A stretch of 64,000 nucleotides of DNA, taken from NCBI GenBank assembly GCA_001939945.1, contig MOEB01000005.1:1-64000 (forward strand), in the 5' to 3' direction. A program made the translations under genes and the position numbers. Below the pieces are notes generated by a model. The model searched no databases. It saw only the letters and a program-made list of their open reading frames with translations, and had not been told where the DNA came from. Positions within the stretch are counted from its first letter, which is position 1. The number at the start of each line of letters is the position of its first letter. Shown one piece after another: positions 1 through 64,000 of this stretch. This DNA comes from Aerophototrophica crusticola (GTDB lineage: Bacteria; Pseudomonadota; Alphaproteobacteria; Azospirillales; Azospirillaceae).

Positions 1-196
1 CCCAGTTGGGGCCCTGCGCCACGCCGCCGGTGCCGGCCGTGTTGCCGGCGGAGGTGCCGGGGCCGGTGGTGGCCATGCTGCCGCTGCCGGTGGTGCTGGT
101 CCCCGCCCCGGTGCCCGTGGCCGAGCCGCCGGACTGGGCAAAGGCGGCGCCGGACAGCGCCAGGGCCGCCGCGGCGGCGAGAAGGGTCGTACGCAT
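1..196 (-). CDS. Secreted Gly/Thr/Ser-rich hypothetical protein (partial, C-terminus outside window)
   Basis: Reverse-strand frame starting ATG at 196 and still open at base 1, so only the first 65 residues are visible. The N-terminus is a clear signal peptide: MRTT, then an Ala/Leu-rich stretch ending SGAAFA before QSGG. The mature part seen is almost entirely Gly, Thr, Ser and Ala with no aromatic residue before the last codon in view (Trp). A GGAGG lies about 8 bases before the ATG, which supports the start. No family is recognised. It is probably an exported, unstructured low-complexity protein. The 70-codon plus-strand frame across the same bases is a shadow without a signal or ribosome binding site. 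Confidence 0.7.
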   Translation of the reverse strand, partial: MRTTLLAAAAALALSGAAFAQSGGSATGTGAGTSTTGSGSMATTGPGTSAGNTAGTGGVAQGPNW

Positions 197-273
197 GGTT
201 GGACCTCCGCTTCGTTGAACCGGCACGCCGTCGGGGGCGCACCAAGGGGTTCAACAGCGAAGGGAGTGGAAAA

Positions 274-1005
274 TCACGCCCGTGGCCCGGCCAACCCGGT
301 GGACAGGTCGCCCAGCCAGGCCTCCAGATCGTCCACCACATGGTGGATATGGTCGCCATGGCCGACGCCGCCCATGTCGGGGCGGCTCCAGTCCGCCTCG
401 CTGCGGACCCAGACGGTGGTCATGCCCAGCGCCGCGGCGGGGACCAGGTTACGGGCGATGTCCTCCACCATCACGGCACGGGAGGGGTCCACCTCGAAGC
501 GCCGCACGAATTCCGCATAGGGGCGCGGGTCGGGCTTGGGCACATAGTCGGCGGCGACGATGTCATAGATGCCGTCGAAGCGCGTGGCGATGCCCAGCCG
601 GGCCAGGATGTTCTCCGCATGGCGGACGGAGCCGTTGGTATAGACCAGCTTGCGCCCGGGAAGGGCAGCCAGGGCCTGGTCCAGGGGTTCCGACGGGCCG
701 ATGGGCGTCACGTCGATGTCGTGGACATATTCCAGGAACGGCACCGGGTCCATGTCGTGTTCCAGCATCAGGCCGCGCAGCGAGGTGCCGTAGGTGCGGA
801 AATAGGCCTTCTGCTTGGCCCGCGCCTCCTCGTAGCTCAGACCGAAGCGCTCGGCGATGAACTCCCCGATCCGGCGGTCCACCTGGGCGAACAGGTTGCA
901 GTGGGCGGGATAGAGGGTGTTGTCCAGGTCGAAGACCCAGGCCTCCACATGGCGGAAGCTGTCGGGGTCGGTGGCCTCGGGGCCGGGCGTGGGGATGTGG
1001 CTCAT
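274..1005 (-). CDS. HAD-superfamily pyrimidine 5'-nucleotidase
   Basis: 243 residues with the HAD motifs in order: DLDNTLYP near residue 27 (nucleophile and acid/base Asp), TNGS near 124, a Lys in KPDP near 156, and VMVEDIARN near 178 with the magnesium-binding acidic residues. This matches the pyrimidine 5'-nucleotidase (SDT1-like) branch of HAD subfamily IA, which removes phosphate from UMP/CMP-type nucleotides in the cytoplasm. The length is normal for the family. It is divergent from the diguanylate cyclase gene, with about 107 bases between starts. No strong ribosome binding site precedes the ATG. Exact substrate is inferred from family resemblance only. Confidence 0.85.
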   Translation of the reverse strand: MSHIPTPGPEATDPDSFRHVEAWVFDLDNTLYPAHCNLFAQVDRRIGEFIAERFGLSYEEARAKQKAYFRTYGTSLRGLMLEHDMDPVPFLEYVHDIDVTPIGPSEPLDQALAALPGRKLVYTNGSVRHAENILARLGIATRFDGIYDIVAADYVPKPDPRPYAEFVRRFEVDPSRAVMVEDIARNLVPAAALGMTTVWVRSEADWSRPDMGGVGHGDHIHHVVDDLEAWLGDLSTGLAGPRA

Positions 1006-1112
1006 GGGCTAAGGATGGGGCGTCGGGCCGCAACGGGCAAGGTCGCTGGACGACAGGCGACAAGCAGGATAGGACTTTGGGGTTAACCACAACCCATTGG
1101 AAGCCTTCTCCC

Positions 1113-2768
1113 GTGACGGCAGCCCCCCTTCCCCCGGATGCGGACACCGGGCCCGGCCTGATGTCGGTGATGGCCGGCTGGCCCGGCCCCGCCTTGTGGC
1201 TGGACGCGGGCGGCCGCGTGTTGCAGGCCAACACGGACGCGCAAGGCCTGGCCCCCGGCTATGATGGCTGGCGGGAGGAGCTGGGCCGCTGGGTCGCCAG
1301 CGGCGGCCCGTTGGTGGAGGCCACCCATTCCGTGCTGCTGGAACCCCAGTGGGAAGCACCGGTGGTGGAGTTCACCGCCGTGCCCCTGGCCGACGGCGGG
1401 GTGCTGTGCCTGGGGCGCAACGTCACGCTGGAACGGCGCCTGCGCAACGTGCTGGCCGAGTCGCGCCAGCGCTACAAGGACTTGGTGGAGATTTCCAGCG
1501 ACTTCGCCTGGGAGGTGGGGCCGGACGGGCTGTTCGCCTTCGTCTCCCCCGGCGGGGCCATCGGCTATGCGGCGGAGGAGCTGGTGGGCAGCGACCCCAA
1601 GGCCCTGGTCCTGGCGGAGTTCGGGGATGAGGCCCTGCCCTTCGACACCCCCGTGCCCATCGAGCGGACGGAGGTCTGGCTGAAGGCCAAGGACGGCACC
1701 GCCGCCTGCCTGATCAGCAGTGCGGTCCCCCTGCTGGGGCCGGGCGGTGAGTGGCGGGGGGCCCGCGGCGCCTGCCGCAACATCACCGAGGCGCGGGTGA
1801 AGGGCATGGAGCTGGCCCGCATCCGGCTGCGGGAGAAGTACCTGGGCTATATCGTCAGCTCCACCCGCGACGACGTGGACCCGTCCCGCACGCTGGAGAT
1901 CGCGGCCGGCGTGGCGGTGAACGCCACGGGGGCCCTGGGGGTGCGCCTGCATGCCCAGGCCGGCGACGCCTTCCCCCTGGCCGCGTCGCAGGGGGAGCTG
2001 GAGGGCAAGGCGGCTGATGTGGCCGACGCGCTGCTGCCCCAGGCCGCCGCCAGCGAGGGGCCGGTGTCGGCAGTGGCGGGCGACATGGCCCTGCTGGCCT
2101 GCCGCACCCTGTTCCGGCACGAGGTGAACGGCGCCCTGCTGGTCTGGCGGGCGGCGGACAAGCCCTGGGTGGGCGAGGATCTGGAGATGGTGCAGGCCAT
2201 CGCCGACCATGTGGGCGTCACCGTGGCCCAGGCCCGCTACCAGGAGCGGCTGAAGACCCTGTCGGAACGGGACGGCCTGACCGGCCTGTACAATCGCCGC
2301 ACCTTCTTCGAGAAGCTGGAGGTGCGGCTGTCCAAGCAGGTGGGCGGCGGCTCGGCGCTGCTGTATTTCGACCTGGACAACTTCAAGGCGGTGAACGACA
2401 AGCTCGGCCATACGGCGGGGGACGACGTGCTGAAGGCCGTCGGTTCCCTGCTGACCCGGCTGGCCCGGCCCGGCGACCTGCCCGGCCGGCTGGGCGGGGA
2501 CGAGTTCGTGCTGTGGATCGAGCGGGTGGACGAGGCACAGGCCCTGGCCGTGGCCGACCGGCTGCTACGGGAGGCGGCGGAGTTCCTGCGGCCCCTGTCC
2601 GCCTCCCCCGACAAGCCCCTGGGCGTGTCGGTGGGCGTGGCGGTGCATGGCGGCGGCTCGGGTGAGCCGGTGAAGGGGTTGGTGGACCGCGGCGACCACG
2701 CCATGTACGCGGCCAAGCGCATGGGCAAGGGCCACCGGTCCCTGGCCCCCGCCTTCGGGGCCGAGTAG
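1113..2768 (+). CDS. PAS-GAF-GGDEF diguanylate cyclase
   Basis: Makes cyclic di-GMP from two GTP. From this start (551 residues) a PAS-like region lies at about 115-225, a GAF-like region at about 240-375 and the GGDEF domain from the DGLTGLYNRR motif at about 387 to the C-terminus. The active-site motif is an intact GGDEF at 461-465. An RPGD lies five residues upstream (452-455), matching the RxxD inhibitory I-site, so product inhibition is likely. No membrane segment is visible, so it should be a cytoplasmic sensor-cyclase. The start is uncertain: GTG 1113 has a weak GGAAG, TTG 1077 is in frame upstream and ATG 1161 downstream. It ends 19 bases before the DUF2336 gene, so the two are probably cotranscribed. 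Confidence 0.85.
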   Translation: MTAAPLPPDADTGPGLMSVMAGWPGPALWLDAGGRVLQANTDAQGLAPGYDGWREELGRWVASGGPLVEATHSVLLEPQWEAPVVEFTAVPLADGGVLCLGRNVTLERRLRNVLAESRQRYKDLVEISSDFAWEVGPDGLFAFVSPGGAIGYAAEELVGSDPKALVLAEFGDEALPFDTPVPIERTEVWLKAKDGTAACLISSAVPLLGPGGEWRGARGACRNITEARVKGMELARIRLREKYLGYIVSSTRDDVDPSRTLEIAAGVAVNATGALGVRLHAQAGDAFPLAASQGELEGKAADVADALLPQAAASEGPVSAVAGDMALLACRTLFRHEVNGALLVWRAADKPWVGEDLEMVQAIADHVGVTVAQARYQERLKTLSERDGLTGLYNRRTFFEKLEVRLSKQVGGGSALLYFDLDNFKAVNDKLGHTAGDDVLKAVGSLLTRLARPGDLPGRLGGDEFVLWIERVDEAQALAVADRLLREAAEFLRPLSASPDKPLGVSVGVAVHGGGSGEPVKGLVDRGDHAMYAAKRMGKGHRSLAPAFGAE

Positions 2769-2787
2769 AAGACGGGATCAGGGCATC

Positions 2788-4041
2788 ATGGGTTTCGGGA
2801 TCGATTACGACACGGCCAAGAAGCTGGCGGCCAGCGAGGACGCGGCGGAACGGCGCTTCATCGCGTCCCGCGACGACACGCGGCCGGAGATCCTGTTCTA
2901 CCTGGCCAACGACCAGAGCGCGGAGGTGCGGCGGGAGATCGCCCGCAACAACGCCACCCCGCGCCAAGCCGACATGCTGCTGGTCCAGGACCCGGACGAG
3001 GGCGTTCGCACCGGCCTGGCCGGCAAGATCGCCGCCCTGGTGCCGTCCCTGGGCGCCGACAAGGTGGGCCAGTTGGAGAAGATGGCCCTGGACATCCTGG
3101 AGGCCCTGGCCAAGGACCAGGCGGGGGCCGTCCGCCAGGTGCTGGCGGAGACGCTGAAGGACACGCCCAACGCCCCGCCGCACATCGTGCAGCAACTGGC
3201 CCGGGACCTGGAGCTGTCGGTCAGCGCCCCGGTGCTGCGGCACAGCCCGCTGCTGACCGATGACGACCTGCTGTCCATCATCGGCAGCCAGCCCCTGGAT
3301 GGGAAGCTGGTGGCCATCGCCGAGCGGGCGGGGGTTTCCCATTCCGTCTCCGACGCCGTGGCCCGCACGGGCAGCGAGGCGGCGGTGGCGGCCCTGCTGG
3401 GCAACGCCTCCGCCCAGATCCGGGAGGAGACGCTGGACCGGATCATCGACATGGCCCCGCGGCATGAGCCCTGGCACGCCCCCCTGGTGCGGCGGCCCGC
3501 CCTGCCGGCCCAGGCCGCCGCCCGCATCGCCGGCTTCGTCAACGACCAGTTGGTGAAGGTGCTGGAAAGCCGCGCCGACCTGCCCCCGGAGGTGCGCGCC
3601 GCCGTGCGGGACGCCGTGAAGGCCCGCATCCCCGCCGCCGCCCCCCGCCCCGGCGGCGGGATCGAGACGGCGGAGGAGGAGGCGCCCAAGGAGCGGCCCC
3701 TGGACCGGGCGAAGAAGCTGCACGCCGAGGGCAAGCTGGATGAGGAGGCCATCGCCAGCGCCCTGACCCGCGGTGACCGGGGCCTGGTCATGGCGGCATT
3801 GGCCGTGCGCACCGGTTACCCGCTGGACGCGGTGGACAAGATCGTCGGCGGCCAGAGCCCCCGCGGCGTCACCGCCCTGTGCTGGAAGGCCAAGCTGTCC
3901 ATGCGCTTCTGCCGGCAGGTCCAGCTCCGCCTGGCCGGCATCCCCCCCACCGGCGTGCTGAACGCCCGGGAAGGCACCCATTACCCCATGACCGACGCCG
4001 AGATGAAGTGGCAGTTGGAGTTCTTCGGGCTGAAGGGGTGA
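2788..4041 (+). CDS. DUF2336 domain-containing protein
   Basis: 417 residues, soluble and helical throughout. Repeated patterns such as LANDQSAEVRREIARNN and LVQDPDEGVRTGLA near residues 38-80 look like HEAT-type helical repeats, typical of the alphaproteobacterial DUF2336 family. Function is unknown; relatives are often found beside regulators and signalling proteins. It follows the diguanylate cyclase by 19 bases on the same strand, so a role in cyclic di-GMP signalling is possible but is inference only. A charged linker (ETAEEEAPKERP) at about 292-303 separates the helical part from a conserved C-terminal segment. The palindromic element beginning four bases after the stop may end the transcript. 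Confidence 0.8.
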   Translation: MGFGIDYDTAKKLAASEDAAERRFIASRDDTRPEILFYLANDQSAEVRREIARNNATPRQADMLLVQDPDEGVRTGLAGKIAALVPSLGADKVGQLEKMALDILEALAKDQAGAVRQVLAETLKDTPNAPPHIVQQLARDLELSVSAPVLRHSPLLTDDDLLSIIGSQPLDGKLVAIAERAGVSHSVSDAVARTGSEAAVAALLGNASAQIREETLDRIIDMAPRHEPWHAPLVRRPALPAQAAARIAGFVNDQLVKVLESRADLPPEVRAAVRDAVKARIPAAAPRPGGGIETAEEEAPKERPLDRAKKLHAEGKLDEEAIASALTRGDRGLVMAALAVRTGYPLDAVDKIVGGQSPRGVTALCWKAKLSMRFCRQVQLRLAGIPPTGVLNAREGTHYPMTDAEMKWQLEFFGLKG

Positions 4042-4044
4042 TCG

Positions 4045-4146
4045 CGTAGGTCGGATTAGGAGCCGCGAGGCTCCGTAATCCGACGGTCTGCCCGCACCCG
4101 CACCACCCTGTCGGATTACGCGCCATCGGCGCTAATCCGACCTACG
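4045..4146. repeat. Paired palindromic (BIME-like) intergenic element
   Basis: Two hairpins in opposite orientation form one larger palindrome. GTAGGTCGGATTAG at 4046-4059 is the exact reverse complement of CTAATCCGACCTAC at 4132-4145, and GTAATCCGAC at 4075-4084 pairs with GTCGGATTAC at 4110-4119. Each hairpin adds its own inner stem: GGAGCC/GGCTCC with loop GCGA, and GCGCC/GGCGC with loop ATC. The core GTCGGATTA...TAATCCGAC resembles REP-type repeats known from many proteobacterial chromosomes. It sits just after the DUF2336 stop and could serve as terminator or RNA stabiliser. Confidence 0.75.
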
Positions 4147-4207
4147 GCTTTCGGAACCCCCTTCCCCACCCCCTGTTGCCCAGGCGGATCGGCAATGGAG
4201 GAAGGCC

Positions 4208-4444
4208 ATGGCGGAGCAGGCGAAGAAGGAAGACAAGCAGGGCGTGCTGCCCATCGACATCCCGCCGGCCCCGTCGGGCGCCGGGGCGCCGGGGGGTGAC
4301 CCCATGGGCGGCGGGAATGCCGGGACCGGCCGGGCCGGGACGGGCATGGGCGCTTCCCGCGGGACGGGGCAGACCCCGCGCAACCGCACCAACGAGGGAC
4401 CGGGCACCACCAAGACGGTGGGCGAGGATTCAGGACAGGCCTGA
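4208..4444 (+). CDS. Small disordered Gly-rich hydrophilic protein
   Basis: 78 residues with a strong GGAGGAAGG just before the ATG. The N-terminus is charged (AEQAKKEDKQ), followed by a Pro stretch and a long Gly/Thr/Asn/Arg-rich tail. There is no Cys, Trp, Tyr or Phe and no predicted membrane segment, so the chain is expected to be unstructured. It forms its own transcription unit, with a palindromic element before it and a hairpin after it. Composition recalls hydrophilins (stress or desiccation proteins), but no family is recognised. Genes at 9592 and 58016 encode proteins of similar character. Confidence 0.6.
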   Translation: MAEQAKKEDKQGVLPIDIPPAPSGAGAPGGDPMGGGNAGTGRAGTGMGASRGTGQTPRNRTNEGPGTTKTVGEDSGQA

Positions 4445-4460
4445 GGCAGCCCGGAGGCCG

Positions 4461-4498
4461 GATAACGAAACGGCGGCACCATGCCCGGTGCCGCCGTT
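4461..4498 (-). terminator. Hairpin between convergent genes, terminator-like on the minus strand
   Basis: Perfect 12-bp stem, AACGGCGGCACC at 4469-4480 with GGTGCCGCCGTT at 4487-4498, loop ATGCCC. On the minus strand the stem is followed by TTTCGTTATC, a weak U-rich tail, so it may end the gene at 4529-4687. It may also end the plus-strand gene 4208-4444. Confidence 0.55.
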
Positions 4499-4528
4499 GC
4501 AGTGTCTGGTGCGCCTGTCGGCGCGGCC

Positions 4529-4687
4529 TCAACCTTCCCATTCCACCATCACGGCAAAGCCCTGGGACTGGTAGACCATCCAGTGCCGTTCGGGGGCCGG
4601 GGTGTCCGGCGCGGCCAGCGGCGCCGGAAGGGGGGTGGAGACCAGGGACTCGGTGTCGAGCCCGTCGGGGCAGAGGTAGCCATCCAT
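4529..4687 (-). CDS. Small hypothetical protein
   Basis: 52 residues beginning MDGYLCPDGLD and ending VMVEWEG, with the ATG at 4687 about 8 bases after AGGCAGG. The frame stays open upstream to 4870, but those codons give low-complexity Pro/Gly/Arg and I judge them non-coding. The protein is acidic and Pro-rich, with an aromatic C-terminal part (WMVYQSQGFAV). No family is recognised. A hairpin with a U-rich tail lies downstream. The 282 bases between this start and the aceA stop show nothing I can identify. Support is only an open frame, a plausible ribosome binding site and a terminator. Confidence 0.4.
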   Translation of the reverse strand: MDGYLCPDGLDTESLVSTPLPAPLAAPDTPAPERHWMVYQSQGFAVMVEWEG

Positions 4688-4969
4688 CGGGAACCTGCCT
4701 TCTTCCGTCGGACGCCGCCCATCCAGCGGGTACGGCTGTCCGGTGGAGAGAGAACCCGGCGATGGGGCGGCCGGACGGAACGGCGATCCTGCGCGCCGCA
4801 CCTGCCCTTTCGGGCCCGGTCCCCGGGTTTCCGAACCCCCTTCAGCAGGGTCGGGAAGCCTGGGGGTCACCCCATCGCGGGTCGGGTGGGGGGCTGCGTC
4901 CTGCGCGCCGCCCCCCGGTTCCCCGGCCGTTCAGCCAGCCGGGGAAACTGAACGCACCTGACCGTCGGC

Positions 4970-6265
4970 TCAGTGGAACTGGTCGGTCTCGGTGCTGTCC
5001 TTCATGGCCGTCGTGGAGGAAGAGCCGCCGGAGATCGCCAGGCTGACCTGGTCGAAGTAGCCGGTGCCCACCTCACGCTGGTGCTTCACGGCGGTGAAGC
5101 CCTTGTCCACGGCGGCGAACTCACGCTGCTGCATCTCGGAGTAGGCGGCCATGCCGCGCTCCTTGTAGCCCTTCGCCAGCTCGAAGGTGGCCAGGTTCAG
5201 GCTGTGGAAGCCCGCCAGGGTGACGAACTGGTACTTGTAGCCCATGGCGCCCAGCTCGGCCTGGTACTTGGCGATGGTCGCGTCGTCCAGGTTGGCCTTC
5301 CAGTTGAAGGAGGGCGAGCAGTTGTAGGCCAGCATCTTGCCCGGGTAGACCTTGTGCACCGCCTCGGCGAAGCGGCGGGCGTCGTCCAGGTTCGGCTTGG
5401 ACGTCTCCCACCACATCAGGTCGGAGTAGGGGGCGTATTCCAGGGCGCGGGCGATGCAGTAGTCGACGCCGACGCCCTTCTTGATCCGGAAGAAGCCCTC
5501 GGGCGTGCGGTCGTTGCGGTCGATGAAGGGGTGGTCCCGCTCATCGATGTCGCTGGTGATCAGCTGCGCGCTCTCCGCGTCGGTGCGGGCCACCACCAGG
5601 GTGCTGGTGCCGCAGACGTCGGCGGCCAGGCGGGCCGCGTTCAGGGTGCGGATGAACTGCTGGATGGGGATCAGCACCTTGCCGCCCAGGTGGCCGCACT
5701 TCTTCTCGGAGGCCAGCTGGTCCTCGAAGTGCACCGCGGCGGCGCCGGCCTCGATCATGGCCTTCATCAGCTCGAAGGCGTTCAGCGGGCCGCCGAAGCC
5801 GGCCTCCGCGTCGGCGATGATGGGGGCGAACCAGTAGGTGTCACCCTTGCCCTCGGCCGTCTGGATCTGGTCGGCGCGCTGGAAGGCGTTGTTGATGCGC
5901 TTCACCACGGCGGGGACGGAGTTGGCCGGGTACAGGGACTGGTCCGGGTACATCTGGCCCGCCAGGTTGGCGTCGGCCGCCACCTGCCAGCCGGACAGGT
6001 AGATGGCCTCCAGGCCGGCCTTCACGTGTTGCAGGGCCTGGTTGCCGGTGAAGGCGCCCAGCGTGTGCACGTAGGGGCGGGTGTGCAGCAGCTCCCACAG
6101 GCGGCGGGCGCCCATCTCGGCCAGGGTGTACTCGATCTTCACGGAGCCGGACAGCTTGCGCACGTCCTCGGCGGTGAAGTCGCGGCGGATGCCCTCATAA
6201 CGCTTGGCGTGGATCGCCTCACGGTCGGTGGCGCTGAGGGAGATGCCGTTGTCGAGCGGGGCCAT
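4970..6265 (-). CDS. aceA: Isocitrate lyase
   Basis: Cleaves isocitrate to glyoxylate and succinate, the first step of the glyoxylate bypass needed for growth on acetate or fatty acids. The 431 residues match the bacterial enzyme in length. The catalytic signature KKCGH is at 188-192 (active-site Cys190). Substrate-binding segments such as [10 protein letters not shown] (91-100) and NCSPSFNW, and the typical C-terminal TETDQFH, are present. An AAGGAG lies before the ATG. No malate synthase gene is in view. Upstream is a 268-base region shared with the divergent brnTA pair. A ScfR-family regulator gene starts about 1 kb away, and members of that family control glyoxylate or propionate genes elsewhere, so regulation by it is plausible. 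Confidence 0.97.
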
Positions 6266-6445
6266 GGTGGTAACTCCTTCCCAAAACTCAGTCCGGCGCT
6301 GCTTGGTCGTTTACAACCACCCGGTCGGCGGCGTTTGGTGCAGCGCACACAGGTAGACAATGCGCAAGGCGGGCCCTTGGTTCAACAGGGCACCACCAGA
6401 AAAAGGGTCAGCTTGTCACACGCTGTAATGGCCTTGCTTGTCATG

Positions 6446-6462
6446 CTGTAAAGTTTGTAAAT
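6446..6462 (-). promoter_or_regulatory. Candidate ScfR/RamB-type site upstream of aceA
   Basis: CTGTAAAGTTTGTAAAT contains two closely spaced copies of a TTTGTAAA-like half, about 180 bases upstream of the aceA start. RamB and PccR, members of the ScfR family, bind TTTGCAAA-like repeats, and a ScfR gene lies nearby. The match is partial and the assignment is inference. Confidence 0.3.
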
Positions 6463-6494
6463 TCACCGTTGGGGGAAGATCACAGGGCGGACGA

Positions 6495-6510
6495 TTTTCT
6501 GTACATACAA
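6495..6510 (+). promoter_or_regulatory. Imperfect palindrome at the brnTA promoter
   Basis: TTTTCTGTACATACAA is centred on a perfect TGTACA with 6 of 8 positions symmetric, about 24 bases before the brnT start. BrnA antitoxins repress their own promoter, so this is a reasonable operator candidate, but nothing beyond position and symmetry supports it. Confidence 0.3.
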
Positions 6511-6533
6511 AAAATATGGCCGGAGGGGGCGGC

Positions 6534-6857
6534 ATGGCGTATGAATGGGATGAGGCCAAGCGCCAGGCGAACCTGGCCAAGCACGGCGTGGACTTCGCCT
6601 TGGCAGCGGACCTGGAGTGGAACACGGCGCTGACTGTGCCGGATACCCGCTTCGGCTATGGCGAGGAGCGAAACACGACGTTCGGCTTCATCAGGGACCG
6701 TCTTTACGCCTTGGTCTGGACGCCGCGGGCTGACGGGGTGGTCCGGATCATCAGCCTGAGGAAGGCCAACCGACGGGAGGTCAGGATCTATGGATGGGCA
6801 AACGAGCAAGGACGTCTTGCGGGCACGGATCCAGCAGGCCCTGGAAGCCATCACTGA
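6534..6857 (+). CDS. brnT: BrnT family toxin (ribonuclease)
   Basis: 107 residues. The N-terminal YEWDEAKRQANLAKHGVDF is the BrnT signature, and the conserved RIISLRKANRREVRIY follows near residue 70-85. BrnT is a RelE-like RNase that inhibits translation and is neutralised by BrnA. The start at 6534 is preferred over the in-frame ATG 6516 because GGAGGGGG lies just before it. The reading frame continues about 20 residues past the usual end (WANEQGR...), giving a 68-base overlap with brnA and hence tight translational coupling. The pair sits between aceA and the ScfR regulator. Confidence 0.88.
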   Translation: MAYEWDEAKRQANLAKHGVDFALAADLEWNTALTVPDTRFGYGEERNTTFGFIRDRLYALVWTPRADGVVRIISLRKANRREVRIYGWANEQGRLAGTDPAGPGSHH

Positions 6858-7122
6858 CGAGGAGGAGGCGGCCATCAACGCCGGGATCGTCGCCGACCCC
6901 GACAACCCGGAGCTGACGGAGGAGGACTTCGCCCGCATGCGCCCCCATGCGGAGGTCATGCGGGAGGTCGAGGCCCGCCGCCGCGGCCGCCCCCGGCAGG
7001 ACCAAGTGAAGGAGTCCGTCACCATGCGGGTGGACGCCGACGTGCTGGAGGCTTGGCGCGCCACGGGGCCCGGCTGGCAAAGCCGGATGAACGAGACGCT
7101 GCGCCGCGCCATCGGTCTGTGA
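6790..7122 (+). CDS. brnA: BrnA family antitoxin
   Basis: 110 residues with an acidic N-terminal half (TDEEEAAINAGI, NPELTEEDFARMRP) and a basic hinge (RRRGRPRQ) before the C-terminal ribbon-helix-helix domain. VTMRVDADVLEAW followed by GPGWQSRMNETLRRAI is the BrnA DNA-binding signature. It binds and neutralises BrnT and, with it, represses the operon. GGGAGGTCAGG precedes the ATG. The multi-hairpin element begins 33 bases after the stop. Confidence 0.9.
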   Translation: MDGQTSKDVLRARIQQALEAITDEEEAAINAGIVADPDNPELTEEDFARMRPHAEVMREVEARRRGRPRQDQVKESVTMRVDADVLEAWRATGPGWQSRMNETLRRAIGL

Positions 7123-7154
7123 GCCGATACCGGGTAGCCAGGAAAGGCACCCAA

Positions 7155-7257
7155 GGCCGGCGACCGCCGGCCCGCGGGCCCGTGCCCGCGCAAGCCAAGG
7201 GCGCGGATGCGCCCGCGAGCCTGCCCCGGCCCCCGAGCCGGGGGCGCCTGAGGGAAC
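7155..7257 (+). repeat. Multi-hairpin intergenic element, copy 1 (possible structured RNA)
   Basis: Four hairpins in a row. They are GGCCGGC-GACC-GCCGGCC (7155-7172), CGCGGGC-CCGT-GCCCGCG (7173-7190), an 8-base linker CAAGCCAA, GGGCGC-GGAT-GCGCCC (7199-7214), and CCCCGGC-CCCCGA-GCCGGGG (7224-7243). The tail reads GCGCCTGAGGGAACGTGAAG and runs directly into the scfR start, supplying its GAGGG ribosome binding sequence. A second copy at 27260 keeps the loops GACC, CCGT and GGAT and the AGCCAA linker while stem bases change in compensating pairs. Confidence 0.7.
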
Positions 7258-7263
7258 GTGAAG

Positions 7264-8712
7264 ATGTCCGAAAAGAAGGCCATGCTCGGCCACAAGGTCC
7301 GGCGGTTGCGCCGGGACCTGAAGATGACCCAGGCGCAGATGGCGGAGGAGATCGGCATCTCCCCCAGCTACCTGAACCTGATCGAGGCGAACCAGCGCCC
7401 CCTGACGGTGCCGCTGCTGCTGAAGATCGCCGGCGTCTATGGCATCGACCTGGCCAGCTTCGCGGAGGATGACGAGACGCGGCTGGTGGCGAACCTGCGG
7501 GAGGTGTTCGCCGACCCGCTGTTCGAGACCGGCGACATCAAGAACCAGGACATGAAGGAACTGGCCGCCGTGGCCCCCACCCTGGGGCAGGCGGTGGTGC
7601 AACTCTACCGCGCCTACCGGGAGGCGCGGGAGGACCTTGGCGCGCTGGCGGAGAGCGTGGCCGACGGCGGCAGCCTGCAGGCCAACACGGCCGGGGTCCA
7701 GGCCTTCCCGCAGGAGGATGTGGGGGAATTCTTCCAGTCCCACCAGAACCACTTCCCCGACGTGGAGACGGTGGCTGAATCCTTGTGGATCGATGGCGAC
7801 CTGGATTCGGGTGACCTGTATGGCAGCCTGGCCGCCCACCTGAAGCGGGCGCACGGCGTGTCGGTGAAGCTGATGCCGTCGGAGGTGATCGGCCAGGCGG
7901 TGCGCCGCTATGACCGGCACTCCAAGCGGGTGCTGATCTCGGAGATGCTGCCGCCGTCCGGCCGGGCCTTCCACCTGGCCGCCCAGATCGGCCTGTTGAA
8001 GCACCGGGAAATGCTGGAGGCCCAGGTGGCCCAGGGCCATTTCGCCAGCGAGGAGGCACGGCGGCTGGCGTTGATCGGCCTGTCCAGCTACTTCGCCGGC
8101 GCCGTGATGATGCCCTATGGCCGGTTCATCCAGGCGGCCCGCGCCCTGCGCTATGACGTGGAGGTGCTGATGGGCCGCTTCGTCGCCAGCTTCGAGCAGG
8201 TCTGCCACCGGCTGACGACCTTGCAGCGGCCGGGGGCGAAGGGCGTGCCCTTCTTCTTCCTGCGCATCGACCATGCCGGCAACATCTCGAAACGGTTCAG
8301 CGCGGCGCCCGGCTTCCACTTCGCCCGGTTCGGCGGGGCCTGCCCGCGCTGGACCATCCACGACGCCTTCCGCCTGCCCGGCGCCATCCAGACCCAGCTG
8401 GCGCAACTGCCCGACGGCAGCACCTATTTCTCCATCGCCCGGCGCATCGTGAAGCCGGGCGGCGGCTGGCGGAATCCGGCGCGGCAGTTCGCCATCGCCT
8501 TGGGCACTGACATCGCCCATGCGGGGCAGCTGGTCTATGCCGACGGCATCGACCTGTCCAACCTGGCCGCGGCCACGCCCATCGGCATGAACTGCCGCAT
8601 CTGCCCCCGGCTGGACTGCACCCAGCGGGCCTTCCCGCCCCTGAACCACCGGCTGGCCGTGGATGAGAACATCCGCGGCATCACCAGCTATGTGGGCGTC
8701 GGCGTGACGTGA
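7264..8712 (+). CDS. ScfR/RamB-type short-chain fatty acyl regulator (XRE family)
   Basis: 482 residues. An XRE helix-turn-helix lies at about 8-62 (MTQAQMAEEIGISPSYLNLIE), followed by a region matching the M78/IrrE-like domain and the DUF2083 (ScfR) C-terminal domain. Cysteines C444, C447 and C452 in NCRICPRLDC are the conserved C-terminal cluster of this family. The M78 HExxH motif is not intact (FHLAAQIGLLKH at that position), so peptidase activity is unlikely. ScfR proteins such as RamB, PccR and PrpR sense acyl-CoAs and control glyoxylate or propionate genes. aceA nearby is the obvious target. The start could also be GTG 7258. The gene lies directly after the multi-hairpin element. Confidence 0.88.
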   Translation: MSEKKAMLGHKVRRLRRDLKMTQAQMAEEIGISPSYLNLIEANQRPLTVPLLLKIAGVYGIDLASFAEDDETRLVANLREVFADPLFETGDIKNQDMKELAAVAPTLGQAVVQLYRAYREAREDLGALAESVADGGSLQANTAGVQAFPQEDVGEFFQSHQNHFPDVETVAESLWIDGDLDSGDLYGSLAAHLKRAHGVSVKLMPSEVIGQAVRRYDRHSKRVLISEMLPPSGRAFHLAAQIGLLKHREMLEAQVAQGHFASEEARRLALIGLSSYFAGAVMMPYGRFIQAARALRYDVEVLMGRFVASFEQVCHRLTTLQRPGAKGVPFFFLRIDHAGNISKRFSAAPGFHFARFGGACPRWTIHDAFRLPGAIQTQLAQLPDGSTYFSIARRIVKPGGGWRNPARQFAIALGTDIAHAGQLVYADGIDLSNLAAATPIGMNCRICPRLDCTQRAFPPLNHRLAVDENIRGITSYVGVGVT

Positions 8713-8821
8713 GTCCCGCCGCCAGAAGTCCCTTTACCGCCCCCGACCGGATCATCTACCTACAAGGTCATAGGCCATAGGCCCGCATCGGTAGCGGCGA
8801 ACGGCAGGACGGGGGGCTGGG

Positions 8822-9529
8822 ATGACCGGACAGGGCGTGACGGGCACGGGGGAAACGACCCTCCTGCCTTGGGAGCAGGTGACCGTCGGCTGCGGCCTGA
8901 CCCTGCACGCGCCCGCCACCCTGCGCCTGGACCCCGCCCGGCTGAAGGCGGAGTTCGCCGCCCTGGACGCGGCCATCCCGGATAGGGCGCGCACCCATTA
9001 TGGCGCCCAGGCCGGCACCGGCTGGACCGCCATCCCTTTGGCCCTGCCCGCCCGGCAACCGGGGCGGGGGCTGGAGCTGCTCCCGGCCCTGGACCACATG
9101 CCCCTGGTCCGGGACCTGTTGGGCACGCCCGGCTGGGCGGTGCGGAGCGCCAACCTGCTCCGCCAGCCGGCAAGGGGCTGCCTGGCTTGGCACTATGACA
9201 ACGAGGCCCTGCACCTGGATTGCGTGCGCCTGCTGGTGCCGATCCACGCCCCTGCCGGCGCCACCACCCGCATCGGCCATGAGCGCGCGGCCTATGCCGA
9301 GGGCCAAGCCTGGACCGGGGACTTCAGCTTCCCCCACCAGGTGGAAAACGCCACGCCCGCCGACCGGGTGGTGCTGGCCGTGGACATGGCCTCCACCCCC
9401 ACCCTGCGCGCCCTGTTCCCGCCCGCCCTGTCAGCGGAGGTCGACAGGCGCCGCGCCCTTGCGGCGGAAGCGGTGAACAGCCTGCTGGGCTGGTGGGCGG
9501 CGGGCAACCGCAGCCCCGGGCAGGCCTGA
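8822..9529 (+). CDS. Aspartyl/asparaginyl beta-hydroxylase-like 2OG-Fe(II) oxygenase
   Basis: 235 residues. The segment WHYDNEALHLDCVRLLVPI (123-141) carries the H-x-D iron ligands (H124, D126) and a conserved Arg. HQVENATPADRVVLAVDM (172-189) carries the distal His172 and the Arg that binds 2-oxoglutarate. This order fits the aspartyl/asparaginyl beta-hydroxylase-like family. No membrane anchor or signal is seen, so the enzyme is cytoplasmic; its target is unknown. It stands alone between the ScfR gene and a small disordered protein gene, with 109 bases upstream and a G-rich sequence before the ATG. Confidence 0.75.
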   Translation: MTGQGVTGTGETTLLPWEQVTVGCGLTLHAPATLRLDPARLKAEFAALDAAIPDRARTHYGAQAGTGWTAIPLALPARQPGRGLELLPALDHMPLVRDLLGTPGWAVRSANLLRQPARGCLAWHYDNEALHLDCVRLLVPIHAPAGATTRIGHERAAYAEGQAWTGDFSFPHQVENATPADRVVLAVDMASTPTLRALFPPALSAEVDRRRALAAEAVNSLLGWWAAGNRSPGQA

Positions 9530-9591
9530 CCCGCGACGCCCGCTGCCCCCGCCTGTTGCCCCGGCATCCACCGGAACCAGGCGGAGGCCCC

Positions 9592-9903
9592 ATGGCCCAG
9601 ATCAAGCATCCCCAGCACGACCAGAGCGTGACCCCGCAGACGGAGGGTGGCGACCACCCCAGGGAGACGGACGCCAAGAACTACGACCGGACCCTGCCCC
9701 GCCAGTCCGGGGAGCCCATCGGCAAGGACGCCAGCCGGGAACCGGGTGAGCGCAAGGGGTTCGGCAAGCATATCGACAGCCCCGACGTGCCCCGCGGCCC
9801 GGATGACCTGGACCGCAATCCGTCCATCGGCTCCTCCAAGGGCACCAGCCAGGGCGGGGACGCCCGGGGCGACGTGGAGGATGAGGGCAGCACCAACCCC
9901 TGA
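9592..9903 (+). CDS. Small disordered, highly charged protein
   Basis: 103 residues, start supported by GGAGG five bases upstream. The chain is rich in Asp, Glu, Lys, Arg, Gly, Pro and Ser, with no Cys or Trp and almost no hydrophobic residue, so it should be unfolded in isolation. Short recurring motifs (GGDHPRETD, SREPGERKG, PRGPDDLDRNP) recall stress-related hydrophilins. It ends exactly where convergent xerD ends. Function is unknown; compare the genes at 4208 and 58016. Confidence 0.6.
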   Translation: MAQIKHPQHDQSVTPQTEGGDHPRETDAKNYDRTLPRQSGEPIGKDASREPGERKGFGKHIDSPDVPRGPDDLDRNPSIGSSKGTSQGGDARGDVEDEGSTNP

Positions 9904-10902
9904 TCAGCCCTTCCGCTTCGCCAACGGGTGGTGCGCCTGGACGGTCTGTTTCAGGCGCCCCTCCACCACATGGGTGTAGATCTGGGTCGTGCCGATGTCG
10001 GCATGGCCCAGCATCTTCTGCACGCTGCGCAGGTCGGCGCCGTGGTCCAGCAGGTGGGTGGCGAAGCAGTGGCGCAGCACGTGGGGGCTGACCTTGGCCG
10101 GGTCCAGGTTGGCCTCCAGCGCCAGTTCCTTCAGCAATTGGCCGAGTCGCTGGCGGGTCAGCACGCCGCTGCCGCTGCGGGACGGGAACAGGTAGGCCTG
10201 CTGCTTGGCCTCCCGCCCCTTGACCATGAAATAGGGCCGGTCGGGCAGATAGGCGGCCAAGGCGTCGCGGGCCGGCTGGGACAGGGGCACCAACCGCTCC
10301 TTCCCGCCCTTGCCCTTCACCAGCAGGGCGCGGGCATCGCGGGTCAGCGCCTTGGTCGGCAGGCCCACCAGTTCCGACACGCGCAGGCCCGAGGCATAGA
10401 GGATTTCCAGCAGGGCCGTCAGCCGCCGCCCCTCCGGCCCGCCGCGGTCCGCCGCCACGGCCAGCATGGCGCCCACGTCCGCCTCGGTCAGGATCTTGGG
10501 CAGGGACCGGCCCTGCTTGGGGGTGTCCAGGACCGATGACGGGTCCTCTGCCCGGCCGTTCTCGCTGACCAGGAACTTGTAGTACTGGCGCAGGGCCGAC
10601 AGCCGCCGCGCCACCGTGCGCACCGCCGCCTTTTCCTTCACCCCGCCGGCGGAGAGGTGGTCCAGGTAGGCGCGGAGGTCGTCGCTGGAGGCCTGGTCAA
10701 GGGCCGTGCCGCCCCGCTGCGCCTTCAGGAAGGCGGCCACGTCCAGCAGGTCGCGCTTGTAGGCGTCCTTGGTGTTGGCCGCGGCCCCCCGCTCCGCCAC
10801 CAGCATGTCCAGGAAGGCATCCACGAAGGGGGGCAGGGGGGCGGGGGGCTTCCGGGGACGGCCGGGGCGGGCGGCCTTGGCGGGTTTGTCGAGGGTGGTC
10901 AT
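9904..10902 (-). CDS. xerD: Tyrosine recombinase XerD
   Basis: 332 residues. The N-terminal SAM-like DNA-binding domain spans about 25-115, and the catalytic domain carries R174 (SGLRVSEL), K198 (KGKGGKERLVP), H274 and R277 (HVLRH), H300 (GHADI) and the nucleophile Tyr309 (IYTHV). With XerC it resolves chromosome dimers at dif. The position next to a secreted protein and aroK-aroB is a recurring alphaproteobacterial arrangement. The first 22 residues are a basic, Pro-rich extension (KAARPGRPRKPP). It is convergent and flush with the 9592 gene. A large nested palindrome fills the upstream space. Confidence 0.95.
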   Translation of the reverse strand: MTTLDKPAKAARPGRPRKPPAPLPPFVDAFLDMLVAERGAAANTKDAYKRDLLDVAAFLKAQRGGTALDQASSDDLRAYLDHLSAGGVKEKAAVRTVARRLSALRQYYKFLVSENGRAEDPSSVLDTPKQGRSLPKILTEADVGAMLAVAADRGGPEGRRLTALLEILYASGLRVSELVGLPTKALTRDARALLVKGKGGKERLVPLSQPARDALAAYLPDRPYFMVKGREAKQQAYLFPSRSGSGVLTRQRLGQLLKELALEANLDPAKVSPHVLRHCFATHLLDHGADLRSVQKMLGHADIGTTQIYTHVVEGRLKQTVQAHHPLAKRKG

Positions 10903-10937
10903 GGCGGGGGCTTGCCCCTCAACCGGCCCGCGAGCGG

Positions 10938-11155
10938 GCCGACCCCGGACGCGATCCCATGAGCGCTAAGTTCGGGCCAGAATACGCCTTTTCTGTCTCC
11001 CCTGCGAAAGCAGGGACCCACAGTTCTTCGACTACAGTGCCGTGGTTGACCGGGTCAAAAACCGTGGGCCCCTGCTTTCGCAGGGGAGACGGTTGTACCG
11101 GCTGGACGCGTATTGCTACCATCTTAGCGCTCATCGGACCCGATCCGGGGTCGGG
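10938..11155. repeat. Nested palindromic intergenic element (about 218 bp)
   Basis: Inner arms: 27 bases at 10995-11021 and 11064-11090 are inverted copies with one mismatch, containing CCCCTGCGAAAGCAGGG and its complement. Outer arms: about 31 bases at 10939-10970 and 11122-11154 are also inverted, sharing GAGCGCTAAG/CTTAGCGCTC and the CCCCGG end. Just outside, GCCCGCGAGCGGGC and GGGCGCCAGCGCCC form further hairpins. This fills the whole gap between the xerD start and the end of the secreted protein gene. A shorter derivative is at 59322. Confidence 0.75.
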
Positions 11156-11192
11156 CGCCAGCGCCCGGGTGAGGGGGTCGGCATACCCGTCC

Positions 11193-12938
11193 TCACCCCC
11201 CCAACATCCCGGCGAGCGCCTCCACTGCCACCTGGCGCCCCTCGGCGGACAGGCCGGCGGCGTTCAGCAGGGACAGGGCGTCGGCCAGGGTGGCGGGGTC
11301 CTGCAACCCGGCCTCCGACAGCAGGGACAGGGCGCGTAGGGCGGCCTCCCCCTTGCCGGTGGGGGCGGGCGCGATCCCCCGGCCGCCGGGGTTGCCGGCG
11401 GCGGAGAGGACCAGCAGCACGTTGTCCGCCAGGTCCCGTGCCGCGGCCGGATCCTTGCCCAGGTCGCGGACCCAGGGGCCCATGTCCACCTCTCCCTCCC
11501 GCACGATGCCTTGGGCCGCGGCCAGGGGCCACAGCCGGGCATAGGCGCCGGAATCCTTGCCGGCACGGAAATCGTCGCGGGACAGGGCCACCCAGGGGCG
11601 GGAGCGGTCGGCTTCCCCCTGCAACAGCAGCAGGCGGGCGATGTGGGGCGCCACCACGGCGAAGCCCGGCGTGGGCTGCATCACCCCCACCTCCGCCGCC
11701 AGCAGGGCGCCGAAGGGGCCGGACAGCAGGCCGGGGCCGGAGGATTGCACCGCCGCCTTCAGCAGCCCGGCCTTGGCGGCGGCCGACGGCTCCGCCCGCA
11801 GGGCGCGGACCAGCTGGGCGCGGTACAGCGGGTTGGGCTTGCGCCCCGGGGCCAGCAAGGCCTTGGCGTCCGCCGGCTCCACCTGCTCATACAGCTTCAG
11901 CAGGCCGTCCTTGTCGATGGCCCCCCAGAGGGCCGCCTGCTCCGCCGCGGCGAGGCGGACAGCCATGGGGCTGGCGGAGCGCACGAGGCCCAGGGCATGG
12001 GCGGGGCTGAGCACCTTCACGTCCGCCGGCAGGGCGCGCCCGCTGGCGATGGCCAGGGCGAGTTGGGGCGGCGTGGGTTCCGTCACCCCCTTGATGGGGG
12101 CCTTCTGGCCGGCGGCCGCGGCCTCCGCCAGGCGGAAGAAGGTGTCGTCCTTGTCCCCCTGCTCCCGCAGCAGATCGATGCCCAGGGTGGCGGCATCGGC
12201 CTGGCCGCCCTGCACCTGGCAGGCGATCTGGTATTTCTGCCAGGTGGGGTGCTTGAACCGGGCCAGCAGCACGGCGGCCTGGGCGCAGGCGGTCTCCCCG
12301 CCGGACAGCAGCTCCAGCGCCATCCAGGCCAGGGCGCCGTCCTCATCCTCCAGGGCCGGCGGGGCGGTCTGGGCCAGGGCGTCGGCGTCCCTCGGCTCTC
12401 CCAGCAGGGCCAGCTTCTCCAGCCGCAGGCCGGCCAGGTTGCGGGGGCCCGGCTCCCCCTCCGGCGCGTCGGCCGCGGTCAGCAGCACCTTGCGGGCGAT
12501 GGCGCGGAGGGAGCCGGACGGCAGGGGTGCCGGCAGTTCCGCCAGCAGCCGCTCCACCTCTGCCCGCGGCGTGCCGGACCAGAGGTCGGCGGGCAGGCCG
12601 CCGTTGCTGGCGTCCAGCGGCCCGGCCATCTGCGGGTCCAGGGCCTTCAGCTCCTGCACCTCCACGCCGGACGGGCCGAGCCTGGGCTGTTCCGGCCGGA
12701 CCAGCCGGTCCTGGAGCGGGTCGCCCAGGGGCACGGCCTCCACCCCGCCGGGGGCCGGCAGCGACTCGCCGCGCGGCGCCTCGGCACCCGGTTGCGGGCC
12801 CAGGGGGATGGGCGCGTTGCCCTGGCCCTGCGGCGTCAGGGGGATGGGCTGGGCCAGGGCGGCGGGGGCGGCACCCAGCAACAGGGCGGCCAGAAGGGCG
12901 GCGCGCACCGGGGCGGGCCGGTCAGCCGAAGCGGTCAT
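11193..12938 (-). CDS. Large secreted alpha-helical protein of unknown function
   Basis: 581 residues. A signal peptide (AALLAALLLGAAPAALA before QPIPLTP) is followed by a Pro/Gly-rich linker to about residue 120, then a long Ala/Leu-rich helical region with repeat-like helices, suggesting a solenoid. Only two cysteines are seen, in the middle part (TACAQAA, QIACQVQ). It is probably periplasmic. Homologues I recall in alphaproteobacteria are uncharacterised and lie beside aroK, as here. Its start overlaps the stop of a 45-residue membrane protein gene by 17 bases, so the two are translationally coupled and may act together. Confidence 0.7.
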   Translation of the reverse strand: MTASADRPAPVRAALLAALLLGAAPAALAQPIPLTPQGQGNAPIPLGPQPGAEAPRGESLPAPGGVEAVPLGDPLQDRLVRPEQPRLGPSGVEVQELKALDPQMAGPLDASNGGLPADLWSGTPRAEVERLLAELPAPLPSGSLRAIARKVLLTAADAPEGEPGPRNLAGLRLEKLALLGEPRDADALAQTAPPALEDEDGALAWMALELLSGGETACAQAAVLLARFKHPTWQKYQIACQVQGGQADAATLGIDLLREQGDKDDTFFRLAEAAAAGQKAPIKGVTEPTPPQLALAIASGRALPADVKVLSPAHALGLVRSASPMAVRLAAAEQAALWGAIDKDGLLKLYEQVEPADAKALLAPGRKPNPLYRAQLVRALRAEPSAAAKAGLLKAAVQSSGPGLLSGPFGALLAAEVGVMQPTPGFAVVAPHIARLLLLQGEADRSRPWVALSRDDFRAGKDSGAYARLWPLAAAQGIVREGEVDMGPWVRDLGKDPAAARDLADNVLLVLSAAGNPGGRGIAPAPTGKGEAALRALSLLSEAGLQDPATLADALSLLNAAGLSAEGRQVAVEALAGMLGG

Positions 12939-13059
12939 TCGGGATCACCCGCTGTACGGGTTCCGTCGGGGCGGGCATGTCCCAGGTGGCCAGGAAGGCC
13001 ACGCCCCCCACCAGGACGATCAGCACCAGCAGGAACAGGATCTGGACAAGCTTGCTCAT
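12922..13059 (-). CDS. Small single-pass membrane protein
   Basis: 45 residues. MSKLVQ precedes one hydrophobic helix (ILFLLVLIVLVGGVAFLA) and a short tail DMPAPTEPVQRVIPNDRFG. The frame is open for 44 codons further upstream, but those give Arg/Pro-rich low complexity and I take the ATG at 13059 as the start. It overlaps the secreted protein gene by 17 bases and is divergent from aroK. The arrangement suggests an inner-membrane partner of that secreted protein; there is no known function. Confidence 0.7.
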   Translation of the reverse strand: MSKLVQILFLLVLIVLVGGVAFLATWDMPAPTEPVQRVIPNDRFG

Positions 13060-13263
13060 GAACGACCGGACCGCACGCGGGAAGGGCCGGCGCGCCCTGC
13101 GCGGGACGGGCGGGGCCGGCATGACATCGGGGGCTGGGACAGGATGCGTCCGCCGTGCTATGGGAAACGCACGATGCTGTCCCTGACCCACACTATCCTA
13201 ACGCCCGCACCCCCGGCTGGCAATCTTGCCCCCGGGCGGGCTTAAGACTTCTGGGAAGCCAAA

Positions 13264-13845
13264 ATGGCACCATCCCAGGCCCATGCCCACATCCCCTTCG
13301 TCCCGCCGCGCACCGTGGTGCTGATCGGCCTGATGGGGGCCGGCAAGACCAGCATCGGCAAGCGGCTGGCCACGCGGCTGCACCTGCCCTTCGTCGATGC
13401 CGACCATGAGATCGAGCGCGCGGCCGGCTGCACCATCCAGGAAATCTTCGACCGGTACGGGGAAGCGGGATTCCGCGACGGGGAGCGGCGGGTGATCGCC
13501 CGGCTGCTGGACCAGCCGGTGCAGGTGCTGTCCACCGGCGGCGGCGCCTTCATGGACCCCATCACCCGCGCCCTGATCCGGGACAAGGGCCTGTCCGTCT
13601 GGCTGCGGGCGGACCTGGACCTGCTGGTGCACCGCACCGCGCGGCGCGACCACCGCCCCCTGCTGCGCCAGGGCGACCCGCGGGAGGTGCTGCGCAGCCT
13701 GATGGAGAAGCGCTATCCCGTCTATGCCGAGGCGGACCTGACCGTGGACAGCGACGACAGCCCGCCCGACGTGACCACCGACCGGGTGGTGGCGGCCCTG
13801 CGCGACCACCTGACCCCGCCTGACGCCCGGAGGGCGAGCCCATGA
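13264..13845 (+). CDS. aroK: Shikimate kinase
   Basis: Phosphorylates shikimate with ATP in aromatic amino acid synthesis. 193 residues with the Walker A loop GLMGAGKTS (residues 23-31), the shikimate-binding DADHEIE, FRDGE and GGGAF motifs, and the lid Arg region RRDHRPLL. An N-terminal extension of about 15 residues precedes the nucleotide-binding core. The stop overlaps the aroB start by 4 bases (ATGA), which couples translation of two pathway enzymes. Confidence 0.96.
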
Positions 13846-14969
13846 GTTCCACGAGCGTCCGCGTCGCCCTGGGCGACCGCGGCTATGACATCCTGATCGG
13901 CCCGGGGCTGGTGGCCGACGCCGGCCGGCATGTCGCCGAGCGGCTGCCCGGCCGGCCCCTGGTGGTGCTGACCGACAGCACCGTGGCGGGGCTGCACCTG
14001 GACCCGCTGATGGCGTCCCTGCGGGCCTCCGGCGCCAAGGTGCTGGACCCCATCATCGTGCCCTCAGGCGAAGCGTCCAAGGACATGGGCACCCTGGCCG
14101 GCGTGCTGGACGATCTCTTATCCCGCGGGATCGAGCGCAAGACCGTGCTGGTGGCGCTGGGGGGCGGCGTGGTCGGCGACCTTGGCGGGTTCGCGGCGGC
14201 GGTGGCCCTGCGCGGGCTGGACTTCGTGCAGGTGCCCACCACCCTGCTGGCCCAGGTGGACAGCTCCGTCGGCGGCAAGACGGGGGTCAACTCCAGGCAC
14301 GGCAAGAACCTGATCGGCGCCTTCCACCAGCCGCGGCTGGTCCTGGCCGACACCGGCGTGTTGGACACCCTGCCCCGGCGGGAGCTGCTGGCCGGCTATG
14401 CGGAGGTGGTGAAATACGGGCTGATCGACCGGCCGGACTTCTTCACCTGGCTGGAGGCGAACGGGGAGAAGCTGCTGGCCGGCGACCCAGGGTTACGGGC
14501 CGAGGCGATCCGGGTGAGCTGCGAGGCCAAGGCCGCCGTGGTGGCGGCGGACGAGAAGGAATCCGGCCTGCGCGAGCTGCTGAACCTCGGCCACACCTTC
14601 GGCCACGCGCTGGAGGCGGAGGCCGGCTATGGCACCGCCCTGCTGCATGGGGAGGCGGTTTCCATCGGCATGGTCATGGCCTTCGACCTGTCGGTGAAGC
14701 TGGGCCTCTGCCCAGCGGGGGACGCCGCCCGCCTGCGCGCGCACCTGTCCAGCGTCGGCCTGCCGGTCACCGCCGCCCACCTGCCGGCCCTGGTGCCCGG
14801 TGGGGATTGGTCGCCCGGGAACCTGATGGCCCACATGGGTAAGGACAAAAAGGTGAAGGACGGCACCATCACCTTCATCCTGGCCCGTGGAATCGGCCAG
14901 AGCTTCCGCCAGGCGGGGGTGGGGATGGACGGGGTGGGGGAGGTGTTGCGGGGGTCGTTGGGGACATAA
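13842..14969 (+). CDS. aroB: 3-dehydroquinate synthase
   Basis: Converts DAHP to 3-dehydroquinate using NAD and a metal ion. 375 residues. The NAD-binding segment PSGEASK and the Gly-rich [13 protein letters not shown], the stretch [19 protein letters not shown], and the metal ligands (Glu in YAEVVKYG, His in NLGHTFGHA and LLHGEAV) are all visible. It overlaps aroK by 4 bases. The C-terminal 15 residues are Gly-rich ([13 protein letters not shown]) beyond the usual end. The gene is convergent with hutH, with repeat DNA between them. Confidence 0.96.
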
Positions 14970-14973
14970 GTCC

Positions 14974-15183
14974 CCTCTCCCTGGGGAGAGGGTGGCGAGC
15001 GCAGCGAGCCGGGTGAGAGCCTGCCCCCGCGGAGGCGGGGGGAGGTGGGCGTAGGGACCGACCGTTGGCCTGCTCCCGGCACCCCCTCACCCCAACCCTC
15101 TCCCCGGCGGGGAGAGGGGGAGGTTTCGCTGCTCCCGTCTCCCTCACCCGGCCCTTCGGGCCACCCTCTCCCCAGGGAGAGGG
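14974..15183. repeat. CCCTCTCC-type inverted repeat, copy 1
   Basis: Arms at 14974-15018 and 15139-15183 are inverted copies. Each has a terminal hairpin CCCTCTCCCTGGGGAGAGGG and a second hairpin leading to CCGGGTGAG. A third, internal copy of the motif lies at 15083-15119. It fills the space between the convergent aroB and hutH stops. This repeat type is common in proteobacterial intergenic DNA. Confidence 0.7.
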
Positions 15184-15185
15184 AA

Positions 15186-16715
15186 CTACACCCACGCCCC
15201 CACCCCCGCGCCCACGGCCCCGATCCTCACCAACTCCTTCGCCGCGGCCAGGTCGGGGGCGAAGAACCGGTCCTTGTCCCAGAACGGCACCTGGGAGCGC
15301 AGCAGGCCGTGCGCCTCCTCGATCCGATCGGCGGACTTCAGCGGGCGGTGGAAGTCCAGCCCCTGGGCGGCCTCCAGCAGCTCCACCGCCACGATGCCGG
15401 CGGCGTTGTCGGCCATGTCCAGCAGCCGCCGGGCGGCCCAGGTGGCCATGCTGACATGGTCCTCCTGGTTGGCGCTGGTCGGGATGCTGTCCACGCTGGC
15501 CGGGTGGGCCAAGCCCTTGTTCTCGCTGGCCAGGGCCGCGGCGGTGACCTGGGCGATCATGAAGCCGCTGTTGACGCCGCCGTTCGCCACCAGGAAGGCG
15601 GGCAGGCCGCCATTGTGGTTGGGGTCCACCAGCATGGCGCTGCGCCGCTCCGACAGGTTGCCTACCTCAGCCAGGGCAATGGCGACTTGGTCGGCGGCGA
15701 AGGCCACCGGCTCCGCATGGAAGTTGCCGCCGGACAGGATCGCCTGGTCGTCGCCGAAGACCAGCGGGTTGTCGGTGACGGCGTTCGCCTCGATGGACAG
15801 GGTGTGGGCCGCCATGCGCAGCTGGTCCAGGCAGGCGCCCATCACCTGGGGCTGGCAGCGCAGGCAATAGGGGTCCTGCACCCGGCTGCAATTGACATGG
15901 CTTTCCCGGATGGCGCTGCCCGCCAACAGCCGGCGGTAAGCGGCGGCCACGTCCATCTGGCCCTGGTGGCCGCGGATCTCATGGATGCGGGCATCAAACG
16001 GCGTGTCGCTGCCCCGGGCGGCGTCCACGCTCATGGCCCCGGCCAGGATGGCGGCGTCGAACACCGTCTCCGCCGCGAACAGGCCGGCCAGCGCCAGGGC
16101 CGTGCTGACCTGGGTGCCGTTCAGCAGGGCCAGGCCCTCCTTCGGCCCCAGCTCCAGCGGGGCCAGGCCGGCGATGGCCAGACCCTCGGCGGCCGGCAGC
16201 ACCTTGCCCTGGTGCCGTACCTCCCCCACCCCCAGCAGCGGCGCCACGAGGTGGGCCAGGGGGGCCAGGTCGCCCGACGCACCGACGGAGCCCTTGGACG
16301 GGATGCAGGGATAGACCTGCGCGTTCACCAGCGCCACCAGCGCCAGGATCGCCCCATCGCGCACGCCGCTGTAGCCCCGCAGCAGGCTGGCCGCCTTCAG
16401 CACCAGCACCAGCCGCACCACCGCGTCGTCCAGCAGGGGCCCGGTGCCGGTGGCGTGGCTCAGCACCAGGTTGCGTTGCAGCTCCGCCAACTGGTCGGCG
16501 CCGATGCGGGTCTTGGCCAGCAGGCCGAAGCCAGTGTTGATGCCATAGGCGGTGCGGCCCTGGGCGACCAGCGCCTCCACCACGCTCGCGGAGGCCGCCG
16601 CCTTGGCCAGGTCGGCCCGGGCGATGTCCAGCCGCACCGGCCCCGCCAGCACGCGGCGGAGGTCGTCCAGGGTCAGGCTGCCGGGGGTCAGGCGCAGGGG
16701 GGCTGCGGTCATCAT
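15186..16715 (-). CDS. hutH: Histidine ammonia-lyase
   Basis: Removes ammonia from L-histidine to give urocanate, the first step of histidine breakdown. 509 residues, normal length. The Ala-Ser-Gly triad that cyclises to the MIO cofactor is at 146-148 ([14 protein letters not shown]), and the catalytic YGINTGFG is at 57-64. The ATG overlaps the hutG stop (ATGA), so it is the last gene of a hutF-hutU-hutG-hutH order. The downstream repeat separates it from aroB. Confidence 0.97.
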
Positions 16716-17515
16716 GCGGGCTCCAGGAAGCGGGCTGATTCGGTGGTGAAGGCGTGGACCATGGCGCGCAGGCAGGGGCGCAAGGTCGCACAGCGGGCGG
16801 GGTCCAGGGCGGCGGGCAGGCCGTCGGCCAGGTGGGTGGCCTGGGACAGCTCCAGTTGCAGGGCGAAGACCCGCTGGTCGGGGCGGCCATAATGCCGGGT
16901 GATGTGCCCGCCCTTGAACCGCCCGTCCAGCACCCGCGTGAAGGCGGGGAACGCCTCCGCCGCTTGTAAGACAGCCTGCGCCACGGCGGGGGGGCAGGAC
17001 TGGCCGCCATTGCTGCCCAAATTCAGGTCGGGCAACCGCCCCTCGAACAGCCGGGGCAATTCGGGGGCGATGGAGTGGGCGTCCCACAGCAGGGCATAGC
17101 CGTGCCGGGCCTTCAGCCGCTCCAGCTCGGCGGAGAGCTGGGTGTGGTAGGGGGCCCAGACCGTGTCGCGGTGCTGGTCCCTCTCACCTTGCGTCAGCGG
17201 GGTCTGCCAGACCGGCTCCCCCGTGAACGTCTTCGCCGGGAACAGGCCGGTGGTGGTCTGGCCGGGGTAGAGGCTTTCGTCCGTCGCCGGCCGGTTAAGG
17301 TCCACCACGTAGCGGCTGTAATGCGCCACGAGGGTGCTGGCGCCCAGGTCGGTGAGGAAGTCGTAGAGGTCCGGCAGCAGCCAGTCCGTGTCCGGCAGGT
17401 CCTTGGCCGCTGGCGTCAGCCTTTGGGCCAACCCCGGCAGCAGGTCCGTGCCGACGTGGGGGAAGGAGACCAGGAGGGGGATGCGGCCTTGGGTGAGGGT
17501 GAAGGGGGTGGTCAT
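16712..17515 (-). CDS. hutG: N-formylglutamate deformylase
   Basis: Hydrolyses N-formylglutamate to glutamate and formate, the last step of the five-step histidine pathway. 267 residues from the ATG at 17515 ([10 protein letters not shown]); the longer open frame upstream runs through repeat DNA. Family segments [26 protein letters not shown] and LLWDAHSI (metal ligands) and GGHITRHYG are present. Together with hutF it shows that this organism uses the formiminoglutamate deiminase route. It is coupled to hutH by a 4-base overlap; upstream is a 300-bp nested palindrome. Confidence 0.93.
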
Positions 17516-17538
17516 GGTTGGGCCTGGCGGAAGGATTT

Positions 17539-17838
17539 GGACACGGATGAACGGGGATATGATTTGGGATTGGCGCGGATAGGCAAGGCGCTGGCGACGA
17601 CGTCGGGCCAGGTCGGGTAAGTGGCGCCTATAGAACATTCACGAACACGCACAATACACTCACGAACACACACAGGACTCATTGCGGCTACGCCGCATTC
17701 AGGCAGCGCCGGAGGCATTTTATTTTTGTGAATGTTCGTGCGTGTTTGGTGCGTGTCCGTGAATGTCCCCAAACTTCCCCCTCCCCATCTGCACACCATC
17801 CGGGTCAATCCGGCCATCATCCGCGTTCATCCGTGTCC
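17539..17838. repeat. Nested inverted repeat between hutU and hutG
   Basis: Outer arms: GGACACGGATGAACG at 17539-17553 and its complement within ATCCGCGTTCATCCGTGTCC at 17819-17838. Inner arms: 17633-17652 (GAACATTCACGAACACGCAC) pairs with 17749-17768 at 18 of 20 bases, and a further copy is at 17728-17747. The centre carries GCGGCTACGCCGC and a TTTTATTTTTG run. The element occupies nearly all of the 343-base gap in the hut operon and is less GC-rich than its surroundings. No gene is seen in it. Confidence 0.7.
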
Positions 17839-17858
17839 CCTGGCCCAACACCACGGGC

Positions 17859-19541
17859 TCACCCCAGCATCGGCATGTCCACGCCCAGCCGCTTGGCGCA
17901 GTCCACCGCGTCCTCGTAGCCGGCGTCGGCGTGGCGCATCACGCCGGTGGCGGGGTCGTTCCACAGGGTGCGTTCCAGGCGGCGGGCGGCGTCGGCTGTC
18001 CCGTCGCACAGGATCACCATGCCGCTGTGCTGGCTGAAACCCATGCCCACGCCGCCGCCATGGTGCAAGGATACCCAGGTGGCCCCCGACGCGCAGTTCA
18101 GCAGGGCGTTCAGCAGGGGCCAGTCGGACACGGCATCGGAGCCGTCCTTCATCGCCTCCGTCTCCCGGTTCGGGCTGGCGACGCTGCCGCTGTCCAGATG
18201 GTCGCGGCCGATGACCACGGGCCCGATCTCCCCCCGCGCCACCATCTCGTTGAAGGCCAGGCCGATGCGGTGCCGGTCGCCCAGGCCCAGCCAGCAGATG
18301 CGGGCGGGCAGGCCCTGGAAGGATATCCTCTCCCGCGCCATGTCCAGCCAGCGGTGCAGGTGCCGGTCGTGGGGCATCAGCTCCTTGACCTTCTCGTCCG
18401 TCTTGCGGATGTCGTCCGGGTCGCCGGACAGGGCGGCCCAGCGGAACGGGCCTTTTCCTAAGCAGAACAGCGGCCGGATATAGGCCGGGACGAAGCCGGG
18501 GAAGGCGAAGGCATCCGCCAGCCCCTCCTCTTTCGCCACCTGGCGGATGTTGTTGCCATAGTCCAGGGTCGGCACGCCGAGCCGGAAGAAGTCCAGCATG
18601 GCCTGGACATGGGTCACCATGCTCCGCCGCGCCGCGGCCTCCACCGCCTTCGGGTCCCGCTCCCGCTTTTCCAGCCACTCCGCCACCGTCCAGCCGGCGG
18701 GCAGATAGCCGTTGATGGGGTCGTGGGCGCTGGTCTGGTCGGTCACCGCGTCCGGCGTGGCGCGCCTGTCGCCGGCCTTGGCGCGGCGGGCCAACTCCGG
18801 GAACACCTCCGCCGCGTTGCCCAGCAGGCCGACGGAGACGGGTTTACCGCTCAACCGCGCCTCTTCCATCCAGTCCAGGGCCTGCTCCAGGCTGTCGGTC
18901 TGCCGGTCCAGGTAGCGGGTCTCCAGCCGCCGCTCGATCCGGCTGGGCTGGCACTCCACCGCCAGGCAGCTCGCACCCGCCATGGTGGCGGCCAGCGGCT
19001 GGGCCCCGCCCATGCCGCCCAGCCCGCCGGTCAGGATCCATTTGCCGGTCAGGTCGCCGCCATAATGCTTCTGCCCCACGGCGACGAAGGTCTCGTACGT
19101 GCCCTGCACGATGCCTTGGGTGCCGATATAGATCCAGGACCCGGCCGTCATCTGGCCGTACATCATCAGCCCCAGCCGGTCCAGCTCATGGAACTTGTCC
19201 CAGCTCGCCCAGTGGGGGACCAGGTTGGAATTGGCGATCAGCACACGGGGCGCATCCTTGTGCGTCCGGAACACGCCCACCGGCTTGCCCGACTGCACCA
19301 GCAGGGTCTGGTCATCCTCCAGCCGCTTCAGCGTGTCCACGATGCGGTCGAAGCTTTCCCAATCCCGCGCCGCCCGGCCGATGCCGCCATAGACCACCAG
19401 CGCTTCCGGGTTCTCCGCCACCTCCGGGTCCAGGTTGTTCATCAGCATGCGCAAGGGCGCCTCGGTGGCCCAGGACTTGGCCGTGAGGGTCAGGCCGCGG
19501 GGGCTGCGGATGATGCGGGTGTTGTCGCGGCGGGTGGGCAT
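17859..19541 (-). CDS. hutU: Urocanate hydratase
   Basis: Adds water to urocanate to form imidazolone propionate using tightly bound NAD. 560 residues, the usual length. The NAD-binding Gly-rich loop [11 protein letters not shown], the active-site region [13 protein letters not shown] with its conserved Cys, and the C-terminal [17 protein letters not shown] are all present. It lies between hutF (170 bases upstream, with repeat DNA) and hutG (344 bases downstream, with repeat DNA), all on one strand. Confidence 0.97.
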
Positions 19542-19566
19542 GTCTCAAGGGCTCCGGATTATCCTG

Positions 19567-19707
19567 TTCCCTCTCCCTGGGGAGAGGGTCCGCCGAAGGC
19601 GGGGGTGAGGGGGACGGGTTCATCGAAACGGTGCGGTTCGCGTGGGTCCCTACGCCCACCTCCCTCACCCGGCGCTATCGCGCCACCCTCTCCCCAGGGA
19701 GAGGGAA
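19567..19707. repeat. CCCTCTCC-type inverted repeat, copy 2
   Basis: Same arms as the element at 14974: TTCCCTCTCCCTGGGGAGAG at the left end and its complement at the right end (to 19707), with CCGGGTGAGGG-type inner stems. It lies inside the hut operon between hutF and hutU and ends four bases before the hutF stop codon region, so it is transcribed with the operon. Confidence 0.7.
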
Positions 19708-19710
19708 AGT

Positions 19711-21081
19711 TTACGAAAGCAGTTTCCGCACCACGCCCCCATAGCGCGCGGCCACCGCCTCCTCGGCCTTGTGGCGTCCCGCCTCCACGACCGGGGTACC
19801 GGCCACGAAGACGTCGCGGATGGGGTTGGTGCGGGTGTTGGCGAAGACGACGGAGTCCAGCAGCAGGTCCCCCTCCCGCCCCAGCAGCGTGGGGTGGTCC
19901 GGGTCCAGCACCAGGAAGTCGGCCTTGCAGCCGGGGGCGAGGCGGCCGGTGCGGCGGCCCAGGGCCTGGGCGCCGCCCTCCGCCGCATCCAGCCACAGCC
20001 GCGCGCCCAGGTTCGGCGACCGGCCGGGCAGGTCCAGGGCGCGCCGGCCAGTCAGCAGCCGCTGGCCGTAGTGCAGCCAGCGCAGCTCCTCCGCCGCGTC
20101 CACGCTGCAATGGCTGTCGCTGCCGATACCGAAGCGCCCGCCGGCTCGCCGCCAGGTTTCCCAGCGGAAGAAGCCGTCGCCCAGATTCGCCTCCGTCGTG
20201 GGGCACAGGCCGGCGATGGCGTCCGTTGCGGCCAGCTTCTTGGTCTCGGCCTCATTCATGTGGGTGGCGTGGACCAGGCACCAGCGCCGGTTCACCGGCA
20301 TCTCCCCCAGCAGCCATTCCACCGGGCGGGCGCCCAGGAAGGCCTGCGCCTCCTCCACCTCCTTCGGCTGCTCGGCGATGTGGATGTGCACGGGTGCCGT
20401 GGGGTCCGTGTCGTCCAGCAGGGCCAAGGCCTCCCGCATGGCCCGGGCGGGCACGGCGCGGATGGAGTGCAGGGCAAGTCCTAAGCGCACCTCCGGCCCC
20501 GCCTCCTCCTGCAAGGCCAGCAGCAGGGACAGCATGCCGCCCGGCGTGCCCTGGAACCGGCGCTGCCCCTCCGCCAGCGGCTTCCCGTCCAGCCCGCCCA
20601 CCATGTACAGCACCGGCAGGTGGGTCAGGGCGATGCCCGCCTCAGCGGCCGCGGCCAGGATGGCGCGGGACAGGGCGGCCGGGTCGGCGTAAGGCCGCCC
20701 GTCCAGGCCGTTGTGCAGGTAATGGAACTCCGCCACCGCGGTGTAGCCGGCTTTCAGCATCTCCACATAGAGCTGGGCGGCGATGGCCCGCACGTCGTCC
20801 GGGGTGAGGCGGGAGACGAAGCCGTACATGGTGCGGCGCCAGGACCAGAAGCTGTCGCCCGACGCCCCGCCCTGCTCCGCCAGCCCGGCCATGGCCCGCT
20901 GGAAGGCGTGGCTGTGCAGGTTGGGCATGCCCGGCACCACGGGCCCCGCCAGGCGCACGGCGTCCCCCGGCTCCGCGCCGGCGGTCACCGTTGTCAGCAG
21001 CCCGTCCGGCCCCACCTCCAGCCGCACGTCGCGGGCCCACCCTTCCGGCAGCCGGGCCGCGGGCGCGAAATAGCTGGGCAT
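19711..21081 (-). CDS. hutF: Formimidoylglutamate deiminase
   Basis: Converts N-formimidoyl-L-glutamate to N-formylglutamate and ammonia. 456 residues from the ATG at 21081 (MPSYFAPAARLPEGW), with GGGAGGGAAC before it. An amidohydrolase fold is shown by the metal ligands in NLHSHAFQRAM, HIHIAEQ, LVHATH and GSDSH. It heads the hutF-U-G-H gene order and is divergent from hutI, with a HutC-type operator between the two starts. Confidence 0.95.
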   Translation of the reverse strand: MPSYFAPAARLPEGWARDVRLEVGPDGLLTTVTAGAEPGDAVRLAGPVVPGMPNLHSHAFQRAMAGLAEQGGASGDSFWSWRRTMYGFVSRLTPDDVRAIAAQLYVEMLKAGYTAVAEFHYLHNGLDGRPYADPAALSRAILAAAAEAGIALTHLPVLYMVGGLDGKPLAEGQRRFQGTPGGMLSLLLALQEEAGPEVRLGLALHSIRAVPARAMREALALLDDTDPTAPVHIHIAEQPKEVEEAQAFLGARPVEWLLGEMPVNRRWCLVHATHMNEAETKKLAATDAIAGLCPTTEANLGDGFFRWETWRRAGGRFGIGSDSHCSVDAAEELRWLHYGQRLLTGRRALDLPGRSPNLGARLWLDAAEGGAQALGRRTGRLAPGCKADFLVLDPDHPTLLGREGDLLLDSVVFANTRTNPIRDVFVAGTPVVEAGRHKAEEAVAARYGGVVRKLLS

Positions 21082-21129
21082 CGTTCCCTCCCCCACCCGG
21101 CCCCGGTCAGGCGGGGCCTTGGTTTGGAA

Positions 21130-21143
21130 CTTGTCTATACAAG
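21130..21143. promoter_or_regulatory. HutC operator between hutF and hutI
   Basis: CTTGTCTATACAAG, nearly palindromic, in the 106-base gap between the divergent hutF and hutI starts. It matches the known HutC recognition pattern (CTTGTATATACAAG type). hutC itself is encoded just beyond hutI. Urocanate release of HutC from this site would switch both directions on together. Confidence 0.8.
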
Positions 21144-21187
21144 TAGCCTAACGCTAATCTTGGGCCCTGGGCAAGGGGAGGAATGGC

Positions 21188-22423
21188 ATGGAAGGCGCAC
21201 CGATGTGGGACACGCTATGGCTGGACGGGCACCTGGCCACCATGGCACCGGGCACCGACGCCTATGGCACCATGCGGGACGGTGCCATCGCCGCCAAGGA
21301 CGGGCGCATCGCCTGGGTCGGCGCCCGTGCCGACCTGCCCGGCCCGCCGGAAGCCCTGGCGGGGCGGGTGGAGCGGCTGGGCGGAAGCTGGGTGACCCCG
21401 GGCCTCATCGACTGCCACACCCACCTGGTCTTCGGCGGCGACCGGGTGGGGGAGTGGGAACAGCGGCTGGAAGGCGTGCCCTATGCCGAGATCGCCAAGG
21501 CCGGCGGCGGCATCGCCCGCAGCGTGGCCCTGACAAGGGCGGCGTCGGAGGAGGCGCTGTTCGCCAGCGCCATGGCCCGCCTGTCGCCCCTGCTGGCGGA
21601 GGGCGTGACGACGGTGGAGGTGAAGTCCGGCTATGGCCTGGACCTGGAGTCCGAGCTGAAGATGCTGCGCGTCGCCCGCCGCATCGGGCAGGAGGGAGGG
21701 GTACGGGTGAGGACCACCCTGCTGGCCGCCCACGCCCTGCCGCCGGAATACAAGGACGACCGCGCCGGCTACATCGACCTGGTCTGCCAAACGATCATCC
21801 CGGCCGCGGCCCGGGACGGCTTGGCGGACGCGGTGGACGCCTTCTGCGAGGGCATCGCCTTCACCGTGGAAGAGGTGGAGCGGGTCTTCACCGCCGCCCA
21901 GGCCCATGGCCTGCCGGTGAAGCTGCACGCGGACCAGTTGAGCGATACCGGCGGTGCCGCCCTGGCCGCCCGCTTCGGCGCCCTGTCCGCCGACCACATC
22001 GAGTACACCGGCGACGCCGGGCTGGACGCCATGGCCGCCGCCGGCACCGTGGCCGTGCTGCTGCCCGGCGCCTTCTACCTGCTGCGGGAGCGCCAGGCCC
22101 CTGATGTGGTGGGCATGCGGGCGCGGGGCATCCCCATGGCCGTGGCAACGGACCTGAACCCCGGCACGTCGCCCGCCCGGTCGCTGCTGCTGATGCTGAA
22201 CATGGCCTGCACCTTGTTCCGCCTGACCCCGGCCGAGGCCCTGGCCGGCGCCACCCGCCATGCCGCCACCGCCCTGGGGCTGGCGGATGAGGTGGGCACG
22301 CTGGAAGTCGGCAAGGCCTGCGACCTGGCGATCTGGGAGGTCGGCCAGCCGGCCGAGCTGGCCTACTGGCTGGGCGGGACGCGCTGCGTGGGGCGGGTGG
22401 TGGGGGGTGTGGGGGTGGGTTGA
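21188..22423 (+). CDS. hutI: Imidazolonepropionase
   Basis: Opens the ring of imidazolone propionate to give formiminoglutamate. 411 residues. Amidohydrolase metal ligands appear in [33 protein letters not shown] and [19 protein letters not shown] precedes the ATG. The C-terminus is a Gly/Val repeat ([10 protein letters not shown]). It faces away from hutF across the HutC operator and is followed by a palindromic repeat and the convergent hutC. Confidence 0.96.
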
Positions 22424-22437
22424 GGCAGGGCACGTGA

Positions 22438-22584
22438 GTCACCCCGGCCGCAGCGCAGCGGAGAGCCGGGGCCCTCGGGATCGGTCGATGCAGGGCACCG
22501 AAAGCCCTGCCACCCCTCCACAGGCCCGCTGCCGCCCCTTGGCACGTCCGCTTTCCCAAGGGCCCCGGCTCAAGGCCGGGGTGA
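22438..22584. repeat. MITE-like inverted repeat between hutI and hutC
   Basis: The left arm GTCACCCCGGCC...GCCGGGGCCCTCGGG (22438-22479) and right arm CCCAAGGGCCCCGGC...GGCCGGGGTGAC (22555-22584) are inverted copies. GCAGGGCACCGAAAGCCCTGC forms an inner hairpin near 22490. There is no coding content. The hutC end at 22610 is again followed by a CACCCCGGCC motif. Confidence 0.65.
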
Positions 22585-22609
22585 CCTCATGTGCCTTGCA
22601 TTCTTCGTA

Positions 22610-23398
22610 TCACCCCGGCCGGAACCGCCCTCCCAGCGCATAGCGCCCGCCGGGGTACCAGAGGCGGGCCAGGGAGGCGACGCGGGGGCCGGCGGGGGCG
22701 GCGACCCAGGTGCGGCGGCGGAGCAGCAGACAGGGCTCGGCGGCGCCCATCTCCAGCAGCCGGCGCAGGCGGGCGTCGGGTAGGGCGGCCTCCACCTGGT
22801 GCTCGGCCTCCTGCACCGGGGCCACGGCCAGCAGATAGTCGGACGGGGTGGTGGAAGTGTAGTCCTGGGCCAGGTAGGCGGGGGCCACGGCGGGCAGGAC
22901 CCAGCGTTCCTCAAGCTGCAGGGGCCGGCCGTCCTCCCGGTGCAGGACTTCCGACCGGAACAGGGGCGTGCCGGGGGGCAGCTCGAAGGCGGCGGCCAGT
23001 TCGCCGGACGCCTCCTCCCGCGCCAGGCGCAGCACCTCCGCCGAATGGCGGCCGCCGCGGGCCAGGATCTCCTCCCGGATGGGGCGCAGTTCCAGCATGG
23101 CGCCGCGGGGCTTCGGCGCCGCGACGAAGGTGCCCACCCCGGCCACCCGGGTCAGCTTGCCCTCCGCCGTCAGCTCCCGCAGCGCCCGGTTGGCGGTCAT
23201 GCGGGAGACGCCGAAGGCGGCCACCAGCTCATGCTCCGACGGCACCCGGTCGCCGGGCTTCAGGGCGCCCGCCGCCACCAGCCCCAGCACATGGGCCTTC
23301 ACCTGCTGGTAGCGGGGCGTGTCCGCCGCCCCCACCTCCACCCCCTCTGCCGCCGACAAGCCGGTGCCCCCGCTGTTACCCTTCCGTTGACGCAGCAT
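22610..23398 (-). CDS. hutC: Histidine utilisation repressor HutC (GntR family)
   Basis: 262 residues from the ATG at 23398. The N-terminal GntR winged helix (PRYQQVKAHVL...VPSEHELVAAFGVSRMTANRALREL) covers about 27-95, followed by a UTRA ligand domain (about 115-255, with RSEVLHREDGRPLQLEERWV and DYTSTTPSDYLL). The HutC branch represses hut genes and is released by urocanate. The matching operator is between hutF and hutI. It starts about 49 bases from the divergent HAD gene at 23447. Confidence 0.93.
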   Translation of the reverse strand: MLRQRKGNSGGTGLSAAEGVEVGAADTPRYQQVKAHVLGLVAAGALKPGDRVPSEHELVAAFGVSRMTANRALRELTAEGKLTRVAGVGTFVAAPKPRGAMLELRPIREEILARGGRHSAEVLRLAREEASGELAAAFELPPGTPLFRSEVLHREDGRPLQLEERWVLPAVAPAYLAQDYTSTTPSDYLLAVAPVQEAEHQVEAALPDARLRRLLEMGAAEPCLLLRRRTWVAAPAGPRVASLARLWYPGGRYALGGRFRPG

Positions 23399-23446
23399 AG
23401 CGGGACCGGCCACCGTGGCAATGACCGGAAGGGACGAGGAGGAATG

Positions 23447-23908
23447 ATGGCGCCGCACCGGCTGTTCCTGGACCTGGACGGGGTCCTGGCCGACTTCGAC
23501 CGGGGGGTGGAGATGATCACGGGCAGGCGGCCGGACCAGTTGCCCACCAAGGTGATGTGGGCCGCCCTGGCCCGGGCGCCGGACTTCTTCGGCACCCTGC
23601 ACCTGATGCAGGATGCCCACGACCTGTGGGAATACTGCAAGCCGCACCGGCCGGTGATCCTGACCGGCTTGCCCCTGGGCAAATGGGCCGCGCCGCAGAA
23701 GCAGCGCTGGGTGGCCAACATGCTGGGCGCAGACGTGGAGGTGATCACCTGCATGGCCCGCGACAAGCCCCGCTGGTCCGGCCCGGGCCACGTGCTGGTG
23801 GACGACCGGGAGAAGACCAAACCGGGGTGGGAGGAGAAGGGCGGCACCTTCATCCTGCACCGGAACGCCGCGGAGAGCATCGCGGCGTTGAAGGGGTTGG
23901 GGCTTTGA
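23447..23908 (+). CDS. HAD-like 5'-nucleotidase (NT5C-type)
   Basis: 153 residues. Motif I LFLDLDGVLADFDRG is at the N-terminus, VILTGLP supplies the motif II Thr, and VLVDDREK the motif IV acidic pair, a layout like the short 5'(3')-deoxyribonucleotidase (NT5C) group. It is probably a cytoplasmic phosphatase; substrate unknown. AGGAGG sits only one base before ATG 23444, so the adjacent in-frame ATG 23447 is preferred. It is divergent from hutC, with no evidence of a role in histidine use. Confidence 0.7.
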   Translation: MAPHRLFLDLDGVLADFDRGVEMITGRRPDQLPTKVMWAALARAPDFFGTLHLMQDAHDLWEYCKPHRPVILTGLPLGKWAAPQKQRWVANMLGADVEVITCMARDKPRWSGPGHVLVDDREKTKPGWEEKGGTFILHRNAAESIAALKGLGL

Positions 23909-23941
23909 CGGGGACAGCGGGTTTCGAATTCGAAACCCGCC

Positions 23942-24301
23942 CTAACCCGGCGGCAAGGCCTTGAGCCGCCTGGACCAGAACTCCTCGACCATCACCTCCG
24001 CCGCGGCGGCCAGGTCATCTTTTGGGTTCTCCCGGCAATAATCGAACATCCCGGCCACCACCGGATCCAGGTCGTCCATGGGCAGGATGTCCCACGTCTC
24101 GTCCTTGGCATAGTTGAAGGCCGTCAGGAAACCCTGCACCCAGGTGAGCACCCCGTACCGGACCGCCTGTTCCTTGGCGCCGGCATTGACCTCCTCGCAG
24201 CTGGGGGCATAGACGGCGTAGTTGCCGCCCTTGTCCCGGGCCTCGGCCGGTGCCGCCAGCAGGACCAGTGCCGCCACCGGCAGCCAGGCACGCATCCCCA
24301 T
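23942..24301 (-). CDS. Small secreted protein, Rap1a/Tai-like character
   Basis: 119 residues with a signal peptide (MGMRAWLPVAALVLLAAPAEA) and a GGGGGGAA before the ATG at 24301. The mature part has two cysteines (PSCEEVN and FDYCREN) and the segment VLTWVQGFLTAFNYA, whose spacing resembles the Rap1a/Tai immunity-like fold. That resemblance is weak. It is probably periplasmic with one disulphide. There are no toxin genes nearby. It is divergent from the Sel1 gene, 80 bases apart. Confidence 0.6.
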   Translation of the reverse strand: MGMRAWLPVAALVLLAAPAEARDKGGNYAVYAPSCEEVNAGAKEQAVRYGVLTWVQGFLTAFNYAKDETWDILPMDDLDPVVAGMFDYCRENPKDDLAAAAEVMVEEFWSRRLKALPPG

Positions 24302-24381
24302 CCGGTTCCCCCCTTCGGCGAATGACTTGCCGCCAGCATGGGGTGGCTGGCATCGGCTGGCAAGATGACTATGTGTGGGCC

Positions 24382-25035
24382 ATGCGACCCATCGATCCCG
24401 ACAGCCTGTTCCTGCAGGCCCATGCCGGCCTGGTCGGCGACAGCCCCGACTTCGCCCTGGCCGCGACCCTGTTCCGCCAGGCGGCGGAGGCCGGCCATCC
24501 CGCCGCCGCCAACAACCTGGCCGCCATGCTGGAGCATGGGTTGGGCATCCCGGAGGACTGCACGGAGGCGGCGCGCTGGTACGGGGTGGCGGCGGAGTCC
24601 GGCATCGCCCAGGCACAGTTCAACCTCGGCTTCCTGTACCACCAGGGCAAGGGCGTGCCGCGCGACTTCTCCCTGGCCGCCCATTGGTATGAGAAGGCGG
24701 CGGCGCAGGGGGAGGCCACGGCCCTGGCGAACCTGGGCGTGCTGCTGGCCCGGGGCGACGGGGTGCGCCAGGACAACCGCCGCGCCCATGCCCTGTGGCG
24801 TCAGGCGGCGGAGTTGGGGGAGGGGCTGGCCGCCTTCAACCTGGGCATCGCCCATGCCGGCGGCCACGGCACGCCCATCGACTTCGGCAAGGCCTTTTAT
24901 TGGCTGGAGCGGGCCCGCCGCCTGGGCCACCCCGACGCCGGCAAGCGCCAAGCGGAGATCACCCCCGTGATGAGCGAGGCCGAGCGGGCCTTCGCGGCGG
25001 ACCGGCTGTCGAAGCTGCGCGACCTGCGGGACTGA
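24382..25035 (+). CDS. Sel1-like repeat (SLR) protein
   Basis: 217 residues made mainly of four to five 36-residue Sel1 repeats, for example [38 protein letters not shown] and [19 protein letters not shown]. Such solenoids bind partner proteins. There is no signal peptide, so it is cytoplasmic. The final 77 bases overlap the 3' end of the convergent pseudouridine synthase gene, which is unusual. Its partner is unknown. Confidence 0.85.
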
Positions 25036-25585
25036 CGGCGGGGGCCGGCACCTCCCGCCATTCCCCCGGCGCCAGCCCGTCCAGGGTCCAGTCCCCCACG
25101 GCCCAACGCACCAGCCGCAGGGTGGGGAAGCCGATGGCGGCAGTCATGCGGCGGACCTGGCGGTTGCGCCCCTCGCGCAGCACCAACTCCACCCAGCTCG
25201 TGGGGATCGCCTTGCGGAAGCGCACCGGCGGGTCGCGGGGCCAGAGCCACTCCGGCTCCGCCACCAGCCGCGCCTGGGACGGCAGGGTCGGCCCGTCATT
25301 CAGGGTCAGGCCGCGGCGCAGCGGCTCCAGGTCGGCATTCGTCGGCGCGCCCTCCACCTGGACGCAATAGGTCTTGGGCCATTTGTGTCGGGGGTCGCTG
25401 ATGCGGGCCACCAGCGGCCCATCATCGGTCAGCACCACCAGCCCCTCGCTGTCCCGGTCCAGCCGCCCGGCGGGGTAGACGCCGGGCACCGGCACGAAAT
25501 CCTTCAACGTCGCCCGCCCGGTGCCCTCATCCGTGAACTGGCAGAGCACGTCATAGGGCTTGTTCAGCAGGATGACGCGGGGCAT
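24959..25585 (-). CDS. rRNA pseudouridine synthase (RluE-like)
   Basis: Isomerises a uridine in 23S rRNA. 208 residues. The catalytic Asp43 lies in [39 protein letters not shown] and the start [12 protein letters not shown] are typical of the RluE/RsuA group without an S4 domain. The last 25 residues are a basic Ala/Pro/Arg tail that lies over the convergent Sel1 gene. It begins 9 bases after the TrmH-family gene stop, so the two RNA-modification genes are probably one operon. RluE is the best guess among paralogues. Confidence 0.85.
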
Positions 25586-25594
25586 GGCACCCCC

Positions 25595-26410
25595 TCACCG
25601 CGTCATCAGGAACGCCAGGATGGCGGCGGTGGCGCTGACGTTCAGGCTCTGCACCTTGCCGCTGCCGGGGATCATGACCACCTCGGCGCAGGCGGCGCGG
25701 GTGGCTTCCTGCATGCCGTGTTCCTCGTTGCCCAGGATGACGGCCACCGGCTTGCCGCCCGCGGCGGACAGCCCGTCCAGCGGCTTGTGCCGGCCCAGGG
25801 CCGTGCCGACGGTGCGGTAGAGGGGGCCCAGGGCCCGCACCGCGTCGGGGAAGCGGTTGGCGCCGTACAGGTCCACATGCTCGAACCCGCCCTCCGCCAC
25901 CCGGTAGGCGGATTCGGACACCAGCGCCTGGGCCGGGTGGTCGGACAGGACCACGCGCCGGATGCCGAAAAAGGCGGCGGTGCGGATGATGGCGCCCAGA
26001 TTGTTGGGGTTGCTTACCCCGTCCAGCAGCAGCAGCGGGTCCCCTTCCCGCGCCCATTGCTCCGCCTGGTCCAGCGTGAAGACATGGATGGGCCGCGGTT
26101 GGGCGACGGCGACGACGCCGCCGTGGAGCTTGGTGCCCGCCACCTTCTCCAGCTCCTCCTCCCCCACCATGCGGTAGGGGCGGCGCAAGGTCGCCATCTC
26201 CTTGGCGAAGGGGCCCACCTGCTGGCGCAGCCGCTCCTCATAGAACAGCCGCTCCACCCGGCCGGGGTCGGTCTGGAACAGGGCCCGGACGGAGGCGAAG
26301 CCCGCCACGCGGAAGGGCTTCACCCGGGGCGCGCGATTGCCGCCCGGCGGGGGCAGCGGCCCGCCCAGGGACAGGGTGCCGGGGCGGCTAGGGATGTCGT
26401 CGTCGGTCAT
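25595..26410 (-). CDS. TrmH/SpoU family RNA methyltransferase
   Basis: 271 residues. The knotted SpoU domain occupies about 115-271, with motif 1 NPNNLGAIIRTAAFFG, motif 2 VAVILGNEEHGM and motif 3 IPGSGKVQSLNVSATAAI. The region before it resembles the substrate-binding domain of rRNA 2'-O-methyltransferases such as RlmB. It uses S-adenosylmethionine. The start at 26410 is chosen because the frame upstream is low complexity. It is likely cotranscribed with the pseudouridine synthase 9 bases downstream. Confidence 0.87.
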   Translation of the reverse strand: MTDDDIPSRPGTLSLGGPLPPPGGNRAPRVKPFRVAGFASVRALFQTDPGRVERLFYEERLRQQVGPFAKEMATLRRPYRMVGEEELEKVAGTKLHGGVVAVAQPRPIHVFTLDQAEQWAREGDPLLLLDGVSNPNNLGAIIRTAAFFGIRRVVLSDHPAQALVSESAYRVAEGGFEHVDLYGANRFPDAVRALGPLYRTVGTALGRHKPLDGLSAAGGKPVAVILGNEEHGMQEATRAACAEVVMIPGSGKVQSLNVSATAAILAFLMTR

Positions 26411-26568
26411 GGCAGGGCGGCCGGGGGTTCGCGGGCGGGTAAGGGTTAGGCTTTCGTCCCCGGCAACAGAAAATGCAAGGCCCATCGTACCGCGGATTAC
26501 CCCGTCAGCCGCGCGTCGCGATCGATCATTACCGTTCTGTGACATCGCACCCGCAGACATTGCAGGTC

Positions 26569-27228
26569 ATGCTGGCGACCATGCCTACCGACCTGTCCCT
26601 CCCCGCCGCCACGATCCCTCCCCACCACCGGACCGCCCCCTGGCTTTACGCCGTGGGGGTGGCGGCACCGCTTGCGGCGGTGGCCGTCGTGACCCTGCTG
26701 GGGGCGGACCCGAAATGGACCCTGCGAGACCCGGCCGGGGCGGGCGGGCTGCCGCCCTATGCCGGCTTCTTTTCCAACCTGGGCGTGCTGGCCTGGTGGG
26801 CGGCGGCGGTGGCCTGCGTCCTGGCCGCCCTGGTCGTGAGGTGGGGACAGAACCGGCGCGACAGCTTGGCCGACGCCGCCGCCGCGGGCGGGGGGCTGTC
26901 GGCCGTGCTGGCGCTGGACGACCTGCTGCTGGTGCATGAGGCGCTGCTGCCGCTCTATGTCGGGCTGGATGAGCGCTGGGCGCTGGCGGCGTACGGTACC
27001 GGGGCGCTGGCCTATCTCTGGCGCTTCCGGGCCGTGCACCTGCGGATGGAGACGGGGCTGATGGCCGCGTCCATCGCCCTGCTGGCCGCCAGCTTGGTCG
27101 TGGACCTGATGGAGCTGGACGGCGCCAAGGCCCTGCTGCTGGAGGACGGGGCCAAGTTCGGCGGCATCTGCGCCTGGGCCCTTTACCATCTCCGCCTCGC
27201 CTGGACGCTGCTGGCGGGGCGGGCATAG
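26569..27228 (+). CDS. Multi-pass membrane protein of unknown function
   Basis: 219 residues with about six hydrophobic helices, beginning LYAVGVAAPLAAVAVVTLL and ending near GGICAWALYHLRLAWTLL. A conserved-looking acidic/His motif, LDDLLLVHEALLPL, lies in the middle and could bind a metal, though this is speculation. The start may be 26569 (AGGT before it) or ATG 26581. It is divergent from the methyltransferase gene and convergent with the RND pump gene. No family could be named. Confidence 0.65.
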   Translation: MLATMPTDLSLPAATIPPHHRTAPWLYAVGVAAPLAAVAVVTLLGADPKWTLRDPAGAGGLPPYAGFFSNLGVLAWWAAAVACVLAALVVRWGQNRRDSLADAAAAGGGLSAVLALDDLLLVHEALLPLYVGLDERWALAAYGTGALAYLWRFRAVHLRMETGLMAASIALLAASLVVDLMELDGAKALLLEDGAKFGGICAWALYHLRLAWTLLAGRA

Positions 27229-27259
27229 AGGGGGTTTACGCTTGTCGGGAACCCCCTGT

Positions 27260-27334
27260 GGCGGCGACCGCCGCCGCGCGGGCCCGTGCCCGCGTGAGCC
27301 AAGCCGCGGATGCGGCGCCGGCAATTGAGGGACA
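27260..27334 (+). repeat. Multi-hairpin intergenic element, copy 2
   Basis: GGCGGC-GACC-GCCGCC (27260-27275), CGCGGGC-CCGT-GCCCGCG (27277-27294), linker TGAGCCAA, and GCCGC-GGAT-GCGGC (27303-27316), then a tail with TTGAGGGACACGAAA. Relative to the copy at 7155 all three loops and the linker core are the same, and stems 1 and 3 differ by paired changes. The fourth hairpin is lacking. It lies between convergent genes, 32 bases after the membrane protein stop. Confidence 0.7.
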
Positions 27335-27335
27335 C

Positions 27336-27373
27336 GAAAAAAGGAAGGGCCGCCGGGTTGTCCCCGGCGGCCC
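27336..27373 (-). terminator. Intrinsic terminator of the RND efflux operon
   Basis: Stem GGGCCGCCGGG (27347-27357) with CCCGGCGGCCC (27363-27373), loop of five. On the minus strand it is followed by TTCCTTTTTTCG. It lies 23 bases past the RND permease stop. Confidence 0.85.
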
Positions 27374-27396
27374 CCGCCCTGTCACCCCCTCGCCCC

Positions 27397-30300
27397 TCAG
27401 TCATCCCCGCCATGGGCAGGCCTGGGCGCGTCCGGGTCCCGGGCCAGCCAGCGGCCACCCCGCTTCATCCGCAGCCACAGCCAGCCAAGGCCATGCTTGG
27501 CATCCTCCACCGCCAGCAGCATGGCCGGCATCAGCAGCAGGACCAGCACGGTGGCGGTGCCGATGCCGAAGACGAAGGTGATGGCCATGGGCACCAGGAA
27601 CTGGGCCTGCAGCTCCGTCTCCAGCATCAGCGGCAGCAGGCCGAAGATGGTGGTCAGGCTGGTCAGCGCCACCTGCCGCAGCCGCTCCGCCGCCCCGTGG
27701 ACGACCGCATAGTGGGGCGGCTGGCCCGCGGCGGTGCGCTCGTCGATGCTGGTCACCACCTGGATGCTGTCGTTCACCAGGATGCCGGACATGCCCATGA
27801 TGCTGATGTAGGACATCATCGTCATGTCGGCGCCCATGAACCAGTGGCCGAAGATTGCCCCGCCGACGCTGAAGGGGATGACCGCCATGACCGCCACGGG
27901 CCGGGCGAAGCTGCCCATGATCCAGGCCAGCACCAGGTAGATCGCCGCCAGCGCCACCAGCACGCCGGCCATGAAGTCGGCCCAGAACTCGGCCTCCTGC
28001 TGGCTGCCGTCGCTCATGTTCCGGCTGACGCCGTACTTCTCCATGATCTTCGGCAGGTGCTCCTTCTCCACCTCCTCCCGGATCTTGCCGGGGTTGGAGA
28101 CGTGGGGGTCCACCTCGGCGAAGACGCTCAGCACCCGCTTGCCGTCGCTGCGCAGGATGCGGGCCAGGCCCGGGCGCTCATGCAGCTCCACCACCTCGCC
28201 CAGCAGCACCTCCTCCCCGGCGGGGCTGCGCAGGCGGAACTGGCGCAGGCCCTCCTCGGTCTGGTCGCTTTCCGGGAGGCGGACGCGGATGGTGACCTCC
28301 TCGTCGCCCCTGGCGAAGCGCTTGGCGACGGCGCCGTCCAGGGCGTCTCGGAGCTGCCGGCCCACCAGCTCCGTGGTGAAGCCCAGGGCCTCGCCGCGGG
28401 GGGTGACCTTCAGCACCAGCTCCGGCTTGCCGGTGGGCAGGTTGTCCCGGATGCCGCTGACGCCGCCATAGGTGGCCAGCACCGCCTTCAGCTCCTCAGA
28501 CGCCTTCTTCAGCACGTAGGGGTCGTCATGCACCAGGCGCCAGCCCACGCCGGACCCGCCGAAGCCCACCCGCTCCTCGCTGAAGATGATCTGGTCGATG
28601 CCGGGCAGCAGCTTCGTCTCCGCCTCCCACTGCTTCATGATGTCGGGCAGGCGGTGGTCGCGGGCGTCCGCGGCGATCAGCTCCGTGTTCATGGAGCCGA
28701 CATAGTCGCCCACCTGCTCTGGCAGGCTGTCGCCCGTGGTGGCGCCCAGGCGGCCGAAGACCATGTGGATCATCTCGCCGCGCTGGTAGCCCAGCTTCTG
28801 CTCCACCCGGTACAGGGCGGCCTCCGCCTCGTCCAACTGCTGGGCCACCGTCTCCTTCGGCGTGCCGGGGCTGAACAGCACGTTCAGGTTCATCCACTGC
28901 CCCTCGGGCGTGGGGGAGAAGGTGAAGTGCACCCGCCCGCCCATCATCAGGCCCACCGCCACCATCATCACGGCGATGGCCGCGGCGATGGTGGAATAGC
29001 GGTTGTCCGTGGCCCACTGGATTGCCCGGGTGAAGGGGCCGTCGCGGAAGGTATGGAAATGGTGCTCGAACCAGAGCCGGGCCTTGGAGGACTTGCCGTT
29101 GTCCTTCTCCAGCCCGTGCTTCAGGTGGGCGGGCAGGATCAGGAAGCAGCCGAACAGGCTGGCCAGGATGACCGCGATGGCCACCATGGGCAGGGGCTCC
29201 ACGAAGTCGCCCGTGGTGCCGCGCATCATCAGCATCGGGCCGAAGGCCGCCACCGTGGTCACGGCGGCCGCGGTGACCGGCCAGAACATGCGGCGGGCGG
29301 CGTATTCCACCGACCGGTTCGGGTCCCAGCCCCGCTCATGGTAGGTCTGCGCCTGTTCCGCCACGACGATGGCATCGTCGCAGATGATGCCCACCATCAT
29401 GATCAGGGCGAACAGGCTCATCATGTTGATGCTCTGGTCCAGCACCAGCATGATGGCGAAGGTCACGGCCAAGCTGGTCAGCACGTCCACCGTGATCCAG
29501 GCGGTGATCCAGGGCCGCAGGAAGACGTAGAGGACGGCCACCACCAGCAGCATGCCCCACACCGCATTGTCCACCAGCATGGCGATGCGGTCCTGCAGGG
29601 CGTCGGAGTTGCGGTCGAACACCTCCACCGTCACGCCGGGCGGGAGCGGGGGCTTCAGCCCGGCCAGGTACTGGTCCACCACGCCGGTGATGGCGATCAG
29701 GTCGCCGTTCTTGGCCTTCTGCAGGCTGAGCTTGATGGACGGGTTGCCGCCGCGGCGGCCGCTGACGGAGCCTTCCTCATAGGTCTCGTGGACCTTGGCC
29801 ACCTCGCCCAGCATCAGGCGGCGGCCCTGGTCGTCCGTGCGCAGGGTCAGGCCGGCGACGCCCGCCGCCTCCCGCTCCTCGCCCAGGGAGCGCACCTGCT
29901 TCTCGATGCCGCCGGTCAGGCTGCCGGAGGGCACGTCGCTGCTGGCCTGGCCCACCCGCCGGGCCACGTCGCCCAGGGTCATGTCCAGCCGCTCCATCTC
30001 CGCGGCGGGGATCTCCACCCAGATCTCCACGTCGCGCATGCCCAGCATGTCCACCCGGTCCACGCCGCGGTCCATCAGCTGGTCGCGGATGCGCTTGGCA
30101 TGGGCGCGCAGGGCCGGTTCTGGCAGGGGGCCGGAGATGACCAGCTCCATGATCTCGTCATAGATCTCCAGCCGGCGGACGATGGGCTCCTCCGAGCCCT
30201 GCGGCAGGGTGGTGATGCCGGCGATGGCGCTCTCCACCTCCGACAGGGCCTTGGACATGTCGGTGCCGTTCTTGAAATTGATGAACAGCTCGCCGATACC

Positions 30301-30567
30301 CTCGCGGGAGCGGCCGGTCACGTCGTCGATGCCGTCCAGGAAGCGCACCTCGCGTTCCAGCGCCTCGACGATGCTGCGGTCCACGTCGTCGGCGCTGGCG
30401 CCGGGCCAGGGCACCACCACGTTGATGGCGGGCACCTCGAAGTCCGGGTCGATCTGCCGGTCCAGGGTCAGCACCGCATAGGCGCCGGACAGGATCATCA
30501 GCAGCATCAGGATGTTCGCCGCCACCTTGTGGCGGACGAAGGTACGGATCAGGCCGCCGGGGTTCAT
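27397..30567 (-). CDS. RND family efflux transporter permease
   Basis: 1056 residues with the AcrB-like layout: one N-terminal helix (ILMLLMILSGAYAVL), a large periplasmic loop, helices 2-6, a second loop and helices 8-12. The proton-relay Asp pair D397-D398 is present in TM4 (GIICDDAIVV). In TM10 the position held by the relay Lys in AcrB reads GMSGILVNDSIQVV without Lys, as in a divergent HAE subgroup. The start overlaps the upstream membrane fusion gene by 4 bases (ATGA). No outer membrane channel gene is adjacent, so it presumably uses one from elsewhere. Substrate unknown. Confidence 0.92.
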   Translation of the reverse strand: MNPGGLIRTFVRHKVAANILMLLMILSGAYAVLTLDRQIDPDFEVPAINVVVPWPGASADDVDRSIVEALEREVRFLDGIDDVTGRSREGIGELFINFKNGTDMSKALSEVESAIAGITTLPQGSEEPIVRRLEIYDEIMELVISGPLPEPALRAHAKRIRDQLMDRGVDRVDMLGMRDVEIWVEIPAAEMERLDMTLGDVARRVGQASSDVPSGSLTGGIEKQVRSLGEEREAAGVAGLTLRTDDQGRRLMLGEVAKVHETYEEGSVSGRRGGNPSIKLSLQKAKNGDLIAITGVVDQYLAGLKPPLPPGVTVEVFDRNSDALQDRIAMLVDNAVWGMLLVVAVLYVFLRPWITAWITVDVLTSLAVTFAIMLVLDQSINMMSLFALIMMVGIICDDAIVVAEQAQTYHERGWDPNRSVEYAARRMFWPVTAAAVTTVAAFGPMLMMRGTTGDFVEPLPMVAIAVILASLFGCFLILPAHLKHGLEKDNGKSSKARLWFEHHFHTFRDGPFTRAIQWATDNRYSTIAAAIAVMMVAVGLMMGGRVHFTFSPTPEGQWMNLNVLFSPGTPKETVAQQLDEAEAALYRVEQKLGYQRGEMIHMVFGRLGATTGDSLPEQVGDYVGSMNTELIAADARDHRLPDIMKQWEAETKLLPGIDQIIFSEERVGFGGSGVGWRLVHDDPYVLKKASEELKAVLATYGGVSGIRDNLPTGKPELVLKVTPRGEALGFTTELVGRQLRDALDGAVAKRFARGDEEVTIRVRLPESDQTEEGLRQFRLRSPAGEEVLLGEVVELHERPGLARILRSDGKRVLSVFAEVDPHVSNPGKIREEVEKEHLPKIMEKYGVSRNMSDGSQQEAEFWADFMAGVLVALAAIYLVLAWIMGSFARPVAVMAVIPFSVGGAIFGHWFMGADMTMMSYISIMGMSGILVNDSIQVVTSIDERTAAGQPPHYAVVHGAAERLRQVALTSLTTIFGLLPLMLETELQAQFLVPMAITFVFGIGTATVLVLLLMPAMLLAVEDAKHGLGWLWLRMKRGGRWLARDPDAPRPAHGGDD

Positions 30568-32039
30568 TGCCCGCCCTCCTGCTTCTTCGCCTCGGCCGCG
30601 GCCTCGGCGGCGTCCTTGGCCGCCTCGGCGGGGGTGCGGATGCCCACCTTGACCCCGCCCGCGATCTCCTGGAAGCGGGTGGTGACCACCCGGTCACCCT
30701 GGTTGACGCCGCTGGCCACGAAGACGCTGTCGGCGGTGCGGGCGGCGACGGCGACCTTGCGGGCCTCCAGCCGGTCCTCCGCCCCCACCACATAGACCGT
30801 GCCGTCCCCGTGCAGGGCCGTGGCCGGCAGGTGGACCACCTCGGCATAGCGCCGGTCGGGGATGACCACCTGGACGAAGGCGCCGGGGCGCAGGGGCTGC
30901 TCGGTGAAGTTGCCCTCCAGCCGGACGAAGACGCCGACGCCGCCGGTGGCGCTGCTGATCCGGTCGGCCACCCGGTCCACCCGGGCGGGATAGGTGATGC
31001 GGGCGCTGCCCATGTCCCAGACCACCTGAGCCTCGCGGCCCACAATGCCCTGGCCGTCCTGCACCAGGCGGCCATAGGCGTCGGTGGGCAGGTTGACCTC
31101 CGCCTCCAACCCCTCCGCCCCGGACAGCACCGCCACCCGGTCGGCGGGGGACAGGCGCATGCCGGCCTCGGCGTTGACGCTGCCGACGAAGCCGTCGAAC
31201 GGCGCCACCAGCCGGGTGCGGGCCAGGTCCGTCTCCGCCTTCACCAGTTGGGCGCGCAGCCGTTCCAGCGTGGCCTGCTGCTGCTGCACCCTTGCGTCGG
31301 CCGCCTGGGTGGCGTTCTGGGCGGCGGCGAAGGCTTGGCGCTCCTGGGCCAGGGCCACCTGGGCCTGTTCCAGCCGCGGGGCGGCCACGGTGCCCTTCTC
31401 GAACAGGGACTGGGTGCGGGTCAGGTCCCGCTCCCGCACGTCGAGCTGCTGGCGGGCGAAGGCCTGCTTCGACCGCTCCGCCTCCGCCGTGGCGCGCAGC
31501 TCGGCCAGGCGGGCCTCCGCCTCCTGCACCTCGGCCCGGGTTTCCCGCAGGCCCAGCTCATAATCCAGCGGTTCCACCTGCAGCAGGGTCTCCCCCGCGC
31601 GGATGACGCCGCCGTTGCGCAGGGCCGGGGACACGCTTTCCACCGTGCCGGCCACCAGGGCCCGCAGTTCCACCGTGCGGCCGGCCACCAGGGTGCCCGA
31701 CAGGCGGATGTCCGGCTGGTGGGTGGCCCGGGCGGCGGTGACCGCGTCCACGGTCCAGACCCGCTCCGGCTTGGCTTCCCGCGCCACCTCCGGCGCGGTG
31801 CCCACCAGGATGGCCAGGCCGGCCACGCCCGCCAGCAGGATCCCCAGCGCGGTCAGGCCGCGGCGGTAGCGCCGGGCCTTCTGCACGAACCAGGCCCGGT
31901 TGGGCCGCGGCAGCGCCCCCCGCCAGCCCGGGGCGCGGGCCTCCGCCTGTCCAGGTATCGCCAGGCGCAACGCCTCCGCCGTGATGTCCGGCCCGACCGG
32001 CACCGGCTCGCGGCGGTAGGACGCATCGATGGAATCCAT
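30564..32039 (-). CDS. RND efflux periplasmic adaptor (membrane fusion protein)
   Basis: 491 residues from the ATG at 32039, with GGGAAGGGGGAAG upstream. About 55 cytoplasmic residues precede one membrane helix (LTALGILLAGVAGLAILVG). Then come the lipoyl-like half (VAGTVESVSPALRNGGVIRAGETLL), a long coiled coil (about 150-265, rich in Glu/Arg/Gln) and the second lipoyl half ending LVAPFDGFVGSVNAEAG, a beta-barrel and an Ala/Lys-rich tail. It links the inner-membrane pump to an outer-membrane channel. The long N-terminal cytoplasmic extension is more than most adaptors have. It is the first gene of the pair with the permease. Confidence 0.88.
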   Translation of the reverse strand: MDSIDASYRREPVPVGPDITAEALRLAIPGQAEARAPGWRGALPRPNRAWFVQKARRYRRGLTALGILLAGVAGLAILVGTAPEVAREAKPERVWTVDAVTAARATHQPDIRLSGTLVAGRTVELRALVAGTVESVSPALRNGGVIRAGETLLQVEPLDYELGLRETRAEVQEAEARLAELRATAEAERSKQAFARQQLDVRERDLTRTQSLFEKGTVAAPRLEQAQVALAQERQAFAAAQNATQAADARVQQQQATLERLRAQLVKAETDLARTRLVAPFDGFVGSVNAEAGMRLSPADRVAVLSGAEGLEAEVNLPTDAYGRLVQDGQGIVGREAQVVWDMGSARITYPARVDRVADRISSATGGVGVFVRLEGNFTEQPLRPGAFVQVVIPDRRYAEVVHLPATALHGDGTVYVVGAEDRLEARKVAVAARTADSVFVASGVNQGDRVVTTRFQEIAGGVKVGIRTPAEAAKDAAEAAAEAKKQEGGQ

Positions 32040-32320
32040 GGAAACTTCCCCCTTCCCATACGTCACCGGCGGTTCCGCCTGCCCTGGCCCCGGGCCCCCG
32101 CCCGGACGACCGGGCCGGACGGCCCGCCTTCCCTCGTCTGCCCCGGGCTTTAGCAGCCGCCGTGCCAACTGGGGGCGGGATGCCGGGAACCGCGGGATCG
32201 CTGGATTTGGGTCCTGGGGGATGACAGGGGCGTGTGGGGACGATGGCGACTTCGTGGCGGCCTTGTCCACCCAGCGGTGGGATCGGCTACTCGCACCTTC
32301 GGTGAATTGGTCCCCCCGCG

Positions 32321-32356
32321 CAAAAGGAAAGGGGCCGCGGCAAGCGCCGCGGCCCC
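32321..32356 (-). terminator. Intrinsic terminator of the autotransporter gene
   Basis: Perfect 10-bp stem GGGGCCGCGG (32331-32340) / CCGCGGCCCC (32347-32356), loop CAAGCG, followed on the minus strand by TTTCCTTTTG. It lies 95 bases past the autotransporter stop. Confidence 0.8.
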
Positions 32357-32450
32357 TGGGAAGGAGGATGGACGGGACCGGCTACCCTTGTGCCCGTGGC
32401 CGCCGACCATGACTGGTCGACGGCCCCTCGGGCGCCGGCCGCCCCCGGAC

Positions 32451-35400
32451 TTAGAAGCGGATGCGGACGGAGCCCATGTAGGCCTTGGTGTCCAGGTCGG
32501 ACCGGTCCGTGGTGGCCTCGTAGCTGAGGGACACCTCGGTGGTGGGGTTGACCTTCACGGTCAGGCCGCCGCCCACCTCGAACCAGCTCTTGTCGCGCTT
32601 CGGCACCGGGCCACCCACCACGGGCACGCCGTTGCCGTTGACGAAGGTGGCGTTGGACACCGCCTCGCCGCCGGTCCGGCTTTCGGAGGCGCGGAACAGC
32701 GTCAGCTTCGGGATCACCGAGCTCTGCTCGCCCAGCTTGAACTCGCCGTAGAAGGTCGAGCCCATGCGGAGCTGGGCGGACTGCACCATGCGGCTGCCGA
32801 TCCGCAGGGCGGCGGCGCCACCCGTCTCGTCGTAGCCGTCATAGTCCACGCTGGCATAGTCGTACCGCAGCTCCGGCACCACGCCGAAGGAGCCGGCCTT
32901 CAGGTCGTAGCCCACGCCCAGGCCGGCGCTGAACAGCTTGCCGTCCGTCTCGCCCTCCAGGGTGAAGCCCAGGACCCGGCGGGTCGTGTCGGTGTCGACG
33001 TTGCCGACACTGCCGTAGCCGTCCACGAAGAAGCCGTTGTTGCTGAAGCTGGCATACAGCGAGGCGGCGTAGGTCTTGACGTCCGACTCCGCCACGTTGC
33101 CGGCCACGTCGCTGTCGCCCCACGCATAGGACAGGGCGGCGCCGACCAGGATGTTGTCGTTCAACATCTTGTCCAGGCCGACCGTGGCGAGGGTGTTCTG
33201 CAGGTCGCCGTCCAGGCCGGTGGGGGAGGTGGTGTCACCGTCCAGCCGGCGGACGTTCAGGAACAGGCCGTAGCCCGGCTTCAGGTCCGCGACCTTCTCG
33301 GCCGTGTCCTGGGCGATCTGGGTCTCAACCGGGTTCATGGCCAGCAGTTGCGACGGGCCGTTGCCGGAGAAGAGCGACGGGGCGAGGCCGGCCATGGTCA
33401 CGCCCTGGCCGCCGGCGCGGGCAGTGGCCATGCGGTCGGCGATGGCCGAGGACATGAACCCGACCTGGGCCTGGCTGACCTTGCGGGCCAGGTAGGCATC
33501 GTCCGGGTTCAGCCGGTCCAGCGCCTCACGCGCCTGGGCGGCGGGCAGCGGGTCCAGCGAGTCGTACAACGGCTTCAGGGCCGTGTAGTTGGCCGCGCGG
33601 CCCGCATCCAGGGCACCGGCGAAGCTGCGCTGCGCCGTGCTGTTCAGCGCCACAGCGGTGCTGAACGGCCGGGCGTCGATGCGCAGGGTCACCTGGTTGT
33701 TGGCCGTGGTGAACACAGGCACCAGCACGCCGGGCAGGTTGCTGGCAACGCCGCCGAAGTTGCCGGTCACCGTCGTGCCGCTGGCCACCACCCAGGAGGT
33801 GTTCCAGGCGGGGACATAGCTGCCCACAGCGTTGACCATGCCCATGCCGCCCAGGGTCAAGGCGCCGGTGACGTTGACCCGGTCGGCCGAGGTGGCGGAC
33901 ACGATGTCGATCCCAAGCGCGCCGGTCCCACTGATGGTCACCGGGCCGGTGATGGCCAGGGTGCCCGCCGCGTCGGTCACGCCGCCGCTGATCACGCCGC
34001 CGCTGTTGCGGATGCCGCCGGTCGCCAGCACCGTGCCGGTGCCCTGCAGCCGGCCACCCAGCATATCCAGGGCCCGGGGCGCGAAGGTGCCGCTGACATT
34101 CAGCGTGCCGGCGTCGAGGTAGGAGCCCAGTTCCGTGTTCAGGCGGGCACCGGACGCGATGTTCAGCGTGGTGGTGGCGCCGGACAGGTTCAGCCGGTCG
34201 ATGGTGACGGTGTTGTTCGTGAACACGTTGTTCGCGGACAGGTTCACCGTCTGGCCCGCCCGGTTCAGCGTCACCTCGAAGTAGCGCGCCGAGTTGAACA
34301 CGCCGGAGGCGCCGTTCTGGTTGTTCGGGCGGAAGTTCCCCACCGTGCCGGGGCCCGACGCGGGCTCGGAACCTGCCGGCTTCGTCCAGGCGGCCGTGGG
34401 CTCGCTGGCGGGGGGCAGGGCGGCGGTGGCGATCTTGTCGACCAGGTCGGTGCCGGTGGCGATCTTGTCGACCAGCGTGTCGCCGATGGCGACCTTTTCG
34501 GCCATGTCGTCGGCGGACAGCAGGCCCGGCAGGGCGGTGGTGTCACCCGCCGGCCCGGCGGTCGGGCCCGTGCAGTCGCCGAAGAAGGCGCAGAGCGGCA
34601 GCGGGTTCGGGTTGGGGTTGACCTTGCCGACGTTGGTGGCGGCCGTGGACACGCCCAGGGCGGGCGTGGTGGGCAGGCCGTTCACCAGCTGGCCGTTCTG
34701 CAGGATGAAATAGTTCGGGTCCATGTCCTGGCGCCAGGCGCTGGCGTCGGACCATTCCACCGTGGCGGCGGTGCTGGCCACCGAGACGTACTTGTACGGG
34801 TTGTTGGCGACGATGAAGTCCCAGAACAGGAACAGCGGGTTGTAGCCCGCCAGCGTGCCGTAGTTGGCCTGGGGCGGCGCGACGAAGAACGGGTCGGTGT
34901 TCTGGCCGAAGAAGAAGCGGGTGCCCTGGGACAACACGCCGATGGAGACGTCGCGGCCATAGGCGTTGGTCACCAGCGGCGAGCCGCTGTCGCCGGGGGC
35001 GGTGGACGCCTCGAGCGCGGTGGGCGCGTCGTCGATCGCGTTGAAGTCGAACGGGTAACCCGGGCTCCGCGTCCCGCGCAGCGGGTCGTCGAAATCCACC
35101 CAGTACATGTCCTGGTAGGAGTCGCCGGGCGGGTCGAACAGGTCGGCGATCAGCGTGGGGCCGTACACGCCCAGGGTCACGTCCCGGTCGGAGCCCAGGA
35201 AGCCCATGATGTTGGTGCCCAGGCGGCGGCGGAAATCGCTCTGCCGGGCGCCGGTCAGGCCGTTGCCGCTCTGGCCGTAGCCGCCCAGCACCACCGGCAC
35301 GGGACCGGTGACCGGGGAGAAGAGCAGGCCGATGGTGTTGGCGTTGTTCCGGCCCAGGTCGGTGGCGGTGCCGAAGGCCGCCATGGCGATGTCCGCCGAC

Positions 35401-35915
35401 AGGAAGGCCAGGCCGTCGCCCGCGTTGGAGGCGTTCTTGAGCGCCTCCGGGTGGAAGAAGACGTTCACCGACTCGGACGTCATGGTCCGGCCGTCGGACC
35501 CGGGCTGCGGCTGGCCGTTGGCCTGGTTGCCGAACAGCCACTGGCGCAGGTTCCCGATGCCGAAGGTCGGGTCCATCGTGTAGGCCACCGAGGCGCGGCT
35601 GCCGGCGGCGTTGTACTGGTTCATGGCCGTGTCGTCGACGCAGTGCGCCGCGAACAGGACCGTGCGGGGGTTGATCAGCAGGCCGGTGCAGGTGCTGCCG
35701 CCGTTGCCTGCCACGTTGCGGATGCCCAGGCCGACCCAGTAGGGGCGGGTGTTGGTGCCGTCCACGGTGCTGGCGGCGTTGGCGGGCCGCGTCTCCGGCG
35801 TGACCAGCGCGTTGGCCGGAACGGAGGCGAGCAGGCCGGCGGCCATGGCAGTGGCGCTGGCGCAGCCGAGCAGCTTGGCGGCGAGCCGACCGCGGCCCTG
35901 GGTAATCTTGTCCAT
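32451..35915 (-). CDS. Autotransporter with trypsin-like serine protease passenger
   Basis: 1154 residues, start at 35915 with GGGAGAAC before it. A signal peptide runs to about residue 36 (ASVPANA). The passenger has an S1-type triad: H91 (LFAAHCV), D175 (SADIAMAAF) and S310 (GDSGSPL). After about residue 480 a Thr/Asn/Gly-rich beta-helix follows (repeats such as GTLNVSGTF and TLAITGPVTISGTG). The C-terminal 270 residues form the beta-barrel, ending in Phe (SVRIRF). A tandem repeat around LVDKIATGTDLVDKIATA links protease and helix. The protease is expected on the cell surface. It has its own promoter region and terminator. Confidence 0.9.
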   Translation of the reverse strand: MDKITQGRGRLAAKLLGCASATAMAAGLLASVPANALVTPETRPANAASTVDGTNTRPYWVGLGIRNVAGNGGSTCTGLLINPRTVLFAAHCVDDTAMNQYNAAGSRASVAYTMDPTFGIGNLRQWLFGNQANGQPQPGSDGRTMTSESVNVFFHPEALKNASNAGDGLAFLSADIAMAAFGTATDLGRNNANTIGLLFSPVTGPVPVVLGGYGQSGNGLTGARQSDFRRRLGTNIMGFLGSDRDVTLGVYGPTLIADLFDPPGDSYQDMYWVDFDDPLRGTRSPGYPFDFNAIDDAPTALEASTAPGDSGSPLVTNAYGRDVSIGVLSQGTRFFFGQNTDPFFVAPPQANYGTLAGYNPLFLFWDFIVANNPYKYVSVASTAATVEWSDASAWRQDMDPNYFILQNGQLVNGLPTTPALGVSTAATNVGKVNPNPNPLPLCAFFGDCTGPTAGPAGDTTALPGLLSADDMAEKVAIGDTLVDKIATGTDLVDKIATAALPPASEPTAAWTKPAGSEPASGPGTVGNFRPNNQNGASGVFNSARYFEVTLNRAGQTVNLSANNVFTNNTVTIDRLNLSGATTTLNIASGARLNTELGSYLDAGTLNVSGTFAPRALDMLGGRLQGTGTVLATGGIRNSGGVISGGVTDAAGTLAITGPVTISGTGALGIDIVSATSADRVNVTGALTLGGMGMVNAVGSYVPAWNTSWVVASGTTVTGNFGGVASNLPGVLVPVFTTANNQVTLRIDARPFSTAVALNSTAQRSFAGALDAGRAANYTALKPLYDSLDPLPAAQAREALDRLNPDDAYLARKVSQAQVGFMSSAIADRMATARAGGQGVTMAGLAPSLFSGNGPSQLLAMNPVETQIAQDTAEKVADLKPGYGLFLNVRRLDGDTTSPTGLDGDLQNTLATVGLDKMLNDNILVGAALSYAWGDSDVAGNVAESDVKTYAASLYASFSNNGFFVDGYGSVGNVDTDTTRRVLGFTLEGETDGKLFSAGLGVGYDLKAGSFGVVPELRYDYASVDYDGYDETGGAAALRIGSRMVQSAQLRMGSTFYGEFKLGEQSSVIPKLTLFRASESRTGGEAVSNATFVNGNGVPVVGGPVPKRDKSWFEVGGGLTVKVNPTTEVSLSYEATTDRSDLDTKAYMGSVRIRF

Positions 35916-36255
35916 GTGTTCTCCCAAACGTTCCCTGCCCCGGCCAGATTGTCCCCACACGGCCGGGGTATGTAATCACTTTAGTAGTAAATCTGATGGT
36001 GCCAAGCCTGTTTCGGTCGGATTGCTACCATCCTGTTACGTTTTTAGAGACGATGTGTCGCCTTCCCGCAACGCCGCGACAGATCAGGCAAGTACAAGGA
36101 CACACGCCGGTGTGCCCTGACCGGTCGAGGCCGGCCGCGGCGCCCGTGCCTTGTCGAAAGTCATAGGCCGGTGACACTGCCACCCCGCCCTTGACGGCGC
36201 CGTCCCGGACAGCCGCAATGGTCCCCTTCGTGCAACCGACGGATGGGAGGCGGGC
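35916..36255. other. Intergenic region between the divergent autotransporter and pirin genes
   Basis: 340 bases with no gene seen. The part near 35970-36000 (GTAATCACTTTAGTAGTAAAT) is AT-rich against the background and is the likely promoter area for the autotransporter. ATTGCTACCATC at 36021-36032 also occurs in the nested palindrome at 11112 and, as ATTGCTACTGTC, at 59383. No operator was recognised. Confidence 0.5.
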
Positions 36256-37179
36256 ATGAGCTGGCAGCCGGCGCAGGACCCCTGGGACGAGGCGGGCATG
36301 TGCCCCGCGCTGGAGGCGGTGATCGTGCCCCGCGCCCGCGACCTGGGCGGGTTCGAGGTGCGGCGGGCGCTGCCCAGCGCCAAGCGGCAGATGGTGGGGC
36401 CCTTCATCTTCTGGGACCAGATGGGCCCGGCCACCTTCCAGCCCGGCACCGGCATCGACGTGCGGCCCCACCCGCATATCGGGCTGGCCACCGTCACCTA
36501 CCTGTTCGAGGGCGAGATCATGCACAGGGACAGCCTGGGCACGGTGCAGCCCATCCGGCCCGGCGAGTTGAACTGGATGACCGCCGGCCGCGGCATCGCC
36601 CATTCGGAGCGCACGGACACCACCCTCCGCGGCCATGCCAACCCCATGTTCGGCATCCAGTCCTGGGTGGCCCTTCCCGAGCGGTTCGAGGAGACGGACC
36701 CCGGCTTCGCCCATTTCGGCGCCGCCGACCTGCCCGTGGTGGAGGGGGAGGGCAAGCGCGCCCGCATCATCGCCGGGTCCCTGTTCGGCGCCACCTCCCC
36801 CGCCCCAAGCTTCAGCGCCATGTTCTATGCCGACGTCTCGCTGGACCCGGGTGCCGCCGTCGCCCTGCCGGCGGAGCATGAGGAACGGGCCATCTATGTG
36901 GCCCAGGGCAGCATCACCATCGCCGGTGACCGGCACGAGGCCGGGCAATTGCTGCTGTTCCGCCCGGGCGACGCCATCACCGTCCGCGGGCCGGAGGCGG
37001 GGCAGCCGCCCGCCCGGCTGCTGTTCCTGGGCGGGGAGCCCATGGACGGCCCGCGGCACATCTGGTGGAACTTCGTCTCCAGCCGCAAGGACCGGATCGA
37101 CCAGGCCAAGGCCGATTGGAAGGCCGGCCGCTTCCCGGCCGTGCCCGGCGAGCACGAGTTCATCCCCCTGCCCGACTGA
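36256..37179 (+). CDS. Pirin family protein
   Basis: 307 residues, two cupin domains. The N-terminal domain has the metal ligands in [11 protein letters not shown] and the later HSE of [10 protein letters not shown], as in pirins that bind iron. Bacterial pirins act as redox-linked regulators or as quercetinase-like dioxygenases, and the sequence alone does not decide between them. GGGAGGCGGGC precedes the ATG. It is a single gene, divergent from the autotransporter; no redox partner is adjacent. Confidence 0.9.
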
Positions 37180-37347
37180 GGCCCCTGCCCCCGCCGGCAG
37201 CGTCACCGCCCCCCGACCGGGGCCGGCGGGTGGGGCGCCCATGGCGGCATGACCCTACGGGACAATGCCCTTATGCAGCTTGGGGCGGTTCGCGCCGGGG
37301 CGGCGTCGTGCTAGAAGCGTCCCGCTAACCATTTTGAGGATTTTCGG

Positions 37348-38001
37348 ATGGATCTGTCGTTCCTGCATGCCTTGTGGCAGGTGATCCTCATCGACCTCGT
37401 GCTGGCAGGCGACAACGCCATCGTCGTCGGCATGGCCGCCGCGGGCGTGGCCCAGGACAAGCGCCGGCAGGTCATCTTCTGGGGCATCGCCGCCGCGGTG
37501 GTGCTGCGCATCATCTTCGCCCTGGCCACCACCTGGCTGTTGCAGATCGTCGGGCTGATGCTGGCCGGCGGCATCCTGCTGCTCTGGGTCTGCTGGAAGC
37601 TGTGGCGCGAGATCCGGGAACGGGCGGCGGAGGATGTGGGCGCCGAGGTGGTGGCCGAGGGGATAGACCCCTCAGGCTCCAACCCCAAGGCGGAGGCCTT
37701 GCCGGCAGAGGGGGTGAAGCCCGTCGGTGTCGCCATCCGGCAGATCATCGTGGCCGACGTCTCCATGTCCCTGGACAACGTGTTGGCCGTGGCGGGCGCG
37801 GCCAACGAGCATCCGGAAGTGCTGGTGCTGGGCCTGGCCTTGTCCGTGGCCTTCATGGGCGCCGCGGCCACGCTGATCGCCAAGCTGCTGGAGAAGTATC
37901 ACTGGATCGCCTATGTCGGCCTGGGCGTCATCGCCTATGTGGCGGTGGTGATGATCTACAAGGGCGGCGTCGAGGTGGCGCCCTATGTGGGCATGGCCTG
38001 A
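37348..38001 (+). CDS. TerC family membrane protein (YjbE-type)
   Basis: 217 residues, about seven helices. Acidic membrane motifs LVLAGDNAIVVGMAA near residue 18 and ADVSMSLDNVLAVAGA near residue 135 are the TerC signatures. TerC proteins of this short class are implicated in metal export, notably manganese, or in membrane protein metalation. A cytoplasmic loop with charged residues lies at about 90-125. It is convergent with the longer TerC homologue across one shared terminator. No yybP-ykoY riboswitch could be recognised upstream. Confidence 0.88.
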   Translation: MDLSFLHALWQVILIDLVLAGDNAIVVGMAAAGVAQDKRRQVIFWGIAAAVVLRIIFALATTWLLQIVGLMLAGGILLLWVCWKLWREIRERAAEDVGAEVVAEGIDPSGSNPKAEALPAEGVKPVGVAIRQIIVADVSMSLDNVLAVAGAANEHPEVLVLGLALSVAFMGAAATLIAKLLEKYHWIAYVGLGVIAYVAVVMIYKGGVEVAPYVGMA

Positions 38002-38030
38002 TCGCCGGCACTTGATTGCACGACAAGAAA

Positions 38031-38058
38031 ACGGGGGCGGCCGCGAGGCCGCCCCCGT
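38031..38058. terminator. Bidirectional terminator between the two TerC genes
   Basis: Perfect 12-bp stem ACGGGGGCGGCC (38031-38042) / GGCCGCCCCCGT (38047-38058), loop GCGA. It is followed by CTTCGTT on the plus strand and by TTTCTTG on the minus strand. It serves the convergent genes ending at 38001 and 38082. Confidence 0.85.
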
Positions 38059-38081
38059 CTTCGTTCCGGCATGGCCAGGGG

Positions 38082-39086
38082 TCAGTCCGCCGTGCCGTGG
38101 GCCAGCCTCTTCTCGTCGCTCCGGGTCTTGTACAGGCTGTACAGCACGCCGGCCGCCAGCAGGCCGAAGGTCACGGACAGGGAGATCGCCGGGTCCAGCT
38201 TGCCGTAGATCTGGTTCCAGAAGATCTTGCCGCCGATGAAGATCAGCACGATGGACAGGGCGTACTTCAGGTACTTGAACCGGTGCACCATCGCCGCCAG
38301 CGCGAAGTACAGGGCGCGCAGGCCCAGGATGGCGAAGATGTTGCTGGTGTAGACGATGAACGGGTCGGTGGTGATGGCGAAGATGGCCGGGACGCTGTCC
38401 ACGGCGAAGATCACGTCCGCGAACTCCACCATCAGCAGGGCCAGGAACAGCGGCGTGGCGAAACGCACCACCTTGCCCGTCACCGGGTCCGGCTTCTTCA
38501 CGAAGAAGTCGTTGCCGTGCAGCTCGTCCGTCACGCGCATCCGCTTCTTCAGGAACTTCAGCACGGCGTTCTGGGAGATGTCGTGCTCGTCATCCCCGCT
38601 CATCATCAGCATCTTCACGCCGGTGATGATCAGGAAGGCGCCGAAGATGTAGAGCACCCAGTCGAAGTTGGTCACCAGCGCCGCGCCCAGGCCGATCATG
38701 ATGCCGCGCAGGATGATCACGCCCAGGATGCCCCAGAACAGCACCCGGTGCTGGTAGAGGCGGGGGATGGCGAAATAGGTGAAGATCAGCGAGATGACGA
38801 AGACGTTGTCCAGCGCCAGCGCCTTTTCCAGCGCGAAGCCGGTGAAGTACTGCATGCCCGGGGTCGGGCCCATGTACCACCAGACCCAGCCGCCGAACAG
38901 GGCGGCGATGGCGATGTAGAAGGCGGAGAGGACCAGGCTCTCCTTCACCCCGATCTCGTGGTCCTTCTTGTTGAGGACGCCCAGGTCGAAGACCAGCAGG
39001 GCCACGACGATGCCGAGGAACAGCAACCAGAGCCAGACGTCCTTCCCGAGGAAGTCGCTGGTCATAAACAACATAAGGCTTTCCAT
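38082..39086 (-). CDS. TerC family membrane protein (Alx-type)
   Basis: 334 residues, about nine helices. Signature motifs are EKALALDNVFVISLIFTYF near residue 87 and ADVIFAVDSVPAIFAIT near residue 222, each with a membrane Asp. The length and the central charged loop (GDDEHDISQNA...FFVKKPDPVTG) match Alx, the manganese-linked transporter of E. coli. It is next to a second, shorter TerC gene, so metal homeostasis is the likely shared role. The leader can form two adjacent hairpins. Confidence 0.9.
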   Translation of the reverse strand: MESLMLFMTSDFLGKDVWLWLLFLGIVVALLVFDLGVLNKKDHEIGVKESLVLSAFYIAIAALFGGWVWWYMGPTPGMQYFTGFALEKALALDNVFVISLIFTYFAIPRLYQHRVLFWGILGVIILRGIMIGLGAALVTNFDWVLYIFGAFLIITGVKMLMMSGDDEHDISQNAVLKFLKKRMRVTDELHGNDFFVKKPDPVTGKVVRFATPLFLALLMVEFADVIFAVDSVPAIFAITTDPFIVYTSNIFAILGLRALYFALAAMVHRFKYLKYALSIVLIFIGGKIFWNQIYGKLDPAISLSVTFGLLAAGVLYSLYKTRSDEKRLAHGTAD

Positions 39087-39126
39087 TGGGGATGCCTAAT
39101 CTCTGTGCCTGCGTTGGCGGATGCAG

Positions 39127-39159
39127 GTGATGTCCGACATCACAGCCGACGCCTCGGCT
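39127..39159 (-). other. Two adjacent hairpins in the Alx-type gene leader
   Basis: GTGATGT-CCG-ACATCAC (39127-39143) and AGCCGA-CGCC-TCGGCT (39144-39159) lie directly next to each other 41-73 bases before the start. Alx-type genes are often riboswitch-controlled, but the yybP-ykoY core could not be found here. The rest of the 308-base gap up to 39394 shows nothing I can identify. Confidence 0.4.
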
Positions 39160-39394
39160 GCCAGAGGGGCCCGGACCAGGGCCTGACATAAGAAGCCACC
39201 CCCGCGCTTCAAGAGGGGGGATGCGCACTACCCCACTTATATTGGGGACATGGAGCCGAACGGTTCGATTGGCAAAGCATTCCGGCAGGCGAACGGCAGG
39301 GCGGGCGCGCGAAACCTTCCCCGCGCCGCAGGCATTCTTCTGACCTGTCGGTGTTCCCGTCCGTGCCGTCCCTGTTGACTTGTCCCTTGCCCGC

Positions 39395-39784
39395 TTACCG
39401 GGTCAGCATGTGCACCAGGGTGGTCAGCGCGATGGCCAGGGCGCAGCCGTCCAGGGGGTTGGGGAAGGCGGCCCAGTCGCAGCCTTCCTGCTCCCGCGCC
39501 CGGTGGTGGGACAGGTACTCGTCCGCGTCGCCGCTCCACCAGCCGGCGCTGCCCGGCCCGCCGTCGGTCTTCTCCGCGATCCAGCGGCCCAGGTGGGCGG
39601 CGGCGGTGCCCAGGTAGCAGAGCTTCACCAGGCTGAGGGCGAACAGGAACCCGCCCAGCTCCGCCGCCGCGGTCGGCACCGACCAGGCGACGGTCCCGCC
39701 CACGACGAGGCCGGTGACGGCCGGCAGCAGGACCAGCGTGGCCAGGGTGTTGAGGTCGATGCGGGTGGCGCCGGGCAAGCGCAT
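39395..39784 (-). CDS. Hypothetical membrane protein
   Basis: 129 residues with about three hydrophobic helices (LATLVLLPAVTGLVVGGTVAW, LGGFLFALSLVKLCYLGTAA and CALAIALTTLVHML). A charged loop with several His and Asp residues (DADEYLSHHRAREQEGC) lies between the last two. GGAGGGACC precedes the ATG. It starts 54 bases after the histidine kinase stop on the same strand, so it may be cotranscribed with it. No family recognised. Confidence 0.6.
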   Translation of the reverse strand: MRLPGATRIDLNTLATLVLLPAVTGLVVGGTVAWSVPTAAAELGGFLFALSLVKLCYLGTAAAHLGRWIAEKTDGGPGSAGWWSGDADEYLSHHRAREQEGCDWAAFPNPLDGCALAIALTTLVHMLTR

Positions 39785-39838
39785 GGGACGGTCCCTCCGG
39801 TGGCGGTCAGGTCGGCCGCCACCCTGCCCGGCAGAGGG

Positions 39839-42682
39839 TTAAGGCTCCGTCAACAGGCCCTCCGTCCCCTCCCCCTGCTGCGGCTGGGGGGCCACCCGGG
39901 GGAAGGTGACGACGAAGCGGGTACCCCCTTCCGCCGGGCTTTCCACGGCGATGCCCCCGCCCAGGCGGCGGGTGGCCAAGTTGTAGACCAGGTGCAGCCC
40001 CAGGCCCGTGTTGCCCTGGCTGCGGCGGGTGGTGAAGAAGGGATCGAAGATACGGGCGCGGATGTCGGGCGCCACGCCGCGGCCCGTGTCGGTGACGGTC
40101 AGGCGGATCATCTCCGCCCCCTGGGCCGCCGCCTCGATCAGGATGCCGCCCTTCTCCCCGGGGGCGAAGCCGTGGTCCACGGCGTTGACCACCAGGTTGG
40201 TGACGATCTGGGCCAGGGCGCCGGGATAGCTGTCCACCGCCAGGTCGGCCGGCGCCTCCACCCGCACGGCGTGGCCGCTGCGGCGCAGCCGGGGGGTCAG
40301 GCTGGTCACCACCTCCTCCAGGTAGCGGCCGAGCTGAACCTGCCGGCGTTGGTCGCTGGTCTGGTCGACCGCCACCTCCTTGAAGCTGCTGATCAGCTGG
40401 CTGGCCCGTTTCGCGTTGCGCTCGATCAGGACCGTGCCCTCGCGCCCGTCGGCGAACAGCTCCTCCAGGGCGCTGCGCTTCAGCTTGCCGGCGCGGAAAT
40501 CGGCGTCGGCCCGGTCGATGGCGTCGCGCAGGTTGGTGGCGGCGGACAGGGCGATGCCCACGGGTGTGTTGACCTCGTGCGCCACCCCGGCGACCAGCTG
40601 GCCCAGGGCGGCCATCTTTTCCTGCTGCACCAGCCGGGCCTGCGTCTCCCGCAGCTCCGACAGGGCCTTGTCCAGCGCCTCATAGGCGGCGGCGTTGGCC
40701 AGGGCGATGGCGCCGTAGGAGGACAGGGTGCGGATGATGTCCAGTTCCCGCGGGCCATAGGCGTTGGGCGCGAAGCTCTGGCAGGTCAGGGCGCCCAGCA
40801 TGCGGCCCTGCACCGACAGGGGCTGCCATGCCACGGTGCGGGGCCGGCGGGTCAGGCCGGGCAGAAGGGGGGCGGCGGCGATTTCCCCCTCCTCCGCCAG
40901 CAGCAGGTCGCCGCCTTCCCGCAGGCAGCGGGCGGCCAGGCTGGAGGGGCTGTCCAAGGGATGGGACACGGGGTGCAGCCGCCGCCCCTCCGCCACCAGG
41001 AAGGGCATGTCCAGCCGACGGTCCGCCTCCCGCAGCAGGGCGATGCCGACGATGGGGGCGTCCAGCAGGCCGCCCAAGCGCCCGTGCAGGGTCTCGAATA
41101 CCCGTTCCAGCTCCAGGCTGGCGGTGACCTCCTGGCCGATGCCGCCCAGCATGGCCAGGGTGCGCGCCTCCGATGCCGCCTCCTCCGCCCGGCGGCGCTC
41201 CACGTCGGCCATGGCGCGGGCCCGCTCCAGCTCCGCGTCCGCCTGGGCCTGGGCCATCCGCTCCTGCCGCTCCGTGTCCTCCCCCACCCGCACGGCGGCC
41301 AGGGCCGCGGCAAGCTGGGCGGCGGCGGCCCGGTGGTCGCCCTCCGCCATCAGGATGGAGGCCAGCAGCTCCCGCATCTCGGCCGGGGGCGTGTAGCCCT
41401 CCACCTCCTCCGCCACGGCCAGCGCCTCTTCCAGCAGGGCCTTGGCGGCCAAAGGCGCCGGGGTGCCGTCGGCCGCGGGCAGGCCGTGGGCCAAGTGGCA
41501 TTCCGCCATGGCCCTCAACGTCTCGATGATGCCTTCGACCCGGTTGCCCGTCTCCCGCGCCAGGGCCAGGGCCTCGCCCATCAGGGCCAACGCCTCCGCC
41601 CCCCGCCCCAGGCGTGACAGGGCCTGGCCCTGGCCGCGGCGGCAGTTCACGGCCAGGTCGGCCTGGCGCAGCCGCTCGGCGATGCGCCAGCCCTCGGCAT
41701 AGCAGGCGGACGCGTCCTCCACCCGGCCCTGGCGCAGGGCCAGGTCGCCGGCATAGCGCCGGTTGGTGGACACCACGCGGTTCCGCGGCCCGGCGGACAG
41801 CAGGTCCCAGGCCTCCGCCAGCGCCGCCTCCGCCCGGTCCAGCCGGCCGGCCCGGATATAGTGGAAGGCCTGGCTGTTCAGCACGAAGCCCACCTGCTGG
41901 GTGCGGCCGATGCCGCGCCATACCGCCAACGCCTGGTTCAGCCCCGCCAGATAGCCCAGCTGGTCCCGCATGCGCGACCGGCAGACCGCCCGGTTGGCCA
42001 GGCAGAAGCCCTCCAGCACCCGCAGGCTCTCCGCCCGCGCCAGGGCCAGGGCTTGGTCGAACAGCTCCAACGCCAGGGCATGGGTGCCCCGGTCCAGGGC
42101 GATCAGGGCCAGGGCATAGAGGGCGGCGGCCTCTGCCGGCGCATCCGCCACCCGCCGGGCCGCCGCCAGGGCCGACTCGGCCAGTTCCCGCGCCGCCGCG
42201 GCCTTGCCCTGGTACAGCAGGATGGCGGTGCGGCGGGACACCACCTCCGACCAGGCGGCCACCTCACCCAACGCCTGGTAGGCCTGCTCCGCCGCCGAGA
42301 GCCGGGCGACCCGCTCCGCCGTGTCGCCTTCCAGCAGGCCAAGGTCGGCCGCGGCCAGGTCCGTGTCCGCCAGCCCCTTGGTGTCCTGCAGTTGGGTGAA
42401 GCCTGCCCGCGCCCGGTCCAGGGCCAGATGGGCGGCGGCGGGATGGCCGGCGTTCATGGCCGCCCAGGCGCGCACCAGCTCCGCCCGGGCCCGCATGGAT
42501 GCCGCGCCCGTGTCATCCCGCTGCCCCAGCCGGGCCAGCAGGTCCTGGGCTACCCGGTCGGCCCGGGGCGGGTCGCGGTCACGCAGGGACCAGGCAAGGT
42601 CGGCCAGCAGTTCCGGAGGTTCGACCCCGGCCCTATCCGGCGGCGCGGACGCTTCCGCCTGCGGTCCCTGGTTGGACGACAT
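39839..42682 (-). CDS. Soluble TPR-GAF sensor histidine kinase
   Basis: 947 residues from the ATG at 42682. TPR-like helical repeats fill about 20-440 (for example ALALELFDQALALARAESLRVLEGFCLANRAV in part). A short coiled coil (ERARAMADVERRRAEEAA) and a GAF domain (about 500-660) follow. The kinase core has H702 in VAGVAHEVNTPVG and the ATPase boxes NLVVNAVDHGF, DTGRGV and NTGLGLHLVYNL. No membrane helix is seen, so sensing is cytoplasmic. No receiver domain or response regulator gene is in the window. A small membrane protein gene follows. Confidence 0.88.
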   Translation of the reverse strand: MSSNQGPQAEASAPPDRAGVEPPELLADLAWSLRDRDPPRADRVAQDLLARLGQRDDTGAASMRARAELVRAWAAMNAGHPAAAHLALDRARAGFTQLQDTKGLADTDLAAADLGLLEGDTAERVARLSAAEQAYQALGEVAAWSEVVSRRTAILLYQGKAAAARELAESALAAARRVADAPAEAAALYALALIALDRGTHALALELFDQALALARAESLRVLEGFCLANRAVCRSRMRDQLGYLAGLNQALAVWRGIGRTQQVGFVLNSQAFHYIRAGRLDRAEAALAEAWDLLSAGPRNRVVSTNRRYAGDLALRQGRVEDASACYAEGWRIAERLRQADLAVNCRRGQGQALSRLGRGAEALALMGEALALARETGNRVEGIIETLRAMAECHLAHGLPAADGTPAPLAAKALLEEALAVAEEVEGYTPPAEMRELLASILMAEGDHRAAAAQLAAALAAVRVGEDTERQERMAQAQADAELERARAMADVERRRAEEAASEARTLAMLGGIGQEVTASLELERVFETLHGRLGGLLDAPIVGIALLREADRRLDMPFLVAEGRRLHPVSHPLDSPSSLAARCLREGGDLLLAEEGEIAAAPLLPGLTRRPRTVAWQPLSVQGRMLGALTCQSFAPNAYGPRELDIIRTLSSYGAIALANAAAYEALDKALSELRETQARLVQQEKMAALGQLVAGVAHEVNTPVGIALSAATNLRDAIDRADADFRAGKLKRSALEELFADGREGTVLIERNAKRASQLISSFKEVAVDQTSDQRRQVQLGRYLEEVVTSLTPRLRRSGHAVRVEAPADLAVDSYPGALAQIVTNLVVNAVDHGFAPGEKGGILIEAAAQGAEMIRLTVTDTGRGVAPDIRARIFDPFFTTRRSQGNTGLGLHLVYNLATRRLGGGIAVESPAEGGTRFVVTFPRVAPQPQQGEGTEGLLTEP

Positions 42683-42858
42683 CCCAACTCCCGCAAAACA
42701 CGAGCGGCCGGGATGGTAATACATCCCCCTCCATGGGGGTAGGGGGACGGGTGGGGTATGCCTGTCCCGTCGTGTCCCCCCGGGCGTCCTTGGCCCGGGT
42801 GCCTACCGCTGCCCCAATCTCAGCCGTCGCCAAACCATCCGAATGAGGTACAAAATCC

Positions 42859-42975
42859 TCATCCCGGCGAAAGCCGGGACCCAGGGTTACGGGCCCAACC
42901 TCGCCGGGTGTACCCGCCCTGACAAGACCAGCCCAAGCGCTTGTGGCCCCTGGGTCCCGGCTTGCGCCGGGATGA
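42859..42975. repeat. CATCCCGGCGAAAGCC-type inverted repeat, copy 1
   Basis: Arms at 42859-42885 and 42949-42975 are inverted copies with one mismatch. Each arm itself folds (CCCGGCGAAAGCCGGG). The spacer carries further GC-rich sequence. It lies between the histidine kinase start and the oppF stop. A second copy is at 56285. Repeats of this type are common in alphaproteobacterial genomes. Confidence 0.75.
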
Positions 42976-43026
42976 CGGCCAGGGGATGGGGGATGTGGGT
43001 GAAAACAGGCGCCGTGGCGTCTCCCC

Positions 43027-44039
43027 TCACACCAGCGCCTGGGCCGGCGGGCCCCAATGGTGGCAGGCCACCTGGTGGCCGGGGGCCTTTTCCTCCAGCT
43101 TCGGCACGACTTGCGCGCAGATGTCCGTGGCCCGGGGGCAGCGGGTGCGGAAGACGCAGCCGGACGGCGGGTTCATGGGGCTGGGCAGGTCGCCGCCCAG
43201 CACGATGCGCTGCTTGTTCTTCTCCAGGTCCGGGTCCGGGATGGGCACGGCGGAGATGAGCGCCTGGGTGTAGGGGTGCAGCGGCTCGGCATAGATGCTG
43301 TCGCGGCTGGCGATCTCCATCACCTTGCCCAGGTACAGCACCATGACCCGGTGGCTGACATGGCGGACGACCGACAGGTCGTGGCTGATGAACAGCAGGG
43401 ACAGGCCGAATTCCTGCTGCAGATCCATCAGCAGGTTGACGATCTGCGCCTGGATCGACACGTCCAGGGCCGACACCGGCTCGTCGCAGATCACCATCTT
43501 CGGGTCCACGATCATGGCCCGGGCGATGCCGATGCGCTGGCACTGGCCGCCGCTGAACTCGTGCGGGTAGCGGTTGATCATCTGCGGCAGCAGGCCGACC
43601 TTGGCCATCAGCGCCTTGACCTTCGCCTTGCGCTCGGCGACCGACATCTTGGGGAAGAAGACGGTCAGCGGCTCGGCGATGATGTCGCCCACGGTCATGC
43701 GCGGGTTCAGGCTGGCCAGCGGGTCCTGGAAGACGATCTGCATGTGCTGCCGCTGGGCGCGCAGCTGCTCCCCCGCCATGGAGGTCATCTCGTTGCCCAG
43801 GAACACCACCTTGCCGTCGGTGGGCTTGATGAGCTGGAGGATGCCGCGCCCCAGGGTGGACTTGCCGCAGCCGGACTCGCCCACGATGCCCAGGGTCTCG
43901 CCCGCCTTCAGGCTGAAGCTGACCCCGTCCACCGCCTTCAGGGGCGTGTACTGGCCGAAGACGATCCCGCCGGTGCGGATGGGGAAGTGGACCTTCAGGT
44001 CCTGGACGCGGAGGAGCTCTGCGTTCTCGACGGGGGGCA

Positions 44040-44043
<4 letters not shown>
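43027..44043 (-). CDS. oppF: Oligopeptide ABC transporter ATP-binding protein OppF
   Basis: 338 residues. Walker A GESGCGKST, the ABC signature FSGGQCQRIGIARA, Walker B MVICDEPVSALD and the switch His in FISHDLS are intact. The C-terminal Cys-containing oligopeptide extension (GCVFRTRCPRATDIC) marks the Opp/Dpp group. It pairs with OppD to energise peptide uptake. The ATG overlaps the oppD stop by 4 bases. It is the last gene of oppB-C-D-F. Confidence 0.93.
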
Positions 44044-45086
<1,043 letters not shown>

Positions 45087-45100
45087 CAGCGCGGGTCCCC

Positions 45101-46015
45101 TTACCGGTCCTTCGGGTCCAGCGCGTCGCGCAGGCCGTCACCGATGAAGTTGAAGCAGAACAGGGTCACGGCCAGGAACACGGCCGGGAAGATCAGCATA
45201 TGGGGTGCGTTCTCCATCTGGGCAGCGCCCTCGGAGATCAGCACGCCCCAGCTCGTCATCGGCTCCTGCACGCCCAGGCCCAGGAACGACAGGAAGCTTT
45301 CCACCAGGATCACCACCGGCACCATCAGGGTGACGAAGACGATCACCGGGCCGATGACGTTGGGGATGATGTGGCGGCGGATGATGTTGGGGGTGGAGAC
45401 GCCCGAGGCGCGGGCCGCCTCGATGTATTCCTTGCGCTTCACCGACAGGGTCTGGCCGCGCACGATGCGGGCCATGGTCAGCCACTCCACGCAGCCGATG
45501 GCGATGAAGACCAGCACGATGTGCCGCCCGAACACCACCACCAGGATGATGATGAAGAACATCAGCGGCATGGAGTACAGCACGTCCACCACGCGCATCA
45601 TCAGGCTGTCCACCCGGCCGCCGAAATAGCCGGCGATGGAGCCGTAGGTGACCCCGATGATGAGGGCCACCAGCGTGGTGACGATGCCCACCATCAGCGA
45701 CACGCGGGCGCCGTAGAGGGTGCGGATGAACAGGTCGCGGCCGTTGGCGTCGGTGCCGAACCAGTGGTTGTTCTCCCACTGCGGACCCACGCCGATATAG
45801 TCCCAGTAGACCTCGTCATAGGCGTGCGGGCTGATGACGTCGGCGAAGACAGCCATCAGGGTGATGATGCCCAGCACGATCATGCTGGCCACCGCCATCT
45901 TGTTGGCGAACAGCCGCCGCTGCGCGTCCTGCCAGAGGGAGCGGCCCTGGACCTCCTCCCCCGCCTTCTCGATCAGGGCGGCCCGCTTGGTGCCGCCGGT
46001 GATGTCAGTGGCCAT
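45101..46015 (-). CDS. oppC: Oligopeptide ABC transporter permease OppC
   Basis: 304 residues from the ATG at 46015, with AGGAAGGAACAGG upstream. The N-terminal cytoplasmic segment is followed by about six helices (first MAVASMIVLGIITLMAVFA). The EAA loop appears as EYIEAARASGVSTPNIIRRHIIPN. HWFGTDANGRDLFIRTLYGAR is the conserved OppC/DppC motif before TM2. It forms the membrane channel with OppB. Confidence 0.93.
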   Translation of the reverse strand: MATDITGGTKRAALIEKAGEEVQGRSLWQDAQRRLFANKMAVASMIVLGIITLMAVFADVISPHAYDEVYWDYIGVGPQWENNHWFGTDANGRDLFIRTLYGARVSLMVGIVTTLVALIIGVTYGSIAGYFGGRVDSLMMRVVDVLYSMPLMFFIIILVVVFGRHIVLVFIAIGCVEWLTMARIVRGQTLSVKRKEYIEAARASGVSTPNIIRRHIIPNVIGPVIVFVTLMVPVVILVESFLSFLGLGVQEPMTSWGVLISEGAAQMENAPHMLIFPAVFLAVTLFCFNFIGDGLRDALDPKDR

Positions 46016-46040
46016 GGTGCCTGTTCCTTCCTGGCCCAAA

Positions 46041-46964
46041 TCAGTCGTAGCGGACGCGGGGGTCGAGCAGGCCGTAGACCAGGTCGACCAGCAGGTTCAT
46101 CAGCACGATCAGCGTGCCGTAGGTGATCACGGTGCCCATCACCAGCGTGTAGTCGCGGTTGATGGCGCCCTGCACGAAATAGCGCCCGATGCCAGGCAGG
46201 CCGAAGATCTGCTCGATCACCACCGAGCCGGTGACCAGGCCGGCGATGGCCGGGCCCAGGTAGGATACCACGGGCAACAGCGCCGCGCGCAACGTGTGGC
46301 GGACGATGATCACCCGCTCCGGCAGGCCCTTGGCGTGGGCGGTGCGGACGAAGTTGCTGCGCAGCACCTCCACCATGCCGCCGCGGGTCAGGCGGCTGAT
46401 GATGGCGATCTGCGGCAGGGCGAGCGCCACCACCGGCAGGATGATGTACTGGATGGACCCATCGCCCCAGCCCGCCACCGGCAGCATGCCCAGGTAGATG
46501 CCGAACACCAGGGTCAGCAGCGGCGCCATCACGAAGTTCGGGATGGTGATGCCGATCATGGCGAAGCCCATGATGGAATAGTCGGTGCGGGTGTTCTGGC
46601 GCATGGCCGCCAGGATGCCCAGGGTGCAGCCGATGATCACCGCCAGCAGGATGGCCGTCAGGCCCAGCCGCAGCGACACGGGGAAGCCGGTGCCCAGCAG
46701 CTCGCTGACCGTGAAGTCCTTATAGGTGAAGGAGGGGCCGAAATTGCCCTGCAGCGCGTTGCCAAGATAGATGACGAACTGCTGCCAGACGGGCTTGTCC
46801 AAATTGTAGGCGGCCTTCAGGTTCGCCTCGATCTCGGGCGGCAGCACCCGCTCGCTGTCGAACGGCCCGCCGGGGGCGGCGTGCATCAGGAAAAACGACA
46901 GGGCGACGATCACGAGCAGCGTCGGGATCGCCTCCAGCAGTCGCCGGACGGCATAAGACAGCAT
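46041..46964 (-). CDS. oppB: Oligopeptide ABC transporter permease OppB
   Basis: 307 residues, about six helices, beginning AVRRLLEAIPTLLVIVALSFF with the typical HAAPGGPFD after TM1. The EAA loop is NFVRTAHAKGLPERVIIVRHTLR. It is the first gene of oppB-C-D-F. A substrate-binding protein gene (oppA) is not adjacent on either side, which is unusual for this operon. Upstream are 632 bases shared with the divergent acnA, including a terminator-like hairpin facing oppB. Confidence 0.93.
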   Translation of the reverse strand: MLSYAVRRLLEAIPTLLVIVALSFFLMHAAPGGPFDSERVLPPEIEANLKAAYNLDKPVWQQFVIYLGNALQGNFGPSFTYKDFTVSELLGTGFPVSLRLGLTAILLAVIIGCTLGILAAMRQNTRTDYSIMGFAMIGITIPNFVMAPLLTLVFGIYLGMLPVAGWGDGSIQYIILPVVALALPQIAIISRLTRGGMVEVLRSNFVRTAHAKGLPERVIIVRHTLRAALLPVVSYLGPAIAGLVTGSVVIEQIFGLPGIGRYFVQGAINRDYTLVMGTVITYGTLIVLMNLLVDLVYGLLDPRVRYD

Positions 46965-47084
46965 CGGTTACGGACCCTCCCTGGCACCCCCGCGCCGCAT
47001 GGGCCAGCCATGCGCGCGGCGCATTTCGCGCGGCCGGGAATGACGTTTCTGTGAAAAATCCCGGCCTGTCAATCGCCCCCCTGA

Positions 47085-47155
47085 CAAAAAGAGATTCTTG
47101 CGGAAGCACGGCCCGGCAAGTAACGAATCCACGATGAGGGGGCCGTTTCCGCAAG
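47085..47155 (-). terminator. Terminator-like hairpin in the leader region of oppB
   Basis: CTTGCGGAAGCACGGCCC (47097-47114) pairs with GGGCCGTTTCCGCAAG (47140-47155) with a 2-base bulge and a 25-base loop. On the minus strand it is followed by AATCTCTTTTTGTC, a good U-run. It lies about 120 bases before oppB with no minus-strand gene seen upstream, so it could be an attenuator or the end of a small RNA. Confidence 0.55.
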
Positions 47156-47386
47156 CTTCTTTTCGGCAATGCGTCTGAACGACTCACCCCCGACCAGCGT
47201 AGGGTTGTTTTCACCCCCCGGACTCCCACCCCCTGCGGGAGTACCCCCGCACGCGGCGCGGCCATTTCCGCCGCCCCTAAGTCATCCGCCCCGCCGGGCA
47301 CCGTCCTCGTACCCCCGGCCGGGCCCCTTCCGCTGAATTCCTGGCCTGCATTACGCCTGTCGCAGGCAAAGACTTCCGGCGCCAAA

Positions 47387-47405
47387 GTTGCGAATCGTTC
47401 GCAAC
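47387..47405. promoter_or_regulatory. Fur-box-like palindrome upstream of acnA
   Basis: GTTGCGAATCGTTCGCAAC: two perfect 8-base arms around TCG, 192 bases before the acnA start. It resembles the GCGAATCATTCGC form of Fur boxes. Aconitase is an iron-sulphur enzyme and iron control of its gene is known in other bacteria. The remaining parts of the 632-base gap hold no gene I can see. Confidence 0.5.
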
Positions 47406-47596
47406 TCTGCGCGACCATTTGGGCACCCCCTTGGCAAAGCGCCACACGGCCCCAACGGCATTTGCCCCCACGCGCGAAAAGCGCTAAATGACGGCCACCA
47501 AACGCCATTGCGGCGGCCCCCCTTGCCCCGGACGCTGGAGCCGGGGCCCACATGCGGACGGCGCGCCGTAGCGACCCCGATGGAGGAGTCTTCCCC

Positions 47597-50305
<2,709 letters not shown>

Positions 50306-50336
50306 GGCACGGGACCTTCGGGTCCGGAGAGTACCG

Positions 50337-50372
50337 AAGGCCGGCGGGGCGACCCGCCGGCCTTTTGCTTTT
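50337..50372 (+). terminator. Intrinsic terminator of acnA
   Basis: Perfect stem AAGGCCGGCGGG (50337-50348) / CCCGCCGGCCTT (50353-50364), loop GCGA, followed by TTGCTTTT. A smaller hairpin GGACC-TTC-GGGTCC precedes it. The 223 bases on to the next gene contain a CCCCTC/GAGGGG stem near 50462-50480 but no recognised riboswitch. Confidence 0.9.
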
Positions 50373-50595
50373 GTAAGATATGGCGTCGGGACACCACTTC
50401 CCTTCCACCCGCGGATGCGTTATAGGCTGCCCCTGGTCGGCAGTTCACCCAGGCGTCGCCGCCCCTCTTGTCCGGAGGGGAGCTAAACCTGCCAGCAGTG
50501 CTTTCAGTACCAGTCCCGACACACTTGTCCCGTGCCGTGTCGGAAGCCGGCGACCACCGATGATCCGTCTGGATAGGCACCGAGAGGGATGAGCC

Positions 50596-51138
50596 ATGTC
50601 CAGGACTGTTTTCCCTTACCAAGTGGCCGACATCGCCGCCATCGCCCGCTCCCTGAAGGCCCAATGGGCGGAGGAGCCGCGGCCCCCCGGCCATGTGGAG
50701 CTGCTGAACATGCTGGCCCGCGCGGCCGGCTACCGCAACTTCCAGCACTTCCGGTCCCAGGCCGTCGCCGTCGACGCGCTGGAGGCCCTGCCGGTGGCGG
50801 CGCCGGAGGTGGATTATGCCAAGGTGCAGCGGCGCTTGCGGTACTTCGGGCCGGATGGCCAGTTCCTGCGCTGGCCATCCAAGTTCAGCGACCAGGAACC
50901 CTGCCTGTGGGTGCTCTGGTCCCGGGTTCCGGCGCGGGAGACCTTCACCGAGCGGCAGGTGAACCAGGTGCTGAACGGCTTCCACGGCTTCGGCGACCCG
51001 GCCCTGCTGCGCCGGGCGCTGGTGGAGCACAAGCTGATGGCCCGCAAGCCTGACTGCACCGCCTATTGGCGGGTTGAGCAGGAACCGCCCCCTGAGATGC
51101 GGGCCCTGATCCGGGCGGTCTCGGCCCGGCTTCCCTGA
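50596..51138 (+). CDS. DUF2087 domain protein
   Basis: 180 residues. The N-terminal part has VELLNMLARAAGYRNFQHFRSQA (in part), a motif seen in small DNA- or metal-associated domains. The C-terminal half, FTERQVNQVLNGFHGFGDPALLRRALVEHKLM (in part) followed by CTAYWR, matches the DUF2087 winged-helix domain often found in regulators. A transcriptional role is therefore possible, unproven. It stands alone, preceded by GAGAGGG and convergent with the TonB receptor gene. Confidence 0.75.
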   Translation: MSRTVFPYQVADIAAIARSLKAQWAEEPRPPGHVELLNMLARAAGYRNFQHFRSQAVAVDALEALPVAAPEVDYAKVQRRLRYFGPDGQFLRWPSKFSDQEPCLWVLWSRVPARETFTERQVNQVLNGFHGFGDPALLRRALVEHKLMARKPDCTAYWRVEQEPPPEMRALIRAVSARLP

Positions 51139-51140
51139 CC

Positions 51141-51174
51141 AAAAAAGTGGGCCGCCGTCCTGCGACGGCGGCCC
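51141..51174 (-). terminator. Intrinsic terminator of the TonB receptor gene
   Basis: Stem GGGCCGCCGTC (51149-51159) / GACGGCGGCCC (51164-51174), loop CTGC. On the minus strand it is followed by ACTTTTTT. It lies about 110 bases past the receptor stop and two bases past the convergent DUF2087 gene stop. Confidence 0.85.
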
Positions 51175-51206
51175 CAAGGGAACGACAAGGGTTGAACAGG
51201 GCCCGG

Positions 51207-51274
51207 CTTGCCGAGGGCTTGCCCCCGGCACGCCGGCGCCTGAGGGGGCCCTTGGTCGCGGACGACCAAGGGCC
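51207..51274 (+). repeat. Partial relative of the multi-hairpin element plus a strong hairpin
   Basis: GCTTGCCCCCGGC-AC-GCCGGCGCC then TGAGGG shares the GGCGCCTGAGGG tail and the CTGCCCC...GCCGG layout with the last module of the copy at 7155. It is followed at once by a perfect 12-bp hairpin, GGCCCTTGGTCG (51247-51258) / CGACCAAGGGCC (51263-51274), loop CGGA, in the 3' region of the receptor transcript. Relationship to the 7155 element is tentative. Confidence 0.4.
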
Positions 51275-51280
51275 AAGGGA

Positions 51281-54121
51281 TCAGAACGTGGCCCGGACGC
51301 CGGCGTAGAAGAACCGGCCGATCGGGTCGTACACGTCGGCGGCGGTTTCCGTGCCGGTGATGTTGGCCGGGAACGGGGTGCCGATGACGGGCGGGTTGCG
51401 GTCCAGCAGGTTGTTGACGCCGAAGTACAGCTGGTACTTGTCCGCCACGGTGTAGCGGGCCTGCACGTCGTGATAGGCCAGCTGCGGCAGGCGGTTGTCC
51501 TCGAACTCCGACGTGTTGTCGATGTTCGCGCCGCTGAAGTAGCGGACCGTCCAGTTGAAGGCGAACGGGCCCTGCTCGTAGGTGGTGCGCAGGTTGAAGC
51601 GATAGCGGGAGTACCCGACCTCACCGGCGAAGTCGATCGCCTCGGCGCCCTTGAAGGCGGTGGAGGCGTTCTTGTCCAGGTAGGTGCCGATGAAGTTGAA
51701 GTTCACCCGGCTGTCGCCCAGCGCCTCGGTGTAGTCGGCCAGGTCGACGGTGTAGTCGAGCTGCACGTCCACGCCGCGGGCCTTCTGCGTCGCCACGTTC
51801 TGCTGGGTCAGGTCCAGCCCGGTGATCAGGCCGGTGACCGGGTCACGCTGCACCTGGCTGCAGAAGACGTTGCCGGGGTACGGGGTCTGGTCCACGCACT
51901 GGTTGACGGCCGTCTGGCGGGCGATGCCCTGGATGGCGTCCTTGATCTTGATGTCCCAGTAGTCGACCGTGACCGACAGGCCCGGGGCGAAGGTGGGGGT
52001 GAACACCGCACCCACGGTCCAGGTGTCCGCCTTCTCCGCGTCCAGGTCCGGGTTGCCGCTGTTGAAGCCCGGGATGGACAGCAGGTCCTTGTCCGCCGGC
52101 TGGAAGCCGCCGCGGGCGATGGCCTCGCGGATGCCCGGCGTCGCGGCGCAGTTGGCCGCACGGGTCGCGTTCTCGTCGCGGGCCCCGTCGGCGCAGGGGT
52201 CGTTGACGCTGGAGAAGGTCTGCTGCGGGGCGTCGAACAGCTCGGAGATGTTCGGCGCGCGCACGGCGCGGGCATAGGTGGCCCGGATGCGGACATCCTC
52301 CACCGGGGCATACTCGGCGCCGCCCTTGTAGCTCCACAGCTTGCCGACGGTGCTGTAGTCGGAATAGCGGACCGCGCCGTCGATGCCCAGGTAGTCCACG
52401 AAGGGCATGTCCGCGAGCAGCGGCACGTTCACCTCGGCGAAGCCTTCCCAGACGTCGTAGCTGCCGGTGGTGTTGGCCGCCTGGTTGCCCGAGGACAGGC
52501 CCGACAGGGTCAGCGGGTCGAACTCGGTGGAGCTGGTCTCCTTCCGCCACTCGCCGCCGAAGGCCACGCCCAGGGCGCCGGCCGGCAGGTCGATCACGTC
52601 GCCGGTTATGGTCAGGCTGCCCACCTGCTGCTTCACGTCGGCATCGTAGGTGGAGCTGGCGCGGACATAGTCCAGCCCCGCCCCGGTGGCGGCGCCGGCG
52701 CCGAACAGGTTGATCGGCACGCAGCCCAGGGCGCGGGCGCCGGGGTCACGGCAGACCACGGTGCCGTTCGGGCCCGGGATGGCGTCCAGGGCCTGGGCCA
52801 TGCGCTGGCTGTTGAACACGCCCGTGCTGGTCTGCGCCTCCGTCACCTTGCCGTAGGCGTAGTAGACATTGTACTTCCAGCTCGTGTCCGGGATCAGGTC
52901 GCCCTCGAAGCCCGTGGCGAAGCGGAAGGTCTGGCGGGTCACGTCGGACTCGCGCAGGCCCAGCTCGTTGAAGCGGCGCTCGAACTGCAACTGGTCGACG
53001 CCGGCCGGCCGGCCGGCCAGCAAGGCCGCCGGGATGAACGGGTTGGTGACCGGGATGGACAGGAACGGCGCGTCCGGCCCGATGCCCACCTGCTGGTTGT
53101 CGCCGAAGGCGATGGCCTCGGACTGGCTGTTCGCCTCGGTCCGGGCATAGGTGCCCTCGAAGAACCAGCGGACATTGTCCGTCAGGTCATAGCGGGCCAG
53201 GGAGGACAGCAGGTAACGCTCGGTTGGGACCTGGATCAGGCGGTCCTGGTTGCGGTTGTAGCCGTTGGCGTTGCGCACGAACGGGGTGCCGTCCGGGTTC
53301 AGCAGGTCGGTGGTGTCGCCGCTGTCATCCGGCAGGTTGTAGTAGTACAGGCCGCCGGGCCCGAAGAAGCTGTAGGCCGGGCGGGAGATGCGGCCATTGA
53401 CGGCGTTGCGGCTGAGGTCGACGGACGAGAACTCGCGGTCGCGCGAGTAGATGGCCTTGGTCTTGTCGTACACCACGTTCAGGGCGACGTTGCCCTTGCC
53501 GTCGGCCATGTTGGCGCCGATGGTGGCATAGGCGTGGGTGTTCTCGCCGTCGCCCTCATCGGTGATGCCGTACTGCGCGCCGGCAGCCGCACCCTCGAAA
53601 TCATCCTTCAGGATGAAGTTCACCACGCCGGCCACCGCCTCTGAGCCGTACACGGCCGACGCGCCGCCGGTCACCACCTCGACCCGCTCCAGCAGCTCGG
53701 TCGGGATGGAGTTGATGTCCACCGCGTTGCTGCCGCCGGTGCCGCCCACGTGGCGGCGGCCGTTCACCAGCACCAGGGTCCGCTCGGTGCCCAGGTTGCG
53801 CAGGTTGATCAGGTTCAGGCCGGCGGCGGTGGTGGTGAAGTTGGAGTTGGTGTTGGACACCGCCGGCACGCCCACCGACGGGATCTGGTTCAGGAATTCG
53901 GCAGCGTTGGTGGTGCCGCGGGCCTGCAGGGCCTCCTCGCTCACCACGGTCACGGGGGTCGGCGCGGTCAGGTTGGTGCGCGCGATGCGCGACCCGGTGA
54001 CCACGATCTCCTCCAGGGCCGTATCCTGGGTCTGGGCAGCGGCAGGCAGGGCAAGGCTGACAAGGGCGGCGCCGGCCAGCAGCCAGGCGCGCGAGCCCGC
54101 GATGGTACGCGGAGTGTGCAT
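51281..54121 (-). CDS. TonB-dependent receptor
   Basis: 946 residues. A signal peptide (WLLAGAALVSLALPAAAQ) is followed by the TonB box LEEIVVTGSR, a plug domain (about 50-170, with LVLVNGRRHVGGTGGSNAVD and VVTGGASAVYGSEAVAGVVNF in part) and a 22-strand-type barrel ending in Phe (FYAGVRATF). It takes up a large ligand across the outer membrane using TonB energy. The plug type is the one common in alphaproteobacteria for peptides or sugars as well as siderophores, so the ligand cannot be named. No TonB, sensor or permease gene is adjacent. Confidence 0.93.
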   Translation of the reverse strand: MHTPRTIAGSRAWLLAGAALVSLALPAAAQTQDTALEEIVVTGSRIARTNLTAPTPVTVVSEEALQARGTTNAAEFLNQIPSVGVPAVSNTNSNFTTTAAGLNLINLRNLGTERTLVLVNGRRHVGGTGGSNAVDINSIPTELLERVEVVTGGASAVYGSEAVAGVVNFILKDDFEGAAAGAQYGITDEGDGENTHAYATIGANMADGKGNVALNVVYDKTKAIYSRDREFSSVDLSRNAVNGRISRPAYSFFGPGGLYYYNLPDDSGDTTDLLNPDGTPFVRNANGYNRNQDRLIQVPTERYLLSSLARYDLTDNVRWFFEGTYARTEANSQSEAIAFGDNQQVGIGPDAPFLSIPVTNPFIPAALLAGRPAGVDQLQFERRFNELGLRESDVTRQTFRFATGFEGDLIPDTSWKYNVYYAYGKVTEAQTSTGVFNSQRMAQALDAIPGPNGTVVCRDPGARALGCVPINLFGAGAATGAGLDYVRASSTYDADVKQQVGSLTITGDVIDLPAGALGVAFGGEWRKETSSTEFDPLTLSGLSSGNQAANTTGSYDVWEGFAEVNVPLLADMPFVDYLGIDGAVRYSDYSTVGKLWSYKGGAEYAPVEDVRIRATYARAVRAPNISELFDAPQQTFSSVNDPCADGARDENATRAANCAATPGIREAIARGGFQPADKDLLSIPGFNSGNPDLDAEKADTWTVGAVFTPTFAPGLSVTVDYWDIKIKDAIQGIARQTAVNQCVDQTPYPGNVFCSQVQRDPVTGLITGLDLTQQNVATQKARGVDVQLDYTVDLADYTEALGDSRVNFNFIGTYLDKNASTAFKGAEAIDFAGEVGYSRYRFNLRTTYEQGPFAFNWTVRYFSGANIDNTSEFEDNRLPQLAYHDVQARYTVADKYQLYFGVNNLLDRNPPVIGTPFPANITGTETAADVYDPIGRFFYAGVRATF

Positions 54122-54470
54122 AATGTTCCCAATCCCTTCGGTCGGAAGACCTCTGATCCGGTGGGGGGCCGGGGCGACCGGGGCCGCAAGACAAGCGCCG
54201 TCCCCACGGGGCGGGAAATCAGGCCGAAATCATCGCTTCTGCAACAAAAAATGCACAGTCGAGCAATCTCTCTTTTGGCACTGTTGCTTAAAAGTCATTC
54301 TTTTGAAGTCAATATCAAGTATAGGCGGATTTATACTAACCTAGCCTCTTTGCTTGGATATACATACATAAGCCGCCTCACTTGCGCCACGGCCCATTTC
54401 GGCCTAAATCAGGCGGTCTATCGGGCGAAGCTATTGCCTTGGTAATTACAGAATGTCGCAGGGCCGGGCC
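54122..54470. other. AT-rich upstream region of the TonB receptor gene
   Basis: About 350 bases without a gene. The stretch 54245-54375 is the most AT-rich part of the window (AAAAGTCATTCTTTTGAAGTC, TATACATACATA and similar), and presumably holds the receptor promoter. No Fur box or other operator could be recognised. The base composition contrasts sharply with the flanks. Confidence 0.5.
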
Positions 54471-54505
54471 AAAAACGAAAAGCCCCGGCACGGGGGCCGG
54501 GGCTT
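54471..54505 (-). terminator. Intrinsic terminator of the purC-purS transcript
   Basis: Stem AAGCCCCGGC (54480-54489) / GCCGGGGCTT (54496-54505), loop ACGGGG, followed on the minus strand by TTCGTTTTTGG. It lies 31 bases past the stop of the secreted protein gene at 54537. Confidence 0.88.
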
Positions 54506-54536
54506 CCAGGGCATCAAAGGGACGTTCGGGCCGGGT

Positions 54537-55025
54537 CTATTTCAGCCGTTCCGCCCGCAGCAGGGTGGGCACCTTCTCGGGCACGATCACGAAGCCGCTC
54601 ACGGTGCCGCGCCGGACCTCCACCGTTTCCCCGGCGGACAGGCGGATGCGGCCCGTCTCCTTGATCATCCAGACCTGGCCGTTGTCCAGGCTGGCAACGT
54701 AGCGCCCGGGGGCCTGCTCCCGCAGGGAGACCACCTTGGCGGTGATCGCCTCCACGGAGCCGCCGGGCTGCTGCTTGCGCAGCTCGGCCGCGGGCAGGCC
54801 GAACTGCTGCTCCGGCGACAAGGTCGGGCCCGTGGGCTGGATAGGTGCCGCGGCCGGGGAAGCGGGTGCCGTGCGCAGGGCCGGGACCGCCCGGTCATAG
54901 CAGGCCAGCCGGGCGGCGGGATCGGCCAGGTCCAGGCAGCGCAGCACCTCCTCCGTCCCGGCCCGGGCGGCCGGGCTTGCCAGCAGGAAGGCCAGGGCGA
55001 GGGCGGGCAGGGCAGCGCGGGCCAT
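54537..55025 (-). CDS. Small secreted protein of unknown function
   Basis: 162 residues with a signal peptide (ALPALALAFLLASPAARA). The mature N-terminus VLRCLDLADPAARLACYDRAVPAL has two cysteines in a motif seen in several families of small exported proteins. The C-terminal half (about 90-160) looks like a small beta domain (YVASLDNGQVWMIKETGRIRLSAGE in part). It begins 8 bases after purS on the same strand and ends before a terminator, so it is the last gene of the purC-purS unit. A link to purine synthesis is not implied. Confidence 0.7.
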   Translation of the reverse strand: MARAALPALALAFLLASPAARAGTEEVLRCLDLADPAARLACYDRAVPALRTAPASPAAAPIQPTGPTLSPEQQFGLPAAELRKQQPGGSVEAITAKVVSLREQAPGRYVASLDNGQVWMIKETGRIRLSAGETVEVRRGTVSGFVIVPEKVPTLLRAERLK

Positions 55026-55033
55026 GGCCGGCC

Positions 55034-55279
55034 TCAGCCCACCAGCTCGATGGCGTAGTTCTCGATGACGGTGTTGGCCAGCAGCTTGCGGCACATCTCC
55101 TCCACCGCGGCCTTGGCCTTGGCGGGGTCGGTCTCCGCGACCTCCAGCTCGATCAGCTTGCCCTGCCGGACCTCGCCCACCCCCTGGAAACCCAGGGTGT
55201 GCAGGGCATGGCCGATGGCCTTGCCCTGGGGGTCGAGCACGCCGTTCTTCAGGGTGACGGTCACCTTGGCCTTCATCAT
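55034..55279 (-). CDS. purS: Phosphoribosylformylglycinamidine synthase subunit PurS
   Basis: 81 residues, the normal length. KAKVTVTLKNGVLDPQGKAI and VGEVRQGKLIELEV are the PurS hallmarks. PurS bridges PurL and PurQ in the fourth step of purine synthesis. GGGATAGG precedes the ATG (an adjacent in-frame ATG is at 55276). purQ and purL do not follow here; instead a secreted protein gene and a terminator do. It begins 21 bases after purC. Confidence 0.93.
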   Translation of the reverse strand: MMKAKVTVTLKNGVLDPQGKAIGHALHTLGFQGVGEVRQGKLIELEVAETDPAKAKAAVEEMCRKLLANTVIENYAIELVG

Positions 55280-55300
55280 CCTATCCCTATGGGCTGAGGG

Positions 55301-56065
55301 TCACTGCACCAGCTTGGGCGGGGTATGGTCGCCGGGGCCGGCCTCCGGCAGGATGCCCAGCCGGCGGGCCACTTCCTGGTAGGCCTCGGCCACGTTGCCC
55401 AGGTCCTGGCGGAAGCGGTCCTTGTCCAGCTTCTCGTTGGTCTTGCTGTCCCAGAGGCGGCAATTGTCCGGGCTGATCTCGTCGGCCAGGACGATGCGCA
55501 TCTCCTCGTTCTCCCACAGCCGGCCGAACTCCACCTTGAAGTCCACCAGCTTGAGCCCGATGCCGAGGAAGAGGCCCGACAGGTAGTCGTTGATCCGCAG
55601 GGCCAGGGACAGCATGTCGTCCAGGTCCTGGGGGGCGGCCCAGCCGAAGGCGGTGATGTGCTCCTCCGACACCATGGGGTCGCCCAGCTCGTCGTTCTTG
55701 TAATAGTACTCGACGATGGAGCGGGGCAGCGGCGTGCCCTCGGGGATGCCGAAGCGCTTGGTGAGGGAGCCGGCGGCGACGTTGCGGACCACCACCTCGA
55801 TGGGGATGATCTCCACCTCGCGGACCAGCTGCTCCCGCATGTTCAGGCGGCGCACGAAGTGGGTGGGGATGCCGATCTCCCCCAGCTTCTGCATCAGGTA
55901 CTCGCTGATCCGGTTGTTCAGCACGCCCTTGCCGGTGATCGTGCCCTTCTTCTGGGCATTGAACGCCGTGGCGTCGTCCTTGAAATACTGGACCAGGGTG
56001 CCGGGCTCGGGACCCTCATACAGGATCTTGGCCTTGCCTTCGTAGATCCGCCGGCGTCGGGTCAT
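55301..56065 (-). CDS. purC: Phosphoribosylaminoimidazole-succinocarboxamide synthase (SAICAR synthetase)
   Basis: Joins CAIR and aspartate using ATP in purine synthesis. 254 residues. [18 protein letters not shown] (nucleotide loop), [24 protein letters not shown] and VDFKVEFGR followed by [13 protein letters not shown] are family signatures. The start at 56065 is taken because upstream codons are low complexity. It heads the purC-purS-secreted protein unit. A palindromic repeat lies about 220 bases upstream. Confidence 0.96.
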
Positions 56066-56284
56066 GGGGATGTCCAGGAAAAGTGGTCGGCAAAAGGGAC
56101 AAGGACCCGCGCAGCCTAGCCACGCGGGTCCGGTCGTCCCCGTATAGCAAGCAACAGCCGGGAGCACAATGGAGCGCGCCCTGCGGCAACGGAACCCCAG
56201 GCAGGACAGAAAAGGGTTTTCAGAGGCAGCCGGCCGGTCCGGCGCTGATTTCCCCACCACTTGCCCGATACGCCTATCCATAGC

Positions 56285-56402
56285 CGTCATCCCGGCGAAA
56301 GCCGGGACCCAGGAGTCCCAAGCGCTTACGGTATGGTTCAGGCGGGAGCAGGCGGAGGTGTCGGGCAGGTGATCCTGGGTCCCGGCTTCCGCCGGGATGA
56401 CG
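56285..56402. repeat. CATCCCGGCGAAAGCC-type inverted repeat, copy 2
   Basis: Arms of 30 bases at 56285-56314 and 56373-56402 are inverted with one mismatch and carry the same core as the element at 42859. The whole 398-base gap between purC and hldE otherwise shows no gene. Confidence 0.75.
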
Positions 56403-56463
56403 ACTTGGGGTTTTCAGGAGAAACGGGGAACCGTGGTCGTGATCGCGATACGAGCCCCACCCT

Positions 56464-57915
56464 TCATCCCTTCATCCGGGCGATGGTCCGCGTCGTGCTC
56501 TGCCCATCCACCAGCTCGGCCAGCACCACCTGGCCGCCATAGGATTGGACGAAGGGGGCGCCCACCACCGTGTCCACGGTGTAGTCGGCGCCCTTCACCA
56601 GCACGTCGGGCCTCAGGGCCTGGATCAGCTCCAGGGGCGTGTCCTCCCCGAAGACCACCACCAAATCCACGCTGGCCAGCGACGCCAGCACCGTGGCCCG
56701 GGCCAGTTCCGACTGCACGGGCCGGCTCTCCCCCTTCAGCCGCTTGACGGAGGCGTCGCTGTTCAGCCCCACCACAAGCTTGTCGCAGGCCGCCCGCGCC
56801 TGGGTCAGCAGGGAGACGTGCCCGGGGTGCAGCAGGTCGAAGCAGCCGTTGGTGAAGCCCACCCGGCAGCCCAGCCGCCGCCAGCGCTCCACCCGCTCCA
56901 CCGCGCCCTCCAGGCTCGCCACCTTGGCGTCGTCGGCGGCCCAGCCGCTGCGGCGCAGGGCCCCGCGCAGTTCCTCCGGCCGGACGACGGCGGTGCCCAC
57001 CTTGCCCACCACGATGCCGGCCGCGGCGTTGGCCAGCCGCGCGGCGGCCGGCAGGTCGGCGCCCACGGCCAGGGCCGCGGCCAGGGTGGCCATGACCGTG
57101 TCGCCAGCGCCGGACACGTCGAACACCTCCCGCGCCTCCGCCCGCAGGTGGGTGGCGCCGTCGGCGGTGACCACGGACATGCCTTCCTCGCTGCGGGTGG
57201 CCACCACGGCGCCGATGCCGGCCCGGTCCATGACCAGCCGGCAGGCGGCGGCCACGGCGGAGTCGCCGGTGACGGACAGGCCGGTGGCCTGGGCCAGTTC
57301 CTTGCGGTTGGGGGTGACGGCGGTGGCCCCGCGGTAGCGGCCATAGTCGCTGCCCTTGGGGTCCACCAGGACCGGCTTGCCATGCCGCCGGGCGAGCGCG
57401 ATGAGCATGGAGGTCAGCTCATCCGTCAGCACGCCCTTGCCATAGTCGGACAGCACCAGCACCGCCGCGTCCCGCAGCAGCGCGTCCGCCTTCTGGATGA
57501 GCTTGCCCGCGCTGCCGTCGGCGATGGAGGCCACGGTTTCCTGGTCGGCGCGGAGCAGCTGTTGCGACCCGGCGATGAAGCGGACCTTGGTGGTGGTCTG
57601 GCGCCCGGCCTCGACCACCAGCCCGTCGGCCTGGCCCAGGGTGGCCGTGAGCAGGCGGGACAGCTCGGCCCCCGCCGCATCCTCCCCCACCACGGACAGC
57701 AGGGTGGCCCGGGCGCCCAGGGCGGCCAAGTTGTTCGCCACGTTGCCGGCACCGCCCAGCATGGCGGCTTCCCGCTCCACCCGCAGCACGGGGATCGGGG
57801 CCTCGGGGCTGATGCGCTCCACCTTGCCATAGGTGAAGCGGTCCAGCATGACGTCGCCCACCACCAGCACGCGGGCCTTGGGCAGGGCATCCACCAGGGA
57901 AGAAAGGTCGCTCAT
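56464..57915 (-). CDS. hldE: Bifunctional heptose-7-phosphate kinase / heptose-1-phosphate adenylyltransferase
   Basis: 483 residues with two enzyme domains. The PfkB-type kinase (about 1-320) has [15 protein letters not shown] and [14 protein letters not shown] (catalytic Asp). The nucleotidyltransferase (about 345-483) has [15 protein letters not shown] with the HxGH motif. Together they make ADP-heptose for lipopolysaccharide core. The start at 57915 gives [21 protein letters not shown]. It is a single gene here; the nearest neighbours upstream (disordered protein, acetyltransferase, polysaccharide deacetylase) include possible surface polysaccharide genes. Confidence 0.96.
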
Positions 57916-58015
57916 GCCCGCCCTTCTACCCCATCCCCGCGCGCCCGCGCCAGTTCCGCCGGAACGGGGCGGGGCGGCGGCCTGTTGCTCCTGCCCTACG
58001 ATGACGGAGGATGAG

Positions 58016-58351
58016 ATGGGTAGCGAGGGCGACCGCGACCGGGCCACCGCCGAGCGCGACGGCGCCGGCAGCGGCGACATCACCGACGGTCCCGCCCGCA
58101 AGGCGGATGATGACGCGCGGAAGCAGACCACCGGCCAGGGCCAGGACGGCCAACCCCTGCGCGGCCGCGGCGAGGGCGGGCAGATCCAGTCCGGCGGCGG
58201 GCAGGAGGGGGCGCAATCCTCCCCCCAGGGCCAGCGGCAATCCCCCGGCGGGGTGCCGGACCCGGAAGACGGCCTGCGCGACCCGCCGCCCGGCCCGGGC
58301 GACCCGGATGAGGCGATCTCCAGCGGCGGCACCGGGCTCCCGCCTCGATAA
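58016..58351 (+). CDS. Small disordered Gly/Gln/Asp-rich protein
   Basis: 111 residues from the ATG at 58016, five bases after GGAGG; an in-frame ATG at 58001 is less well placed. The chain is mostly Gly, Asp, Gln, Arg, Ser and Pro with no Cys, Trp, Phe or Tyr. A Gly/Gln-rich middle ([17 protein letters not shown]) is followed by a Pro/Asp-rich tail. It is predicted to be unfolded. It forms its own unit, divergent from hldE. It is similar in character to the proteins at 4208 and 9592 but has no alignable motif with them. Confidence 0.6.
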
Positions 58352-58447
58352 GCGCCGACCGGGGCACGACTCCCGCGTCCCCGTCCGGTGGATATCCAGC
58401 CGGGGCGGCCCGCCCTACCCTGCCCCAAACGATCGGGGGGGACGGGC

Positions 58448-59302
58448 ATGGCGGAAGGCATCACCTATCGGCCGGCGGGGCCGCGGGACGCGGGCGCGGT
58501 GCTGGACCTGCTGGCCGGCCTGTTCCCCACGGCGTCCCGGGCCTTCCTGCACCGGATGCTGCATGGCAGCTTTGACCCGGACCCGCCCGACCTGGGCTGG
58601 ATGATGGAGGCCGGGGGACGGCCGGTGGGCTTCTTCGGCCTGGTCTACAAGACGCGGCGCTGGGAAGGCCGGGCGGAGCGGTTCGCCAACATCTGGGGCT
58701 ATTGCTGCCTGCCCGACTTCCGCAAGGACGGCGCCCACAAGCGCCTGGTGCGGGAGGCGGTGGCCGACCCCGGCCTGAACTATACCGGCCTGACCTGCAC
58801 CCAACGGGCCTTCGACATCTATCGCGGCCTGGGGTTCGGCTGGATCGATGAACAGCGGGTCTACAGCTTCCCCGGCACCCACCCGCACACCCTGCTGCCC
58901 TGGCCCCGCCGCATCGGGGTGGAGCGGTTCGAGGCGCTGGCCGATCCCGGCACGGCGGCCCTGTTCCGGGAGCACCGGGGCCACGTGCTGCGGGAGTTCC
59001 TGTTCGAACTGGGCGGCCGGTCCTTGGGCCTGGTCTGCCGCCGCGACTACCACCAGAAGCGCTATCCCGTGCTGACGGTCCTGCATGTCAGCGACAAGGC
59101 CCTGTTCCGCCGCCATTTCGAGGCGGTGAAGCTGGCCTGCCTGCGGGAAGGGCGGGCCGCGGCCCTGTCGCTGGTGCCCCATCAGGCGGGCTTCCGCCCG
59201 GCCCTGTCGGTGCCGGTGCCGGGTTTGCAGGTCTACAAGTCGGCCCACCTGCCGCGGGAGGCTTTCGACGCGCTGTATTCGGAGTTGCTGTATCTGGCGT
59301 GA
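58448..59302 (+). CDS. GNAT-like acyltransferase
   Basis: 284 residues. The N-terminal half resembles a GNAT domain ([20 protein letters not shown], then [26 protein letters not shown] in part, [17 protein letters not shown]), the last being the typical ending that places an aromatic residue in the acyl-CoA site. The C-terminal half (about 160-284) is a separate conserved region seen in acyltransferases of polysaccharide clusters. It may modify a surface polysaccharide, suggested by the nearby deacetylase; this is inference. It starts 96 bases after the disordered protein stop. Confidence 0.7.
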
Positions 59303-59321
59303 GAGTGATTCTATCCAAATC

Positions 59322-59395
59322 GGACAAATGTTTCTGTTTCCCCTGCTTTCGCAGGGGAGGCGGTCAGCATTATTTGGAGCGGATTGCTACTGTCC
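59322..59395. repeat. Short derivative of the nested palindrome at 10938
   Basis: TTTCTGTTTCCCCTGCTTTC then GCAGGGGAGGCGG, followed by ATTGCTACTGTC at 59383-59394, matches the right half of the element at 10938 (CCCCTGCTTTCGCAGGGGAG, CGG, ATTGCTACCATC). The left arm is missing. It lies between the acyltransferase and polysaccharide deacetylase genes, which are convergent. Confidence 0.55.
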
Positions 59396-59422
59396 AAAGC
59401 ACTTGGCCGGTTGGCGTGACCC

Positions 59423-60436
59423 TCAAGCCGCCAACGCTGCCTCCCCTGCCTCCAGCACCCCCACCGGCAATGTCGCCAGGAAGTTCGCCAAGCGCTCGGG
59501 CCGCAAGGTGCCGTCCGGGTCGGCCAGCAGGCCGGCATGGATCTCCACCCGGCCCAGCAGGTCGCTGGCCGGGCGGCCCCCGGGGCAGGCATTGGCCAGC
59601 CGGTCGCTGGTGAAGCACAGGGCATGGCCGCTGGCCCGCGCCGCCTGGACCAAGGCGGCATCCCAGCGGCCATGGGGGAAGGACAGGCTGTCCACCGGCG
59701 CGCCGGTCATGGCGGTGAGGGATTGGCGGGCCGACGCGATCTCCCCCGCCCCGTCGGGGACGGCGGTCAGGGGCTCGTGGCTGCAGCCGTGCCCGCCCAC
59801 GGCCCAGCCCACGGCGGCCAGCCTTGCCAGCTCCGCCGGGGTCAGGAAGGCGGGGATGGCGGGACGGCCCCCGCCGCCCAAGGCGCGGAACAGGGCGGAG
59901 CGGGCCTCCGGCTCCAGCCGGGCCAGCGCGGCCTGAACGGAGATGTCCGCCAGTTCCGCCGGCAGGTGGTCGGCCAGGTCGGCGCGGCGGATGCGGCCGG
60001 TTGCCAGCGCCTCATGCCATTCCTCCTGCCAGAAGGGCCGGGCGGACCCGATCCAGTCGGCCGCCGCGAACAGCACCGCGGGCCAGCCGCGCCGGGCCAG
60101 CTCCGGTGCCGCGTAGTGCAGGTTGTCCGACCAGCCATCGTCGAAGCTGACCAGCATGGCAGCCGGGGGCAGAGGGCGCCCACCGGCCCGCGCCTCCACC
60201 ACGTCGCGCAGGGAGACGGGGGTGAACAGCCCGCCCGCCACGTCAAGGGCCAGGGCGAATTCCTGGGGGTCCAGGGTGTATTGCCGGGTGGCGCCGGGCC
60301 AGCGCGGGTCCGCCCGGTCCAGCACCCGGTGGAACATCAACACGGTCAGGCTGTCCCCCAGCCGCCGCCGCGCCACCGCCCCGGTCAGCCCGGCCCGCCA
60401 GGCCAGCCGCTTCACCGCATCCCGCGCCGCGCCCAT
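59423..60436 (-). CDS. Polysaccharide deacetylase family protein
   Basis: 337 residues. The NodB domain has the catalytic Asp pair in MLVSFDDGWSDN (near residue 95) and the metal His pair in GGHGCSHEPL (near residue 215). LSFPHGRWDAALVQAARASG is the later conserved segment. It removes acetyl groups from a sugar polymer. There is no signal peptide, so it may act in the cytoplasm or membrane interior during exopolysaccharide assembly. Substrate unknown. Confidence 0.87.
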   Translation of the reverse strand: MGAARDAVKRLAWRAGLTGAVARRRLGDSLTVLMFHRVLDRADPRWPGATRQYTLDPQEFALALDVAGGLFTPVSLRDVVEARAGGRPLPPAAMLVSFDDGWSDNLHYAAPELARRGWPAVLFAAADWIGSARPFWQEEWHEALATGRIRRADLADHLPAELADISVQAALARLEPEARSALFRALGGGGRPAIPAFLTPAELARLAAVGWAVGGHGCSHEPLTAVPDGAGEIASARQSLTAMTGAPVDSLSFPHGRWDAALVQAARASGHALCFTSDRLANACPGGRPASDLLGRVEIHAGLLADPDGTLRPERLANFLATLPVGVLEAGEAALAA

Positions 60437-60525
60437 GCCACCGCCTCCCCCGCCATGCCCCTGCCATCAGGACAGGGCGGCAGGGTCGATCCCGCAAGAA
60501 AGCGTTAGGAGATTGCCCGGAAGGG

Positions 60526-61122
60526 TTATGTCGCCGGCTTGCCGTCCACATGCCGGGCCAGTTCCTCCAGCCCGCGGTCGCGGATGCCCAGTTCCCCCAG
60601 GTGATCCAGCAGGCTGTGCAGGTAATCCACCCCCCGGCCGGAGATGCCCACACCCTGGCGGATCAGGGCGGCCGTGCCCTCCGTCCCCAGCCGGCCGCAA
60701 TATTGCCGGTGGCCGCGGTCGGCGATGAAGGCCAGGGCCTGCACCGTGCCCAGGCCGGAAGGCAGCACGGCGGTGACGAAGCGGGGGATGTAGACCCGGT
60801 TCATCATCTCCCGCTCCCACAGGTAGGCCAGGGTGGCCTCCGCCTTGTCGCCGGCCACCTGGTAGGCGATGCCGCGGCAGGCCCCGCCCCGGTCCAGGCC
60901 CAGGACCGCGCCCGGCACCTCAGGCGTGCCGCGGTGGCGGTGGCTGTAGATGCAGAAGGACCGGTGCCAGCCCCGCACGACAGCCGGATGGCGGGAGACA
61001 TAGGGAAAACCCGGGTTCCACATCAGGGAGCCGAAGGCGAACACCCATAGCGGCTGCCCCGGCGGGTGGCCGATCTCCGCATGGGGCGGCAGGGAATCCT
61101 GGGCAATCGGGCTGTCGGCCAT
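60526..61122 (-). CDS. Glutathione-specific gamma-glutamylcyclotransferase (ChaC-like)
   Basis: 198 residues. FAFGSLMWNPGFP (28-40) is the substrate-binding YGSL-type loop, and the catalytic Glu105 lies in LWEREMMNRVY. Members release 5-oxoproline from glutathione. The length and the R-G-W-H-R-S-F-C segment fit ChaC. It is cytoplasmic. It starts 126 bases from the divergent DUF2125 gene. There is no chaA or chaB nearby. Confidence 0.87.
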   Translation of the reverse strand: MADSPIAQDSLPPHAEIGHPPGQPLWVFAFGSLMWNPGFPYVSRHPAVVRGWHRSFCIYSHRHRGTPEVPGAVLGLDRGGACRGIAYQVAGDKAEATLAYLWEREMMNRVYIPRFVTAVLPSGLGTVQALAFIADRGHRQYCGRLGTEGTAALIRQGVGISGRGVDYLHSLLDHLGELGIRDRGLEELARHVDGKPAT

Positions 61123-61247
61123 GAAGTCGCCTCACGGTTGGACCATAGACCTAACATCTGCCGCCGCGTCCCCGGAAGGGTTCAGCGCCCTTGCCACCCG
61201 TGGCAAGGCCGTGGCCCAATGGCGCGCCCGCCCCTGCCGGATCGACC

Positions 61248-62270
61248 ATGCGCCTCCGCCCCCTCAGCGTCATCGCCGCCTTCATCCTGTTGCTGGTCCT
61301 CGCCTATACGGCTTGGTGGGTTTCCGCCTCCTGGCAGCTCCGCCGCGGGATCGAGTCCTGGGCGGAGCAGCAGCGCGCCCTCGGCAACACCGTGAGCTAC
61401 ACCGACCTGACGGTGGGCGGCTGGCCCCTGTCGCTGGATGCCAGCGCCAAGGCGGTGGGCCTGAGCCGCCCGGACGGGGCCAGCGTGGCCGTGCCCCTGT
61501 TGCAGGCCAGCGCCGAGCCCTGGAACCCGCTGGTCATCCACCCCGCCTTCCCGCAGGGCCTGTCCCTGACCGCCCCGGCGGCGGACGGGCCAACGACCCT
61601 GACGGCAGGGGGCGGCGACGGCCGCGTGACCTTGGGCCTGGACGGGCAGGCGCGGGAAGTGTCGCTGAACCTGGCCAAGGCGGTCCTGGCCACGCCCGGG
61701 ATCGTCGGGCCCCTGCCCATGGACAGCCTGGCGGGCAGCTGGGTGGCGCCGGACGCGCCGCCGGCCAATTACCAGGAGGTGGCCCTGACCCTGTCCCTGG
61801 CCGCCACCGGCATCACCCTGCCCAACCCGGTGCCGCAGCCCCTGCCCCAGCGCGTGGACCGGCTGGCCCTGACCGCCGCCTGGAAGGGCCCCCTGCCGCC
61901 GGACACCAAGGCCGACTCGCTGCGCGCCTGGAGCGACGCGGGCGGGACGGTGGAGGTGCAGTCCCTGCGGCTGGACTGGGCCGGGATCGATCTGCGGGGC
62001 GACGCCACCCTGGCCCTGGACGCCGACCTTCAGCCGGTGGCCGCCGGCCGCGCCTTCCTGTCCGGCACGGACGTGCTGGTGGAGGCGCTGGTGGCCGGCG
62101 GCCAGATGAAGCCCAACCAGGCCGCCGCCGTGAAGGCGGGCCTGGGCCTGCTGACCCAGCCACAGGCGGATGGTCGCCGCGCCGTGCAGGTGCCGGTGAC
62201 CCTTCAGGAACGCAAGCTGTCCGTCGGCCCGGTGAAGGTGCTGGACGTGCCGCCCGTGGCCTGGGATTGA
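61248..62270 (+). CDS. DUF2125 domain protein
   Basis: 340 residues. One N-terminal membrane helix or uncleaved signal (VIAAFILLLVLAYTAWWVSA) is followed by a periplasmic beta-rich region. VSYTDLTVGGWPLSLDASA near residue 49 is typical of the alphaproteobacterial DUF2125 family, whose function is unknown. The start at 61248 leaves out a low-complexity upstream extension. It ends 82 bases before the S9 peptidase gene. Confidence 0.85.
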   Translation: MRLRPLSVIAAFILLLVLAYTAWWVSASWQLRRGIESWAEQQRALGNTVSYTDLTVGGWPLSLDASAKAVGLSRPDGASVAVPLLQASAEPWNPLVIHPAFPQGLSLTAPAADGPTTLTAGGGDGRVTLGLDGQAREVSLNLAKAVLATPGIVGPLPMDSLAGSWVAPDAPPANYQEVALTLSLAATGITLPNPVPQPLPQRVDRLALTAAWKGPLPPDTKADSLRAWSDAGGTVEVQSLRLDWAGIDLRGDATLALDADLQPVAAGRAFLSGTDVLVEALVAGGQMKPNQAAAVKAGLGLLTQPQADGRRAVQVPVTLQERKLSVGPVKVLDVPPVAWD

Positions 62271-62351
62271 GCCTTGACGCCGGAATGGACCTACCGCCCG
62301 TCCCGGCAACCCTTACATTCCACAAGACCTGACACTTCGGGGAGGAAGACC

Positions 62352-64000
62352 GTGCGAATCCTGAACACCGGGATGATGGCAGCAAGCGTGGCCCTGCTGG
62401 CCGCCATGCCGCTGGCGGGCGCCTTTGCCCAGACCGCCGCGAAGCCGGCTGGCGCCAGCGACGCGCTGATCCCCCGCAAGGACATCTTCGGCAATCCCAG
62501 CCGGACGCTGGCCCAGCTCAGCCCCGACGGCAAGCTGATCGCCTTCCTGGCGCCGCGGGACGGGGTGCTGAACGTCTGGGTCGCCCCCGCCGGCAACATG
62601 GATGAGGCGAAGCCCATCACGGAGGAGAAGAGCCGCCCCATCCGCCAGTACTTCTGGTCCCCGGACAGCGGCCGCATCCTGTACATCCAGGACAAGGGCG
62701 GGAACGAGGATTTCCTGCTGTACGGGGTGGACATCGCCAAGGGCGGCACCACCCCCTACACCCCGTTCGAGAAGACCCGCGTCCAGGTGGTGGCCACCAG
62801 CCCCAAGGTGAAGGACGCCATCCTGGTGGGCCTGAACAACCGGGACCCGCGCTGGCACGACGTGCACCGGCTGGACCTGAAGACCGGCAAGCTGGAGCTG
62901 GTCCGCCAGAATGACGGCTACGCCGGCTTCGTCGCCGACATGGACCTGAAGCTGCGCCTGGCCGTGAAGCCCCAGCCCGACGGCGGCATGGTGCTGGAGA
63001 CCATCGGCGAGGACGGCAAGACCGCCAAGCTGCTGGACATCCCGGCGGACGACGCCCTGGCCACCAACGTGGTGGGCATCCCGTCCGGGGGCGACGTGGC
63101 CTACATGGTGGACACGCGGGACCGGGACACTGCGGCCCTGCTGGCCCTGGACCTGAAGACCGGCAAGACCAGCCTGCTGGGCGAAAGCGCCAAGGCCGAC
63201 GTGGGCGGCATCCTGCAGAACCCCACGACCGGCGTGGCGGAGGCCTACAACGTCGATTACCTGAAGGATGAATGGGTCCCGCTGGGCGACGCGCTGAAGG
63301 CCGACATCGCGTTCCTGAACAAGGAGGCCCGCGGCCAGTGGTCCGTGACCAGCCGCACCGACGACGACAAGACCTGGACCCTGCTGGTGGACCGGGTGAG
63401 CGAGCCGGCCGCCTTCTACCTGTATGACCGGCCGGGCAAGAAACTGACCAAGCTGTTCACCATCCGCCCGGCCCTGGAAGGCAAGACCCTGGCGCCCATG
63501 CAGGCGCTGGAGCTCAAGGCCCGGGACGGGAAGACCCTGGTCAGCTACCTGACCCTGCCGCCCGGCAGCGACAAGGACGGCGACGGCAAGCCGGAGAAGC
63601 CGGTGCCGCTGGTCCTGAACGTCCATGGCGGCCCCTGGGCGCGGGACGGCTATGGCTACAACCCGGAGCACCAGTGGCTGGCCAACCGCGGCTATGCCGT
63701 GATGTCGGTGAACTTCCGCGGTTCCACCGGCTTCGGCAAGGGCTTCACCAACGCCGGCGACAAGCAGTGGGGCCGGGCCATGCACGATGACCTGCTGGAC
63801 GCGGTGGACTGGGCCGTGAAGCAGGGTGTCGCGCCCAAAGATAAGGTGGCCATCTATGGCGGCTCCTACGGCGGTTACGCCACGCTCTGGGGCATGACCA
63901 ACACGCCTGATACCTTCGCCTGCGGCGTGGGCATCGTCGGCCCGTCCAACCTGCAGACCCTGCTGGCCAGCGTGCCGGAATACTGGGCCAGCTTCTTCGA
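62352..64000 (+). CDS. Prolyl oligopeptidase family (S9) peptidase (partial, C-terminus outside window)
   Basis: Starts with GTG at 62352 (GGGAGGAAG upstream) and runs off the window after 549 codons. A signal peptide (ASVALLAAMPLAGAFA before QTAA) is followed by a beta-propeller-like region (about 45-370, with LSPDGKLIAFLAPRDG and FWSPDSGRILYI) and an alpha/beta hydrolase domain. HGGPWARDGYGYNP, NFRGSTGFGKGF and YGGSYGGYATLW are seen, the last with nucleophile Ser505. The catalytic Asp and His lie beyond the window. It is an exported peptidase that cuts oligopeptides. Confidence 0.93.
   Translation, partial: MRILNTGMMAASVALLAAMPLAGAFAQTAAKPAGASDALIPRKDIFGNPSRTLAQLSPDGKLIAFLAPRDGVLNVWVAPAGNMDEAKPITEEKSRPIRQYFWSPDSGRILYIQDKGGNEDFLLYGVDIAKGGTTPYTPFEKTRVQVVATSPKVKDAILVGLNNRDPRWHDVHRLDLKTGKLELVRQNDGYAGFVADMDLKLRLAVKPQPDGGMVLETIGEDGKTAKLLDIPADDALATNVVGIPSGGDVAYMVDTRDRDTAALLALDLKTGKTSLLGESAKADVGGILQNPTTGVAEAYNVDYLKDEWVPLGDALKADIAFLNKEARGQWSVTSRTDDDKTWTLLVDRVSEPAAFYLYDRPGKKLTKLFTIRPALEGKTLAPMQALELKARDGKTLVSYLTLPPGSDKDGDGKPEKPVPLVLNVHGGPWARDGYGYNPEHQWLANRGYAVMSVNFRGSTGFGKGFTNAGDKQWGRAMHDDLLDAVDWAVKQGVAPKDKVAIYGGSYGGYATLWGMTNTPDTFACGVGIVGPSNLQTLLASVPEYWASFF

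Follow-up and report, generated by a model that had tools for sequence, protein, structure and literature searches.

A stop-codon-associated multi-hairpin repeat of Alphaproteobacteria as a probable non-autonomous mobile element

In a 64,000-nt stretch of the Aerophototrophica crusticola genome (contig MOEB01000005.1, positions 1 to 64,000; hereafter the window), two short multi-hairpin sequences share their loops and linker while their stems differ on both arms. Such compensatory change raises the question of whether these sequences are a structured RNA or a palindromic mobile element, the two readings offered by the original prediction. Both copies lie where they had been placed (Table 1), and both were recovered by a covariance model, R1, which describes three hairpins over 85 positions and was trained on 21 further copies with the window copies left out. 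They are the only significant R1 matches in the window, the next one having an E value of 0.07, and the pattern AGCCAAG-N(0-4)-GCGGATGC is found at two places in the window, whereas shuffled sequences contain it 0.00 times on average. Two parts had been missed, namely the outer left hairpin of copy 2 and a fourth hairpin inserted into copy 1. In a tail relative proposed at 51207 the 12-mer GGCGCCTGAGGG is present without mismatch and precedes a strong hairpin beside a convergent gene's stop codon, but the site is not a full member of the family (R1 12.4 bits, E 0.35, not significant); its layout makes it a possible core-less derivative of the kind described below for loci L222 and L224. Among the neighbouring features, a BrnT/BrnA toxin-antitoxin pair (6525-7122) lies immediately upstream of copy 1, and a strong hairpin, GGGCCGCCGGG-TTGT-CCCCGGCGGCCC (27348-27373), possibly a terminator, directly follows copy 2 between the convergent genes. 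Elsewhere in the window a COG3860 RNA (RF02940, 50434-50494, + strand) and a terC RNA (RF03067, 39125-39182, - strand) match Rfam above the gathering score.

Table 1 Features of the two window copies and of the candidate derivative.
Feature	Position	Strand	Context	Basis
Copy 1, type A core without outer hairpins	7153..7257	+	between brnA (6790-7122) and the ScfR gene (ATG 7264)	R1 match 7153-7224, 66.8 bits, E 3e-14; extended to the tail by eye
Copy 1 hairpin 1, loop GACC (GGCCGGC-GACC-GCCGGCC)	7155..7172	+		sequence reading and covariance model
Copy 1 hairpin 2, loop CCGT (CGCGGGC-CCGT-GCCCGCG)	7173..7190	+		sequence reading and covariance model
Copy 1 unpaired conserved linker CAAGCCAA	7191..7198	+		conservation over 99 own-genome copies
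Copy 1 hairpin 3, loop GGAT (GGGCGC-GGAT-GCGCCC)	7199..7214	+		sequence reading and covariance model
Copy 1 extra hairpin module GAGCCTGCCCCGGCCCCCGAGCCGGGGGC	7215..7246 (hairpin 7223-7245)	+	ahead of the tail	present in several other copies, e.g. L104, L107, L113
Copy 1 conserved tail GCGCCTGAGGGAAC, including GAGGG 7250-7254	7244..7257	+		sequence reading
TAG stop of the upstream gene 26569-27228	27226..27228	+	abuts copy 2	gene call
Copy 2 outer left hairpin (AGGGGGTT...AACCCCCT)	27229..27257	+	begins directly 3' of the TAG stop	sequence reading
Copy 2, type B core	27257..27338	+	between two convergent genes	R1 match, 71.0 bits, E 3e-15
Copy 2 hairpin 1, loop GACC	27260..27275	+		sequence reading and covariance model
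Copy 2 hairpin 2, loop CCGT	27277..27294	+		sequence reading and covariance model
Copy 2 unpaired conserved linker TGAGCCAA	27295..27302	+		sequence reading and conservation
Copy 2 hairpin 3, loop GGAT	27303..27316	+		sequence reading and covariance model
Copy 2 conserved tail GCCGGCAATTGAGGGAC	27317..27333	+		sequence reading and covariance model
Candidate core-less derivative, tail GGCGCCTGAGGG with GGCCCTTGGTCG/CGACCAAGGGCC hairpin	51230..51269	+	near the stop codon of the convergent gene 51281-54121	exact tail 12-mer

The pair, described as two copies 20 kb apart, proved to be the local view of a large family. Covariance model searches detected at least 149 copies in the source genome and 94 and 106 in two relatives, all of these numbers being lower bounds, with 150 candidates scored in the source genome and the genomes of the relatives sampled in part. 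Matches were obtained in all seven same-genus genomes tested and in 27 of the 39 genomes sampled within the family Azospirillaceae, and weaker relatives (E ≤ 1e-4) in 17 of 240 sampled Alphaproteobacteria. Plasmid records, from Niveispirillum, Azospirillum, Tistrella and Methylobacterium, contained solely fragments. What had looked like a two-copy curiosity is thereby a family of more than 100 copies per genome with a clear anatomy. A search of mostly open literature returned descriptions of REP and MITE relatives and none of this element; the family seems undescribed so far, its general kind (REP/MITE-like repeats) being known.

Full copies measure about 150 bp and have the order TNA-TACC, outer hairpin hp0, hairpin 1 (loop GAC[CT]), hairpin 2, linker AAGCCAA, hairpin 3 (loop GGAT), GCCCGGCG, YTGAGGG tail, outer hairpin hp4, GGTA-TNA; across the family the number of hairpins varies from three to five and the size from about 110 to 160 bp. 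The unpaired motifs of 99 own-genome copies (loop 1 GAC, linker AGCCAA, loop GGAT, GCCCGGCG and TGAGG) are 91-100% conserved, and the paired columns of the same copies 84% on average; within the linker AAGCCAA every position is 96-100% conserved except the first A (63%). The left outer hairpin is present in 142 of 227 copies (2 in shuffled controls) and the right one in 86 (5 in shuffled controls), while many copies are devoid of one or both, which leaves their boundaries uncertain. Two types of ends were distinguished: type A (TNA-TACC...GGTA-TNA), which recurs in distant Alphaproteobacteria (e.g. TAATACCAAG...CTGGTATAA at L285), and type B, which starts with TAG-AGCG, ends with GGGTC-TAG and is flanked by NTAG, N being mostly T. 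The terminal inverted repeats are short, consisting of TACC/GGTA only, and are accompanied by subterminal hairpins.

The element behaves as a mosaic of modules. In genome G024 of genus g2 (L228-L257) a long stem, variable and 30-45 nt in size, stands in place of hairpin 2, with linker, hairpin 3 and tail remaining fixed. In other families of the class (L281, L283, L291, L293) a GGCCATTGAGGGCC-type hairpin occupies the place of hairpin 1. Core-less derivatives (hp0-tail-hp4) occur at L222:484-575 and L224:8030-8160, and tandem arrays of about five 108-bp units made of the element were found at L075:2258-2835 (G023:C20) and at L272/L273/L259. Several of the latter arrays reside on one IMG/VR contig (2708742415_000004), listed as viral and probably a prophage.

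The compensatory stem change with fixed loops, predicted from two copies, holds throughout the family. Among own-genome copies 98.2% of the pair cells are paired and 15 of the 20 pairs have changed on both sides; cells with two-sided change number 248 against 69.5 in shuffled alignments, and none of 500 shuffles reached this value, although the copies are related to one another and such controls overstate their independence. Sliding the pairing reduces the paired cells to 35-48%, and most unpaired core motifs are more than 90% identical. The copies of the alphaproteobacterium AAP38 gave the same result (97.8% paired, 16 pairs with two-sided change), as did copies from the class as a whole (98.0%, 17 pairs). 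Stem 2, for example, occurs as GCGGGC, GCGGCC, GCGACC, GCGCCC, GCCCGC, GCGCAC and other variants with nearly always perfect complementarity. The conserved base-paired fold characteristic of structured RNAs is therefore present; the original prediction hinged on further copies and on covariation among them, and both were found.

The mobile character of the element was apparent from the comparison of forty 20-kb stretches each from Niveispirillum cyanobacteriorum (G012) and AAP38 (G037), with about 92% identity in the flanks. Eighteen aligned orthologous sites carry the element in both species, and at 17 further sites all or most of it is present in one species only, the inserted length being mostly about 110 or 150-160 bp. 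At the cleanest of these sites (L167/L201) the filled sequence, TTTAA|TACC...GGTA|TAAC, is matched by the empty sequence GTAACG; therefore, the TAA stop codon was duplicated on insertion. Of 19 full type A copies, 12 are bordered at fixed offsets by identical 3-mers, all of them TNA (mean of 3.8 in shuffles, one in 5000 as high); strict matching of TACC/GGTA yielded 10 pairs, 4 of which are identical, a number too small for a verdict. Matching duplications were also seen by eye at the core-less copies L222 (TGA/TGA) and L224 (TAA/TAA), hinting that the ends of the element may be enough for it to move, provided that the core had not been lost afterwards. Dispersed non-coding copies (at least 149), polymorphism between relatives and target-site duplication, three features of MITEs, were observed, in agreement with the palindromic mobile element that the original prediction had offered as one of its readings.

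A scan of about 2.5 Mb from three genomes for TNA-TACC...GGTA-TNA pairs with a hairpin returned no autonomous, gene-bearing element with these ends. Cores with unusual content behind a right-end hairpin, considered as autonomous partners, proved to be copies that had decayed or were devoid of a core. The only DUF4096 IS5-like transposase of the genome was considered as the mover and rejected, its own element having unrelated GGCCTGTGGACATTC ends.

Where the element resides was assessed in three genomes from gene calls of our own making. Intergenic positions account for 219 of 227 copies; 69 copies lie in convergent gaps, which are enriched (p 3e-11; 136 among the 1113 background gaps that are 100 bp or longer), and 24 in divergent gaps, which are depleted (350 of 1113, p 4e-11). 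The 3' end of a gene is at most 75 nt away for 173 of the 219 intergenic copies. No strand preference was detected between co-directional neighbours (55 copies sense, 71 antisense, p 0.18). When a sense gene lies upstream, the left hairpin starts between -3 and +6 nt from its stop codon in 39 of 83 cases (19 TGA, 9 TAA and 11 TAG). Since TGA and TAA are themselves TNA, a gene hit at its stop codon can retain a stop. The bias may stem from a preference of the enzyme or from the purging of other insertions.

We propose that the copies belong to a non-autonomous, MITE/REP-like mobile element of Alphaproteobacteria, presumably moved in trans, folded when spreading and tolerated at stop codons, and we put the probability of this reading at roughly 80%. 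Some enzyme would mobilise the element in trans, and insertion would duplicate a 3-bp TNA (type A) or take place into TAG sites (type B). A stop would be regained from the bases duplicated or from the end of the element itself, and the gene would stay intact, such that insertions at stop codons survive, while those in genes and promoters would be lost. Spreading copies would have to fold to be recognised, probably as a single strand, the one that reads AGCCAAG, and after insertion the pairing would drift.

Evidence on this last step comes from the 18 shared sites, in which 321 pairs were comparable: 284 are the same in both species, 12 differ on a single side yet still pair, 14 have lost pairing in one species, and 11 differ on both sides and still pair. 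Single changes that preserve pairing are about as frequent as those that disrupt it (12 and 14), as drift would give, hence continued selection for pairing at each site is not detected, in a small sample of 26 single changes. The 11 two-sided changes are mostly clustered in a few loci, which suggests occasional replacement of a whole stem, via conversion from another copy or templated repair. Such replacements (L171/L211 and L147/L212) go beyond drift alone and could result from gene conversion or from local selection. Because selection for pairing at individual sites is not detected, the genome-wide covariation is best explained by a folding requirement on the copies that spread, and it most likely reflects a demand on copies still spreading.

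The left outer hairpins carry 31 distinct G-U pairs against 5 A-C (p 1e-5). As a double-stranded DNA cruciform would be symmetric in this respect, a folded single strand, either DNA or RNA, is favoured as the source of this tolerance. The excess persists for copies without a sense neighbour (raw counts of 11:0 for antisense and 7:0 for divergent neighbours), and the unpaired columns show no asymmetry between C>T (1.9%) and G>A (1.7%). The right hairpin shows no significant excess (13:8), and the 60:26 count of the core stems is biased by the model. This strand-specific signal suggests that the folded single strand is the recognised form. A more specific proposal, which we regard as tentative, is that of a new class-wide alphaproteobacterial element that would move as a folded single strand with three to five hairpins, be recognised through its shape, fixed loops and linker by a non-RAYT enzyme, and enter stop codons through a TNA/TAG preference. 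If so, its spread would be almost harmless to genes.

The covariation could also have arisen without any selection for folding, by template switching from arm to arm in quasi-palindromes combined with gene conversion among the copies. The block changes of whole stems at shared loci, the tandem arrays, the deletions within copies and the abundance of donor copies are all compatible with such a process; it leaves unexplained, however, how loops and linkers stay more than 90% fixed while stems vary and why G-U is tolerated over A-C, and we deem it unlikely.

Alternatively, each copy could be a functional structured RNA, a 3'-UTR/terminator or a regulatory module that would act on mRNA stability, on ribosome stalling at stop codons or through protein binding, spread by duplication and selected at its site for this role. 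Ribosomes stall in E. coli at REPs located at most 15 nt from a stop codon (PMC12306157), and by analogy a side effect of the element on translation is plausible. The strong covariation with fixed loops, the stop-codon placement and the G-U tolerance of the left hairpins would also suit a transcribed function. This reading is nevertheless quite improbable, given that sense and antisense copies are balanced, that broken and kept single changes are similarly frequent, that the G-U excess is independent of a sense neighbour and that close species disagree at about half of the sites that could be compared. Furthermore, Rfam gives no match at either window copy at the gathering threshold and none at E ≤ 1 for 7080-7330. 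We caution that a strong covariation signal among intergenic repeats of bacteria need not imply an RNA function for the host, pairing in this family being not detectably maintained once a copy has inserted.

Membership in the GTAG or CGTC superfamilies of REPs, moved by RAYT tyrosine transposases, is very unlikely. The element has three to five hairpins instead of one, its hairpins lack the GTAG/CGTC tag on inspection of the flanks (TNA/TACC in type A and NTAG in type B), and its 3-bp duplication is unlike IS200/IS605-type insertion. The RAYT domain (Y1_Tnp, PF01797) had no match in the source genome, while the positive controls matched. Shared with REPs are the high copy number, the palindromic structure, the position 3' of genes and termini that supply stops: REPs are located downstream of genes and the ends of GTAG REPs often provide a TAG stop (Di Nocera and colleagues, PMC3733652).

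That copy 1 forms part of the 5' leader of the ScfR gene or regulates it, as had also been suggested, is hardly tenable: copy 1 ends 7 nt before the ATG and its tail resembles a Shine-Dalgarno sequence, but the ScfR gene is present in all ten other same-genus genomes and in none of them preceded by the element, which refutes a conserved function, and the same element adjoins unrelated genes more than 100 times. The gene beside copy 2 likewise is without the element in the eight relatives with a usable match. The GAGGG of the tail lies at a plausible distance from the ATG and may act as a Shine-Dalgarno sequence in this genome only, and a start codon follows the tail GAGG within 25 nt in 16 of 199 copies; the link of copy 1 to ScfR is at most a local by-product.

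A non-autonomous mobile element thus accounts best for the family, which lends itself to the study, as a natural experiment, of how selfish repeats avoid harm by inserting at stop codons. Intergenic mosaic palindromes are known from Alphaproteobacteria, such as the rhizobial RIME/ABC mosaic elements and the Caulobacter intergenic repeats, which share this general description with the element. Target duplications of the TNA type are characteristic of the IS1031 group of the IS5 family, with which the element shares its 3-bp duplication; no matching transposase or terminal repeat was found in the source genome. Like REPs and BIMEs of the GTAG and CGTC superfamilies (PMC3733652), it is a high-copy palindrome 3' of genes that favours convergent pairs and whose termini often give stops, and it differs from them by the absence of both the tag and a RAYT, by its three to five hairpins, its conserved linker and tail, its size of about 110-160 bp and its TNA duplication. 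From prokaryotic MITEs (reviewed in PMC10969869) it is set apart by a high GC content, 4-bp terminal repeats with hairpins, covarying hairpins with fixed loops, stop-codon sites and the absence of a parent IS from the roughly 2.5 Mb scanned, while it shares with them the small size, the non-coding and dispersed nature, the short target duplication, the polymorphism between relatives and, as far as TACC/GGTA may be so regarded, the short inverted ends.
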